A DNA stretch of 48,732 nucleotides from Roseomonas sp. GTDB taxonomy: Bacteria; Pseudomonadota; Alphaproteobacteria; Acetobacterales; Acetobacteraceae. A program made the translations under genes and the position numbers. How positions within the stretch are numbered: the first letter of the stretch is position 1; each line of letters starts with the position of its first letter. The notes beneath the pieces are model-generated. The model was given only the letters and a program-made list of their open reading frames with translations. It had not been told where the DNA came from and did not search any database. This document shows positions 1 through 48,732 of this stretch, piece after piece. The stretch spans positions 1 to 48,732 of the forward strand of contig JADCEV010000003.1 in NCBI GenBank assembly GCA_020249865.1, written 5' to 3'.

Positions 1-1
1 C

Positions 2-811
2 ATCGTGGCCAAGGTGGATGGGGAAGAAATTCGCTTCTCAGACCTCGCCAATGCCGCCCAGGAATTGCCCGAGGAATTGCGCGGCGCGCCGCCACAAATG
101 CTCTATCCCCTGCTGCTGGATCAGATGATCGCCGGCCGCGCGGTGGCCGCCGCGGCCCGCCGGGCGGGACTTGATAAGGATGAGGCAGTGCGTGCGCGCA
201 TCCGCCGCGCCGAAGAACAGGAATTGCAGCAGGCCTATCTGTCCCGCGAATTGGCCGGGCGCGTGACGGAAGAACGCATCCGCGCCGCTTATGACGCCGA
301 AATCCGCGCTCGCCCGGCGGAGGAAGAGGTGCGCGCCCGCCATATCCTGGTGCCAACCGAAACCGAAGCCCGCGAAGCTTTGGCCGAAATCCGCGCCGGG
401 GCTGATTTCAACGCCGTGGCGCAGCGCCGTTCCGCCGGGCCGGGCGCGCGGGAAGGCGGTGATCTTGGCTTCTTCAAGCGTGGTGACATGGTGCCCGAAT
501 TCGCCGAAGCCGCCTTTGCGCTCCAGGCGGGGCAAATGAGTGCCGCGCCCGTGCGCAGCCCCTTTGGCTGGCATATCATTCGCGTGGATGAACGCCGCGC
601 TTCAGCACCGCCCGCCTATGAGGAAGTGCGTGAAACGCTGCGCCAGCGCCTGTTTGAAGGCGAGATCAATACCCTGGTGGAACGCGCCCGCGCCTCTGCC
701 AAGATCGAAGTGTTCAACCTGGATGGCTCTACCCCGCGCGCGCTGGATGCCGCGGAACCGCCAGCCCCTGCCGCCCCGGCGGGCCGCCCCGCCGCCCCTA
801 CCCGTCGTTAG
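2..811 (+). CDS. Parvulin-type peptidylprolyl isomerase, 5'-truncated by window edge
   Basis: Partial gene: the reading frame is open to the first base of the window, so the true start and any signal peptide lie upstream. The visible 268 residues have a SurA/PrsA-like N-terminal helical part (about 1-100) and a rotamase (parvulin) domain at about 105-200, recognised by ARHILV, the GGDLGFF segment and FGWHIIRVDE. The C-terminal tail is rich in Pro and Ala. Such proteins isomerise X-Pro bonds and chaperone proteins in the periplasm. It ends 15 bp before argJ, so the two are probably co-transcribed. The parvulin fold is certain; the exact subfamily (SurA or PpiD) is not. Confidence 0.9.
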   Translation: MVAKVDGEEIRFSDLANAAQELPEELRGAPPQMLYPLLLDQMIAGRAVAAAARRAGLDKDEAVRARIRRAEEQELQQAYLSRELAGRVTEERIRAAYDAEIRARPAEEEVRARHILVPTETEAREALAEIRAGADFNAVAQRRSAGPGAREGGDLGFFKRGDMVPEFAEAAFALQAGQMSAAPVRSPFGWHIIRVDERRASAPPAYEEVRETLRQRLFEGEINTLVERARASAKIEVFNLDGSTPRALDAAEPPAPAAPAGRPAAPTRR

Positions 812-826
812 ATTGAGAGAAGACCC

Positions 827-2065
827 ATGGCCGGACATGATATCCCGACCTCACCGCTTGCCTTGCCCCTGCCCGAAATGCCGGCGGTGCCGGGGGTGCG
901 CGTTGCCTCGGGCCGCGCGGCGATTCGCTACAAGGATCGCGATGATGTGACCGTGATGGCCTTCCCCACCGGAACCACGGTGGCGGGGGTCTTCACGCGC
1001 AATCGCTGCCCTGGCGCGCCGGTGGATTGGTGCCGCAGCGCGCTCCCCGGCGGCAAGGCACGCGGCCTGGTGGTGACAGCCGGCAATTCCAACGTCTTTA
1101 CCGGCCGCGCCGGGCGCCAGACATGCGAGGAAACCGCCAAGGCCGCCGCCGCGATCCTCGGCTGCAAGCCCAAGGAAATCTTCCTGGCTTCCACTGGCGT
1201 GATTGGCGAAAAACTGCCGACCGAAAAGCTGATCGCCGCCCTGCCGCGCGTTTTTGAAGCGGCGGCTGAGCGTGATTGGCAGGGCGCAGCCAAGGCCATC
1301 ATGACCACGGATACCTTCCCGAAAGGCGCCATTCGCAAGGCGCGCATCGGTGAAGCCGAAGTCACCATTGCCGGCATCGCCAAGGGCAGCGGCATGATCG
1401 CGCCTGATATGGCGACGATGCTGTCCTTCCTCGCGACAGACGCGAAAATTCCCGCCGCCGCCTTGCAGGCCTTGCTGAAGAAGGGCGTTGACCGTTCCTT
1501 CAATTGCGTGACGGTGGATTCCGACACCTCCACTTCCGACACCGTGATGGTGTTTGCCACCGGTACGGCCAAGCATCCGCGCGTGCCGGCGGAAGGTGGC
1601 GCGGTACTGAAGGATTTCGCGCGCGCCCTGAATGAAGTGCTGATGGAATTGGCGCTGATGGTGGCACGTGATGGTGAAGGCGCGCAAAAGCTGATCCGGA
1701 TTAACGTGACCGGCGCAACCACGGCGCGTTCGGCGCATCGCATTGCCATGTCCATCGCCAATTCGCCCTTGGTGAAAACCGCCATTGCCGGGGAAGATGC
1801 GAATTGGGGCCGCATTGTCATGGCCGTCGGCAAGGCCGGTGAGCCCGCGGATCGCGACAAGCTTTCGGTCAATGTCGGCGGTGTCTGGATGGCGCGCAAT
1901 GGCGGTGTGGTGGATGGCTATGATGAAGCGCCCGTTGTGCAGCACATGAAGGGGCGCGAGGTGGAAATCACCGTGGATATCGGCCTTGGCAAGGGCAAAT
2001 CCACGGTTTGGACCTGTGACCTGACGCATGGCTATATTGACATCAATGGCAGCTACCGGAGCTGA
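827..2065 (+). CDS. argJ: Bifunctional glutamate N-acetyltransferase / amino-acid N-acetyltransferase ArgJ
   Basis: ArgJ moves the acetyl group from N-acetylornithine to glutamate in the cyclic arginine pathway, and often also makes acetylglutamate from acetyl-CoA. The 412-residue length is typical. The autocleavage site is visible as DMATMLSF, with T197 as the expected nucleophile that becomes the N-terminus of the beta chain. Other family segments are the AGNSN and ASTGVIG stretches and ANWGRI. The protein ends in INGSYRS, matching the conserved ArgJ C-terminus. A GAGAGAAGA purine-rich stretch precedes the ATG. It sits in a + strand run with the prolyl isomerase before it and the GNAT-MutT fusion after it. 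Confidence 0.97.
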   Translation: MAGHDIPTSPLALPLPEMPAVPGVRVASGRAAIRYKDRDDVTVMAFPTGTTVAGVFTRNRCPGAPVDWCRSALPGGKARGLVVTAGNSNVFTGRAGRQTCEETAKAAAAILGCKPKEIFLASTGVIGEKLPTEKLIAALPRVFEAAAERDWQGAAKAIMTTDTFPKGAIRKARIGEAEVTIAGIAKGSGMIAPDMATMLSFLATDAKIPAAALQALLKKGVDRSFNCVTVDSDTSTSDTVMVFATGTAKHPRVPAEGGAVLKDFARALNEVLMELALMVARDGEGAQKLIRINVTGATTARSAHRIAMSIANSPLVKTAIAGEDANWGRIVMAVGKAGEPADRDKLSVNVGGVWMARNGGVVDGYDEAPVVQHMKGREVEITVDIGLGKGKSTVWTCDLTHGYIDINGSYRS

Positions 2066-2082
2066 CGCGCCCAAGCCCTGCC

Positions 2083-3075
2083 ATGGAAAATGATTTTGCT
2101 CCTTTGGTGACGCAGCGTTTGAAGCTGCGTCTCTTGCGCGCGGATGACGCAGCCGCCTTGCATCGTTTAGTAAATGATTGGGAAGTGGCGAAAACCCTCG
2201 CCCGCGTTCCCTTCCCCTATCCGCGCGATCTGGCGGATGAATGGATCGCCTCCACCCGCGCGCAAATCGCTGCCGGCACCGCCTGGCATTTGGCGGTGAC
2301 GCGCGAGGAGGATGGCACGGAAGCGCTGCTTGGCTGTGTTGGCCTGACGCTTGATGCGAAGAATCCGCGCGAGGCAGAGCTTGGCTATTGGATCGGCCGA
2401 CGCCATTGGGGCCAGGGGCTAGGGCCGGAAGCGGCGGGGCGCCTGGCGCATTGGGCGCTGGCCAATCTGGAGATTGATCGGCTGGTGGCCTCGGCGCTCG
2501 TGGATAATGAACGCTCGGCGGCGGTGTTGCGGCGGATTGGCTTCAAGGAAAGCGGTGCGGGCAGTCAGGAATTCATCTCGCGCGGCGGGCTCATGCCCGT
2601 CAGGCTGTTTGCCGCCACGCGCATGGATATCGCCGTGGAAGCCGCTGCGCCGGTCGAAGCCGCGCCTGCCACGGGCAAGCCGACGCTATTGGTGGCCGCG
2701 GTGGCGCTGATCGATTCGGAAAACCGCGTGCTGCTGGCGCGCCGCCCAGAAGGCAAGCCATTGGCGGGCTTGTGGGAGTTTCCGGGCGGCAAGGTGGCTC
2801 CCGGCGAGACGCCGGAAGAAGCGCTGATCCGCGAATTGCGTGAGGAATTGGGCATTGATGTCAGCGCCGTCTGCCTTGGTCCTTTCACCTTTGCCTCCCA
2901 CACCTACGAAAAATTCCATCTGCTGATGCCGCTTTATTTGTGTCGGCGCTGGCAGGGGCAGGTAACGGCCATGGAAGGCCAGGCGCTGGCCTGGGTGCGC
3001 CCGGTGCGGCTTGGGGATTACGCCATGCCGCCCGCCGATATCCCCCTGGTTGCCATGTTGCGCGATTTCCTTTGA
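2083..3075 (+). CDS. GNAT acetyltransferase - MutT Nudix hydrolase fusion
   Basis: Two enzymes in one 330-residue chain. Residues about 8-180 are a RimJ-type GNAT domain: TQRLKLRLL at the start, the acetyl-CoA loop RRHWGQGLG near 106-114, and NERSAAVLRRIGF near 142-154. A short Ala/Pro-rich linker (about 184-200) leads to a MutT-type Nudix domain. Its Nudix box at 236-258 is complete, with G, E, REL and EELGI in the required spacing, followed by a pyrimidine-type C-terminal part. The Nudix half probably cleans 8-oxo-dGTP from the nucleotide pool; the GNAT substrate is unknown. In alphaproteobacteria the two often follow argJ as separate genes, so the fusion is the unusual point. Confidence 0.9.
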   Translation: MENDFAPLVTQRLKLRLLRADDAAALHRLVNDWEVAKTLARVPFPYPRDLADEWIASTRAQIAAGTAWHLAVTREEDGTEALLGCVGLTLDAKNPREAELGYWIGRRHWGQGLGPEAAGRLAHWALANLEIDRLVASALVDNERSAAVLRRIGFKESGAGSQEFISRGGLMPVRLFAATRMDIAVEAAAPVEAAPATGKPTLLVAAVALIDSENRVLLARRPEGKPLAGLWEFPGGKVAPGETPEEALIRELREELGIDVSAVCLGPFTFASHTYEKFHLLMPLYLCRRWQGQVTAMEGQALAWVRPVRLGDYAMPPADIPLVAMLRDFL

Positions 3076-3102
3076 GCTTGTGCCGAACGACAGGAGAAAC
3101 CC

Positions 3103-3870
3103 ATGCCGAACCCGACCGCCTGCCTGCTGATCATCGGCAATGAGGTGCTTTCCGGCCGCACGCGCGATGCCAATCTGCAATTCCTGGCGACACGGCTTGG
3201 CGAAATCGGCATTCCCATGAAGGAAGTGCGGGTGATCCCCGATGTGCCGGAAGTGATCATCAATACGGTCAATGAAGTGCGCGCAAAGTTCGATCACGTT
3301 TTCACCACTGGCGGCATTGGCCCAACCCATGATGACATCACCAGCGAATGTGTCGCGCGCGCCTTTGGCGTGCCCTGGGAACCGCATCCGGATGCCTGGC
3401 ATGCTTTGGAATCCTATTACGCCAAGCAGAACCCGCCTGGCGATTTCAACGCTGCGCGGCAGCGCATGGCGACCATGCCGCGCGGCGCGATTTTGATCGA
3501 GAATTCGGTTTCCATCGCGCCGGGTTACACCATCGGCAATGTGCATGTGATGGCAGGTGTGCCGCGCATCATGCAGTCCATGTTCGAAGCGCTTGCGCCC
3601 CGGCTGCAAGGCGGCCCGCCCATCCTGTCGCGCAGCGTGCATGCGCATGGCGTGGTGGAAGGCGCGATTGCGGAGGGGCTTTCCACCATTCAGCAACGCT
3701 ATGCTGATTTGGATATCGGTTCCTACCCCTATTACCGCCAGGGCGGCGGTGGTGGAGTTGCCGTGGTGGCGAAGGGCACCGATCTGGCAGCGATTGAAGC
3801 CGCCGCGCAGGAGGTTTTCGCGCTGATGCAGAAATGTGGCGGTACGCCCGCGATGGGGGAGCCGGGGTAG
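3103..3870 (+). CDS. Molybdopterin-binding (MoaB/CinA N-terminal type) protein
   Basis: A 255-residue protein with the MoCF_biosynth fold found in MogA, MoaB and the N-terminal half of CinA. The diagnostic segments are IIGNEVLSGRTRDAN near the start and TTGGIGPTHDD at about 68-78, which form the molybdopterin/nucleotide-binding site. It lacks the C-terminal nicotinamide-nucleotide amidase domain of full CinA, so it should not be called a pncC fusion. A good GGAGAAACCC ribosome site precedes the ATG. Its TAG stop lies in the GTAG target duplication of the mobile cassette that follows. Its precise role (cofactor synthesis or ADP-ribose hydrolysis) cannot be read from sequence. Confidence 0.88.
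   Translation: MPNPTACLLIIGNEVLSGRTRDANLQFLATRLGEIGIPMKEVRVIPDVPEVIINTVNEVRAKFDHVFTTGGIGPTHDDITSECVARAFGVPWEPHPDAWHALESYYAKQNPPGDFNAARQRMATMPRGAILIENSVSIAPGYTIGNVHVMAGVPRIMQSMFEALAPRLQGGPPILSRSVHAHGVVEGAIAEGLSTIQQRYADLDIGSYPYYRQGGGGGVAVVAKGTDLAAIEAAAQEVFALMQKCGGTPAMGEPG
3867..3870. repeat. Left copy of 4-bp target-site duplication (GTAG)
   Basis: GTAG directly precedes the left terminal repeat of the phzF cassette and is repeated at 5040-5043 directly after the right terminal repeat. The last three bases are the TAG stop of the upstream gene. Four-base duplications centred on TA occur in parts of the IS5 family. Confidence 0.7.
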
Positions 3871-3885
3871 GCCTCTTGGACAAAG
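3871..3885. repeat. Left terminal inverted repeat of the phzF cassette
   Basis: GCCTCTTGGACAAAG pairs with the right end at 5025-5039 at 14 of 15 positions; similarity fades after that. Just inside lies a small hairpin (CTTGGC 3891-3896 with GCCAAG 3902-3907). Confidence 0.75.
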
Positions 3886-3964
3886 CCCACCTTGGCGCGG
3901 AGCCAAGACTGCCTTGCGAACATGAGGGCGTATCGCTCGCGCCAAGTCCCTTACAGAGGTATCG

Positions 3965-4846
3965 ATGATCCTACGATATCAGACGGTTGATGTGTTTACG
4001 CAGACTCGGTTCGGCGGCAATCCGCTCGCGGTCGTGCTCGGCGCTGATGGCTTGACGACGGCGCAGATGCAGGCGATCGCTCGGGAATTCAATTATTCGG
4101 AGACCAGCTTTGTCTTACGGCCATCCGATCCACGCCATACGGCTGAGGTGCGCATCTTCACACCCACCGTCGAGGTACCCTTCGCAGGCCATCCGAACGT
4201 TGGTACAGCATTCGTCCTCGCAAGTGCCAGCGTCGCCGGCATGCGAGACGAGTTAATCTTCGAGGAGAAGGCCGGCTTAGTTCCAGTGCGCATCATCCGC
4301 GAAGGAGACCACGTCAAGCAGGTACAAATTGCTGCGCCGCACCCGCTGCGCATCGGCCAAGCCTTTGATGCTGGCGCGGTTGCGGAATGCTTGTCCCTGA
4401 CGCCAGCGGACGTCCTCTGCGACAGACATCCGCCTCGCGTGGCGTCGGTCGGCCTGCCTTTCGTTGTGGTGGAGATCGCCAACCGGCAGGCGCTTGCCCG
4501 CGCGCAGGCAAACGAAGCTGGCTTCGCCAAAATTTTTCCAAGCGATGGGGCGGACGCCATCTACCTTTATTGCCGGGAACTTGACGAGCGTGACGGTGCG
4601 GTCGACTTCACGGCACGCATGTTCGCCCCCTTTGATAACCTACCGGAGGACCCTGCGACTGGTAGCGCAACTGCTGCGACATGCGCCTTGCTTGCGTCTC
4701 TCGAAGGTGAGGCGTCCCGGAAGTTTGAGGTCGCCCAAGGCATCGATATGGGCCGCCCAAGCCTGATTGCAATTGAGGTCACACCTGAAGCGGTTCTGAT
4801 CGAAGGCGTCTGCATTCCTGTCATGTCTGGCCAGCTCTTGGTTTGA
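3965..4846 (+). CDS. PhzF-family isomerase-like protein (cargo of IS-bounded cassette)
   Basis: A full-length (293 aa) member of the PhzF/DapF-like fold. All three signature sites are present: E46 in NYSETSF, the proposed general acid/base; H76 in PFAGHPNVGTA; and D229 in EDPATGSATAA. PhzF isomerises dihydro-3-hydroxyanthranilate in phenazine synthesis, but no other phz gene is near, and most family members have unknown substrates. An AGAGG site precedes the ATG. It uses more GTC, CTC, GAG and GAC codons than the neighbouring genes, which favour GTG, CTG, GAA and GAT. This agrees with arrival on the mobile element that encloses it. The enzyme is probably functional; the reaction is unknown. 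Confidence 0.9.
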   Translation: MILRYQTVDVFTQTRFGGNPLAVVLGADGLTTAQMQAIAREFNYSETSFVLRPSDPRHTAEVRIFTPTVEVPFAGHPNVGTAFVLASASVAGMRDELIFEEKAGLVPVRIIREGDHVKQVQIAAPHPLRIGQAFDAGAVAECLSLTPADVLCDRHPPRVASVGLPFVVVEIANRQALARAQANEAGFAKIFPSDGADAIYLYCRELDERDGAVDFTARMFAPFDNLPEDPATGSATAATCALLASLEGEASRKFEVAQGIDMGRPSLIAIEVTPEAVLIEGVCIPVMSGQLLV

Positions 4847-4854
4847 TGCAAGAG

Positions 4855-4869
4855 CTGCTGCCACAGCAG
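4855..4869 (+). terminator. Weak stem-loop after the phzF-like gene
   Basis: CTGCTG (4855-4860) pairs with CAGCAG (4864-4869) across a three-base loop, starting eight bases after the stop. There is no clear T-run, so termination is possible but unproven. Confidence 0.3.
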
Positions 4870-4925
4870 ACTTCGATTGGCCTCACTTCAAATGATTGAT
4901 ATCAGGCTTCGTTTTGGAGGAAGCC

Positions 4926-5021
4926 TTGAGCGAGCGGATCGGACTGCCGGACAAGGAATGGGCGTTGATCGGGCCGCCGTTGACTGCTGAGCGTGGCCAT
5001 GGTTGTCGGTCGTCTCAGGAT
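4926..5021 (+). pseudogene. IS5-family transposase N-terminal remnant
   Basis: Starting from TTG at 4926, behind a strong GGAGGAAG ribosome site, 32 codons read as the start of an IS5-type DDE transposase. The stretch LPDKEWALIGPPLTAERG followed by SSQD matches the usual opening, an EWALIGPLLP-type segment then a P(A/S)QD-type segment. The frame then runs straight into the right terminal repeat, and the whole catalytic part is missing. A hairpin (GGCTTC 4905-4910 with GAAGCC 4920-4925) covers the ribosome site. This stub identifies the family of the cassette ends and shows that the element cannot mobilise itself. Confidence 0.75.
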
Positions 5022-5024
5022 ACC

Positions 5025-5039
5025 CTTTGTCCACGAGGC
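5025..5039. repeat. Right terminal inverted repeat of the phzF cassette
   Basis: CTTTGTCCACGAGGC is the reverse complement of the left end except for one base. It lies four bases after the last recognisable transposase codon. Confidence 0.75.
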
Positions 5040-5043
5040 GTAG
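5040..5043. repeat. Right copy of 4-bp target-site duplication (GTAG)
   Basis: Second copy of GTAG, between the right terminal repeat and the gluQRS stop codon at 5044-5046. Confidence 0.7.
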
Positions 5044-5895
5044 TCAGTTCGCCACCGCCATCGCCCGCACGTCAGCGGCGCTGATGCCCTTCTCCCGCAG
5101 CGCCCGCAGGCTTTCCGCGCCATCACGCTTCGCAAGCCTTCGCCCCGACGCATCCCGCATCAGCGCATGATGCGCATAGCGCGGCGCGGGCCAGCCCATC
5201 AGCGCTTGAATCAGCCGATGCAGATCAGTCGCTGGCTTCAGATCATCACCGCGCGTCACCAGCGTCACACCCTGCAGCGCATCATCATGCGTGACGCAGA
5301 GATGATAGGATGCCGTCACATCCTTTCGCCCCAGCACGACATCGCCGAAAACTTCCGGGCGGCATCTGTGCCAGCCCTCATTTTCCTCATGCGCCTGCAA
5401 GGGCGTGCTCACGGCTTCACAAGCGCGCGCCATATGCAGACGCAGCGCATAGGGCTGCCCGGCGGCGATGCGGCGCGCAGCCTCGGCTTCCGGCAAGTCA
5501 CGGCAAATCCCCGGATAAAGCGGCCCATCCGGTCCCTGCGGCGCGGCACCCGCCGCCGCGACTTCGCGCGCAATATCGGCGCGGGTGCAAAAACAGGGAT
5601 AGACCAGCCCGCGCGCCGCCAGCCTATCCAATACGGCGCGATATTCGTCGAAATGTTCGGATTGTCGGCGCGGCGCCTCATCCCAATCGAGGCCGAGCCA
5701 ACGCAAATCCTCCAACAGTGCCGTTTCATATTCCGGGCGGCAGCGCGTGGTATCTATATCCTCGATGCGTAGAAGAAAGCGCCCACCCGTGGCACGCGCT
5801 CGACGCCAGGCGAAAAGGGCAGCGCGCGCATGGCCCAGATGCAAATACCCCGTCGGGCTCGGCGCGAAGCGCGTGATTTCAGGCGTTGCATCCAT
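5044..5895 (-). CDS. gluQ: Glutamyl-Q tRNA(Asp) synthetase
   Basis: A shortened glutamyl-tRNA synthetase (283 aa, no anticodon-binding domain) that attaches glutamate to queuosine at position 34 of tRNA-Asp. The class I signature is FAPSPTGYLHLGHA (10-23). The zinc site is C101, C103, Y127 and C131, typical of GluQRS. The KMSKS-like motif appears as RRLAKRDGA near the C-terminus. I chose the ATG at 5893-5895, giving MDATPEITRFAPSP, over an upstream TTG because family members begin just before the signature. It is divergent from the esterase gene, 53 bp away. Its stop directly abuts the target duplication of the phzF cassette. Confidence 0.94.
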   Translation of the reverse strand: MDATPEITRFAPSPTGYLHLGHARAALFAWRRARATGGRFLLRIEDIDTTRCRPEYETALLEDLRWLGLDWDEAPRRQSEHFDEYRAVLDRLAARGLVYPCFCTRADIAREVAAAGAAPQGPDGPLYPGICRDLPEAEAARRIAAGQPYALRLHMARACEAVSTPLQAHEENEGWHRCRPEVFGDVVLGRKDVTASYHLCVTHDDALQGVTLVTRGDDLKPATDLHRLIQALMGWPAPRYAHHALMRDASGRRLAKRDGAESLRALREKGISAADVRAMAVAN

Positions 5896-5948
5896 GGCTT
5901 CCGCCGGGTAGCGGGCGAAGCGCACCGCAAGCAAGGGGAGAATCCCAG

Positions 5949-6617
5949 ATGGCCACCTTGGAAGGCCCGCAATACGGCCCCGCTTCGGGCGGCAAGCCCG
6001 ATTCGCTGGTCCTGCTGCTGCATGGCGTGGGCGCGGATGGCTTTGACCTGATTGACTTGGCGCCTGTCTGGGCCGAGGTCCTGCCCAATGCGCTGTTCAT
6101 CGCCCCCCATGCGCCCTTTCCCTTCCAGGGCGCACCCTTTGGCCGGCAATGGTTCGACATTATGGACCGCACCCCGGCGCGGCTTGAAGCGGGGCTGCGC
6201 CACGCCGCCGGCATCCTTGGCGATTTCACCCGCGCGAAGCTGGCCGAGCTCGACCTTGGCGGAGACCGTTTGGCGCTGATGGGCTTCAGCCAAGGGGCCA
6301 TGGTCGCACTTTTCGCGGGTCTGCGCGGCGCGGTACCGGCACCCGCCTGCATCCTGGCCTATTCCGGTGCGCTTTTGGCGCCGGAAAGCTTCGCCGCCGA
6401 AGTCACCTCCCGCCCGCCCGTATTGTTGGTGCATGGCGAAGCGGATGAGGTGGTGCCCGCCATGGCCAGCCGCCAGGCCGCGCGGGCTTTGCAGGCCGAA
6501 GCGGTGCCGCATGAATTGCTGTTGCGGCCTGAATTGGGCCATGGCCTGGATGATGCCGGGCTTGCCGCCGGCACCGCACTGCTGGCGCGCAGCCTTCCGC
6601 GTATTGCAGGCGGATGA
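5949..6617 (+). CDS. Carboxylesterase/phospholipase-type alpha/beta hydrolase
   Basis: A 222-residue hydrolase of the YpfH/EstB carboxylesterase family, acting on esters or lysophospholipids in the cytoplasm. The triad is clear: S114 in LMGFSQGAM, D166 in VHGEADEVVP and H198 in ELGHGLDD. The oxyanion region is LLLHGVGADG near the N-terminus. No signal peptide is visible. The ATG at 5949 is preferred over an in-frame ATG at 5886 because the upstream part overlaps the gluQRS start and lacks family similarity. The physiological substrate cannot be inferred. Confidence 0.9.
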   Translation: MATLEGPQYGPASGGKPDSLVLLLHGVGADGFDLIDLAPVWAEVLPNALFIAPHAPFPFQGAPFGRQWFDIMDRTPARLEAGLRHAAGILGDFTRAKLAELDLGGDRLALMGFSQGAMVALFAGLRGAVPAPACILAYSGALLAPESFAAEVTSRPPVLLVHGEADEVVPAMASRQAARALQAEAVPHELLLRPELGHGLDDAGLAAGTALLARSLPRIAGG

Positions 6618-6693
6618 AACCTGCCTGGCATGGCTTGCAGCCCGGCGCGGCGCATGTCATGAATTCACCAGTCGCGGCGGCACCACTACATCT

Positions 6694-6719
6694 GGGGGTT
6701 CCCGCCGAATAGAACCCCC
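6694..6719 (+). promoter_or_regulatory. 8-bp perfect stem-loop in the 5' region of the HNH gene
   Basis: GGGGGTTC (6694-6701) pairs exactly with GAACCCCC (6712-6719) over a ten-base loop. It has no T-run, so it may end esterase transcription weakly or fold in the HNH leader. It lies 35 bp before the chosen HNH start. Confidence 0.45.
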
Positions 6720-6753
6720 GCATGCTGTGGCGCCACGCTGGAAGGAGCGAGGC

Positions 6754-7329
6754 TTGCCAGATGGCGGTACCTTCGCGGGGGCGCATGCCTATCCCGCGCT
6801 TGTTCTGAATGCGGATTTCCGCCCGCTTTCCTATTTTCCGCTATCCATCTGGTCCTGGCAGGACGCCATCAAGGCTGTCTTTCTGGACCGTGTTTCCGTG
6901 CTGAATGAATATGATGTGGAAGTGCATTCCCCATCACTGGCACTCCGCCTGCCCAGCGTTATCGCGCTCAAGGAATTCATCCCCGCCGCGCGGCGCCCGG
7001 CCTTCACGCGCTTCAATGTTTTTCTGCGCGATCACTTCGAATGCCAATATTGCGGCGGAGGCTATCCCACACCGGATTTGACCTTTGATCATGTGATCCC
7101 GCGTTCACGCGGTGGGCGCACGTCCTGGGATAATGTGGTTACCGCCTGCGGGCCGTGCAATTTGCGGAAAGGAAGCCGGCTACCGCGCGAATGCGCCATG
7201 ATCCCGCGCCAGACACCGCGCCAGCCGACAAGCTGGGAATTGCAGGAAAATGGCCGATCCTTCCCGCCCAATTATCTGCATGAAAGCTGGCGGGATTATT
7301 TGTATTGGGACAGCGAATTGGAGAATTAA
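6754..7329 (+). CDS. HNH endonuclease
   Basis: A 191-residue HNH nuclease. Residues 14-50 hold the conserved [19 protein letters not shown] segment of this alphaproteobacterial family. The nuclease core runs from C97/C100 (ECQYC) through D112-H113 ([12 protein letters not shown]) and N127 to C132/C135 (ACGPCN), giving a zinc pair plus the H-N-H residues. I chose the TTG at 6754 because AAGGAGC lies just upstream with good spacing and the frame above it lacks family similarity. Its TAA stop overlaps the rlmN stop in a shared TTAA. The biological target is not known; it is usually a solitary chromosomal gene and not part of a restriction system. Confidence 0.88.
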
Positions 7330-8501
7330 GGCGCCGCCTTCCGCCTTCTTTCGCTTTCCGTCTTCAATTGCCCGCAAGCCGCCAGAATATCGCGCCCGCG
7401 CGGGCGCCGAATGGGGCTGGCATAGCCCGCATCATTCAGAATTTCGGCAAAGCGCTGAATGGCTTCCGAAGTGCTGGTTTTGTACGGGCTTCCGGGCCAG
7501 GGGTTGAAGGGAATCAAATTCACCTTGGCCGGCATGCCACGAATAAGCCGCACCAATTCGCGCGCCTCAGCCTCACTGTCATTCACGCCGCGCAGCATGA
7601 CATATTCGAAGGTGATGCGCCGCGCATTGGAAGCACCCGGATAACGCCGGCAGGCGGCCAGAAGCTCCGCAATCGGGTATTTGCGATTGAGCGGCACAAT
7701 CTCATCACGCAATTCATCCGTGACCGCATGGAGCGATACCGCAAGCCCCACGCCCAATTCCGCGCCGCAGCGATCCATCATCGGCACAACGCCGGAAGTG
7801 GAAAGCGTGATGCGCCGGCGCGAAAGCCCAATGCCTTCATGATCCATCACGATCTTGAGCGCCTTGGCGACATTCTCATAATTATAAAGCGGCTCGCCCA
7901 TGCCCATGACGACGATATTGGAAAGATGGCGCGGCGTGCCATCCTTGGGGCTTGGCCATTCGCCATAGGAATCGCGCGCCGCGATGAATTGGCCGACGAT
8001 TTCCGCCGCGCCCAGATTGCGCACCAGGGCCTGCGTGCCGGTGTGGCAAAATCGGCAGGACAGCGTGCAGCCAACTTGCGTAGAAATGCAGACTGCGCCG
8101 CGATCCTCATCGGCTGAGGGGATATAGACCGTTTCCACCTGTTGCTGATCACGGAAGCGAAACAGCCATTTGCGCGTGCCATCCGCGCTATCCTGCTGGG
8201 TCGCCACTTCCGGCCGGCCCACCACGAAGCGCTCCGCAAGCTTTATTTGCATGGGCTTGGCGATGGTATTCATGCGGGTGAAATCGGTCTCACCCTGATG
8301 ATAGATCCAATGCCAAAGCTGTTTTGCGCGAAAGGGTTTTTCGCCAAGCGCGACCATCTCGGCGGCCAGTTCCTCACGCGAAAGCCCAACCAGATCGCGC
8401 CTGCCATCGGGCAGGGTTGCCGGCGGCGGGGCGAAGGCTGCGGCCTTGGCCATGATCCGCGCGCGCTCAGCCTCGTTCAGGTCAAGCACAGCATTGCTCA
8501 T
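7326..8501 (-). CDS. rlmN: 23S rRNA (A2503-C2)/tRNA (A37-C2) methyltransferase RlmN
   Basis: A radical-SAM enzyme of 391 residues that methylates C2 of A2503 in 23S rRNA and A37 in some tRNAs. The cluster-binding CxxxCxxC is C145, C149, C152 in [27 protein letters not shown] and the C-terminal region with the second catalytic cysteine are present. The start at 8501 is supported by a four-base ATGA overlap with the stop of the upstream ialB-like gene; an ATG five codons earlier would lengthen that overlap. The gene is convergent with the HNH gene, and the two stops overlap by two bases. Confidence 0.96.
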
Positions 8502-9019
8502 CGCCGCGCCGGGCATTCACGCGAAATCGCGTCATGAGCGGCGGAAAAGCCGGCAAGGCTGAATTGGTCAGTCGCGGTGCCGCGCCCGCCGGCAGCGGGG
8601 CCGCGTGCTGTTGCGCGATTGCCGCCGCGCATGGCCGCAACCGCCGCCGCGCCATCACGCGCAAAGGCAGAATTGCCACCGGTATAAAAGGGCAGGTTGG
8701 TCTGGCCGATGGCGACCGTCACTTCCGCATTGCGCGGATAGGCATAGCCGGCGGTAATCGCCACCGCATCACGCCCGCCGGGACGATGCGTGACCGTCAG
8801 CACTACCCCCTGGCGGTTTGGTTCGGTCTTGCTGGCGCGGGTGAAGGCGTAGCAGATCTTCTGGCCATTTTCCTGATAGGTCGCGGCCGTCCAATCCCGG
8901 AAGGTGCCAAGCTGGCGCGGGCCGGGGGGTTGCGCGGGCGCAGCCGGTCGCTGCTGCGCCAGGGCGGGCAGGGTAAGCAGCAGCAGACAAAGTGGCAAAA
9001 GACGAATCAGGCGGGGCAT
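8498..9019 (-). CDS. Invasion-associated locus B (IalB) family protein
   Basis: A 173-residue exported protein. Residues 1-22 form a clear Sec signal peptide (MPRLIRLL, a Leu-rich core, then ALA before Gln). The mature part shows the IalB-type FRDWTAATY start, a CYAF segment and a C-terminal [12 protein letters not shown] segment. IalB proteins are periplasmic or envelope proteins of unknown biochemical role, named from Bartonella but common in non-pathogenic alphaproteobacteria. I chose the ATG at 9019 because it begins at the signal peptide; the longer frame has no function there. It is translationally coupled to rlmN by an ATGA overlap. Confidence 0.85.
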
Positions 9020-9106
9020 GCGGCCCCTAGATACGCAGCCCGGCGGGCAGGGGCAACCTGCAACCCCCCGCCCCATGAATAGCCAGTTTTCAGCGCCGCC
9101 GCCTCC

Positions 9107-9916
9107 TCAGGCCGCCAGAAGCACCGGCAGCCGCGGGGCGCCGGAAAGCAGATCCGTTGTCGCGCTGCCAAGCACCAGGTTGCGCAGCGGGGAATGCCGC
9201 ACAGCGCCCATCACCAGCATGTCCGATTCCGTATCGGTTGCCGCGGCCAAAAGCCGTTCCAGGACCCCCCCGCTGCCGCGCTGCAAGGCCATGAAGCGCG
9301 GCTTGCCGCCATGGCGGGCCAGCAGATGGGCAAGCTCTATCCCCGATTGGCCAGGGCGCAATTCCTTGTCATCGCTGACAACCGCGATGATGGTTTCCGC
9401 CGCGCACCGGATCAGCGGCAGCGCGCCGTGAATGGCCCGGACCGAGGCCGGCGTCGCATCCCAAGCGACAAGAATGCGCTGGGGCAGGGCGGCCAAGGGC
9501 CGCGCCGCGGGCGCCAGCAGAACAGGTCGGCCGGAATCGAAAATGGCGGCCTGCAACAGGATTTGTGCGCCCGTGCCCGCCATGCCGCGCTGGGTGAAGA
9601 CCGCCAGATCGCTAACCCGCAGATGATCCGCGAAAACCTCCCCGCTGCCATAGGCAAAGCTGCTGCGCTTGCGCGCCTCACAGGTCACACCAAGCCGTTG
9701 CGCGGCAGCCTTCAAATGATTGGCGACATTGTCTTCCTGCTGGGCGGCCGCCGCATCATCCGGCGTGGTCGCGCTGAGTGCAGCTTCAACCGGAAAAATC
9801 AGCGCAGTCAGATGCGCGGAAAAAGCCGCAGAGAGCGCCAGCGGCGTTGCTGCCATCGCTTCCGTGTCTGCCGCATCGGCGGGGTCAAGATAGGTCAGGA
9901 TACTGGTGAAACTCAT
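9107..9916 (-). CDS. Tandem-domain universal stress protein
   Basis: A 269-residue protein with two Usp domains. The second (about 150-269) carries a recognisable nucleotide-binding tail, MGAVRHSPLRN then GSATTDLL and PVLL. The first (about 1-140) starts SFTSILTYLDP and is more divergent. Tandem Usp proteins act in the cytoplasm in stress and low-oxygen survival. The ATG at 9916 is preferred because MSFTSILTY is where the fold begins; longer versions add residues without similarity. A 200-bp leader separates it from the gene upstream and contains a perfect FNR/FixK-type palindrome at 10050-10063. Anaerobic induction is therefore a reasonable inference. Confidence 0.88.
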   Translation of the reverse strand: MSFTSILTYLDPADAADTEAMAATPLALSAAFSAHLTALIFPVEAALSATTPDDAAAAQQEDNVANHLKAAAQRLGVTCEARKRSSFAYGSGEVFADHLRVSDLAVFTQRGMAGTGAQILLQAAIFDSGRPVLLAPAARPLAALPQRILVAWDATPASVRAIHGALPLIRCAAETIIAVVSDDKELRPGQSGIELAHLLARHGGKPRFMALQRGSGGVLERLLAAATDTESDMLVMGAVRHSPLRNLVLGSATTDLLSGAPRLPVLLAA

Positions 9917-10049
9917 TTTCCATTCGCTCCGGCTGTCGCGCATCTTCAGGCCCTTGGCCGGTGATGACGCATTCACTTGTTTTGATGGTGGGCAGCCGAA
10001 GCGGCCGCCCGCCATGGAATGTGGGTATTGCCGCGCGCGGAAACCAGCG

Positions 10050-10063
10050 TTGACATGGGTCAA
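10050..10063 (-). promoter_or_regulatory. FNR/FixK-type box upstream of the Usp gene
   Basis: TTGACCCATGTCAA (read on -) is a perfect TTGAC-N4-GTCAA palindrome matching the Crp/FNR-family consensus TTGAY-N4-RTCAA. A possible -10 element (CAATAC, 10030-10025) follows, so the box centre would lie about 39-42 bases before transcription start. That is the class II activator position. The predicted start leaves a leader of about 100 bases before the Usp ATG. Confidence 0.65.
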
Positions 10064-10116
10064 GCCAAGCTGAAATTCCCAGGGGAAATCCGTAACCGTA
10101 ATTTATTGTAACAGAA

Positions 10117-10842
10117 TCAGGCCGGCGGCGCGACCGATAGACCGCGCACCTTGTGTTCCGCAATGAAGCGCGCCACTAGGCCGGATGCCTTCGCCTTTTC
10201 GACAAAATCCGCAAGGAAAGCAGCCGCGGCAGCATTGCGGCGCGATGTACCAATCGCCTGCTGCACGGCAGTGAATTTGCCATCCAGAATCCGCGCACCG
10301 GGCATTTTTTCGATGTCTGAGAGCAGCTTCGGCCGTAGCCCTGCGAGCACTTCTAATTTTTCAGCAGCGAATTGCTCAAACGCGGCATCAAGCGTGGCGG
10401 AGCGGATCAGCTTCGCCTGATGGATATTGCGTTCCAGCCACAGATCATAAGCCGCCCGTGCCGTCACAGCGATGCGATTACCGGGGCGATCCACTTCTTC
10501 CATCTTTGTGATGGGGGAACCGGGAGGGACCATATAAGTGGCCTCAATTTCGGCATATGCGGCGGTGAAGGCGATTTTTTCCGCGCGCTGCGGCTCAGCA
10601 CCGATCAGGCCGATATCCCAGACATTGGTATCCACCGCATCCGCCAGATCACCGGGCCGCGCAAAGGGCACGTAGTGCACGGGCACGCCAAGCGCATCGG
10701 CAATGGCGCGCGCCATGCTCGGCGATACCCCGGCGGGGTCGCCATTTTCCGCGCGGCTCGTCACCAGCAGGAAATTCCCCATATTGATGCCGGCGCGCAA
10801 AACGCCCGTCGGCGCCAATTCCGCCTTGATTTGATCCATCAT
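10117..10842 (-). CDS. Leaderless ABC-type (family 3) solute-binding-like protein
   Basis: A 241-residue protein with the bilobal fold of amino-acid-type binding proteins: LRAGINMGNFLL, GVSPSMARAIADALGV, WDIGLIGAEPQRAEKIAFTAAY, then IAVTARAAYDLWL. Unlike its relatives it has no signal peptide. The frame upstream of the ATG is closed by a TGA 30 bases before it, which is the stop of the preceding SDR gene, so no leader can be added. GGGAAG precedes the start. No permease or ATPase gene is nearby. It follows the SDR gene by 27 bp and is probably in its operon. It may be a cytoplasmic ligand sensor or a cyclohexadienyl-dehydratase-like enzyme. Confidence 0.8.
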   Translation of the reverse strand: MMDQIKAELAPTGVLRAGINMGNFLLVTSRAENGDPAGVSPSMARAIADALGVPVHYVPFARPGDLADAVDTNVWDIGLIGAEPQRAEKIAFTAAYAEIEATYMVPPGSPITKMEEVDRPGNRIAVTARAAYDLWLERNIHQAKLIRSATLDAAFEQFAAEKLEVLAGLRPKLLSDIEKMPGARILDGKFTAVQQAIGTSRRNAAAAAFLADFVEKAKASGLVARFIAEHKVRGLSVAPPA

Positions 10843-10869
10843 GATATCTTCCCTTTTCAGTACTGCATT

Positions 10870-11637
10870 TCAGCCGCGCGCCGCGGTGGCCGCACCAGCG
10901 CGGCGATTGATATGCCCCCCACCGCCGCAATCAAGGATCGAGCCCGTCATGAAGCGCGCGTCATCGGAACAGAGGAACATCACACCCGCCGCGAAATCTG
11001 CCGGCGTGCCGAGTGCGCCCATCAAGGACCGCGCGCGAATCGCCTCAGCATAACCTTCTGGCATGGGATTGCCGGCGCTGCCCTCGGCAAAGCCAGGCCG
11101 GGCGCTGTTCACCCGCACGCCTGAGGGGCCGAGTTCCAAGGCAAAAGCGCGCGTCAGATATTCCAGCGCGCCTTTGGAAGCGCCGTAGGGCACGCCATTG
11201 CCGCGATGCACTTCGGCGGCGGCTGAAGTGACATTGACAATCGAACCCCGCCCAGCCGCAGCCATGGCGCGGCCAATGCCCTGCATCAGGCGAAAGGGTG
11301 CGCGGGTATTGACGCTGATGATCTTGTCCCATTCCGCGCCAGTCACTTCCAGCAGCGGAATGAAGGGATAGATGCCGGCATTATTGATCAGCACCTGTGG
11401 CGCGCCCTTACCGGTGGCGGCGGCGATCAGCCCATCAATAGCGCCATCATCCGTGAGGTCAGCGGGATGCAATACGGCGCGCCCCGGCGGCAGCACGTTG
11501 GCGAGTGCGGCCAGCGCGGCGGCATCGCTATCGGTCAGCAGCAAATGGGCACCTTCTTGCGCAAAAGCTTCCGCCAGCCCTCGCCCATAAACCCCGGCGG
11601 CGCCAGTGATCACAACCTGTTGTCCTGCAAACCGCAT
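10870..11637 (-). CDS. Short-chain dehydrogenase/reductase
   Basis: A classical 255-residue SDR. The cofactor loop TGAAGVYGRG is at 11-20, NNAG at 85-88, and the catalytic residues are S138, Y151 and K155 (YGASK). D36 after the second strand suggests preference for NAD(H), as known for this fold. The substrate cannot be predicted. The C-terminal stretch after CGGGGHINRR is Ala-rich and longer than usual. It is the first gene of a likely two-gene unit with the leaderless solute-binding-like protein, so the two may act on the same small molecule. Confidence 0.9.
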   Translation of the reverse strand: MRFAGQQVVITGAAGVYGRGLAEAFAQEGAHLLLTDSDAAALAALANVLPPGRAVLHPADLTDDGAIDGLIAAATGKGAPQVLINNAGIYPFIPLLEVTGAEWDKIISVNTRAPFRLMQGIGRAMAAAGRGSIVNVTSAAAEVHRGNGVPYGASKGALEYLTRAFALELGPSGVRVNSARPGFAEGSAGNPMPEGYAEAIRARSLMGALGTPADFAAGVMFLCSDDARFMTGSILDCGGGGHINRRAGAATAARG

Positions 11638-11710
11638 GGCGCTTGCCCCCTATCCATAAGCGGCAGGGTGCGCCCTGAGGGGCTGGTGATCAAGGCTATC
11701 TATCTTGCCC

Positions 11711-12307
11711 TCAAAGCGGGCGACGCGCCTTCAAGGCGGCGGCCAAGGTGCCATCATCCAGCACATCCAAGGCGCCACCAATCGGCACGCCCTGCGCAAG
11801 CCGCGTGATGGCAACGCCACTCGGCTTCAGCCGGTCTGTCACGTAATGTGCGGTGGTGGCGCCTTCCACCGTTGCGGGTAAGGCCAGGATCACCTCGGCC
11901 ACATCGCCCGTTTCAATCCGCGCGAGCAATGGCTGAATGGCCAAATCCTCAGGCCCCGTGCCGGACAATGCGGAAAGCATCCCGCCCAGCACGTGATAAA
12001 GCCCATGATGCGCATGGGCGCGTTCCAGGGCCCACAGATCCGCGACCCCTTCCACCACGCAAACCAGCTTCCGATCCCGATGCGGATCGCGGCAAATCGT
12101 GCAGGGGGAGACCGTGTCCAAATTCCCGCAAACCTCGCAAGGTTTCACCGCGCTTGCGGCATCACGCAGCGCAGCAGCCAGGGGTAGCATCTGCCCATCC
12201 GGGTCCATCAGCATTTTCAGCACGGCCCGCCTTGCGCTGCGCCGGCCAAGACCAGGCAGGCGCGAGAGCAGCGCAATCAAATGCTCGATCGGGTCGTTAT
12301 GCAGCAT
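11711..12307 (-). CDS. recR: Recombination mediator protein RecR
   Basis: A 198-residue RecR, which with RecO/RecF loads RecA at gaps. The helix-hairpin-helix region LSRLPGLGRRSARR opens the protein. The zinc finger is C57, C60, C69 and C72. The Toprim segment begins VCVVEGVADLWALE, and the conserved C-terminal TRLAQGVPIGGALDVLDDGTL is present. It follows ybaB and dnaX on the same strand, the standard recombination/replication cluster of many bacteria, with 16 bp between ybaB and recR. Confidence 0.97.
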   Translation of the reverse strand: MLHNDPIEHLIALLSRLPGLGRRSARRAVLKMLMDPDGQMLPLAAALRDAASAVKPCEVCGNLDTVSPCTICRDPHRDRKLVCVVEGVADLWALERAHAHHGLYHVLGGMLSALSGTGPEDLAIQPLLARIETGDVAEVILALPATVEGATTAHYVTDRLKPSGVAITRLAQGVPIGGALDVLDDGTLAAALKARRPL

Positions 12308-12323
12308 CAGGCTGCGTAATGCC

Positions 12324-12647
12324 TCAGAAAGGCAGCTTCATGCCCGGCGGCAGGTTGATCCCTGCGGTCGCCTTTTGCATCTCGGCCGCCATGGTGGATT
12401 CCACCTTCTGCTTGGCATCGGCATGGGCGGCGACAAGCAAATCTTCCAGCACTTCGCGCTCATCCGCATTCATCAGCGAAGGATCAATCGTGACGCGGCG
12501 CAAATCGCCCTTGCCGGTCAGGCGCACCACCACCATGCCGCCGCCGGATTGACCTTCCACTTCGGTGGCTTCCAGCTTGGCCTGCATTTCCTGCATGCGC
12601 GATTGCATCTGCTGCGCCTGCTTCAACATATTGCCCAGGTTCTTCAT
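12324..12647 (-). CDS. YbaB/EbfC-family nucleoid-associated protein
   Basis: A 107-residue DNA-binding protein: MKNLGNMLKQAQQMQSRM, then a short glycine-rich GQSGGGMVVVRLTGKG, then a C-terminal helix LEDLLVAAHADAKQKVE. YbaB dimers bind DNA with little sequence specificity. It lies between dnaX (12 bp) and recR, and this conserved position supports the call. A short AAGGACACC segment before the ATG serves as ribosome site. Confidence 0.95.
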   Translation of the reverse strand: MKNLGNMLKQAQQMQSRMQEMQAKLEATEVEGQSGGGMVVVRLTGKGDLRRVTIDPSLMNADEREVLEDLLVAAHADAKQKVESTMAAEMQKATAGINLPPGMKLPF

Positions 12648-12659
12648 GGTGTCCTTCGC

Positions 12660-14573
12660 CTAAAAATCATCGGGAGGGGTTTCGTCATCGCCGTAAGCGG
12701 GTTCGGCATCGGGTGGCGCGAAATCGCGCGCGTCATCATCGGCCAAGGCAGCACTGCGCGAAAGCCCATAGGCATCGGCCGCGCCATCATGCACTGCTTC
12801 AATCGTGGCCCCGGGAAAGGCCGCCAATATCGCCTGCACCAAGGGATGCGCGCGGGCAGTTGCGAGCCGATCAGCCTCCGCTTCCTTGCCTTGTGCGGCG
12901 AGTGTCGGCGCGCCCGCTTCCTGGCTGATGATCACGGTCCAGCGTTGGCCGGTTGCTTCACTCAGCAGCGCGGTCAATTGCGCGGCCAGATCGCGCGGCG
13001 CGTCCGGTTCCGGGTTGATTTCAAGCCGCCCCGGCGCAATCCGCACCGGATGCACACTATGGCGTAACTGCGCATGCAGTAGAGGCTTCACCCCGGAAGC
13101 CAGCGCGACAATCTCCTGCCAGGTGCTGGGCTGCGCCAGCGCGGTCACGGGCTGGCTGGGTGCCGCTTCGGCGCGTATTGGCGCACCGCCGGCCACCGCG
13201 CGCAAGCCGCCACCGCCACCGCCCGGCGCTGGGCGCGGGGCGCCCCCCACTTCGCCCGCTTCGGTCAGGCGCTTCACCAAATCACCCGGTGTCGGCATAT
13301 CCGCCACATGCGCAATGCGGATCAGCACCATTTCCGCCGCCGCCCGACGATCCGCCCCTTCAAGCTGCAATTCGCCAACGCCCTTCAGCAGCATTTGCCA
13401 GGTCCGGCCCAAGACCGGCACTGAAAGCCGCTGCGCGAGTGCAGCACCGCGCACACGCTCGGCTTCCGGTAGCGACCCATCCTGACGGAGCGCGGGGGCC
13501 GCGCGAAAGCGCGTCAGCAAATGGCAAAGCTCCGCCAAATCCTGCAAAATCACCAGGGGATCGGCGCCCAATTCATGCGCGCGATCCATGATGCCAAGTG
13601 CTGCGGCAATATCCCCGCCCATCAGCGCTTCCATCAGATCAATGATCATGGCGCGATCGGCAAGGCCCAGCATATCGCGCACCGCTTCCGCGCGCACTTC
13701 CGCCGCGCCGGATTGGCCAATCGCCTGATCCAGCAGGGAAAGCCCATCGCGCACGGAACCATCGGCGGCGCGGGCGATCATCGCCAGCGCATCGGCTTCT
13801 GCCGTCACCGCTTCCTTGTCACAAATCCGCGCAAAATGCTGCGCCAAGCTATCCTGGGGCACGCGACGCAACGCGAAGGTCTGGCAACGGCTGCGAATGG
13901 TGATCGGCACCTTGCGCAATTCTGTTGTGGCCAGAATGAACGTCACGCCTGATGGCGGTTCTTCCAAGGTTTTGAGAAACGCGTTGAAGGCCGCACCGGA
14001 AAGCATATGGCATTCATCCAGGATGAACACCTTTTGCCGGCCCTGGCTGGCGCGGAAGCGCAACGCCTCACGCAATTCCCGCACATCATCCACGCTATTA
14101 TTGGAAGCGGCATCGAGTTCCACCACATCCGGGTGCCGATCCGCCAGAATCGCCTTGCATTCCGGGCAAACACCGCAGGGGTCCACCGTCGGGCCGCCCT
14201 TGCCATCAACGCCAATGCAATTCAGCGCACGCGCAATGATGCGCGCCGTGGTGGTCTTGCCGACCCCGCGCACCCCGGTCAGCAGAAAGGCGTGATGCAC
14301 ACGCCCCTGAGCAAAGGCGTGGCGCAAAGTGCGCACCAGCACATCCTGCCCGATCAGATCATCAAAGCTGGTCGGGCGATATTTGCGCGCCAGCACCCGA
14401 TACCCCGGCTGTTCCGCAGGCTTCGCCACCGGCGCGGGTGCTGGTTCGGGCGGTGGCGTGGGGTCTCCGAATAGTCCGGGCCCTTCCGGTGCCGGCGGCT
14501 CAGGCAGGCCCGCCTCTTCCGGCGTATCATCGCCAGGCGCGGGAAGCGGTGAGCCGAACATATCCGAAGCCAT
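12660..14573 (-). CDS. dnaX: DNA polymerase III subunit gamma/tau
   Basis: The clamp-loader ATPase. An unusual Pro- and acid-rich N-terminal extension of about 57 residues precedes the conserved YRVLARKYRP start. Walker A is GVRGVGKTTT (100-109). A four-cysteine zinc module lies near 118-139 (CGVCPECK). Walker B with LDECHML and the SRC sensor RSRCQTF follow. Domain III is complete, and the tau-specific C-terminal part ends in an acidic tail. The length of 637 residues fits the tau form. I see no A-rich slippery site of the E. coli kind. It lies directly downstream of the 4.5S RNA gene and upstream of ybaB-recR. Confidence 0.96.
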   Translation of the reverse strand: MASDMFGSPLPAPGDDTPEEAGLPEPPAPEGPGLFGDPTPPPEPAPAPVAKPAEQPGYRVLARKYRPTSFDDLIGQDVLVRTLRHAFAQGRVHHAFLLTGVRGVGKTTTARIIARALNCIGVDGKGGPTVDPCGVCPECKAILADRHPDVVELDAASNNSVDDVRELREALRFRASQGRQKVFILDECHMLSGAAFNAFLKTLEEPPSGVTFILATTELRKVPITIRSRCQTFALRRVPQDSLAQHFARICDKEAVTAEADALAMIARAADGSVRDGLSLLDQAIGQSGAAEVRAEAVRDMLGLADRAMIIDLMEALMGGDIAAALGIMDRAHELGADPLVILQDLAELCHLLTRFRAAPALRQDGSLPEAERVRGAALAQRLSVPVLGRTWQMLLKGVGELQLEGADRRAAAEMVLIRIAHVADMPTPGDLVKRLTEAGEVGGAPRPAPGGGGGGLRAVAGGAPIRAEAAPSQPVTALAQPSTWQEIVALASGVKPLLHAQLRHSVHPVRIAPGRLEINPEPDAPRDLAAQLTALLSEATGQRWTVIISQEAGAPTLAAQGKEAEADRLATARAHPLVQAILAAFPGATIEAVHDGAADAYGLSRSAALADDDARDFAPPDAEPAYGDDETPPDDF

Positions 14574-14618
14574 GGCGCGGGGCGGTCTTTCTTACTCGCG
14601 ATGATCGCGCGGGCGCGC

Positions 14619-14725
14619 GGTGGAAGGCCGACAAGCGACCCGAGCAAGAACCCGTTACGGCTGCTTCCTTCCGGACCTGACCGGGTTGGCGAGGAGCCCG
14701 TCCGCCGCCGACCTTCCGACAGCAC
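14619..14725 (-). ncRNA. ffs: Small signal recognition particle RNA (4.5S RNA)
   Basis: The core at 14682-14659 (read on -) is the near-invariant GGTCAGGTCCGGAAGG followed by AAGCAGCC, the GGAA tetraloop hairpin bound by Ffh. The outer ends pair over 11 positions with G-U wobbles (GGAAGGTCGGC near 14718-14708 with GTCGGCCTTCC near 14632-14622), closing the long rod. The size is about 100 nt, as expected for the small bacterial SRP RNA. It is immediately upstream of dnaX on the same strand, a position seen in other alphaproteobacteria. The exact ends are estimated to within several bases. Confidence 0.92.
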
Positions 14726-14802
14726 CATATCATGTCCCCATGCCCCAATGCCAATGGGGGGCTTGGTTGCCCAGCGCCGGGGCACGTGGCAGGTTCGCCC
14801 CT

Positions 14803-15726
14803 ATGCTTTCCATCCCTGCCAGCCGACCCAATGCCTATACGGGCAGCCCGCTAGACCGGGCATCCCATCGCCGCGATGACGCCGCCTTCATTGAAGCGGC
14901 GCTGGCGGACCCCAACACGGTTTTCGCTCCCGTCTGGCGCGCCCGCAGCCTGATGCGCGGCGTGGCGGAAGGCGCCCCCCAGGCCGTTTTGCTGACCGGA
15001 GAGGCCGCCGGCGCGCTTCGCATGGCGGGCGGGCCCTGGGCATGGCTCGGCGAATGGGAAGGAAGGCAGGTTTTCGCCGTGGATTGCTCCACGTCTGATG
15101 ACCCGATTCCCCTGCTACCGGCGGAAATGGGCAGCTTTGCCGATCTCCGCCAAGTGGCCGGGCTGCTGCCGCCTGGGGAAGCCAGCGTGCTGGCGCATGC
15201 GCGCGGCCTGATGCATTGGCGGACAAAACATCGGTTTTGCGGGGTATGCGGCGGCGTCTGCGAACCGCGCAGCGCCGGCCATGTCATGACCTGTACCGTC
15301 TGCAATGCGCAGCATTTCCCGCGCACGGACCCCGCCGTGATCATGCTGGTGGTGCGCGGCGATTCCTGCCTGCTGGGCCATTCGCAGCGCTTCCCGAATA
15401 CCACCATGTATTCGACGCTCGCCGGCTTTGTGGAACCGGGCGAAAGCCTGGAAGAAGCCGTGCGGCGAGAGGTTCAGGAAGAAACCAATGTGCGGGTTGG
15501 CGCGGTGCGCTACCATTCATCCCAGCCTTGGCCCTTTCCATCTTCCATCATGCTCGGCTTCCATGCCGAGGGGCTGAGTGAGGAGATCACCATTGACCCG
15601 GAAGAATTGCGCGATGCGCGCTGGTTCAGCCGCGATGATTTGCGCAATCATCAGCAGCTTGGCTTTTCCCTGCCGCGCGTTGATTCCATTGCGCGCCGGC
15701 TGATCGAGGATTGGTTGGCATCATGA
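14803..15726 (+). CDS. nudC: NAD(+) diphosphatase / RNA decapping Nudix hydrolase NudC
   Basis: A 307-residue NudC-family enzyme that splits NAD(H) and can remove NAD caps from RNA. The zinc ribbon is C146, C149, C164 and C167. The Nudix box is complete at 208-230 (GFVEPGESLEEAV then REVQEET). The family marker SQPWPFPSS, which reads the nicotinamide nucleotide, follows it. I chose the ATG at 14803 because the protein then begins with the conserved NAYTGSPLDRA region. Starts further upstream would run through the 4.5S RNA gene on the other strand. The stop overlaps the lipoprotein start (ATGA). Confidence 0.94.
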   Translation: MLSIPASRPNAYTGSPLDRASHRRDDAAFIEAALADPNTVFAPVWRARSLMRGVAEGAPQAVLLTGEAAGALRMAGGPWAWLGEWEGRQVFAVDCSTSDDPIPLLPAEMGSFADLRQVAGLLPPGEASVLAHARGLMHWRTKHRFCGVCGGVCEPRSAGHVMTCTVCNAQHFPRTDPAVIMLVVRGDSCLLGHSQRFPNTTMYSTLAGFVEPGESLEEAVRREVQEETNVRVGAVRYHSSQPWPFPSSIMLGFHAEGLSEEITIDPEELRDARWFSRDDLRNHQQLGFSLPRVDSIARRLIEDWLAS

Positions 15727-16013
15727 AAGCAGCGGCGGCATTTCTGGTGGCCTTGGCGGTGGCGGGCTGCGCAAGCCAATCGCGCGAAGATATCTTCCCG
15801 CCCGATACCAGCGAAGACGCCGCGGCCTGCCGGGAAGAAGCCCGGCGCGACCCGGCGCTCAGGAATTTGCGGCACAGCATCTTCATTGGGTTTCAGGCGC
15901 AGGAAGAACGCGCGCGCAATGAAATCATCGCAACGCAGCGCCGGACCTATTTTGATTGCATGGCGCTGCGCGGCCATGCGCGCCAGGGCGGGGTGGAGAG
16001 AGTGAGACGCTAG
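15723..16013 (+). CDS. Small putative lipoprotein
   Basis: A 96-residue protein with a lipoprotein signal: MKAAAAFLVALAVAGC with Cys18 as the acylated residue. The mature part is charged, contains two more cysteines (AAC and FDC) that could form a disulfide, and ends basic. I do not recognise a named family. The start at 15723 overlaps the nudC stop as ATGA, indicating coupled translation. Its TAG stop at 16011-16013 lies four bases before the left direct repeat of the protease islet. Before that insertion it overlapped the stop of the DUF2244 gene in a shared CTAG. Confidence 0.75.
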   Translation: MKAAAAFLVALAVAGCASQSREDIFPPDTSEDAAACREEARRDPALRNLRHSIFIGFQAQEERARNEIIATQRRTYFDCMALRGHARQGGVERVRR

Positions 16014-16016
16014 GGA

Positions 16017-16024
16017 TGAAATTC
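16017..16024. repeat. Left 8-bp direct repeat (TGAAATTC) of the protease islet
   Basis: Identical to 17201-17208 and placed exactly at the left edge of the AT-richer segment. It behaves as a target-site duplication. Confidence 0.6.
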
Positions 16025-16239
16025 ATTCTGACCGCCCGCCTAAAAGAAGACTTGCCCGTCGCCTTCATAGCGACAGTTTGGACAGGCTGGTGAACGATAC
16101 TGTGGGAAACCTTAGTTAAGGGATAGCGAGTCACATCCGGAGAGGTAGGCTTTGCGAAGCATCTAAAAATCGGCAAACAATACTCTAGTTGATGCATGCT
16201 GAGTCATTAGAGCCCGACAGCAACTGAGATGGCCCATGG

Positions 16240-16253
16240 CTTGCGCCCGCAAG
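16240..16253 (-). terminator. Compact hairpin after the protease gene
   Basis: CTTGCG and CGCAAG (16240-16245, 16248-16253) form a six-base stem 11 bases beyond the protease stop on the minus strand. There is no T-run, so termination activity is uncertain. Confidence 0.3.
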
Positions 16254-16264
16254 GGTGTTTCCAA

Positions 16265-17119
16265 TCACTTCGGGAGGTGAGCTTCAATTACCGATCTAAG
16301 CTCTTCGACGCGAAATGCTTTCACGCAGTAACCCAAATGTATCATGACACTCGTCTGCGCGATGAGGGTGCTCGTCGGGACAGGCGCAGGAACAATAGTC
16401 CCATTTGCCGTCATGAAGGGTCCCGAGTGAAGTACTCCAATAAAAAAGAGGCGTACTCCGCCGAAGAAACTTGTGTTACCCAGCTCATCCGTAAACATAT
16501 TCTCGAAGAAAGCAAAGACTGGGGACCCCGAGGAGCCACCAAAAGCCGCAATGTCGACGACGAAATTTGTCTCACCTAGATAATCAGCCTTGTAATGGGT
16601 CGCTAGAGTCCCCCGTCGAACAACAGGCAGATTATTCCTCTCGTCCATAATGCCAGTGGGAAATCCTATCATTAGGACGCTCGTAGCGGCGTGGAGAATA
16701 GGCTGCTGGTGATCGGGAATGAACAAATTGCGGCTTAGGCAAGGGGCGTGCGGTTTTTTTCCATGGCCTTCAAGCATCTCAAGTAAAGGATTTAGAGGGA
16801 TTGCCGCAAGATCGACCGATGGATCCGGATGTTCGAAGATTGGTAGCTGTCCTGCTTCGATACGTACCTTCAAAGGCGGACCAAAAATCCGGACGCCTTG
16901 GCCGTCCGCAGATGCGAAATCAATTTCTATCCAGGTCTTTCCACAGAGAACGTGTCTGTTGGAGACGATAAGAGCTACGTCTACCTTTCCAATCTTCAAA
17001 ACATAAAAAAAGCCCGTTCCACTATGAAAAGTAGCTGCATTGCTTGGGTCTCCAGCACGAATGCGAACTACAGTGTAGGGCAAAGCCTCAAGACCGGAAT
17101 TTGGATTGCTCTCTGCCAC
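16265..17119 (-). CDS. Trypsin-like serine protease domain protein (islet cargo)
   Basis: A 284-residue protein with the chymotrypsin-fold triad: H56 in SNRHVL, D103 in DPSVDLAAI and S197 in GGSSGSPVF. There is no signal peptide, transmembrane segment or PDZ domain, so it is probably cytoplasmic. It begins with GTG behind GGAG at a rather wide spacing. Related stand-alone proteases occur in accessory islands, sometimes beside defence genes, but nothing else diagnostic is here. Codon use and GC are unlike the neighbours, and the flanking 8-bp repeats mark it as acquired. Whether it cleaves a regulator, a phage protein or a peptide substrate cannot be told. Confidence 0.85.
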   Translation of the reverse strand: MAESNPNSGLEALPYTVVRIRAGDPSNAATFHSGTGFFYVLKIGKVDVALIVSNRHVLCGKTWIEIDFASADGQGVRIFGPPLKVRIEAGQLPIFEHPDPSVDLAAIPLNPLLEMLEGHGKKPHAPCLSRNLFIPDHQQPILHAATSVLMIGFPTGIMDERNNLPVVRRGTLATHYKADYLGETNFVVDIAAFGGSSGSPVFAFFENMFTDELGNTSFFGGVRLFFIGVLHSGPFMTANGTIVPAPVPTSTLIAQTSVMIHLGYCVKAFRVEELRSVIEAHLPK

Positions 17120-17145
17120 TATGTTTCTCGCTCCGAAGTTGATTT

Positions 17146-17709
17146 TTACTTTAATGGAACGATTTTGTTTACTGTTAGCCCTTCTTTGTGTGGAGCATTG
17201 TGAAATTCGCGCAATTGCGGATTATCGAAATCCGGCCGCCTGGCGCGGGCAAGGGCGCCGCGCAGCGCCTCAGCCAATTCTGCCTTTTCCGGCGCGGAGA
17301 GGTGGCGGCCAATTTCCAAGGTGCGACCGCGGCTTTTGATCCATAGCCGCCCGCCGCGCGGCGCGGCCTCATCCCATTCCACCTTGGCCCAATAGGCATC
17401 CAGCACGGACCGCACCACGCGGCCGCGATGATCCACATGGCGGATGGAAAGCCCGGCATCGGTCAGCAGCACCATTTCACTGATCCGGCGCGATGCGCGG
17501 GCATGCCACAGCAGCGCCGCCAGCGCCGCGCCGACTTCCAGCCCGATAAAGGGCAGTACCGGCCAGGCGCCAAGCGCGAAGAAGATGCCCGCCGGGATCG
17601 CCGCCGCCAGAATCAACAGCCCCGCCAGCACGCGAAAGCCCCGCAGCGTGAAGCTCTGCGGCGGGGTGGAAATCGCTTCGAATAGAACGGTTTCTCTGGG
17701 GGGTGTCAT
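17146..17709 (-). CDS. DUF2244 inner-membrane protein with altered C-terminus
   Basis: A 187-residue DUF2244 protein: a conserved start (ETVLFEAISTPPQSFTLRGF), two transmembrane helices at about 24-70, and a cytosolic domain with the RGRTLEIGRHLSAPEK segment. Its function is unknown. The last residues after REFH are encoded by islet DNA and form a 16-residue tail ending IVPLK. Without the insertion the gene would end two codons after REF, and DUF2244 proteins commonly end near this point. It is divergent from nth with 37 bp between the starts. The body of the protein is intact, so it is likely still functional. Confidence 0.85.
   Translation of the reverse strand: MTPPRETVLFEAISTPPQSFTLRGFRVLAGLLILAAAIPAGIFFALGAWPVLPFIGLEVGAALAALLWHARASRRISEMVLLTDAGLSIRHVDHRGRVVRSVLDAYWAKVEWDEAAPRGGRLWIKSRGRTLEIGRHLSAPEKAELAEALRGALARARRPDFDNPQLREFHNAPHKEGLTVNKIVPLK
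17201..17208. repeat. Right 8-bp direct repeat (TGAAATTC) of the protease islet
   Basis: Second copy of the 16017-16024 repeat. It falls within codons for Arg-Glu-Phe-His of the DUF2244 gene, exactly where GC content changes. Confidence 0.6.
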
Positions 17710-17746
17710 CGGCGCTTAACTTAGGTCAAAATGGGCCGATAACACC

Positions 17747-18448
17747 ATGCCGAAAGCGAAACCCGATCACGGTTCTGCCCGCGCGCCGCGCCGCGCCCGC
17801 CTGATGGCGCGCGACCAGGCCGAGGCATTCCTGCGCGCCCTGGCCCAGGGCAATCCCGCGCCGGAGACTGAGCTTTTATACAACGATCATTTCTCGCTCC
17901 TGGTGGCGGTGGTGCTTTCGGCGCAAACCACGGATGCGGCGGTGAATAAATGCACGCCGGGGCTGTTCGCAGCCGCGCCCAATCCTGCCGCCATGGCGGC
18001 GCTGGGCGCTGAGGGCATCGCTCCCTTCATTCGTCGTATCGGGCTATGGCAGGCCAAGGCGCGCAATGTGGCGGCCTTGGCGGCGCAGCTGGTGGAACGC
18101 CATGGCGGCAAGGTGCCGGGGGATCGCGCTGCCCTGGAAGCCCTGCCGGGTGTTGGGCGGAAAACCGCCAATGTCGTGCTGAATGTCGCCTTCGGGCAGG
18201 ATACCATGGCGGTGGATACCCATATTTTTCGGCTCGGCAATCGCACGGGCCTTGCGCCGGGCAAGACCACGCGGGCGGTGGAAGAGGGCTTGGTCAAGCG
18301 CTGCCCGCACGAATTGCTGCGCGATGCGCATCACTGGCTGATCCTGCATGGGCGCTACATCTGCAAGGCGCGGGCGCCGGAATGCTGGCGCTGCCCGGCG
18401 CGGGCCTTCTGCAATTACCGGGATAAGGTGCTCGCGCCGAGGGTTTAA
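17747..18448 (+). CDS. nth: Endonuclease III
   Basis: A 233-residue base-excision DNA glycosylase/AP lyase for oxidised pyrimidines. The helix-hairpin-helix LPGVGRKTAN includes the catalytic K139, and the catalytic aspartate is D157 in AVDTHIFRL. The 4Fe-4S cluster ligands C206, C213, C216 and C222 show the normal C-x6-C-x2-C-x5-C spacing. A basic N-terminal extension of about 20 residues precedes the fold, common in alphaproteobacteria. It ends three bases before the marR operator. Confidence 0.96.
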   Translation: MPKAKPDHGSARAPRRARLMARDQAEAFLRALAQGNPAPETELLYNDHFSLLVAVVLSAQTTDAAVNKCTPGLFAAAPNPAAMAALGAEGIAPFIRRIGLWQAKARNVAALAAQLVERHGGKVPGDRAALEALPGVGRKTANVVLNVAFGQDTMAVDTHIFRLGNRTGLAPGKTTRAVEEGLVKRCPHELLRDAHHWLILHGRYICKARAPECWRCPARAFCNYRDKVLAPRV

Positions 18449-18451
18449 TTC

Positions 18452-18465
18452 GATAGCGCGCTATC
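18452..18465. promoter_or_regulatory. 14-bp palindromic operator before the marR efflux operon
   Basis: GATAGCGCGCTATC is a perfect palindrome, 38 bases before the MarR start codon and just after the nth stop. Its size and symmetry fit the half-site pattern bound by MarR/SlyA dimers. It probably mediates autorepression of the marR-hlyD-emrB unit. A -35-like TTGCAT begins at 18469, so bound repressor would block polymerase. Confidence 0.6.
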
Positions 18466-18503
18466 TATTTGCATCCTAGGTATTCTGGGATTAGCCTTTC
18501 CCC

Positions 18504-18965
18504 ATGCCTGACGGGTCAGAGATTTCCCAAGCGCGTTGGCGGCTTGGTGTGGCCATTGCCCAGATCGCGCGGCGCTGGCGCGTGCGGCTGGATCAGCGGA
18601 TCCTGCCCTTTGGCCTGACGGAATCGCGCTGGCTGGTGCTGCTGAGCCTCGCGCGGCGCGGCGATGGCGTGACGCAAAAGGATTTGGCCAAGCGGCTGGC
18701 GGTGGAAGGCCCGACCATGGTCCGCACGCTGGATTGGCTGGAAGCGCAGGGCTTTGTGGAGCGCCGCGCCGCGCCGGGGGATCGCCGCGCCAAGACCATT
18801 CATTTGACCGAAGCCGCGCGCCCGGTACTGCAAAACATCGAAGCCGAAGCCGCCGCCGTGCGCGCCGAAATCCTGGAAGGCATCCCCGAGGAAGATTTGG
18901 CCATGTGCCTTGCCGTGTTGGACCGCGTAGCGCAGGGACTCGCGCGTAGCGAAGGCGGTGCGTGA
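18504..18965 (+). CDS. MarR-family transcriptional regulator
   Basis: A 153-residue MarR/SlyA-type repressor. The winged helix-turn-helix is visible as TQKDLAKRLAVEGPTMVRTLDWLE with the wing RRAAPGDRRAKTIHLT. Flanking helices provide dimerisation. It heads an operon with a membrane-fusion protein and a DHA2 exporter, the same arrangement as EmrR-EmrA-EmrB, so it most likely represses efflux until a toxic ligand binds. A perfect palindrome in its promoter is the likely operator. The stop overlaps the next start (TGATG). Confidence 0.92.
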   Translation: MPDGSEISQARWRLGVAIAQIARRWRVRLDQRILPFGLTESRWLVLLSLARRGDGVTQKDLAKRLAVEGPTMVRTLDWLEAQGFVERRAAPGDRRAKTIHLTEAARPVLQNIEAEAAAVRAEILEGIPEEDLAMCLAVLDRVAQGLARSEGGA

Positions 18966-20098
18966 TGGATATCGGCCCCGCCAAAACATCGCCCGTTGCA
19001 GCGCGGCCCAATGGTGCCTTGAAGCGGTTGCGCTTGGCTGCCGCAATCACCGCAGGCTTGGCGCTGGTGGCTGGCGCCGGGCATTGGATTTATCGGCATT
19101 TCACGCATGTGATTGTGGATGATGCGCGCATCGCCGCGGATATGATCGCGTTAGCGAGCCGCGTTCCAGGCTGGGTGATGGAATTGCCGGTGATTGCCGG
19201 CGATGAGCCTCGCCAAGGCGCGCTTCTGATCCGCATTGATAGCCGCGATTCCGCACTCACCTTGCAGGAATTGGAAGCGCGGCTTGCGAATATCGCAACG
19301 CGCCGGGCAGAGCTTGATGCGCGCATTACCATGGTGGATCGCCTGACCAGTAGCCAGGAAGACGCAACGCGCGCCAAGCTGGAAGCCGCGCGCGCCGCGC
19401 TGCCGGCAGCGGAAGCGGATCGGGTTTTCGCCGCCAGCGAATATGAACGCGCCAATATGCTGATCGGCACCGGCAGCGCCACGCGCCAACGCCATGACCA
19501 GACCCGCGCCTTGCTGGAATCCGCGACCCAACGCGTATTGGCAGTCGCGGCCGATATCCGCACGGCGGAGGCGCAATTGGCCAATGCCGGTGCCGCGCGG
19601 GAGGAAATGGGCGTGCTCCGCCATCAACGCGCTGCGCTGGAACCGCTGGAGCGCGAAATCTCCGCCCAGCGCCAACGCATTGCGATTGATATTGAAGACC
19701 GCACCATCCGCATGCCCTTTGATGGCGTGGTGGATCGCGTTTTCGTGGACCCCGGCGAATATGTGACTCCCGGTCAGCGCCTGATGCTGGTGCATGACCC
19801 GCGCCGGGTGCGCGTGGAAGCCAATGTGAAGGAAACCGAGATTCGCTATTTCCGCCCTGGGCGCGAAGTACGCGTGACGGTGGATGCCTATCCGGGGCGC
19901 GTCTTCACCGGGCGCGTGGAGCGTGTTGGCGCCGCCGCCACCAGCGAATTCGCGCTGCTGCCAAGCCCCAACCCTTCCGGTAATTTCACCAAAATCACGC
20001 AGCGCCTGCCGGTACGCATTGCACTGGAAGACCTGCCGCCCAATGGCGCGCTCCGCCCCGGCATGATGGTGGTGGTGGAAACCCCCGCCCGTGAGTGA
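18965..20098 (+). CDS. HlyD/EmrA-family membrane-fusion protein
   Basis: A 377-residue periplasmic adaptor for a multidrug exporter. One N-terminal membrane anchor (about 20-42, LAAAITAGLALVAGAG) is followed by a lipoyl half (IRIDSRDSAL), a long alpha-helical hairpin (about 100-235, Ala/Glu/Arg-rich coiled coil) and a beta-barrel (FDGVVDRVFVDPGEYVTPGQ). It links the inner-membrane pump to an outer-membrane channel. I chose the ATG at 18965, which overlaps the marR stop, over the GTG one codon before. No TolC-like gene is in the window. Confidence 0.92.
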   Translation: MDIGPAKTSPVAARPNGALKRLRLAAAITAGLALVAGAGHWIYRHFTHVIVDDARIAADMIALASRVPGWVMELPVIAGDEPRQGALLIRIDSRDSALTLQELEARLANIATRRAELDARITMVDRLTSSQEDATRAKLEAARAALPAAEADRVFAASEYERANMLIGTGSATRQRHDQTRALLESATQRVLAVAADIRTAEAQLANAGAAREEMGVLRHQRAALEPLEREISAQRQRIAIDIEDRTIRMPFDGVVDRVFVDPGEYVTPGQRLMLVHDPRRVRVEANVKETEIRYFRPGREVRVTVDAYPGRVFTGRVERVGAAATSEFALLPSPNPSGNFTKITQRLPVRIALEDLPPNGALRPGMMVVVETPARE

Positions 20099-21686
20099 CG
20101 CAACCGCCGGCGCACCCATGCCTTCCCGCGCTTCCTGGGCGGGGCCGGAAATGGCGGTGCTGGCGGCGCGGTTTGGCGATTCCTATCGCTGGATGGTGAC
20201 GATCCCGGCGATGATCGGCACGATTGCGACGATCCTTTCCTCCACCATTGCCAATGTCGCCTTGCCAGAGATCATGGGCGCCTATGGCATGGGGCAGGAT
20301 CACGCGCAGTTGGTGGCAACCGCGTTTCTGGCTTCCGTCACCGGGACCATGTTGTTGAATGGCTGGCTGGTGGATCGCTTCGGGTTTCGCCTGACCTATT
20401 CGGCGGCGATGCTGATTTTCATCTTTGGGTCACTGCTATCGGGCTTTGCGCCGGAAGAAGGCACGTTGATTTTGGGCCGTGTCCTGCAAGGGGCGGCGGC
20501 GGGCATGGTGCAGCCCTTGGGCATGCAAATCATTTTCATGGTCTATCCGCCAGAAAAACGCGGCTCTGCCATGGGGCTTTACGCGGTGGGCGTGGTGCTG
20601 GCACCGGCGCTTGGCCCTGCCTTTGGCGGCCTGCTGGTGGATGGTTTTGGCTGGCGATCAGTATTTTTTCTCGCCATTCCCTTCGCCATGATTGGTCTGA
20701 TTTTGGGCCTGATCGTGATGCCTGGACCCGCGCGCGAAGGCACCAAGCGGCGCTTCGATGCGCCGGGCTTTATCCTGCTGATCACGGCCCTTTTCGCGCT
20801 ACTAACCGGGCTTTCCAGCGGTCAACGCGAAGGCTGGCAATCCGATGCGGTGGTGACGGAGCTTTCCATCGCTGCTTTCGCCGCCATTGCTTTTGTCTGG
20901 TGGGAATGGCGCAGCCCCTATGCCATGCTCAATCCGCGGCTATTCACCGTGCGCGGCTTTGCCTGTTCTTCTCTGGTGGCGCTGGTCTATGGCGCAACGC
21001 TGTTTGGTTCGGTCTATCTGCTGCCGCTCTTTGTGCAGACGGTACAGGGTTATTCCGCGACACGCGCTGGGCTTGTGTTGATGCCGGCAGGGCTTGCGCT
21101 GCTGCTGGTTTTCCCGGTCGCGGGACGGATCGCGGACAAGACCGAACCCTGGTTGCCGATCGGCATTGGGCTGATCCTATTCGCCTATTCCACCTGGCTG
21201 ATGGTGGATGTCGGCACAGATACGCCCTTCTGGACTTTGGCGATTTGGATTCTGATTGGGCGCATTGGCTTTGGCATTGCCATGCCCAGCATGAATGCCG
21301 GCGCCTTGCGATCCCTGCCGCCGCAATGGGTCGGGCAGGGTTCGGGCGCGATCAATTTCGCGCGGCAATTTGGCGGGGCGATGGGCGTCAATCTGCTGTC
21401 CATTTATCTGGAGCGTCACACGCAGCTTTACGCCCAAGCCTTGAACGCCACGCTGGAAGGGCGCGGCAATACCGCCGATTGGCTGCGTGAAGCGGAACGC
21501 TTGCTGGCGCAGGAAGGTTTTGCGGAAGGCACGCGCCAGGCTTTGGCGCAGGATTACCTGGGGCGTGTGGTGCTGACCCAGGCGAGCATGCTCGCCTTTC
21601 GTGATACTTTCACCGTGCTGGTGCTGATTTGTCTGCTGGCGCTGGTTGTTGTGGCGGTGATGCGCGGTGCCAAGCGTCCCAGCTGA
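20091..21686 (+). CDS. DHA2-family (EmrB-like) MFS drug exporter
   Basis: A 531-residue proton-driven exporter with about 14 transmembrane helices. Motif A is present as GWLVDRFGFR, and the antiporter motif C as GVVLAPALGPAFGG. Partner of the HlyD-like protein encoded just upstream. The GTG at 20091 overlaps the preceding gene by eight bases, supporting coupled translation; an ATG at 20118 is an alternative start. The substrates are unknown; EmrB-type pumps expel hydrophobic toxins and uncouplers. Confidence 0.93.
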   Translation: MSDATAGAPMPSRASWAGPEMAVLAARFGDSYRWMVTIPAMIGTIATILSSTIANVALPEIMGAYGMGQDHAQLVATAFLASVTGTMLLNGWLVDRFGFRLTYSAAMLIFIFGSLLSGFAPEEGTLILGRVLQGAAAGMVQPLGMQIIFMVYPPEKRGSAMGLYAVGVVLAPALGPAFGGLLVDGFGWRSVFFLAIPFAMIGLILGLIVMPGPAREGTKRRFDAPGFILLITALFALLTGLSSGQREGWQSDAVVTELSIAAFAAIAFVWWEWRSPYAMLNPRLFTVRGFACSSLVALVYGATLFGSVYLLPLFVQTVQGYSATRAGLVLMPAGLALLLVFPVAGRIADKTEPWLPIGIGLILFAYSTWLMVDVGTDTPFWTLAIWILIGRIGFGIAMPSMNAGALRSLPPQWVGQGSGAINFARQFGGAMGVNLLSIYLERHTQLYAQALNATLEGRGNTADWLREAERLLAQEGFAEGTRQALAQDYLGRVVLTQASMLAFRDTFTVLVLICLLALVVVAVMRGAKRPS

Positions 21687-21743
21687 TCTTGCCGCCCCCG
21701 CTTCCCCGTTCCATTCTGCGCACCATCTGGAAAGGAATGCCAC

Positions 21744-22544
21744 ATGGAAGCGCCCGTACTCGTTGAAATTACTGATGACATCGCGCTGGTCACCTTGAAC
21801 CGGCCGGAGTCGCGCAATCCGCTCGATCCCGAAACCCAGGATGGCCTGATTGCCACCTTCATGAAGCTGGATGCGGAAGCGAAGGCTCGCGTGGCGATCC
21901 TGACCGGCGCTGGCAGCGCCTTTTGCGCCGGCGGCAATGTGCGCCGCATGGGTGAAGCCGCGAGTGGCAGCACGGAACGCACGCCGGCCCAGGCGCGCGG
22001 CTATTATCGCCATGGCATCCAACGCCTGCCGCGCATGTTTGAGCAATTGGAAATCCCTGTGATTGCGGCGGTGAATGGCCCGGCCATGGGCGCGGGCTGC
22101 GATTTGGCCTGCATGTGTGATTTACGCATCGCCGGCCAATCCGCGCGCTTTGCGGAAAGCTTTGTGAAGCTTGGCATCATACCGGGAGACGGCGGCGCCT
22201 GGCTGTTGCCGCGCGTGGTGGGCTTCGCGAAGGCGGCTGAGATGTCATTGACCGGTGATGCGCTGTCAGCGGATCAGGCGCTGGCTTATGGGCTAGTTTC
22301 TGAGGTGGTGCCGGATGCGGAATTGCTGGACGCAGCACGCGCGCTGGCGCGGCGCATTGCCGCCAATCCGCCGCAGGCCGTACGTATGGCGCGGCGGTTG
22401 TTGCGGGAAGCCTGGAATAATCGGCTTGATTCCGTGCTGGAAATGTCTTCCGCCATGCAGGCGGTGGCGCATACCACGGATGATCATAAGGAAGCGCTGG
22501 CGGCGATGCGCGAAAAGCGCAAGCCGACTTACAAGGGCGCCTGA
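21744..22544 (+). CDS. Enoyl-CoA hydratase/isomerase family protein (first copy)
   Basis: A 266-residue crotonase-fold enzyme. The two oxyanion-hole segments are SAFCAGGNVRRMG and GPAMGAGCDLACMCDL, and the active-site region reads LGIIPGDGGAWLLPR. Asp takes the place of the second glutamate of classic hydratases, as in several acyl-CoA hydratase-related subfamilies. AAAGGA precedes the ATG. It opens a three-gene run with a dienoyl-CoA-reductase-like SDR and a second crotonase, suggesting degradation of an unsaturated or branched acyl-CoA. The exact reaction is not predictable. Confidence 0.9.
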   Translation: MEAPVLVEITDDIALVTLNRPESRNPLDPETQDGLIATFMKLDAEAKARVAILTGAGSAFCAGGNVRRMGEAASGSTERTPAQARGYYRHGIQRLPRMFEQLEIPVIAAVNGPAMGAGCDLACMCDLRIAGQSARFAESFVKLGIIPGDGGAWLLPRVVGFAKAAEMSLTGDALSADQALAYGLVSEVVPDAELLDAARALARRIAANPPQAVRMARRLLREAWNNRLDSVLEMSSAMQAVAHTTDDHKEALAAMREKRKPTYKGA

Positions 22545-22547
22545 TCC

Positions 22548-23390
22548 TTGTTCATACCTGGGCTTCTCGCTGGGCGGCGCGCGTTGATCACCGGCGGCGG
22601 CACCGGCTTGGGGCGCGCCATTGCCCGGCGCTATCTGCAACTGGGCGCAGGTATCGCGATTTGCGGTCGGCGTCTTTCGGTATTGCAGGAAACCGCCACG
22701 GCTTTGCGCGCGGAAATCGCCGGCGCGGATATTGCCGTGCATGGCTGCGATATTCGCGATGCGGCGGCGGTGGAGGCGATGCTCGATTCTGTCTTTGCCG
22801 AGGGCGCGCCGGATATCCTTGTGAATAACGCGGCGGCGAATTTTTTGGCGCAGACGCACCGGCTTTCCGCGCGTGCCCTGGATGCGGTGCTGGCCACCAC
22901 GCTGCATGGCGCGGCGTATTGCACCATGGGGGTTGGGCGTCGTTGGATAGATGCGGGGCAGCCCGGTGTGGTGCTGAGTGTCCTGACGCTTTCCGCCTTG
23001 CAGGGCGCGGCCTTCACCGTGCCTTCCGCCATGGCCAAGGCTGGCGTTTTGGCGATGACACAAAGCCTGGCGGTGGAATGGGGCCGGCATGGCATTCGGC
23101 TGGTGGCGATTGCGCCCGGCACTTTCCCAACCGAAGCGGCGGTAGCGCGGCTGCGGCCCGGAGGTTTGGATCACGGTGATGTGCCGCTCAATCGCGCCGG
23201 GCGGCATGAGGAACTCACCGATCTCGCCGCGTATTTGGTTTCAGAGAATGCAGGCTATATCACGGGCGAATGCGTGGTGATTGATGGCGGGCGGCGTTAC
23301 CTTGGCGGGGCACGCGCTGGCGTGCGGGAAATGCTCGGCTGGGATGACGCCGCCTGGGAAAGACAGCGCGAAAAGACACCGAAGAAATGA
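22548..23390 (+). CDS. 2,4-dienoyl-CoA reductase-like SDR with a substituted catalytic Tyr
   Basis: A 280-residue SDR resembling peroxisomal/mitochondrial 2,4-dienoyl-CoA reductases: FIPGLLAGRRALITGGGTGLGRA at the start and VPSAMAKAGVLAMTQSLAVEW around the active site. The TTG at 22548 is the start because family members begin with this FxPGLLAG segment; it lies three bases after the first crotonase. S160 and K164 are in place, but the position 15 before the lysine, tyrosine in DECR1, is S149 (LTLSAL). Either catalysis differs or another residue donates the proton. It overlaps the next gene by ATGA. Confidence 0.85.
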   Translation: MFIPGLLAGRRALITGGGTGLGRAIARRYLQLGAGIAICGRRLSVLQETATALRAEIAGADIAVHGCDIRDAAAVEAMLDSVFAEGAPDILVNNAAANFLAQTHRLSARALDAVLATTLHGAAYCTMGVGRRWIDAGQPGVVLSVLTLSALQGAAFTVPSAMAKAGVLAMTQSLAVEWGRHGIRLVAIAPGTFPTEAAVARLRPGGLDHGDVPLNRAGRHEELTDLAAYLVSENAGYITGECVVIDGGRRYLGGARAGVREMLGWDDAAWERQREKTPKK

Positions 23391-24205
23391 CCGAAGCCTT
23401 CACGGAAATCCTCTACTCAGTTGCGGATCGCGTCGCGACCATCACGCTCAATCGGCCGGAACGCATGAATGCCTGGTCGAGCGTGATGGAAGCCGAAACC
23501 CGCGCGGCCTTCACGCTGGCGGTGGCGGATGAAAACCTGCGCGCCATTGTGCTGACCGCAACCGGCAAGGGGTTTTGCGTTGGTGCCGATGTGTCTGCCA
23601 TCGCCACACGCGGCGCGGAACGCCCGATCTATGCGGGCGTGACGCCACCGCCTGATGATGCGCCACCCACCGAGGATTTCGCGCGGCGCTATTCCTATAT
23701 GCTCAATATCGGCAAGCCGGTGATTGCGGGCATTAATGGCGCTGTGGCGGGGGTTGGGCTTTGCCTGACGCTGTTTTGCGATATCCGTTTCATGGCGGCG
23801 GGGGCGAAGCTTTCAACGGCTTTTGCGCGGCGCGGTTTGGTCGCGGAACACGGCAGCGCCTGGATGCTGCCGCGCCTGATTGGGCCAATGAATGCGGCGG
23901 ATCTTTTGCTCTCAGGCCGCAGCATCACGGCGGAAGAAGCTGCCGCCATGGGGCTGGTGCGCGTGCTGCCGGCAGAAAGCTTCCACGCCTCCGTGCAGGC
24001 TTACGCGGCTGATCTCGCGAATAATTGCTCGCCACGTTCCATGCGCGTGATCAAGCGGCAAATGACACTCGCGCCATTTCAAACCTTGTCTGAAGCCGTG
24101 GAACTTGCCGAGGTCGAGCAGGACGCCACGCGGGGAACGGAAGACCGGCGCGAAGGGGTTGCGGCGTTTCTGGAAAAGCGCAAACCGAATTTCACGGGGC
24201 GCTAA
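23387..24205 (+). CDS. Enoyl-CoA hydratase/isomerase family protein (second copy)
   Basis: A 272-residue crotonase-fold protein: TLNRPERMNAW, the first oxyanion segment GKGFCVGADVSAI, the second INGAVAGVGLCLTLFCDIRF, and RGLVAEHGSAWMLPRLIG with one glutamate (AEHGS) at the catalytic position. It therefore differs from the first copy in its active-site acids and probably does a different step. The start overlaps the SDR stop, so the three genes form one translationally coupled operon. Its 3' end overlaps the convergent methyltransferase by 14 bp. Confidence 0.9.
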   Translation: MTEAFTEILYSVADRVATITLNRPERMNAWSSVMEAETRAAFTLAVADENLRAIVLTATGKGFCVGADVSAIATRGAERPIYAGVTPPPDDAPPTEDFARRYSYMLNIGKPVIAGINGAVAGVGLCLTLFCDIRFMAAGAKLSTAFARRGLVAEHGSAWMLPRLIGPMNAADLLLSGRSITAEEAAAMGLVRVLPAESFHASVQAYAADLANNCSPRSMRVIKRQMTLAPFQTLSEAVELAEVEQDATRGTEDRREGVAAFLEKRKPNFTGR

Positions 24206-25433
24206 TAAGCAGACGGTTCGTCTTTTCCAGCGCGGCGACCAAAGCCTGGAAATCGCGCGCGAAAACTTCTCGCGCTGTGCCATTCCGCGCCAGATCGTGA
24301 CCAATCTCTCCAATACTGCGCTTGCCATCAATGCGCGACAGGATCGCACCAGCCAAACGCGGCAAGGGCACCGGCACGGTCAGGCCATCAAAGCTCACGC
24401 GCAGCACGCCATCGCGTGGGATACCCGCGGCGAGTTTCGCGCCATCCAATTCGCGCAGGCACGGAATGGCGGCGGGATCATCCCAGGGCGCGCTGATCAC
24501 GGGCGCATCGGCGCGCACGCAATAGGCGATATGCACGCCCATATTGCCGGTAATCGCCTCGGCCAAAGCGGCGCGCTGCACCGCATCCAATGCCTCAATG
24601 CGCGGGCGCAGCTTGGGGTCGGAAAGGTAGGAAAGCGGATCGTAACGCAGCGGTTCCACCAGGCACACAATGCGCAAACCCGCGGCCGTGATCAGCGCAT
24701 TGAAGGCCGACACGGTGAAGGCGACATCGCGCGGGTTCAAAAGCAGATCATACAGCCCGGCATCGCCACCCTTTTCATGATCCGTGATCCAGGGATTGCG
24801 CCGCAGCCAGGCGGTTTCCGGCATTTGCCGCCAAAGGCGCTTGGCGATTTCAACCCGCGCCGCCGGCGCTTCATCGGGCGGGGCCAGCAGGCGCAGCGCA
24901 TCCTGCGCCATATAGACGCCCGTGCGCCCATGCGGCGCATAAACCATCAACCCCAAGCCACCACCTGGCGCCAGGACTGATACCAGCGCCTTCAGCCCCG
25001 CAAGCGGATCGGGCAGATGATGGAGCACACCGCAGCAATCAATGTAATCAAACGGGCCGAGCCCGCTGCCCGGAAGGTCCAGCAAGGACCCTTCCTGAAA
25101 CACAACATTGCTAAGCTTGCGCGCCGCCACGCGCGCTTCTGCCACGCGGCGCGCCGCCGCTGAGCGGTCAAGCCAGGTCACATCCCCCGCGCGCCCAGCT
25201 TGCGTCATTTGCTGCGCCAGCATCACGGTCGCATCGCCACTGCCACCACCGGCGACCAGGGCGCGGAGTGGCTGGCTGGCCGGGCGGCGAGCGCCAAAAA
25301 TCCAGTGATCCACTTCCCGCAAATGGCTCGGGCTGCCGATGATCAGGCGCTTGGCCTCATCCCGAGGATCCCGCTGCGGATAGGGATAGGCATCATATTG
25401 CGCGGCAAGCGCGGCATCGGCGGCGTCTTTCAT
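24192..25433 (-). CDS. Class I SAM-dependent methyltransferase with C-terminal extension
   Basis: A 413-residue protein. It begins AAQYDAYPYPQRDPRDE. A Rossmann methyltransferase domain follows (motif I ALVAGGGSGDATVML near 56-72, later YIDCCGVLHHLPDPLAGL). After about residue 230 comes a second domain without recognisable catalytic motifs, possibly for substrate binding. Related proteins occur in alphaproteobacteria with no assigned substrate. It stands alone on the minus strand, convergent with the crotonase operon, and its coding end overlaps that operon by 14 bp. Confidence 0.82.
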   Translation of the reverse strand: MKDAADAALAAQYDAYPYPQRDPRDEAKRLIIGSPSHLREVDHWIFGARRPASQPLRALVAGGGSGDATVMLAQQMTQAGRAGDVTWLDRSAAARRVAEARVAARKLSNVVFQEGSLLDLPGSGLGPFDYIDCCGVLHHLPDPLAGLKALVSVLAPGGGLGLMVYAPHGRTGVYMAQDALRLLAPPDEAPAARVEIAKRLWRQMPETAWLRRNPWITDHEKGGDAGLYDLLLNPRDVAFTVSAFNALITAAGLRIVCLVEPLRYDPLSYLSDPKLRPRIEALDAVQRAALAEAITGNMGVHIAYCVRADAPVISAPWDDPAAIPCLRELDGAKLAAGIPRDGVLRVSFDGLTVPVPLPRLAGAILSRIDGKRSIGEIGHDLARNGTAREVFARDFQALVAALEKTNRLLISAP

Positions 25434-25473
25434 CGCACCTATCTAGCAAGCCCGGAGAAAGCCGAAAGCCCGA

Positions 25474-26616
25474 TCACGCTTCCCGCGCCAGCAATTCCTT
25501 GAGCAATTCCACCGTGCGCGCGGGTTGTTCCTGTTGCACCCAATGCCCGGCGCCAGGCACCAGATGCGCCGCCGCCATGCGCGTGCAGGCAATGCCCTGC
25601 ATACGCTCAAACGCGCCGGGCGCTTGAAACACGCCCCAATCCGCGGCACCTGCGATAAAGACCGAAGGCACATCAATGCTGCGCCCGGCAAACAGTGCCA
25701 AATCCGCATTCACTTCCGGCACGAAGCGCGTGCGATACCAATTAAGCCCGCCCTGAAATCCGGTACGGCCATATTCCGCGGCATAAACTGCCATCTCGGC
25801 CTCTGTCAGCCAGGCGCAGCGCGCAATATCAGCCGCGCTTGGCATTTCATGCGCCACCGTCTCCGGCATCGTCTCGGCCCGGTCCATGACGTAATAGGTC
25901 GGCAGCTTCGCCATTTCCTCGGCGGACCAATCGCGCAGCTTATGCGGGTTATTCGCGGCCCAGTCAGCGCTTTTGTGGTGGTAATAGGCACGCAGAAAGG
26001 CATGCAGCCCCTGCGCCGCGCCCATCATATCCGCATTGGCCGGGCGCGTGGCGTAATAGGCGTGGTAGTGTTTGCGCGGGCGCGGCAGCGCGGCCAAAGC
26101 CTCATCCAGCCCGGGCATGGCGGAAGAACCGCTGGAGTGCTGCCCCGGCTTTGGCCAATCTGGCCCACCGGCGAAAGGCGCGCTCATTAGCGCAACACGG
26201 CGAAACACATCAGGCCGCGTCAACGCGCACCAGGCCGCGACCGGTGAGCCAAAATCATGCCCGATCACCGCCGCCACGTCGCGGTAACCAAGCGCGGCCA
26301 CGACACCCAACGCATCGCGCACCAGATTGGTCAGGCGAAATGGCGCCAGCGGTGCATCGTAATCCGTAGCGCACCCCGTGGTGCGGCCATAACCGCGCTG
26401 ATCCGGCGCCACCACATGATAGCCCATCGCCGCCAAGGGCAGCATCACATGCCGCCAGGAATAGGCGAGCTCCGGAAAGCCATGCAGCAGCAAAAGGCAG
26501 GGCCGGCCGGGCGTTTCATGCCCGGCTTCCAGCATATGGACGCGAAGCCCATTGATGCCCTCCAGAAAGCGGGCGCGAATGCCTTGCGGCAGGGTTGGCG
26601 TGGCAAGCGGTTCCAT
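25474..26616 (-). CDS. Epoxide hydrolase/dehalogenase-like alpha/beta hydrolase
   Basis: A 380-residue alpha/beta hydrolase whose nucleophile is an aspartate: D121 in VIGHDFGSPVA. This places it with epoxide hydrolases and haloalkane/haloacetate dehalogenases and not with serine esterases. LLLLHGFPELAYSWR supplies the HGFP oxyanion segment, and the C-terminal GAGHWVQQEQP holds the catalytic histidine. A long cap domain is present. I chose the ATG at 26616 (MEPLATPTLPQG). It is divergent from the acyl-CoA synthetase gene, 95 bp away. Epoxide ring opening is the likeliest activity. Confidence 0.87.
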   Translation of the reverse strand: MEPLATPTLPQGIRARFLEGINGLRVHMLEAGHETPGRPCLLLLHGFPELAYSWRHVMLPLAAMGYHVVAPDQRGYGRTTGCATDYDAPLAPFRLTNLVRDALGVVAALGYRDVAAVIGHDFGSPVAAWCALTRPDVFRRVALMSAPFAGGPDWPKPGQHSSGSSAMPGLDEALAALPRPRKHYHAYYATRPANADMMGAAQGLHAFLRAYYHHKSADWAANNPHKLRDWSAEEMAKLPTYYVMDRAETMPETVAHEMPSAADIARCAWLTEAEMAVYAAEYGRTGFQGGLNWYRTRFVPEVNADLALFAGRSIDVPSVFIAGAADWGVFQAPGAFERMQGIACTRMAAAHLVPGAGHWVQQEQPARTVELLKELLAREA

Positions 26617-26711
26617 GGCGGTGTTTCCTTCCTGCCCCCATCCCGCCTGAAGCGCGCCGCGCAATCAAGCCCCGCATTGACGCGCGCCCCGGCTGGCGAG
26701 AGTTTGGCACC

Positions 26712-28256
26712 ATGCAGGATGGTATCCCCTGGTCGTCCGACCTTCTGACCCTGGCGCAGCGCTTTGGCCCACGCATCGCTGTCACTGATGGCAGCGCCAC
26801 GCTTAGCTATGCCGCGCTATCGGCCCGCGCCCATGGCTTGGCACGGCGGCTGGTGGCGGAGGGCTTCCAGCCCGGCCAGCCGGTCGCGACCTTTGTGCCC
26901 AATGGCTGCGATGCGCCCTGGGTCAGCTATGGCCTGACCATGGCGGGTGTGGCAGAAACCCCGTGCAATACGGGGTCCACCGATGCGGAATTGGGGTGGT
27001 TCGCGCAGCTGACAGGCTTCAAGCGCATCGTGGCACCACTTGCATCCTGTGCGCGGCTGGCGTGGCTTGGGTTTGAACCCCTTGCGCTGGAAGACATCGC
27101 CCCGGATGACAGCTTCGCACCGCTGCCCCCCGTGCCATCCAATGCCTGGGGGCGGATCATTTTCACCTCGGGCACCACGGGCAAGCCCAAGGCCATTCTG
27201 CATAGCCATGGCGGGCGGTACCTTGCCAATATCCTGCAACGCGCGGTGCTGCCCTTCACGCCGGAACCTGGTGAGCGTGTGCTGTTGATGACGCCCTTCA
27301 CCCATGGCGCGGCGCTGATCACCTATGCTTGGCTTGATCATGGTGGCGAGGTTGTCTTGCAGGATGGCGTGCGGGCAGAACGCATCGCGCCCGTTCTGGC
27401 GGCGCCCCGCCTATCAGCGATTTTTGCCCCGCCCACGGTGCTGGCCAAATTGCTGGCGCTGTTCCCGGGGCAAGCCGTGCCGGGTCTCAAGGTAATTTTC
27501 TGCGGCACCCAGACGCTGACGCGCGATCTTTACGCCCGCGCCAAGGCGCAATTCGGCCCAGTGGTGCGCGTGACCTATGGCATGAGCGAATGCTTCAACC
27601 CCATTACCGTGCTGGAAGGCCCGGATGTGGCGGCGGCCATGGACGAAGCCGAGGATGGCCTGGGCGCAAACCTCGGCTGGCCCGCGACGGGGGTCGAGAT
27701 CGCCATCCGGGATGAGGCCGGCAGCCCCCTGCCCCATGGCGCTTCCGGCGATATCTGGCTGCGCGCTCGGCATATGAATATCGGCATGATCGGGCCGGAT
27801 GGCTTTGTGCCGCGCCCGGCCGGCGCCTGGCACCGCACCGGCGATCTGGGCGCAGTGGATGCGCGCGGGCGGCTCAGGCTCGCGGGCCGGGCTTCGGATG
27901 TGATGAAATCCGGCGGCTACCGCGTCCATCCCGCTGAGATCGAAACCACGTTGGAACCCGCCGCACAGGGCCGCGCGCTCTGCGTTTTGGGCCTGCCTTC
28001 CGATTATTGGGGGGAGGTCGTTATCGCGGTGGCCGAGGGGCTGGCAGAGGGGTGGGAGCAAGCCGCCCTGCCGCTGGCGGAGGATTTGGCCAAGCATAAG
28101 CGCCCGCGCGCCTGGCTCACGCTGCCTGAACTGCCCCGCAATGCGCAGGGCAAGGTGGTGCGCGGCAAGGTTCGGGAAGCGGTGCTGACGCGCTGGCGGC
28201 TGGAAGATGGGCCGCGTCCGCGCCTGATACCAACGCTTGCCGGAAAGGATGAATAA
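26712..28256 (+). CDS. AMP-binding acyl-CoA synthetase
   Basis: A 514-residue member of the acyl/aryl-CoA synthetase superfamily (ANL). The phosphate loop FTSGTTGKPK is at 151-160. YGMSECFNPI provides the adenylate-binding TYGxSE-type segment, RTGDLGAVDARGRL the hinge region, and SGGYRVHPAEIE the A8 loop with the C-terminal lysine region KAKVVRGKVRE-like (QGKVVRGKV). I chose the ATG at 26712; upstream in-frame residues lie in the divergent promoter. With the crotonases and dienoyl-CoA reductase-like SDR nearby it could activate the acid that they degrade. Confidence 0.88.
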   Translation: MQDGIPWSSDLLTLAQRFGPRIAVTDGSATLSYAALSARAHGLARRLVAEGFQPGQPVATFVPNGCDAPWVSYGLTMAGVAETPCNTGSTDAELGWFAQLTGFKRIVAPLASCARLAWLGFEPLALEDIAPDDSFAPLPPVPSNAWGRIIFTSGTTGKPKAILHSHGGRYLANILQRAVLPFTPEPGERVLLMTPFTHGAALITYAWLDHGGEVVLQDGVRAERIAPVLAAPRLSAIFAPPTVLAKLLALFPGQAVPGLKVIFCGTQTLTRDLYARAKAQFGPVVRVTYGMSECFNPITVLEGPDVAAAMDEAEDGLGANLGWPATGVEIAIRDEAGSPLPHGASGDIWLRARHMNIGMIGPDGFVPRPAGAWHRTGDLGAVDARGRLRLAGRASDVMKSGGYRVHPAEIETTLEPAAQGRALCVLGLPSDYWGEVVIAVAEGLAEGWEQAALPLAEDLAKHKRPRAWLTLPELPRNAQGKVVRGKVREAVLTRWRLEDGPRPRLIPTLAGKDE

Positions 28257-28258
28257 CC

Positions 28259-28711
28259 ATGGTGATTGAGGGCCTCGCCCCCTTTTATGCCTGGACCAAG
28301 GCGCTGCATCTGATCAGCGTTTTCGCCTGGATGGCGGGGCTTTTCTACCTGCCGCGGCTTTACGTCTATCACACGCAACAGCCGCCCGGCTCTGCCCAGG
28401 GGGAGTTGTTCAAGACCATGGAACGGCGCCTGCTGCGCGCCATCATGAACCCGGCCATGATCACGTCCTGGGTCTTTGGGCTGCTCCTGATTCTGACCCC
28501 TGGCGTAGTGGATTGGCGCGCCGGCTGGTGGCACGGCAAGCTTTTCGGCCTTCTGGGCATGACCGCCTTTCATATGGATTTGGCCCGCGCGCGGCGGCTT
28601 TTTGCCGAAGACCGGAACACTCGCACCGAAAGGTCCTGGCGCATCGCCAATGAGGTGCCGACGCTGCTCCTGATCCTGATTGTCATCATGGTGATCGTGA
28701 AGCCGTTTTGA
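28259..28711 (+). CDS. hemJ: Protoporphyrinogen IX oxidase HemJ (CopD-like)
   Basis: A 150-residue integral membrane protein with four predicted helices. Conserved histidines lie in ALHLISVFAWMAGLFYLPRL (H17) and RLYVYH (H38), followed by an ERRLLR helix and a NPAMITSW helix, all matching HemJ. The enzyme oxidises protoporphyrinogen IX late in heme synthesis. Its position just before rho is the usual alphaproteobacterial arrangement and supports the call. It starts two bases after the synthetase stop, so it is read together with that gene. A nested palindromic element begins at its stop codon. Confidence 0.9.
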   Translation: MVIEGLAPFYAWTKALHLISVFAWMAGLFYLPRLYVYHTQQPPGSAQGELFKTMERRLLRAIMNPAMITSWVFGLLLILTPGVVDWRAGWWHGKLFGLLGMTAFHMDLARARRLFAEDRNTRTERSWRIANEVPTLLLILIVIMVIVKPF

Positions 28712-28755
28712 GCATTTTCAAGCCAAGTGGTGTCACTTGGCGACTCGGAAAATGC
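28712..28755. repeat. Nested palindromic element after hemJ
   Basis: Outer arms GCATTTTC (28712-28719) and GAAAATGC (28748-28755) enclose inner arms GCCAAGTG (28722-28729) and CACTTGGC (28734-28741). It folds into one long interrupted stem directly after the hemJ stop. The layout resembles dispersed extragenic palindromes of alphaproteobacteria and may also serve as a transcript end. Confidence 0.7.
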
Positions 28756-28771
28756 GATCAAACAAAGGGTT

Positions 28772-28811
28772 GGGGTCGTTTCACCGCGCGGTACTGCTGT
28801 GAAACGGCCCC
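28772..28811. terminator. Second strong stem-loop between hemJ and rho
   Basis: GGGGTCGTTTCAC (28772-28784) pairs with GTGAAACGGCCCC (28799-28811), 13 pairs with one G-T. No T-run follows. It lies nine bases before the rho -35 box and probably separates hemJ transcription from rho. Confidence 0.55.
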
Positions 28812-28819
28812 AAATGCAG

Positions 28820-28848
28820 TTGACGGGGCGCCTTTGGCTTCATAGATA
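28820..28848 (+). promoter_or_regulatory. Sigma-70-type promoter of rho
   Basis: TTGACG (28820-28825), a 17-base spacer and TAGATA (28843-28848) make a near-consensus housekeeping promoter. Transcription would begin near 28855 and give a leader of about 150 bases. The leader is C-rich in places, contains a 12-bp palindrome (CCCGTTAACGGG, 28910-28921) and a 32-codon open frame (28928-29026) overlapping the rho start. No gene is seen from 28712 to 29006 apart from these elements. Confidence 0.7.
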
Positions 28849-29006
28849 ACGATTCCTCCCTTTCGCGGCCCCGGCGATCCCTGATCGGCGCTGCCGCATC
28901 TCCCTTCTACCCGTTAACGGGACATTCATGGATGCGCCGCGTGCTGCGTTTTGCATCGTGATTCAGGTCCCGATTTCTCAAGCCTCACGGAACGCCAAGG
29001 CACAAA

Positions 29007-30281
29007 ATGCATCTTTCAGAACTTAAGGCGAAAAGCCCCGCGGACCTCCTCGCATTCGCCGAGGAATTGCAAATCGAAAACGCGTCATCACTCCGCAAGC
29101 AGGATATGATGTTCGCGATCCTGAAGACCTTCGCGGATAATGAACAGGCGATCTTCGGGGAGGGTACGCTTGAAATCCTCTCCGATGGTTTCGGTTACTT
29201 GCGCAGCCCGCAGGCAAACTTCCTGCCCGGGCCGGATGATATCTATGTCTCCCCCGCCCAGGTGCGGCGCTTTGGTTTGCGCACGGGTGACACGGTGGAA
29301 GGCCAGATCCGGGCGCCCAAGGATGGGGAGAGGTATTTCTCCCTGCTCAAGGTCAATGCGATCAATTTCGAAGACCCGGAAAGCCTGCGGCACCGGATCA
29401 ATTTCGATAACCTGACGCCGCTTTATCCGAACCGTCGCCTCAAGATGGAAAATCCTGAGGTTGAAAGCGTTGCCAAGGGTCCGACCAAGGACAATACGCA
29501 TCGCGTCATTGATTTGATCTCCCCGATCGGGATGGGCCAACGCGCCTTGATTGTGGCGCCGCCGCGCACGGGTAAGACCGTGATGCTGCAGAATATCGCC
29601 AAATCCATCACGGCGAATAACCCCGAAGTCTTCCTGATGGTGCTGCTGATTGACGAACGGCCCGAGGAAGTGACGGATATGGCCCGCACCGTGCGCGGTG
29701 AAGTTGTGGCCAGCACCTTTGACGAACCGGCGACGCGCCATGTGCAAGTGACCGAAATGGTGCTGGAAAAGGCCAAGCGCCTGGTGGAACACAAGCGCGA
29801 TGTGGTGATTTTGCTGGACAGCATCACGCGCTTGGGACGCGCCTATAACTCGGTTGTGCCCTCATCCGGCAAGGTGCTGACCGGCGGTGTGGATGCCAAT
29901 GCACTGCAACGCCCGAAGCGGTTTTTTGGTGCCGCGCGCAATATCGAAGAAGGTGGGTCGCTGACCATCATCGCGACAGCGCTGATTGATACCGGCAGCC
30001 GCATGGATGAAGTGATCTTCGAAGAATTCAAAGGCACGGGCAATTGCGAAATCGTGCTGGATCGGAAGCTGTCCGACAAGCGCACCTTCCCCGCGATTGA
30101 CATCACCAAATCCGGCACGCGTAAGGAAGAATTGCTGGTGGATCGCGGCACGCTTTCCAAGATGTGGGTGCTGCGCCGTATCCTGAACCCGATGGGCACG
30201 CAGGATGCGATGGAATTCCTGCTGGACAAGCTGAAATACAGCAAGACCAATCAGGATTTCTTCGACGCGATGAATACCTGA
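29007..30281 (+). CDS. rho: Transcription termination factor Rho
   Basis: A 424-residue hexameric RNA helicase that ends transcription. The N-terminal helical module begins [21 protein letters not shown]. The cold-shock-like RNA-binding fold contains GFGYLRSP and [20 protein letters not shown]. Walker A is PPRTGKT, followed by [13 protein letters not shown], the Q-loop region [14 protein letters not shown] and the R-loop region. No insertion is present, so length is standard. It is preceded by its own promoter and followed after 18 bp by the rhamnose gene rfbB. Confidence 0.98.
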
Positions 30282-30299
30282 CCCAAAGCGGGGGACGTC

Positions 30300-31361
30300 A
30301 TGGTCATTCTGCTGACGGGTGGGATGGGCTTCATCGGATCGGCGGTGGTGCGGCATCTGCTCGCGACCACCGATGCGATTGTCGTGAATATTGACAAGCT
30401 GACCTATGCCGCGAGCCCTGAATCCCTTGGTGATTGGCTGAAATCGCCGCGCCATCAGCATCTGGCGCTGGATATTTGCGACCCGGCCGCGATGCGTGAT
30501 GCCTTTGCGTGCTTCAGGCCGGCACGCGTGATGCATCTGGCCGCCGAATCCCATGTTGATCGTTCGATTGATGGGCCGGCGGAATTCATCCGCACCAATG
30601 TTGTCGGCACGCAGGTGCTGCTGGAAGCGGCACGCGAATATTGGCAAGGGCTGGAAGGCAGTGCCAAGGCTGATTTCCGCTTCCATCATGTCTCCACCGA
30701 TGAGGTTTTTGGTTCGCTCGAAAGCGCGGATGATGCGCCGTTTGATGAGCATACGCGCTACGATCCGCGCAGCCCTTATTCGGCCTCAAAGGCAGCGTCT
30801 GACCATCTGGTGCGCGCCTGGCAGCACACTTATGGCTTTCCATCCTTTGTTTCGAACACCACGAATAATTACGGGCCGTGGCAGTTTCCGGAAAAGCTCA
30901 TTCCGCTGGTGACACTGAATGCGTTGGAAGGCCGGCCTCTGCCGGTTTATGGCGATGGATCGAATATCCGCGATTGGATCCATGTGCAGGATCACGCCGA
31001 AGCCTTGGTGCTGGCGCTGATGCGCGGCGTGCCTGGGGCAACCTATTGCATAGGCCCGCGCCAGGAACGGACCAATCTGCAAGTGGTGCAGGCGATTTGC
31101 CGCACCTTGGATCGGCTGCGCCCTGATCCTGCCGGCCCGCGTGAGCGTTTGATCACCTATGTGAAAGACCGCCCCGGCCATGATTTTCGTTACGCCATGG
31201 ACCCAAGCGGCGCGGAAGCCGCACTTGGCTGGAAGGCGCGCTATGATTTTGAGAGCGGGCTTGAGCAGACCATTCGCTGGTATCTGGACAATGAAGCCTG
31301 GTGGCGACCCATTCGCGAAAAGCGCTATGCGGGGCAAAGACTTGGGGGGGTGAAGGCATGA
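30300..31361 (+). CDS. rfbB: dTDP-glucose 4,6-dehydratase
   Basis: Second step of dTDP-L-rhamnose synthesis. The 353-residue protein has the NAD loop [12 protein letters not shown] (6-17), the catalytic triplet T133-D134-E135 (STDEVFGSL) and Y160/K164 (YSASK). [14 protein letters not shown] is the family substrate-binding stretch. It is the first of four coupled genes rfbB-rfbA-rfbC-rfbD and begins only 18 bp after rho, without an obvious promoter or terminator between them, so read-through from rho is likely. Confidence 0.96.
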
Positions 31362-32239
31362 AGGGCATTCTGCTCGCCGGCGGGTCAGGGACGCGTTTGC
31401 ACCCGGTGACCTTGGCGGCGTCGAAGCAATTGCTGCCGGTCTATGACAAGCCGATGGTCTATTACCCGCTGGGTACGCTGATGCTGGCGGGGATCAAGGA
31501 TATTCTGCTGATCTCCACACCGGCAGACCTGCCGCAGTTCAGGCGCTTGCTGGGTGATGGCACACAATTCGGCATTCGCATCAGCTATGCCGAACAGCCA
31601 AGCCCGGATGGCATCGCACAGGCTTTTCACATCGGCGCGGAGTGGATTGGTGGTGAAGCCTGCGCCTTGGCATTGGGCGACAACATCATCTACGGTCATG
31701 GATTGGTGGAAAGCCTGAAGGCGGCCGCGACCAATGCGCAGAATGGACTGGCTTCCGTCTTTGGCTACCGCGTGGCTGATCCGGAACGCTATGGCGTCGC
31801 GGAATTTGATGCTAGCGGGCGCGTGCTGTCCATCGAAGAAAAACCCACCAAGCCGAAATCCGATTGGGCTGTGATTGGGCTTTATTTCTACGACAAGCGC
31901 GTGACGCAAATGGCGCGGGATTTGAAGCCCTCCGCACGCGGCGAATTGGAAATCACCGACCTCAATAAGGTCTATCTGGCCGATGGTAGCTTGCGTGCCG
32001 AGCAATTGGGCCGCGGTTGCGCTTGGCTTGATGCCGGCACGCCGGCTTCATTGCTGCAAGCCGCGCTTTTTGTGCAGACGGTGCAGGAACGCCAAGGGCT
32101 GCAAGTGGGCTGCCCGGAAGAAATCGCCTTCCGCAAGGGCTTCATTGATGCGGCGGCTTTGCGCGCCCAGGCAGATCGGCTGGGCAAGACAGCTTACGGG
32201 GCTTATTTGCGTGATCTGGCGGAGGGGCGGCTTGCGTGA
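31358..32239 (+). CDS. rfbA: Glucose-1-phosphate thymidylyltransferase
   Basis: First step of dTDP-L-rhamnose synthesis: joins dTTP and glucose-1-phosphate. The 293-residue chain starts [18 protein letters not shown], the nucleotide-binding signature, followed by [45 protein letters not shown] and the [12 protein letters not shown] segment complete the family pattern. The ATG at 31358 overlaps the rfbB stop (ATGA), which rules out the longer frame beginning at 31301. Confidence 0.97.
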
Positions 32240-32796
32240 AGATCGAACGCCTTGCCATTCCTGATCTGCTGCTGATTGAACCAAAACGCTTCGGTGATGA
32301 GCGCGGCTTTTTCAGCGAGGTCTGGTCACGTCGCACGCTGGCCGCGCATGGGATCACGGCTGATTTCGTGCAGGATAATCATTCCCTGTCGCGTCAGAAG
32401 GGCGTGATCCGCGGCCTGCATTTCCAGAAACCACCCAGCGCGCAGGCCAAGCTGGTGCGCGTTGTGCGCGGTTCCATTCTGGATATTGCGGTAGATATTC
32501 GCGAAGGCTCGCCCACTTATGGCCAGCATGTGGCCTGCGAGCTTTCGGCCGCGAATTGGCAACAGCTTTGGATCCCTGCTGGCTTTGCACATGGTTTTGT
32601 GACGCTCGAAGAAGATACCGAAGTGCTCTACAAGGTTGATGTCTATTACGATCCAAAAACTGATGCCGCCATCGCATGGAATGACCCCGCGCTTGCCATT
32701 GATTGGGCGGTGAGCAACCCGATCCTATCCGATAAGGATAGCAAGGCACCCCTGCTTGCTGATATTCCGCCGCCCTTCCCCAAAGGGACCTGGTGA
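32236..32796 (+). CDS. rfbC: dTDP-4-dehydrorhamnose 3,5-epimerase
   Basis: A 186-residue cupin epimerase, third step of the pathway. [15 protein letters not shown] and the catalytic H62 in RGLHFQ are present, with the acid/base partner region [20 protein letters not shown]. It starts with GTG in a GTGA overlap with the rfbA stop, consistent with tight coupling along the operon. Confidence 0.96.
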
Positions 32797-33683
32797 TGCG
32801 CCGCATCCTCGTCACCGGTCGTGGCGGGCAATTGGCCACCGGGCTCGAAGCCGCGTTGCCGGCGCAGGGTTTTGAGGCGCTGCTGGTCGGCCAACCGGAA
32901 TTCGAATTCGACAAGCCCGAAACGGTGGCTGAGGCTTTTCACGCACTGAAACCCGATGCGGTGGTGAATTGCGCCGCCTGGACGGCCGTTGATGCTGCGG
33001 AAGATGATGAAGCCGGCGCCTTTCGCGCGAATGCTTTGGGGCCAGCCTTGCTTGGGCGGCTAACCCGTGCAGCGGGCATTCCCATCATCCAGATTTCCAC
33101 TGATTATGTCTTTGATGGGCTGAAACGCTCGCCCTATTTGGAGAGCGATTTACCCAGTCCGGTTGGCGCCTATGGCCGCACCAAGCTCGCTGGCGAATGG
33201 GCAGCGCAGGCGGCCAATCCGCGTTGTATTGTGCTGCGTACGGCTTGGGTTTTTGCGCCCATGGGCAAGAATTTTCTGCGTACCATGCTGGCCCTTGGGG
33301 AACAGCGCCCCGAAGTCCGCGTGGTGGCAGATCAATGGGGCAGCCCGACCGCCGCGCCCGATCTGGCCGATGGCATTGCCTCCATCCTGGCGCGGCTGCG
33401 CGCCGATGGCTGGCGCGATGATTTCGCCGGTACCTATCACGCGACCGGTGGCGGCTTCACCACTTGGCATGGCTTTGCCGAGGCTATTTTCGCCGAAGCT
33501 GCCCGCCATGGTGCGCCGCGCCCCAGGATTCATGCCATCGCTACCGCCGACTATCCCACCAAGGCCAAGCGCCCCGCGGATGGCCGGCTGGATAATGGCA
33601 AGCTCGCCCGCGTTTTCGGCGTGGCCCTGCCGCCTTGGGAGGCTGGACTAGTCCGCGTCATGGCGGCACTGCGCCAGGCCTGA
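32796..33683 (+). CDS. rfbD: dTDP-4-dehydrorhamnose reductase
   Basis: Last enzyme of dTDP-L-rhamnose synthesis, 295 residues. The nucleotide loop is TGRGGQLATGLE. NCAAWTAVDAAEDD, STDYVFDG and the catalytic YGRTK follow in order. I chose the ATG at 32796, which overlaps the rfbC stop as TGATG, over the GTG just before. dTDP-rhamnose feeds lipopolysaccharide, exopolysaccharide or glycoprotein assembly. No rhamnosyltransferase gene is beside the operon. Confidence 0.95.
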   Translation: MRRILVTGRGGQLATGLEAALPAQGFEALLVGQPEFEFDKPETVAEAFHALKPDAVVNCAAWTAVDAAEDDEAGAFRANALGPALLGRLTRAAGIPIIQISTDYVFDGLKRSPYLESDLPSPVGAYGRTKLAGEWAAQAANPRCIVLRTAWVFAPMGKNFLRTMLALGEQRPEVRVVADQWGSPTAAPDLADGIASILARLRADGWRDDFAGTYHATGGGFTTWHGFAEAIFAEAARHGAPRPRIHAIATADYPTKAKRPADGRLDNGKLARVFGVALPPWEAGLVRVMAALRQA

Positions 33684-33690
33684 CGCCTTC

Positions 33691-33707
33691 CCGAAAGCAG
33701 GTTTCGG
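33691..33707 (+). terminator. Stem-loop after rfbD
   Basis: CCGAAA (33691-33696) pairs with TTTCGG (33702-33707) over a five-base loop, eight bases after the rfbD stop. It may end the rho-rfb transcript. The T-run is missing. Confidence 0.4.
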
Positions 33708-33745
33708 CGGCATGATACGCGCAAGATAAAAAGGGAGGATCCCTG

Positions 33746-34729
33746 ATGACCCAAATTTCCCGCCGCGCCGCGTTTGCGCTGCCGCTGCTCGCCGCCCCCA
33801 CCATCGCCCGCGCGCAATCCTGGCGCCCATCCGGGCAGGTGCGCATCATTGTCCCCGCTGCAGCGGGTGGCACTACGGATATTATGGGCCGGCTGCTCGC
33901 GCAGTTCCTGCAGCCGCGCTGGGGCACGCCGGTGGTGGTGGAAAACCGTACCGGTGCGGGCGGCACCATCGGTACAGTGGAAGCGGTGCGCGCGCGCCCG
34001 GATGGCCTTACGCTGCTTATGGGTAATATCGGCCCGCAGGCCATCGGCTATTCGCTATTTCGCAATCTGCAATATCGGCCGGAGCAATTGGCCGCCATCG
34101 CCGGCACCATCGCCGGGCCCAATGTGCTGGTGGTGAACAATAATGTGCCGGCGCAGAATGTGGCGGAGCTTGCCGCCATGCTGCGCGCCAAGCCGGGCGA
34201 AATCCCCTATGTCTCAACGGGTGTGGGCCAGTCCACGCATCTTTCGCCGGTGCTATTTCTGCAAATGCTGAACGCCCAGGCCATCCATGTGCCCACACGC
34301 GGTTCCGCCCCGGCGCAGATTGAATTGCTCGCCGGCAATGTCACCTTCCTGATTGATAACCTGACCGGCATCATGGGCCATATCCAGGGTGGGCGCGTAC
34401 GCGCCCTTGCCGTCACCAGCAAGGAACGCCACCCGCTGCTGCCCAATGTGCCTGCGATGCGCGAAACCATGCCGGAACTCGCCAATTACGAAGTGAATAC
34501 CTGGTTTGGCCTGTTTGGTCAGGCAGCCATGCCGGCCGAGATGATCAACAGCATCAATGCCGATGTGATGGCCATGCTCGCCATGCCTGAGACGGTGAAG
34601 CGCTTCGAGGAATTGGGCGGCGTGCCGATGATTGGCAGCGCGCAGCAATTCGGTGCCTTCGTCGCGAGTGAAATCACCAAATGGGCTGATGTGATCAAGA
34701 AGGAAGGCTTGCAGATAGACGCAAGCTGA
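33746..34729 (+). CDS. Tripartite tricarboxylate transporter (Bug-type) substrate-binding protein
   Basis: A 327-residue periplasmic receptor. The N-terminus TQISRRAAFALPLLAAPTIARAQ has a twin arginine, a hydrophobic core and an AxA cleavage site, so export by Tat or Sec is likely. The mature part shows VRIIVPAAAGGTTDIMGRLLA and VVVENRTGAGGTIGT, hallmark Bug segments, plus the late MPETVKRFEELGGVP. GGGAGG precedes the ATG. Bug proteins feed TctA/TctB permeases with carboxylates. No tctAB is nearby, which is common, since many are orphans. A CoA transferase lies two genes away on the opposite strand. Confidence 0.92.
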   Translation: MTQISRRAAFALPLLAAPTIARAQSWRPSGQVRIIVPAAAGGTTDIMGRLLAQFLQPRWGTPVVVENRTGAGGTIGTVEAVRARPDGLTLLMGNIGPQAIGYSLFRNLQYRPEQLAAIAGTIAGPNVLVVNNNVPAQNVAELAAMLRAKPGEIPYVSTGVGQSTHLSPVLFLQMLNAQAIHVPTRGSAPAQIELLAGNVTFLIDNLTGIMGHIQGGRVRALAVTSKERHPLLPNVPAMRETMPELANYEVNTWFGLFGQAAMPAEMINSINADVMAMLAMPETVKRFEELGGVPMIGSAQQFGAFVASEITKWADVIKKEGLQIDAS

Positions 34730-34735
34730 AGGCAC

Positions 34736-35266
34736 CTAATCTATCCGCCGCAGACCACGGGCAAAGCGCCGCGCATTTTCCACATAATGCGCGGCTGAGG
34801 CCAGAAGGCGCGCGGCGGTTTCAGCATCAAGTGCGCGTATCACCTTCGCCGGCGCGCCCATCACCAGGGAACGCTCGGGGATTTCCTTACCTTCGGTCAC
34901 CAAGGCGCCGGCGCCGATAATGCTGCCCGCGCCAATGCGCGCCCCATTCATCACTGTCGCCCCCATGCCAATCAGCGCGCCATCGCCAATGGTGCAGCCA
35001 TGCAGAATGGCGTGGTGCCCAACCGTCACATCGGCGCCGATCGTCAACGGAAACCCGACATCGGAATGCAGCACGGAACCTTCCTGGATATTGCTGCGCG
35101 CGCCGATGCTGATCGGTTCATTATCGCCACGGATCACGGCGCCGAACCAAATGCCCACATCCTCGGCCAGGATCACATTGCCCATTACCTGCGCATCCGG
35201 CGCCACCCAAAAGCGGCCCTCACCAGGGGTTTGGGGGATAAGATCATCAAGCGCATAAATCGGCAT
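34736..35266 (-). CDS. Gamma-carbonic anhydrase-like hexapeptide-repeat protein
   Basis: A 176-residue left-handed beta-helix trimer of the gamma-carbonic anhydrase family (PaaY/YrdA type). Hexapeptide repeats run from about 25 to 140. The metal histidines appear as H67 (VLHSD), H84/H85 (VGHHA) and H89 (LHG), and [10 protein letters not shown] and SNIQEG are family marks. The ATG at 35266 has AAGGAA upstream. Whether it hydrates carbon dioxide or is a thioesterase-like relative is not certain. Confidence 0.9.
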
Positions 35267-35304
35267 CGTGGTTTTCCTTCTTGGTTTGCGTGCAACGGAA
35301 GCTT

Positions 35305-36447
35305 TCAATCACCCGCTGGCTTGCGCAGCGGTTCAAGAATTTCCGCATTATGCTGCCCAGGGCTTGGCAGATCGTGGCGCAGCGGCAGGCGGTATGCGCC
35401 GAATTGCATGGGCAGCGCCGGCACCTTGGCGCGGCTGCCATCGCTGAGTGTCACGTCGTGAAAACCGCCGCTTGCCAGCAAATGAGCATCGTCGAACAAA
35501 TCCCAAGGCTTGGCGATGCGTGAATAAGGCAGGCCGGCACGCGCGCACATTTCCTCAAGCGCTGCCACATTGCGTTGCTTCAGGAAGGATTGCACAAGCG
35601 GAATCAGGGTTTCGCGGCGCTTGGCGCGTTCCGTATTGCTGGCGTAATCCGGGTTGCTCAGTTCCGGTTCATTCAATTCGCGCGTGAAGATTTCCCATTG
35701 GCGTTCGGTGACAACGCCGATGAAAATCTGTTCGCCATCGGCCGTGTCGAAAACATCATAAACGCCCCAGGCGCGCCGACCGGCCGGCATGGGGTCCGGC
35801 GCCTTGCCGGTAATGGCCTGTTGCAGCATGGCCGTTGAAACCAGGAAGGCCGCGTTTTCAAATAAGCCAGCCTGCAGATATTGCCCACGCCCGGTGGCAT
35901 CGCGTTGGCGCAGCGCACCCAGAATCGAAATGGCGCCGAACATGCCGCCCATCATGTCATTCACCGGCGCCCCGGCGCGCAAAGGCCGCCCAGGCGGGCC
36001 GGTCATGTAGGCAAGCCCTGATTGCATCTGCACAACCTCATCCAGTGCCGTGCGATTTTCATAAGGCCCGGGCAGATATCCCTTGAGCGAGCAATAGATC
36101 AGCCGAGGATTGCGGGCCGAAAGCGCCTCATACCCCAGGCCTTTTGCGGCCAGGCCACCTGGGCGGAAATTCTCCACCACCACATCCGCCGTATCAATCA
36201 GGCGCCGCAGCAATTCCAGTTCTTCGGCGCTTTCGGTATCCAGCGTGACGCTTTTCTTGTTGCGGCTGAAGGCGGGAAAGAAGCCGGTGCCGGAAGCGAC
36301 CAGATAGCGCGTGCGATCGCCCTTGCCGGGTGGTTCGATCTTGATCACCTCAGCACCCAGATCAGCCAGCACTAGGCCGCAAGTGGGGCCCATGACCATG
36401 TGAGAGAATTCGACAACGCGAATGCCGGCAAGCGGAAGCGGATGCAT
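35305..36447 (-). CDS. Family III CoA-transferase (CaiB/BaiF type)
   Basis: A 380-residue CoA-transferase. [34 protein letters not shown] is the typical start of the fold. D164 (PVNDMMGG) matches the catalytic aspartate that forms the acyl-anhydride intermediate. ENFRPG and the C-terminal dimer arm are present. The ATG at 36447 gives the family-length protein; the frame extends upstream without similarity. It probably moves CoA between small organic acids. The adjacent Bug receptor suggests, but does not prove, a link to uptake of a carboxylate. Confidence 0.9.
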
Positions 36448-36603
36448 CAGAAGAACCTGCGGGCGGTGTTGGGCATGGCGGCGCGCCTGCCCAAAGGCGC
36501 TGCCTGGACCAAAGCTTAGGCGATTTCGCCGCAAGGTAAAGCAGGAAGGTCGTGGGGTGATTGCATGCTTTGCCAGGCAGGCGTGATCGTCTATGCACAC
36601 GAA

Positions 36604-36960
36604 ATGGAAAAGCTGATTTACACCCTGGTGCGCGCCGCGGATTGGCACGCTGCGGAACAGGCCGGTGCTTATCATGGCAGCGCGGATGACAGGCGCGATG
36701 GGTTTCTGCATTTTTCAACGGCGGCACAGCTTCGTGCCAGCGCTGCCAAACATCGTGCGGGCATCCCCGATTTGCTGATGGTGGAAGTTGCAACAGTGGC
36801 CTTGGGTGCAGCGCTGAAATGGGAACCGGCCAGTGGAGGCTCCAGGCCCGGTTTGTTTCCGCATCTTTATGGCGCGCTGCCGCTTTCGGCTGTAGCGCAG
36901 GTGGTGCCCTTGCCGCTGGGTGAGGATGGGCTGCATCAATTTCCGTCCAGCATTCCCTGA
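36604..36960 (+). CDS. DUF952 domain-containing protein
   Basis: A 118-residue DUF952 protein: IYTLVRAADWHAAEQAG, then GSADDRRDGFLHFSTAAQL and FPHLYGALPLSAV. The domain resembles an ADP-ribosyltransferase-like fold but has no proven role; it is small, soluble and widespread. I chose the ATG at 36604 (MEKLIYTLV), where the domain begins. Its end overlaps the convergent ykvA-like gene by 25 bp. Confidence 0.87.
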   Translation: MEKLIYTLVRAADWHAAEQAGAYHGSADDRRDGFLHFSTAAQLRASAAKHRAGIPDLLMVEVATVALGAALKWEPASGGSRPGLFPHLYGALPLSAVAQVVPLPLGEDGLHQFPSSIP

Positions 36961-37358
36961 CGCCAGCGCTGCGTATGGCTCCAGCGCAACACCCACCACA
37001 GCAAGGCCCCGGCGGCCAAAACCCAAACCCCGATGATGATGGCCGCACCCGCCTTGCTGCGCGGCCTTTCCATCATGCGTGCCGCGGCGGCGCGGCTTTC
37101 TTCCATGACATCTGCCGGGATCAACCGCGCAATCAGCGCAATGGCGATGGGTAGCAGGATCACCTCATCCAGCAGGCCAAGCACTGGAATGGCATCGGGG
37201 ATCAGGTCAATCGGAGAAAGCGCGTAAGCCGCGACCAGAAGCGCCAGCAGCTTGGCGTACCAGGGCGTGCGCGGATGGCGTGCGGCGATGTAAAGCGCCA
37301 AGCCATCACGCAACACCAAACGCGCCCAAAAGCGCAAGCGTTGCCAGAGAGCGATCAC
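36936..37358 (-). CDS. YkvA-family (DUF1232) membrane protein
   Basis: A 140-residue protein with the DUF1232 signature ALSPIDLIPDAIPVLGLLDE at about 46-65, flanked by hydrophobic segments. A further C-terminal helix (AAIIIGVWVLAAGALLWWVL) anchors it in the membrane. Its function is unknown. Its ATG overlaps the stop of the GltS-like gene by four bases, so the two are co-translated. It is convergent with the DUF952 gene. Confidence 0.88.
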   Translation of the reverse strand: MIALWQRLRFWARLVLRDGLALYIAARHPRTPWYAKLLALLVAAYALSPIDLIPDAIPVLGLLDEVILLPIAIALIARLIPADVMEESRAAAARMMERPRSKAGAAIIIGVWVLAAGALLWWVLRWSHTQRWRQGMLDGN

Positions 37359-38980
37359 GCGCGGCGCGGGGCGAAGCTATGCGCATCTGCCAGCGCCCAA
37401 GCCTCGGCAAAGCGCGGATCATCCGTGCCGGTGAGCAAGGCGCCGGGCGCGAGCGGCGGGTAAAGCTCGGCAAAGCTTTTCACCACACTTGGCGAAAGGC
37501 GCCGGCTGAAATGTTCCGCGCGCAATTCGGAAGGGTGCGCAAGCCCGGCGGCCGCGACCAATTCATTCAGCGCTTCCAAGGTGGCGGCATGGAATTGATG
37601 CACACGCGGTGCCTTGTCCGGCACACGCAGCGCGCGTTGGCGCGTTGGGTCTTGTGTCGCCACACCGGTTGGGCAGTGATCCGTATGGCAGGACAAGCTT
37701 TGAATGCAGCCAATGGCGAACATGAAACCACGCGCCGCATTGCACCAATCCGCGCCAAGCGCCAGCGCGCGTGCCATGTCAAAGGCACTCGCGATCTTGC
37801 CGCTGGCGCCAAGCCTGATCTGATCACGCAGCCCAATGCCGATCAGTGCGTTATGCGCGAAGCTTAAGCCGTCGCGCAGTGGCATGCCGACATGATCCAT
37901 GAATTCCAGCGGCGCTGCGCCCGTACCACCTTCTGCGCCATCAATCACGATGAAATCGGGCGCAATCCCCGTTTCGATCATGGCCTTGCAGATGGCGAGA
38001 AATTCCCAAGAATGGCCGATGCATAGCTTGAAGCCGGCGGGCTTGCCGCCCGAAAGGCGCCGCATTTCGCCAATGAAACGCATCATTTCAACCGGGGTAG
38101 AAAACGCGGTGTGCGCGGGCGGGGAAACGCAATCCTGCCCCATCGGCACACCGCGTGTGGCGGCGATTTCAGCGCTCACTTTGGCAGCGGGCAGCACGCC
38201 GCCATGGCCGGGCTTTGCCCCTTGGCTGAGCTTGAGTTCTACCATTTTCACTTGGTCAAGTGCCGCGACCTCCGCGAAGCGCTCTGGCGAAAAACTGCCA
38301 TCCGGATTGCGTGCGCTGAAATAGCCGGAACCGATTTCCCAAATCAGATCGCCGCTCGCTTCGCGGTGATAGGGGCTTAGCCCGCCTTCGCCCGTATCAT
38401 GCGCAAAGCCGCCACGCTTCGCCCCTTGGTTCAGGGCGCGAATGGCATTGGCGGAAAGCGATCCAAAACTCATGGCCGAGATATTCAGCAAGGATGCCGA
38501 ATAGGGCCGCGCACAGTCTGGCCCACCGATCAGGATGCGCGGCAGTTCCTTGGCTGGCGTGCGGGCGGCCAGCGAATGCTGCAACCATTCAAAGCCCGTG
38601 TCATAGACATCGTACTGCGTGCCGAAGGGCCGCTTATCCAATTGCCTCTTGGCGCGTTGATAGACAATGGCCCGCTTGTCACGGCTGAAGGGCGTGCCGT
38701 GCTTTTCATCTTCGAAGAAATACTGCCGCATCTCGGGGCGGATTTCTTCCATGAGAAACCGCAGCCGTCCCGCGATTGGGTAATTGCGCAGAATGGCATG
38801 CGTCGGGTGGAACAGATCGCGCAAGCCAAGCGCGCTGAGCGCAGCGGCCAGCACAAAGCCCAAGCCTGTCCAGAAACCAGGCGCGACCAGCAACGCAAGC
38901 GCAAGCAGTAGCGCGGCCAGAAGGGCTAGGCTCAGGCAAATGAAACGGGGCGAAAAGGCAAGGCTCAGGCTGCGGGTCAT
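37355..38980 (-). CDS. FMN-binding glutamate synthase-family protein (membrane-anchored)
   Basis: A 541-residue protein with two N-terminal transmembrane helices (about 12-52), then the synthase domain of glutamate synthase: SAMSFGSLSANAIRALNQGA, GEGGLSPYH, KPGHGGVLP and the FMN site DGAEGGTGAAP. The 3Fe-4S cluster cysteines are CIQSLSCHTDHCPTG (C-x5-C-x4-C), as in GltB. It lacks the glutaminase domain, so it cannot be a full GOGAT on its own. Ammonia-dependent synthesis or another redox role is possible. It is coupled to the ykvA-like gene. Confidence 0.9.
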   Translation of the reverse strand: MTRSLSLAFSPRFICLSLALLAALLLALALLVAPGFWTGLGFVLAAALSALGLRDLFHPTHAILRNYPIAGRLRFLMEEIRPEMRQYFFEDEKHGTPFSRDKRAIVYQRAKRQLDKRPFGTQYDVYDTGFEWLQHSLAARTPAKELPRILIGGPDCARPYSASLLNISAMSFGSLSANAIRALNQGAKRGGFAHDTGEGGLSPYHREASGDLIWEIGSGYFSARNPDGSFSPERFAEVAALDQVKMVELKLSQGAKPGHGGVLPAAKVSAEIAATRGVPMGQDCVSPPAHTAFSTPVEMMRFIGEMRRLSGGKPAGFKLCIGHSWEFLAICKAMIETGIAPDFIVIDGAEGGTGAAPLEFMDHVGMPLRDGLSFAHNALIGIGLRDQIRLGASGKIASAFDMARALALGADWCNAARGFMFAIGCIQSLSCHTDHCPTGVATQDPTRQRALRVPDKAPRVHQFHAATLEALNELVAAAGLAHPSELRAEHFSRRLSPSVVKSFAELYPPLAPGALLTGTDDPRFAEAWALADAHSFAPRRA

Positions 38981-39028
38981 GGCGGCACCTTTCGTATCAC
39001 GCGCAGCATAGACCGGATTGCGCCGGCG

Positions 39029-39973
39029 TCAGCCCAGCAAACCGCGCCGCCTGATCTCGGCGGCGATGCGCCCGCTTTCATCGAGCGGCGCGCGCGCAAA
39101 TGGCGCGGGGGCAGCGGCCAAATCCCGTGCCTGGCCGGCGGCGATCAGGCTTTGCGCCAAACGTTGATGGCGTGGCCCAAGCCCGCCCGGATCGGCGATG
39201 AAAACCGGCCCAGCGGTCGCCAGCGCTTCCGAGAGCATGGAAACCGAATCCCCCGTCACCACCACCTGATCCGCCCAGGCGAGGAAGCCGGCATAGGGGT
39301 TGGGCGGCGCATCGCCCCAGCGAAACAGCCTATGCGGATGCCCAACCAGCGCCGCCGCCATGGCTTCTTCCGCTGGGCGCCCGGTGCGGCGCGATGCGCT
39401 GGCCAGCACGCTGCCCGCAAACCCCGCGACCTTGGCGGTGATGGCGCCGGCCACAGCCGCGTCCATGCCCTCGGCCCGCGGCGGCCCGCCCATCAGCAGC
39501 GCCACGCGCGGTGAGGGCAGGGCGGCGAGAGCCGCAAATTCCCCGCTCGCGGCGGCCAGCCTTTCGGGCGACATCCGATGCGCCGCGCCCAGAATGGGCA
39601 GGATATTTGGCGCGGGTTTGGGCGCATCATGCCTGCCAATCACCAGAAGATCGAAGTGCGCTGCGCCGAAGCCGGGGCGCATACAATGCACCAGCCGCGC
39701 GCCTTTTTGCTTCAACCAAAGTGCCACCGGCGCGCTCCGCCGCCCCGCCGATATCACCAATTCCGGCCAAGGGGGCGCGAAAGCAGCGCGGGCTTCGGGC
39801 GTCAGGCCCGCCAGGGAGGTGAAGGGCAAAGGCAGCCGCGCCAGCTTCCCCCAGGCCAAATCCACCCGGCGGAAGGGTTCACCCAACCGCTCAGCAATGC
39901 CCAGGGCCTGCGCCGCCGTGCCGGCGCGCGGGTCCGCCAGCACCCAAATCCGGGGCGACTCGGGCAGGGTCAT
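39029..39973 (-). CDS. ELM1/GtrOC1-family (mitochondrial fission ELM1-like) protein
   Basis: A 314-residue protein of the family named after the plant mitochondrial fission factor ELM1. It begins [21 protein letters not shown], with [29 protein letters not shown] and the late [20 protein letters not shown]. The fold resembles GT-B glycosyltransferases, with a nucleotide-sugar-like pocket around the TGDSVSM stretch. The bacterial role is unknown. It is divergent from pyrE, 54 bp apart. Confidence 0.85.
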
Positions 39974-40027
39974 GGACGCCGCCGCCCTGCCGCATTACCA
40001 AAGCCTGGAAAGAGAGGAGCCCTACCC

Positions 40028-40750
40028 ATGCCCGCCCTTCATGCCTCCGACTGGGACCGCGACGCGGCGCTCACCACCGCGCGTATCCTGCTTGAAATCA
40101 AGGCGGTGAATTTCCGCCCGGAAGAGCCCTACACCTTTACCAGCGGTTGGAAGAGCCCCGTTTATATTGATTGCCGCAAAATCATCTCCTTCCCGCGCGC
40201 GCGCAACCGGATTTGCGATCTGGGCGTGGAAAAGATTGGCCGGCATGTTGGCTATGAATCAATCGACGTGGTGGTGGGCGGTGAAACGGCGGGCATTCCC
40301 TTTGGCGCCTGGATTGCGGATCGCATGCTGGCGCCCATGGCCTATGTGCGGAAGAAGCCGAAGGGCTTTGGCCGCAATGCGCTGATTGAAGGTGAGGTGC
40401 CTGTTGGCCAGCGCACGCTGCTGGTGGAAGATTTGACCACCGATGGCGCTTCAAAAATTCGTTTCGCGAATGCCTTGCGTGATGCCGGCGCCATTTGTGA
40501 CCATACCTTCGTCGTTTTCTATTACGGCGTCTTCCCCGGTTCCTTTGAAACCATGAAGGGCATGGGCCTGAACCTGCATCACCTTTGCACCTGGTGGGAT
40601 GTGCTGGAGGTCTGCCGCGAGCGCCCCTATTTCAGCGAAGGCGCGCTTAAGGAAGTGCGGAAATTCCTGGAAGATCCGGTGCAATGGTCCAAGGCAAATG
40701 GTGGCATTGGCAGTGCCGAGGAAGCCAAGGCGCGGGCGAGTGGCGAATAA
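40028..40750 (+). CDS. pyrE: Orotate phosphoribosyltransferase
   Basis: Pyrimidine synthesis: converts orotate and PRPP to OMP. A 240-residue PyrE of the alphaproteobacterial type: [23 protein letters not shown] at about 36-58, [14 protein letters not shown], and the PRPP loop [20 protein letters not shown] lies before the ATG at 40028. The frame is open far upstream, but that part is antisense to the ELM1-like gene and has no PyrE similarity. Confidence 0.96.
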
Positions 40751-40887
40751 GGCCGCCCCGCAACACATGACGGAAGCTTAATATTTTATTCAGGTGACTG
40801 AGACAGCGCAGGCGCTATGCGGGATCATGGCGCCCTGCGCAGCCGATTCGTGGGCAGGGCGCGTGTCATCAGAAAGGGTTTTGAGTG

Positions 40888-41136
40888 ATGAAACGGCTTT
40901 TGCTTTTGGCTGCCTTGGGCGGCCTGGTTATCGCGACCAGCGCCGTACCGGCCGATGCCGCGCCGCGCCGCGCGACCGATGGTACGGAAGCGACCAATGG
41001 CAGCACGCAGCGCGGCCAATCCACGCGCACCCGGAGCGCTTCCCAGGGCCAGAAGGCCAATCGGCAGAAGCGCAGCAGCAGCGCCAGTAAGGCCAACCGC
41101 CAACGTGCGCCGCGCAACGGTTCCGCCGCAGGATAA
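40888..41136 (+). CDS. Small secreted, strongly basic low-complexity protein
   Basis: An 82-residue protein. Residues 1-25 form a Sec signal peptide (MKRLLLLAALGGLVIATSAVPADA, cleavage after ADA). The mature part is only about 57 residues, mostly Arg, Lys, Ser, Gln, Asn, Ala and Thr, with no hydrophobic core. It is therefore probably disordered and binds anionic partners. I recognise no family. A perfect terminator follows the stop within six bases. The 137 bp upstream contain an AT-rich patch (TTAATATTTTATTC) that may be its promoter. Confidence 0.7.
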   Translation: MKRLLLLAALGGLVIATSAVPADAAPRRATDGTEATNGSTQRGQSTRTRSASQGQKANRQKRSSSASKANRQRAPRNGSAAG

Positions 41137-41141
41137 ACCCC

Positions 41142-41169
41142 AAAACGCCACCTGATCAGGTGGCGTTTT
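41142..41169. terminator. Perfect bidirectional rho-independent terminator
   Basis: A perfect 28-bp palindrome: AAAACGCCACCTGA followed directly by its complement TCAGGTGGCGTTTT. The A- and T-runs at the ends give T-tracts on both strands, so it can end transcription of the small basic protein gene (+) and of grxD (-). Confidence 0.92.
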
Positions 41170-41190
41170 CCCTTTCAGACGGGTGAAGCC

Positions 41191-41529
41191 TCAGGCGTCA
41201 GCCTTATGCGCCACGCCCTTTTCCTTGAGCAGGCCGGAAAGCTCACCGGACTGGAACATCTCGGTCACGATATCGCAGCCGCCCACGAATTCGCCGCCGA
41301 CATAAAGCTGCGGGATGGTCGGCCAATTCGTGAATTCCTTGATGCCTTCACGGATTTCCATATCTTCCAGCACATTCACGCCCTTGAAGGGTACGCCCAT
41401 ATGGGAAAGGATTTGCACCACGCGGGCGGAAAAACCGCATTGCGGGAAAACCGGCGTGCCCTTCATGAACAGCACAACGGGGTTCGCCTTGATATCGGCT
41501 TCGATACGTTCAAAGGTCGGGTTGCTCAT
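41191..41529 (-). CDS. grxD: Grx4-family monothiol glutaredoxin
   Basis: A 112-residue CGFS-type monothiol glutaredoxin. The active site is PQCGFSARV with C31. [21 protein letters not shown] binds glutathione. Such proteins carry a glutathione-ligated 2Fe-2S cluster, often together with BolA, and pass it to targets. It lies 11 bp after the bolA-like gene and shares its transcript with purL. This bolA-grxD pairing supports joint function in iron-sulfur handling. Confidence 0.96.
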
Positions 41530-41540
41530 CTTTGTGGCTC

Positions 41541-41774
41541 CTATTCCGGGGCGGAGGTTTGCAAGGCCAGCGCGTGAAGAACACCCCCCATGCGGCCCTG
41601 TAGCGCGGCATAGACAATCTGATGTTGGCGCACGCGGGGCAAGCCCTTGAAGGCCGAGGACACGACCTTGGCGGCGTAATGATCGCCATCGCCGGCCAAA
41701 TCCTCGATCGTCACTTCCGCATCCGGCAGCGCTGCCTTGATCAGCGCCTCAATTTCCGCGGCCTGCATGCCCAT
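41541..41774 (-). CDS. BolA-family protein
   Basis: A 77-residue BolA-like protein of the IbaG type: [34 protein letters not shown], then the helix [10 protein letters not shown]. The conserved histidine region (DGDHY, RQHQ) can ligate iron-sulfur clusters with a monothiol glutaredoxin, which is the next gene. A stop-to-start gap of five bases separates it from purL, so the three form one operon. Confidence 0.93.
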
Positions 41775-41779
41775 GGCTG

Positions 41780-43993
41780 CTATTTCTCCCCCATCAGCGC
41801 CGGCAGCGTCGCCTCATGGGCCGCCGCCAGCTTCTGCATCGATATGGCGGCGCCATCGGGCAGAACCAAGTCCCCCCCGCCGGCAGCGCCAATCAGCCGG
41901 GCCGGGACCCCCGCCGCGCTTGCCCTGGCAATCAACGCCGCGCCATCGGTCACCGCCAACACATAACGGGCCTGGTCTTCGCCGAACCAGAAGCCATGCG
42001 CCGGTATACCATCGGGCGCCGGGGCGAGCTTTGCGCCAATGCCACTGCCCATCGCCATTTCCGCGAGCGAAACCAGCAGCCCGCCATCGGCGCAGTCATG
42101 GCTGGCCAGAACCTCACCGGCCAGGATGCGCGCGCGCACGAAATCGCCATTACGGCGTTCGGCGGCCAGATCAACCGGTGGTGGCGCGCCTTCTTCACGG
42201 CCCGCGATTTCGCGCAGCCAGAGCGATTGGCCGAGCCAGCCTTGCGTATCGCCAATCAGCACCAGATCGCCCTTGGCCGGCATGGCAAGCCCCACCGCCT
42301 GCGCGGCTTTTTCCAACACGCCAACGCCGCCAATCGCCGGTGTCGGCAAAATCGCGCGACCTTCGGTTTCATTGTAGAGCGACACATTGCCCGAGACGAC
42401 CGGGAAATCGAGCGCGATGCACGCCGCCGCCATGCCCCGCACAGCCGAGGCAAATTGCCCCATGATTTCCGGCTTTTCCGGATTGCCGAAATTCATATTG
42501 TCGGTGATCGCCAAGGGCAGCGCGCCCACCGCGGTGATATTCCGCCACGCCTCCGCCACCGCCTGCTTGCCGCCTTCTTCCGGATCCGCGAGGCAATAAC
42601 GCGGCGTGCAATCCGTGGTCATCGCCAGCGCGCGGTCATGATCTTCAATCCTGACCACGGCGGCATCCGCGCCACCCGGGCGCTGCACCGTCTGGCCATT
42701 CACCAGGCTGTCATATTGGTCCCAAATCCAGCGCCGCGAACACAAATCCGGGCAGGCAACAAGCGTCATCAAGGCCGGCGCAAGCCCGACCGGATCAGGA
42801 ATGCCGGACGCGGCCAGCACCGGCTGCTTCGGCGTTTCCGCCTTCGGGCGGCGATAGAGCGGTGCTTCGGATTCCAGTGGCGCCAGTGGAATATCCGCTT
42901 CCAGCACGCCCTTATGGCGGATCACGATGCGGCCCGTATCAGTGAGCTTGCCGATCACCGCGAAATCCAATTCCCATTTGCGGAAAATCGCCTCAGCCTC
43001 GGCCTCACGGCCTGGCTTCAGGATCATCAGCATGCGTTCCTGGCTTTCGGACAGCATCATCTCATAGGCCGACATGCCTTCCTCGCGCTGCGGCACGGCT
43101 TCCAATTCAAGCTCAATGCCCATGCCGCCCTTGCCGGCCATCTCCACGCTGGAACTCGTCAGACCCGCCGCGCCCATATCCTGAATGGCAACAATCGCAT
43201 CCGTCGCCATCAATTCCATGCAGGCTTCGATCAGCAGCTTTTCGGCGAAGGGATCGCCGATTTGCACAGTCGGGCGCTTTTCTTCCGAATCGGCGCTGAA
43301 TTCCGCACTCGCCATGGTGGCGCCATGGATGCCATCGCGCCCGGTCTTGGAGCCGACATAGACAACGGGATTGCCAATGCCGGTTGCCTTGGCGGTGAAA
43401 ATGCGATCAGCGCGCGCAATGCCAACCGTCATGGCATTGACCAGAGGGTTGCCGTTGTAGCGCGGGTGAAAATTCACCTCACCGCCCACGGTCGGTACGC
43501 CCACGCAATTCCCGTAGCCGCCAATGCCGCGCACCACGCCATCAATGATGCGCTTCATGCGCGGCGCATCCGGCGCACCGAAACGGAGCGCATTCAAATT
43601 GGCAATGGGCCGCGCGCCCATGGTGAAGACATCGCGCACAATGCCGCCCACACCTGTCGCCGCACCATTATAGGGTTCGATGTAGGATGGGTGGTTATGG
43701 CTTTCCATTTTGAAAACCGCCGCCAGACCCTCACCGATATCAATCACGCCGGCATTCTCGCCCGGCCCCTGGATCACCCAGGGCGCCTTGGTCGGCAATT
43801 CACGCAGCCAGACGCGCGATGATTTGTAGGAGCAATGCTCCGACCACATCACGCTGAACAGGCCAAGTTCGGCAAGCCGCGGCGCGCGGCCGAGAATGGC
43901 GAGCACCCTTTCATACTCATCGGGCTTCAGGCCGAATTCGGCAGCAAGCTGGGCAGCGCGTTCGGGGGGGAGAAGAGGAGCAGCAGCGGTCAT
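41780..43993 (-). CDS. purL: Phosphoribosylformylglycinamidine synthase subunit PurL
   Basis: The ATP-dependent amidation step of purine synthesis. At 737 residues this is the small type that needs PurS and PurQ; neither is in the window. [51 protein letters not shown] and [12 protein letters not shown] are the ATP- and substrate-binding segments. I chose the ATG at 43993 ([11 protein letters not shown]); the frame upstream runs through a double hairpin and has no similarity. Followed by bolA and grxD. Confidence 0.96.
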
Positions 43994-44043
43994 GATGGGA
44001 AACTGATGGCCCGACCAGGGGCGCTTGTGAAGACGGAAAACAC

Positions 44044-44094
44044 TCAGGAGGCGCCGCCTCCTGAACCTCCGCCGGGGTGGCCGTGCCACCCCGG
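44044..44094 (-). terminator. Double hairpin between the M20 peptidase gene and purL
   Basis: Two adjacent strong stems: TCAGGAGGC/GCCTCCTGA (44044-44052 with 44056-44064, loop three) and CCGGGGTGGC/GCCACCCCGG (44072-44081 with 44085-44094, loop three). On the minus strand the second-read stem is followed by AGTGTTTT. It can end the peptidase transcript or fold in the purL leader. Confidence 0.6.
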
Positions 44095-44108
44095 ACCCCG
44101 CCGAGACT

Positions 44109-45329
44109 TTATCCAATGCCCTCCATGCCGGCGATGGCGAGGATCGTGGCCAGGCTGGAACGCATACCGCGCAAGGCCTCTACGGGTTCAACGTCCAGCC
44201 ATTCATCAAGGGAATGCGCCCGGCCACCTCGGCCACCCGCACCAATCTTCAAAGCGGGAATGCCAAGCGACATCGGGATATTCGCATCCGTCGAAGACCA
44301 TTCAAAGCTTGGCCGATAACCCTCCGCCGTCACCGCCGCCGCGGCCAAGGCGCGGATCGGGCTGCCCGCCGGCGTCTCCCCCGCCGGACGATCCCCAACC
44401 GGCTTGATATCGGCGGTAATCGCGCCATTCGCAGTGGAACGTGCGGCATTCTCACCCGCCACCGCCAAATCCACCATCTCCAGAAAGGCATGATCCAGCT
44501 TCGCAAGTTCGGCGGCCGAGGCGGAACGCAAATCCACCTCAATCACCACACGATCAGCGATGGCATTGATGGAAGTCCCACCCGAGACCACACTCACGCA
44601 ATGCGTAGTGGGCGGGCTATCGGGTACCTTCAGCGCGGCAAGGCTGCGCGCACATTCCGCCATGGCATACATCGGGTTCACCAGACCGAAAGCGGCATAG
44701 GAATGCCCGCCCGGCCCCTGGAACGTCACGCGATAGCGCTTGGACCCCACCCCGCCGCTGACAATGCCTTCCACCTGCGGGCTATCCACCGTCAGAAAAC
44801 CACGAATGCGCGCGCGATGCCGCCCCTTGGTGAAAAGATGGCGAATGCCCCGCAAATCGCCCAAACCTTCTTCGCCGACATCCCCAACAAAAAGCAGATC
44901 ATGCCGCGTGCGAATCCCAGCCGCATCCAAAGCACGCAAAAAGCCGAGATTGACCGCAAGCGACCAGGTATCGTCACTCACCCCCGGTGCGAAAAGCCTG
45001 GTGCCTTCGCGCCTGACGCGCACAGGGGTGCCGGCGGGAAAGACAGTGTCCAGATGCGCCGCCACCACCAGGATCTCGCCATTGCCGAAACCACGGCGGA
45101 GCCCCATCACATTGCCGATTTCATCCTGCTCCACCTCCTCCAGCCCATGATCGCGCAGCATGGCAAGATAGGCGGCGGCACGTTCTTCTTCGGCAAAAGG
45201 TGGGGCTGGGATTTGCGTGAGCGTGATGCAATCTTCCACCATGCGCGCGTGATCCGCGGCAAGCTTGGCGCAGGCCGCAGCAAAACGCGCATCGGCGCGA
45301 ATGGCGGCAATGGTTTCTTCCGGCGTCAT
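44109..45329 (-). CDS. M20-family metallopeptidase/amidohydrolase
   Basis: A 406-residue zinc peptidase of the PepT-like M20 branch. The metal site is seen in [22 protein letters not shown] and [11 protein letters not shown], and the late [19 protein letters not shown] completes it. A dimerisation domain lies between about 200 and 310. Of two adjacent ATGs I chose 45329, which places AGGAGG at a normal distance (five bases); the earlier one would be too close. Substrate is probably a small peptide or N-acyl amino acid. It follows the MBL hydrolase gene after 10 bp. Confidence 0.88.
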
Positions 45330-45339
45330 CATATCCTCC

Positions 45340-46344
45340 TTACGCGCGGCGCCAGCGTATAATGCCGGCGGCATCCTTCTCCGCCACCGCTTCGCCCATT
45401 ACCTGCAAGCGGCGCAAATGGGCGAGTGTTTCGCCAAGCCCAAAGCCAAGATTACGGATATCGAGCGGGCGGCGAAACAGCACCGGCAGCAGATCATGCG
45501 CGCTGCTATCCGCCATGGCATCCATCAACAGCGAGAGCCGTTCCGCATGATGCGCGGCGAGCCAATCAAGCCGCGCATGCAGGCCGTAGAAGGGTTCGCC
45601 ATGGGAGGGCAGTACCAACACATCTTCAGGCAGGACACGAAAACGCTGCAAGGATGCCAGAAAGGCGCCGAGCGGATCGGCAGCGGGTTCACCGGCATGC
45701 AGCCCGATATAGGGCGAAATGCGCGGCAGGATCTGATCAGCCGCGATCAGCACGCGATCTTCCGCATTGAACAGGCAGGCCATATCCGGCGCATGGCCCT
45801 GCCCCGTCATCACGCGCCAGGGGCGGCCACCAATGGTGATATCCTGCCCATCGGCAATGGCTTCAAAAATCCTGGGCAAGGGCGCCACCGCCTTCACATA
45901 AAGCGGCCCACGCGCGCGGATGAATTCGGCATATTCGGCGGGCGCACCAGCGGCTTCGGCAAAGCGTGCCTGATGTTCCACCATCTCCGCCCCCGTATCG
46001 AACCACAGCGCGCGCGCCTGCAGCCATTCGATCTTGGTCATCAGCGGGACCAACTCATGATTTTCCGCAAGCCAGCCCATCAGCCCGGCATGATCGGGGT
46101 GGAAATGCGTCACCAGCAGGCGCTGCAAGGCCCGCCCGGCAAAGGCATCGCCCGCCAGGGCTTCGCGCCACAAATCGCGTGAGGCATCATTGGCGATGGA
46201 GCAATCAATCGCGAGCCAACCTGGCCCATCTTCCAATAGCCAGACATTCACATGGCTTGGTGGGAAAGGCAGGGGAAAGCGCAGCCAGCGCAAGCCAGGC
46301 CGAAGCGTCGCGGCGTGACCGGGCGCGGGGATATCGGGGATCAT
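45340..46344 (-). CDS. Metallo-beta-lactamase-fold hydrolase
   Basis: A 334-residue MBL-fold enzyme. The metal motif is H80-F-H82-P-D84-H85 (THFHPDHAG), with further ligands in GQGHAPDMACL and AADQILPR. A C-terminal domain similar to that of glyoxalase II/LACTB2-type enzymes follows VLPSHGEPFYGLHARL. Likely a thioester or lactone hydrolase. It precedes the M20 peptidase by 10 bp in the same operon. No signal peptide. Confidence 0.89.
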   Translation of the reverse strand: MIPDIPAPGHAATLRPGLRWLRFPLPFPPSHVNVWLLEDGPGWLAIDCSIANDASRDLWREALAGDAFAGRALQRLLVTHFHPDHAGLMGWLAENHELVPLMTKIEWLQARALWFDTGAEMVEHQARFAEAAGAPAEYAEFIRARGPLYVKAVAPLPRIFEAIADGQDITIGGRPWRVMTGQGHAPDMACLFNAEDRVLIAADQILPRISPYIGLHAGEPAADPLGAFLASLQRFRVLPEDVLVLPSHGEPFYGLHARLDWLAAHHAERLSLLMDAMADSSAHDLLPVLFRRPLDIRNLGFGLGETLAHLRRLQVMGEAVAEKDAAGIIRWRRA

Positions 46345-46502
46345 GGCTCACCCTGGCGCGGAAGATGGCGGGAGACAAGAGACAGCGGGGAAACCTTTTT
46401 TCGCATTTTTTTTCGCTTTATGCTCTACGGTGAACCCTAGGAAAGCACCACGCGCTGAGGCAATTGCGTCTTGGCAGATCAGGTCTCGGTTCGACCCCAA
46501 AG

Positions 46503-48359
46503 ATGAGAGAAGCTCCCCGTACCGCGCAGCAGCAATTCGCCGAAGCACTTGCTTTACTGCAAGCGCAGCAATTTGCTGCCGCCGATGCTGCCTTTCAGGC
46601 ATTGCTGAAGCGGCAGCCACGCAATTTTGATGTGCTGCATTTGGGCGGGATAGCCGCCGTGCAAGCAGGCCGCCCCGAAGAAGGTGTTACCCTTATCAGG
46701 CGTGCCTTGGCGATCAACCCGCGGCACGCTGATGCCTATAGCAATCATGGAAGCGCCCTGATCAGGCTTGGCCGTTACGATGAAGCGCTGTCCAGTCTGG
46801 ACCGCGGTTTGGCGCTGAACCCAAAGGCTGCCAACCTGCACCATAATCGCGGCGTAGCGCTGAAAAGACTGAAACGATTCGAAGACGCAGTTCTCGCATT
46901 TGATCGCGTCCTTGCAGTGCAGCCGGACCATGTCGAAGCGCATAATGAACGGGCCGGTGCGCTCATGGATCATGGCAAGCTGGCGGATGCTCTGGCTGGT
47001 TATGAAAGGGCACTCAGCCTGCGGCCGGATTCTGCCGGCTTCATGGTGAATGTCGCCATGGTCCTGTGCCTTTTGGGGCGCCATGCGGAAGTCCTGCCAA
47101 TGACCGAAAGGGCGTTGCGCATCAAGCCAGACGATACCGGCGCGCGGATCGCGCGCACTGAAGCGCTGCTGTCTCTTGGTCAGCCAGCCGAAGGTCTTGC
47201 GACCATAGATGCAGCTCTCAAGATTAATCCGGGATTGGCTGACGGATACCTCTGGCGCTCAAAGGCGCTTGTCCTACTGGGTGAGCCGGAAGCGGCCTTG
47301 GCGGCAGTCGAACCGGCAAGGCAATTGGCACCACAGGACGCCTCCGCCCATAGGGGCTATGGTTTTGCGCTTGGGCATCTGAACCGTGTGGAGGAAGCTC
47401 TGGCTGCCTATGATATTGCGCTGACCCTTAAGCCCGATGATACGGAAAGCCTATGGAATCGCGCCTTGGCATTGTTGGTCTTGGGCCGTTTCGAAGAAGG
47501 CTGGCTTACCTATGAATGCCGCAATCTTCGCGGCAGAAATGTGACGGCACGGAAATATCCCGAGCCTCTTTGGTGCGGCAAGCAACCCATCAAGGACCAG
47601 CGGCTTTACGTCTATTGGGAACAGGGGCTTGGCGATACCATCCATTTCGCGCGCTATGCGTTGCTGGCCGCTGCCGCCGGGGCGCGGGTGACGCTTTCCG
47701 TGCAAGATCCGCTGCTTCGCTTATTCAAGGATTTCGCACCCGGCGTGACGGTGGTGGGGCAGAATGACGAAGCGGATGGCTTCGATTTGCACGCCCCGCT
47801 GCTGACGCTGCCGCTGGCCTTCGGGACCAGGCTTGAAACCATCCCCGCCTTTGAAAATGGCTACCTCACGGCGCCGCCTGAGGATGTGTCGCGCTGGCAT
47901 CAGCGCCTACCCGCCGGCCGCCGCATTGGTCTGGTCTGGAGCGGCAGCAAGACGCATGCGAATGATGCCAACCGGTCCCTTTCGCTCGCGAAGATTTCAC
48001 CATTGTTCCAGCCAGGCGATGTCTGGGTTTCGCTCCAGAAGGAAGTCCGGGACAGGGATCGCGCCACGCTTGCGGGTTCCGGCATTTTGGATGTCAGCGC
48101 TGAACTTCGCGATTTCGCCGATACGGCAGCGCTGATTTCCGCGCTTGATCTGGTGATTTCGGTTGATACCTCGGTCGCGCATTTGGCTGGTGCGCTTGGC
48201 AAGCCTACCTGGGTTATGCTGCCCTTCGCACCGGATTTCCGCTGGCTTTTGGATCGCGAGGATTCCCCCTGGTACCCCAGCATGCGCCTGTTTCGCCAAA
48301 GCCGCGCCGGCGATTGGGATGGGGTGGTGGCGCGCATCGGTGAAGCGCTGCGCCAATAG
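46503..48359 (+). CDS. TPR protein with glycosyltransferase-9-like C-terminal domain
   Basis: A 618-residue protein in two parts. About 9 to 10 tetratricopeptide repeats (residues about 6-345) show the typical 34-residue period, for example AYSNHGSALIRLGRYDEAL and LHHNRGVALKRLKRFEDAV. From about 370 on comes a GT-B-like domain (YWEQGLGDTIHFARY, RRIGLVWSGSKTH, VISVDTSVAHLAGALGKPTWVMLP), related to heptosyltransferase-like GT9. Such TPR-glycosyltransferase-like proteins occur near motility or polysaccharide genes. I chose the ATG at 46503; a TTG at 46464 would add 13 residues. Confidence 0.85.
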   Translation: MREAPRTAQQQFAEALALLQAQQFAAADAAFQALLKRQPRNFDVLHLGGIAAVQAGRPEEGVTLIRRALAINPRHADAYSNHGSALIRLGRYDEALSSLDRGLALNPKAANLHHNRGVALKRLKRFEDAVLAFDRVLAVQPDHVEAHNERAGALMDHGKLADALAGYERALSLRPDSAGFMVNVAMVLCLLGRHAEVLPMTERALRIKPDDTGARIARTEALLSLGQPAEGLATIDAALKINPGLADGYLWRSKALVLLGEPEAALAAVEPARQLAPQDASAHRGYGFALGHLNRVEEALAAYDIALTLKPDDTESLWNRALALLVLGRFEEGWLTYECRNLRGRNVTARKYPEPLWCGKQPIKDQRLYVYWEQGLGDTIHFARYALLAAAAGARVTLSVQDPLLRLFKDFAPGVTVVGQNDEADGFDLHAPLLTLPLAFGTRLETIPAFENGYLTAPPEDVSRWHQRLPAGRRIGLVWSGSKTHANDANRSLSLAKISPLFQPGDVWVSLQKEVRDRDRATLAGSGILDVSAELRDFADTAALISALDLVISVDTSVAHLAGALGKPTWVMLPFAPDFRWLLDREDSPWYPSMRLFRQSRAGDWDGVVARIGEALRQ

Positions 48360-48434
48360 TTGGTAGGGGCGGCAGACAAAGGCCCCCAGGCGATGCAACA
48401 TGCGCCCAATACATCGCACCAAGGGGGAAATGCC

Positions 48435-48732
48435 ATGTCATCCGGCAGCTATGACCGCGCCAGCTTCAAGGGCCTGACTTTCCATGACGCGCAGGCGCGT
48501 TTTCTGGCGGGGCAGGATGATCCCCGCGCCTATCTGGAACGCTGCCTTGAAGTGATCGCCGCCAAGGATGGCGTGGTGCGTGCCTTTGTCGTGCTGAATG
48601 AGACTGGGGCGCGCGCCGCCGCCGATGCCTCCGCCGCGCGCTACAAGTCGGGCCGCGCGCTCTCAGCCATTGATGGCATGCCAATCGGCATCAAGGATTT
48701 GATCGAAACCGCGGATATGCCGACGCAAATGG
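48435..48732 (+). CDS. Amidase signature-family protein, 3'-truncated by window edge
   Basis: The first 99 residues of an amidase. The family core begins at the catalytic K87 in IDGMPIGIKDLIETADMPT; the two catalytic serines lie beyond the window. The N-terminus (MSSGSYDRASFKGLTFHDAQARFLAG) and the AYLERCLEVI helix fit this type. GGGGGAAATGCC precedes the ATG at 48435. GatA-like proteins start similarly, but without the rest I call it only an amidase. Confidence 0.85.
   Translation, partial: MSSGSYDRASFKGLTFHDAQARFLAGQDDPRAYLERCLEVIAAKDGVVRAFVVLNETGARAAADASAARYKSGRALSAIDGMPIGIKDLIETADMPTQM

Follow-up and report, generated by a model that had tools for sequence, protein, structure and literature searches.

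A PhzF-family gene between insertion sequence ends at the cinA stop codon of Roseomonas sp.: a probable MIC-like element

Two convergent genes of Roseomonas sp., both intact by the ORF list and family searches, are separated by 1,169 bp that contain a phzF-like gene and a transposase stub. The left neighbour is a cinA/NMN-deamidase-related gene (MoCF_biosynth; 3103–3870, plus strand), the right one is gluQRS, encoding tRNA glutamyl-Q(34) synthetase (5044–5934, minus strand). An earlier note on this DNA had proposed that the separating stretch is a mobile insertion cassette in which a metabolic enzyme replaces the transposase, and that it could still move. The questions addressed here are what this element is made of, how it came to its site and whether it can leave it. 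The window, i.e. the whole 48,732-nucleotide stretch of DNA analysed, belongs to a draft assembly of 3.65 Mb in 154 contigs (G000).

An insertion with target duplication at the end of cinA

The 1,169 bp are bounded by inverted repeats that agree at 14 of 15 positions, the left one (GCCTCTTGGACAAAG) at 3871–3885 on the plus strand, with a core related to the plasmid IS ends described below, the right one at 5025–5039 on the minus strand. GTAG stands on either side, at 3867–3870, where it overlaps the cinA stop codon, and at 5040–5043. A search of the window with the end sequence, allowing up to two mismatches, returned just these two ends (0.15 matches expected; two or more in 2 of 100 shuffles). 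Repeats and GTAG copies had both been reported in the earlier note, which also predicted that excision of the element with one GTAG would leave the two genes joined at TAG-TCA. Such a site exists in two other members of the genus, G020 and G033: their cinA ends in GGGGTAG and continues directly into TCAGTTCG of the gluQRS side, with a single GTAG, so that the junction, GGGGTAG followed by TCAGTTCGC, is the predicted joint. The 1,169-bp stretch is an insertion with a target duplication. Its base composition does not mark it as foreign (59.5% GC for the element, 62.4% for the window).

The length of the duplication can be read in two ways. TA is repeated at both sides (3868–3869 and 5041–5042), and the neighbouring G's are repeated as well. 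In two of the four plasmid relatives with both ends (L159 and L160) the repeated target is TA(G) rather than four bases, and in the table of PMC3281130, where IS427-group members are 832–865 bp long, duplications measure 2 bp in 10 of the 11 IS427-group rows considered; the true duplication may therefore be TA, with the flanking G's matching by chance, in which case the left repeat would be 16 bp long (GGCCTCTTGGACAAAG). The empty site is compatible with both readings.

The state of the site was surveyed by searching cinA in 35 genus genomes, own included, and reading up to 170 bases after it in those 17 members whose cinA identity reached 89% or more over the gene. The count covers these 17 sites; of the other 18 genomes, 16 have cinA at 74–78% identity and 2 have short fragments only, and in G024 and G008 a second, partial cinA match is left aside. 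The cassette is present in G000 and G018 (2 of the 17 sites read, 2 of the 35 genomes), and G015 has its left 90 bp alone (1/17). Directly joined cinA and gluQRS were found in 5/17 (G020, G033, G025, G024 and G027) and nearly joined genes in 2/17 (G023 and G034). Other DNA follows cinA in 7/17 (G013, G005, G030, G008, G007, G002 and G026); in four of these, G005, G030, G008 and G002, gluQRS was not seen within the up to 1.5 kb examined (74 bp for G008). Because DNA that is neither gluQRS nor cassette lies behind cinA in seven of the 17 close members (L026–L028, L034–L038), the gap between the two genes, corresponding to 3871–5039 of the window, may well be a hotspot for insertion or recombination in general. 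On contig 89 of G013 (L169, 6630–9112) cinA is intact and is followed by about 2.4 kb with two ORFs that from their translations alone resemble a glycosyltransferase and an FkbM-type methyltransferase; then comes a near-duplicate of the cinA 3' end, 85 bp long (83.5%), that leads into gluQRS. Apparently the new DNA either brought a gene end along or regenerated one.

Parts of the element and their sources

The right part of the element has recognizable relatives. When 72,556 plasmid records were searched by blastn with the element, ISs of alphaproteobacteria aligned with element positions 1026–1152 at about 76% identity. The 31-residue transposase stub, used in tblastn, matched 31 plasmid records at E up to 1, several of them annotated as IS5-family transposase, with up to 74% identity over 31 aa. 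Six plasmid loci from these matches were inspected for ends, which were found on both sides in four, on one side in one and on neither side in one. In the four two-ended ISs the distance between the ends is about 0.85 kb, the core of the ends reads TCGTGGACAAAG or CCGTGGACAAAG, and the target is CTAG or TTAG; three of the four sit on plasmids typed mobilizable or conjugative. In one of the four, two ORFs were scanned and gave PF13340 and PF13586; in a second, the first ORF was scanned and gave PF13340.

Alignment of the cassette with these four ISs (L155, L156, L159 and L160) shows an IS leader remnant of about 33 bp upstream of the transposase start (4893–4925, plus strand), then a TTG start at 4926 and the first 32 transposase codons (4926–5022, plus strand), after which the sequence jumps via GGATA (5018–5022) to the last IS bases, GGATACCCTTTGTCCACGA. 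The IS's own subterminal GGATACC precedes the right repeat, as comparison with the plasmid ISs shows, and the 32-codon stub running up to that repeat is the one that the earlier note had recognized. L155 and L159, two of these four ISs, which are intact, have GGATA at both places of the deletion, thus deletion between short repeats would be the simple cause. Judged by these comparisons, the right end (about 4893–5039) is an internally deleted IS5-family, IS427-group-like element, in agreement with both transposase homology and end sequence; the assignment to the group was made from length, TA target and the table in PMC3281130, not from ISfinder. The plasmid relatives resemble IS427-group members such as IS1248, ISPaes1 and other Paracoccus ISs: their ends are of the GTGGACAAAG type and lie some 0.85 kb from each other, their target contains TA, and their transposases have PF13340/PF13586. 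What sets the cassette apart from these ISs is the cargo of about 1 kb inside it and a transposase of which 32 codons are left. When the right remnant was searched against 395 genomes of the order, 26 genomes, own included, matched at E 0.001, the best non-own match being 77% over 93 bp; among 14 such loci inspected, three had an end-like core, each on one side only.

The sequence immediately left of the IS leader (4847–4892, plus strand) is a joining segment with no detectable IS relation, its similarity to six IS starts not exceeding that of shuffles. A first alignment had hinted at a degenerate inner left repeat near the IS remnant, but the match was no better than shuffles, and no inner left repeat above shuffles was found beside the right remnant. 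In the absence of such a repeat the simplest anatomy is a single IS with cargo inside, and as no IS similarity above shuffles was seen upstream of 4893, the cargo apparently lies between the left repeat and the leader of the IS.

The cargo is an intact PhzF-family isomerase/epimerase gene of 293 codons (3965–4846, plus strand), as the earlier note had stated. The PhzC-PhzF domain covers the full length of the protein (PF02567, E 3e-61; TIGR00654), which has the SETSF, FAGHP and EDPATGSA motifs, known for their catalytic roles in the PhzF family, and is similar in sequence to solved PhzF and YddE chains. Besides the G018 copy the closest homologues in the GTDB genome collection, among the best 80 of 387, come from a Phreatobacter MAG (77%, the highest identity), a Hyphomicrobiales MAG (76%) and Ancylobacter (76%). 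In a tree of 65 rows (51 of the other 79 loci, 12 matches from a search of 59 genomes and the two cassette copies) the cassette protein groups with the Phreatobacter, Ancylobacter and Hyphomicrobiales MAG proteins, with SH-aLRT values of 98, 96 and 99 for the enclosing groups of 8, 9 and 17 rows; eleven PhzFs of other genus members form a separate, distant clade. The source of the cargo would thus be Hyphomicrobiales-like. DNA similarity to six homologous phzF loci covers the coding sequence and little beyond. Among the best 80 of 387 PhzF homologues the pair of cassette ends was found at the G018 record only, with a lone 13/15 match at L146, and of 12 pattern stretches suggesting PhzF relatives in viral contigs none was confirmed. 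PhzF proper of phenazine biosynthesis is encoded in a phz operon and acts on DHHA. The immediate neighbours of the present phzF gene are cinA and gluQRS. No promoter-like site was found by a simple consensus in 3700–5200 (0.4 expected by chance), and phzF may be transcribed from the cinA side.

The 79 bp from the left repeat to phzF (3886–3964, plus strand) match no known IS end, and the left 94 bp, used as a DNA query, retrieved no IS. Together with the repeat this stretch is kept in G015, which at the same site has element bases 1–90 (left repeat and 75 bp) and no phzF. The similarity is 84.6% over 91 aligned columns, compared with 91% for cinA, and the G015 stretch appears to be related to the cassette, but older and truncated. 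Directly after the 90-bp remnant an 8.8-kb insertion starts (contig 17; L167, 3018–11854), with ORFs resembling, from translations alone, a LuxR-type regulator, transporters and a hydrolase.

The left end can be folded into a long stem. The left 97 bases have a folding z of −2.2 and the G015 copy −2.1, with 7 of 200 shuffles as good in either case; three sequences of this end were found, two of them nearly identical. In the stem itself (3890–3947 in the window; L005 1501–1590, minus strand, in G015) there is one apparent compensatory change, from GAGC/GCTC to TAGC/GCTA. A structured RNA or riboswitch before phzF was considered and rejected, Rfam being empty except for a chance match (E 4.9) inside phzF. 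Nor is the left end a multi-copy MITE: among 59 genomes it occurs in G000, G018 and G015 only. In 385 genomes of the class it gave, besides its own copy, three unconvincing matches of 25–42 query bases (E 0.003–0.01), in plasmids nothing convincing, and a single pattern match in a viral contig lay inside an unrelated coding sequence.

Two carriers, one site

The second cassette was found in JADCFR010000243.1, a MAG labelled Roseomonas sp., which we take as the record of G018, likewise a draft assembly; the two have equal numbers of differences from the window in both element ends. In G000 and G018 the cassette sits at exactly the same base pair, and its orientation is the same. The two copies differ at 7 of 1169 element positions, compared with 57/768 in cinA and 28/304 on the gluQRS side, together 85/1072 for the flanks (Fisher p 2e-20). 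Purifying selection on phzF would not explain the low divergence of the element: third codon positions differ at 3/293 in phzF vs. 50/255 in cinA, and the non-coding parts of the element at 3/287. These figures point to recent sharing of the cassette between the two genomes, and since the site is identical and the flanks are far more diverged than the element, they suggest that the two alleles descend from one another or from a common source, with no new transposition.

The sharing probably occurred by homologous recombination of the cassette with short flanks, for which the flank evidence is thin. Going outwards from the element, the flanks of G000 and G018 first differ at base 22 on the left and at base 32 on the right, the latter counted from GTAG. 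Within this interval the two share three bases against G020 and G033, at −10, +14 and +15. None of the five joined sites (G020, G033, G025, G024 and G027) has the +15 base (counted from the start of GTAG), and −10 and +14 occur in other relatives too; a single private base gives weak support to recombination. In a local tree of the 2.25 kb left of the site (16 rows) a sister relation of G000 and G018 was not rejected (AU p 0.115), and a clade of G000, G018 and G015 was rejected (AU p 4e-5). The tree used for the AU test was built without G023 and the outgroup; a version with both had a far too long outgroup branch.

Present mobility of the cassette, which the earlier note had thought possible through a related IS acting in trans, is not supported. 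The element is single-copy in its own genome, and among 59 genomes, own included, it is near-whole in G018 only; what else matched, apart from G015, were brief pieces of phzF or the like. Exact matching found no further copies of the ends in the 35 genus genomes, and the one extra match to a broader end pattern, in G025, lies within coding sequence. No match was found in phage records, and phage carriage was rejected. IS427-type transposase matches occur in 28 of the 35 genus genomes (E 1e-5; cassette stubs included), and several of the 13 transposase loci examined for ends have IS427-like ends; an intact IS with the ends of the cassette was found in none of the 35. The IS427-type transposase of the own genome (C95, L196, match 24077–24517) has an in-frame TGA and ends TAGGTTGTGTGGACA, unlike those of the cassette, and the nearest ends in the genus, similar but not identical, are those of an IS in G019 (GGCCGCGTGGACAAACC). 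Draft assemblies often lose repeated ISs, therefore the missing partner is weak evidence of absence. A TGA inside the IS427-type transposase match also recurs in G020, G025, G030 and G023. Some IS427-group members have two overlapping ORFs (PMC3281130), and this layout may or may not be the cause of the recurring TGA. The cassette is probably immobile now, with phzF retained as an accessory gene beside cinA.

Relation to known elements and possible histories

Mobile insertion cassettes (MICs) are described as passenger genes within IS-type inverted repeats and without a transposase (PMC3913671, PMC3129680). The element reported here has a passenger gene bracketed by IS terminal inverted repeats, 32 remaining codons in place of a functional transposase, and a target duplication with empty sites in relatives. 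Presence at more than one site, which would support mobility and stands outside the definition given in PMC3913671, was not observed, there being one site. The proposal of a cassette in which an enzyme replaced the transposase of an IS5-type element thus stands for the IS5-derived insertion, the target duplication, the exchange of transposase for cargo and the empty sites, and falls for present movement. MIC231 and the mic elements with qnrD and qnrS2 are alike in having a passenger within IS-type repeats, no transposase and a target duplication (PMC3913671 and PMC3129680). They differ in their IS231 base, the present one being IS5-family and IS427-group-like, and our cassette has a PhzF-family enzyme, a leftover transposase stub and a single site. 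Transporter ISs (tIS) keep their transposase, and the cassette does not. The carriage of passenger genes by an IS is common to both (PMC3129680).

Passengers of IS5-family elements had been called rarely described. No IS5-family MIC was found in the literature searched; transposase-less IS derivatives with passengers are themselves a described class. In the consulted part of PMC3281130 MICs are mentioned only in the introduction, PMC7371123 places passenger genes in Tn3-family transposons, and literature on phzF combined with IS terms returned no such cassette in titles and abstract openings. A phzF cassette on what appears to be an IS427-group-like scaffold was, in short, not found in print, although the kind of element, the MIC, is already known.

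We consider it likely that the cassette is a MIC-like IS derivative with PhzF cargo, which would have arisen as follows. An IS427-group-like IS of the IS5 family would have lost most of its transposase by internal deletion at the GGATA repeat, and about 1 kb of other DNA with the PhzF gene, from a Hyphomicrobiales-like source, would have come to be held between the left end and the transposase leader. A transposase acting in trans on both ends may then have inserted the cassette at the TA/GTAG of the cinA stop codon, duplicating the target, as the anatomy and the empty sites suggest. Later a near-identical copy would have become common to this and one related species at that site, the probable route being homologous recombination over a short tract around the cassette, and a related copy would have been truncated in another lineage. 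With a single known location, the data do not demonstrate that the cassette moved as a whole. This single location, and the different sources of the IS part and the cargo, would equally fit a plain IS that was first at the cinA stop and received phzF later in place, so that the cassette never moved as a unit. We regard this as the less probable course, though one with a real share of the probability. In G015 the left repeat and the 75 bp following it stand at the same site, so their joining would have preceded the state seen in G000 or been independent of it, and among the 14 close non-carriers, read over up to 170 bp, none has a plain IS end of the cassette type as the first bases after cinA.

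Other origins appear more remote. Two IS copies might once have bracketed phzF as a composite transposon and both decayed, which would agree with the inner sequence of the left end being different from the IS's own subterminal sequence; the lack of an inner repeat above shuffles beside the right remnant, and of any IS in the searches with the left 94 bp, make this unlikely. Slightly less likely still is that the cassette is mobilised in trans by a resident or plasmid IS427-group transposase and that G000 and G018 represent separate insertions at a preferred site. In its favour, both ends are nearly intact, and three of the four plasmid ISs that have two ends, related to those of the cassette, are on plasmids of the mobilizable or conjugative types; the element also shows far stronger conservation than the flanks, where the two carriers have just one private base. 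Against it stand the same base pair and orientation in two genomes with no other site, and the failure to find an IS sharing these ends in any of the 35 genus genomes; moreover, with a target as short as TA or GTAG the repeated choice of one site would be surprising. The most doubtful proposal is the broadest, that IS427-group-like cassettes are a gene-capture system which repeatedly docked cargo at the cinA stop in Roseomonas-like lineages independent of each other (G000, G018 and, with its truncated relative of the cassette, G015). If true, the cinA-gluQRS gap would be a preferred docking site.

The effect of these findings is local and leaves the general knowledge of IS elements unchanged. 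What the locus offers on the preferred reading, that of a MIC-like derivative, is a clean natural example of an IS turned carrier, with a short-repeat deletion, a foreign metabolic gene inside and intact empty sites, and with a near-identical cassette at the same base pair in two related species, between more diverged flanks and with no evidence of new jumps.
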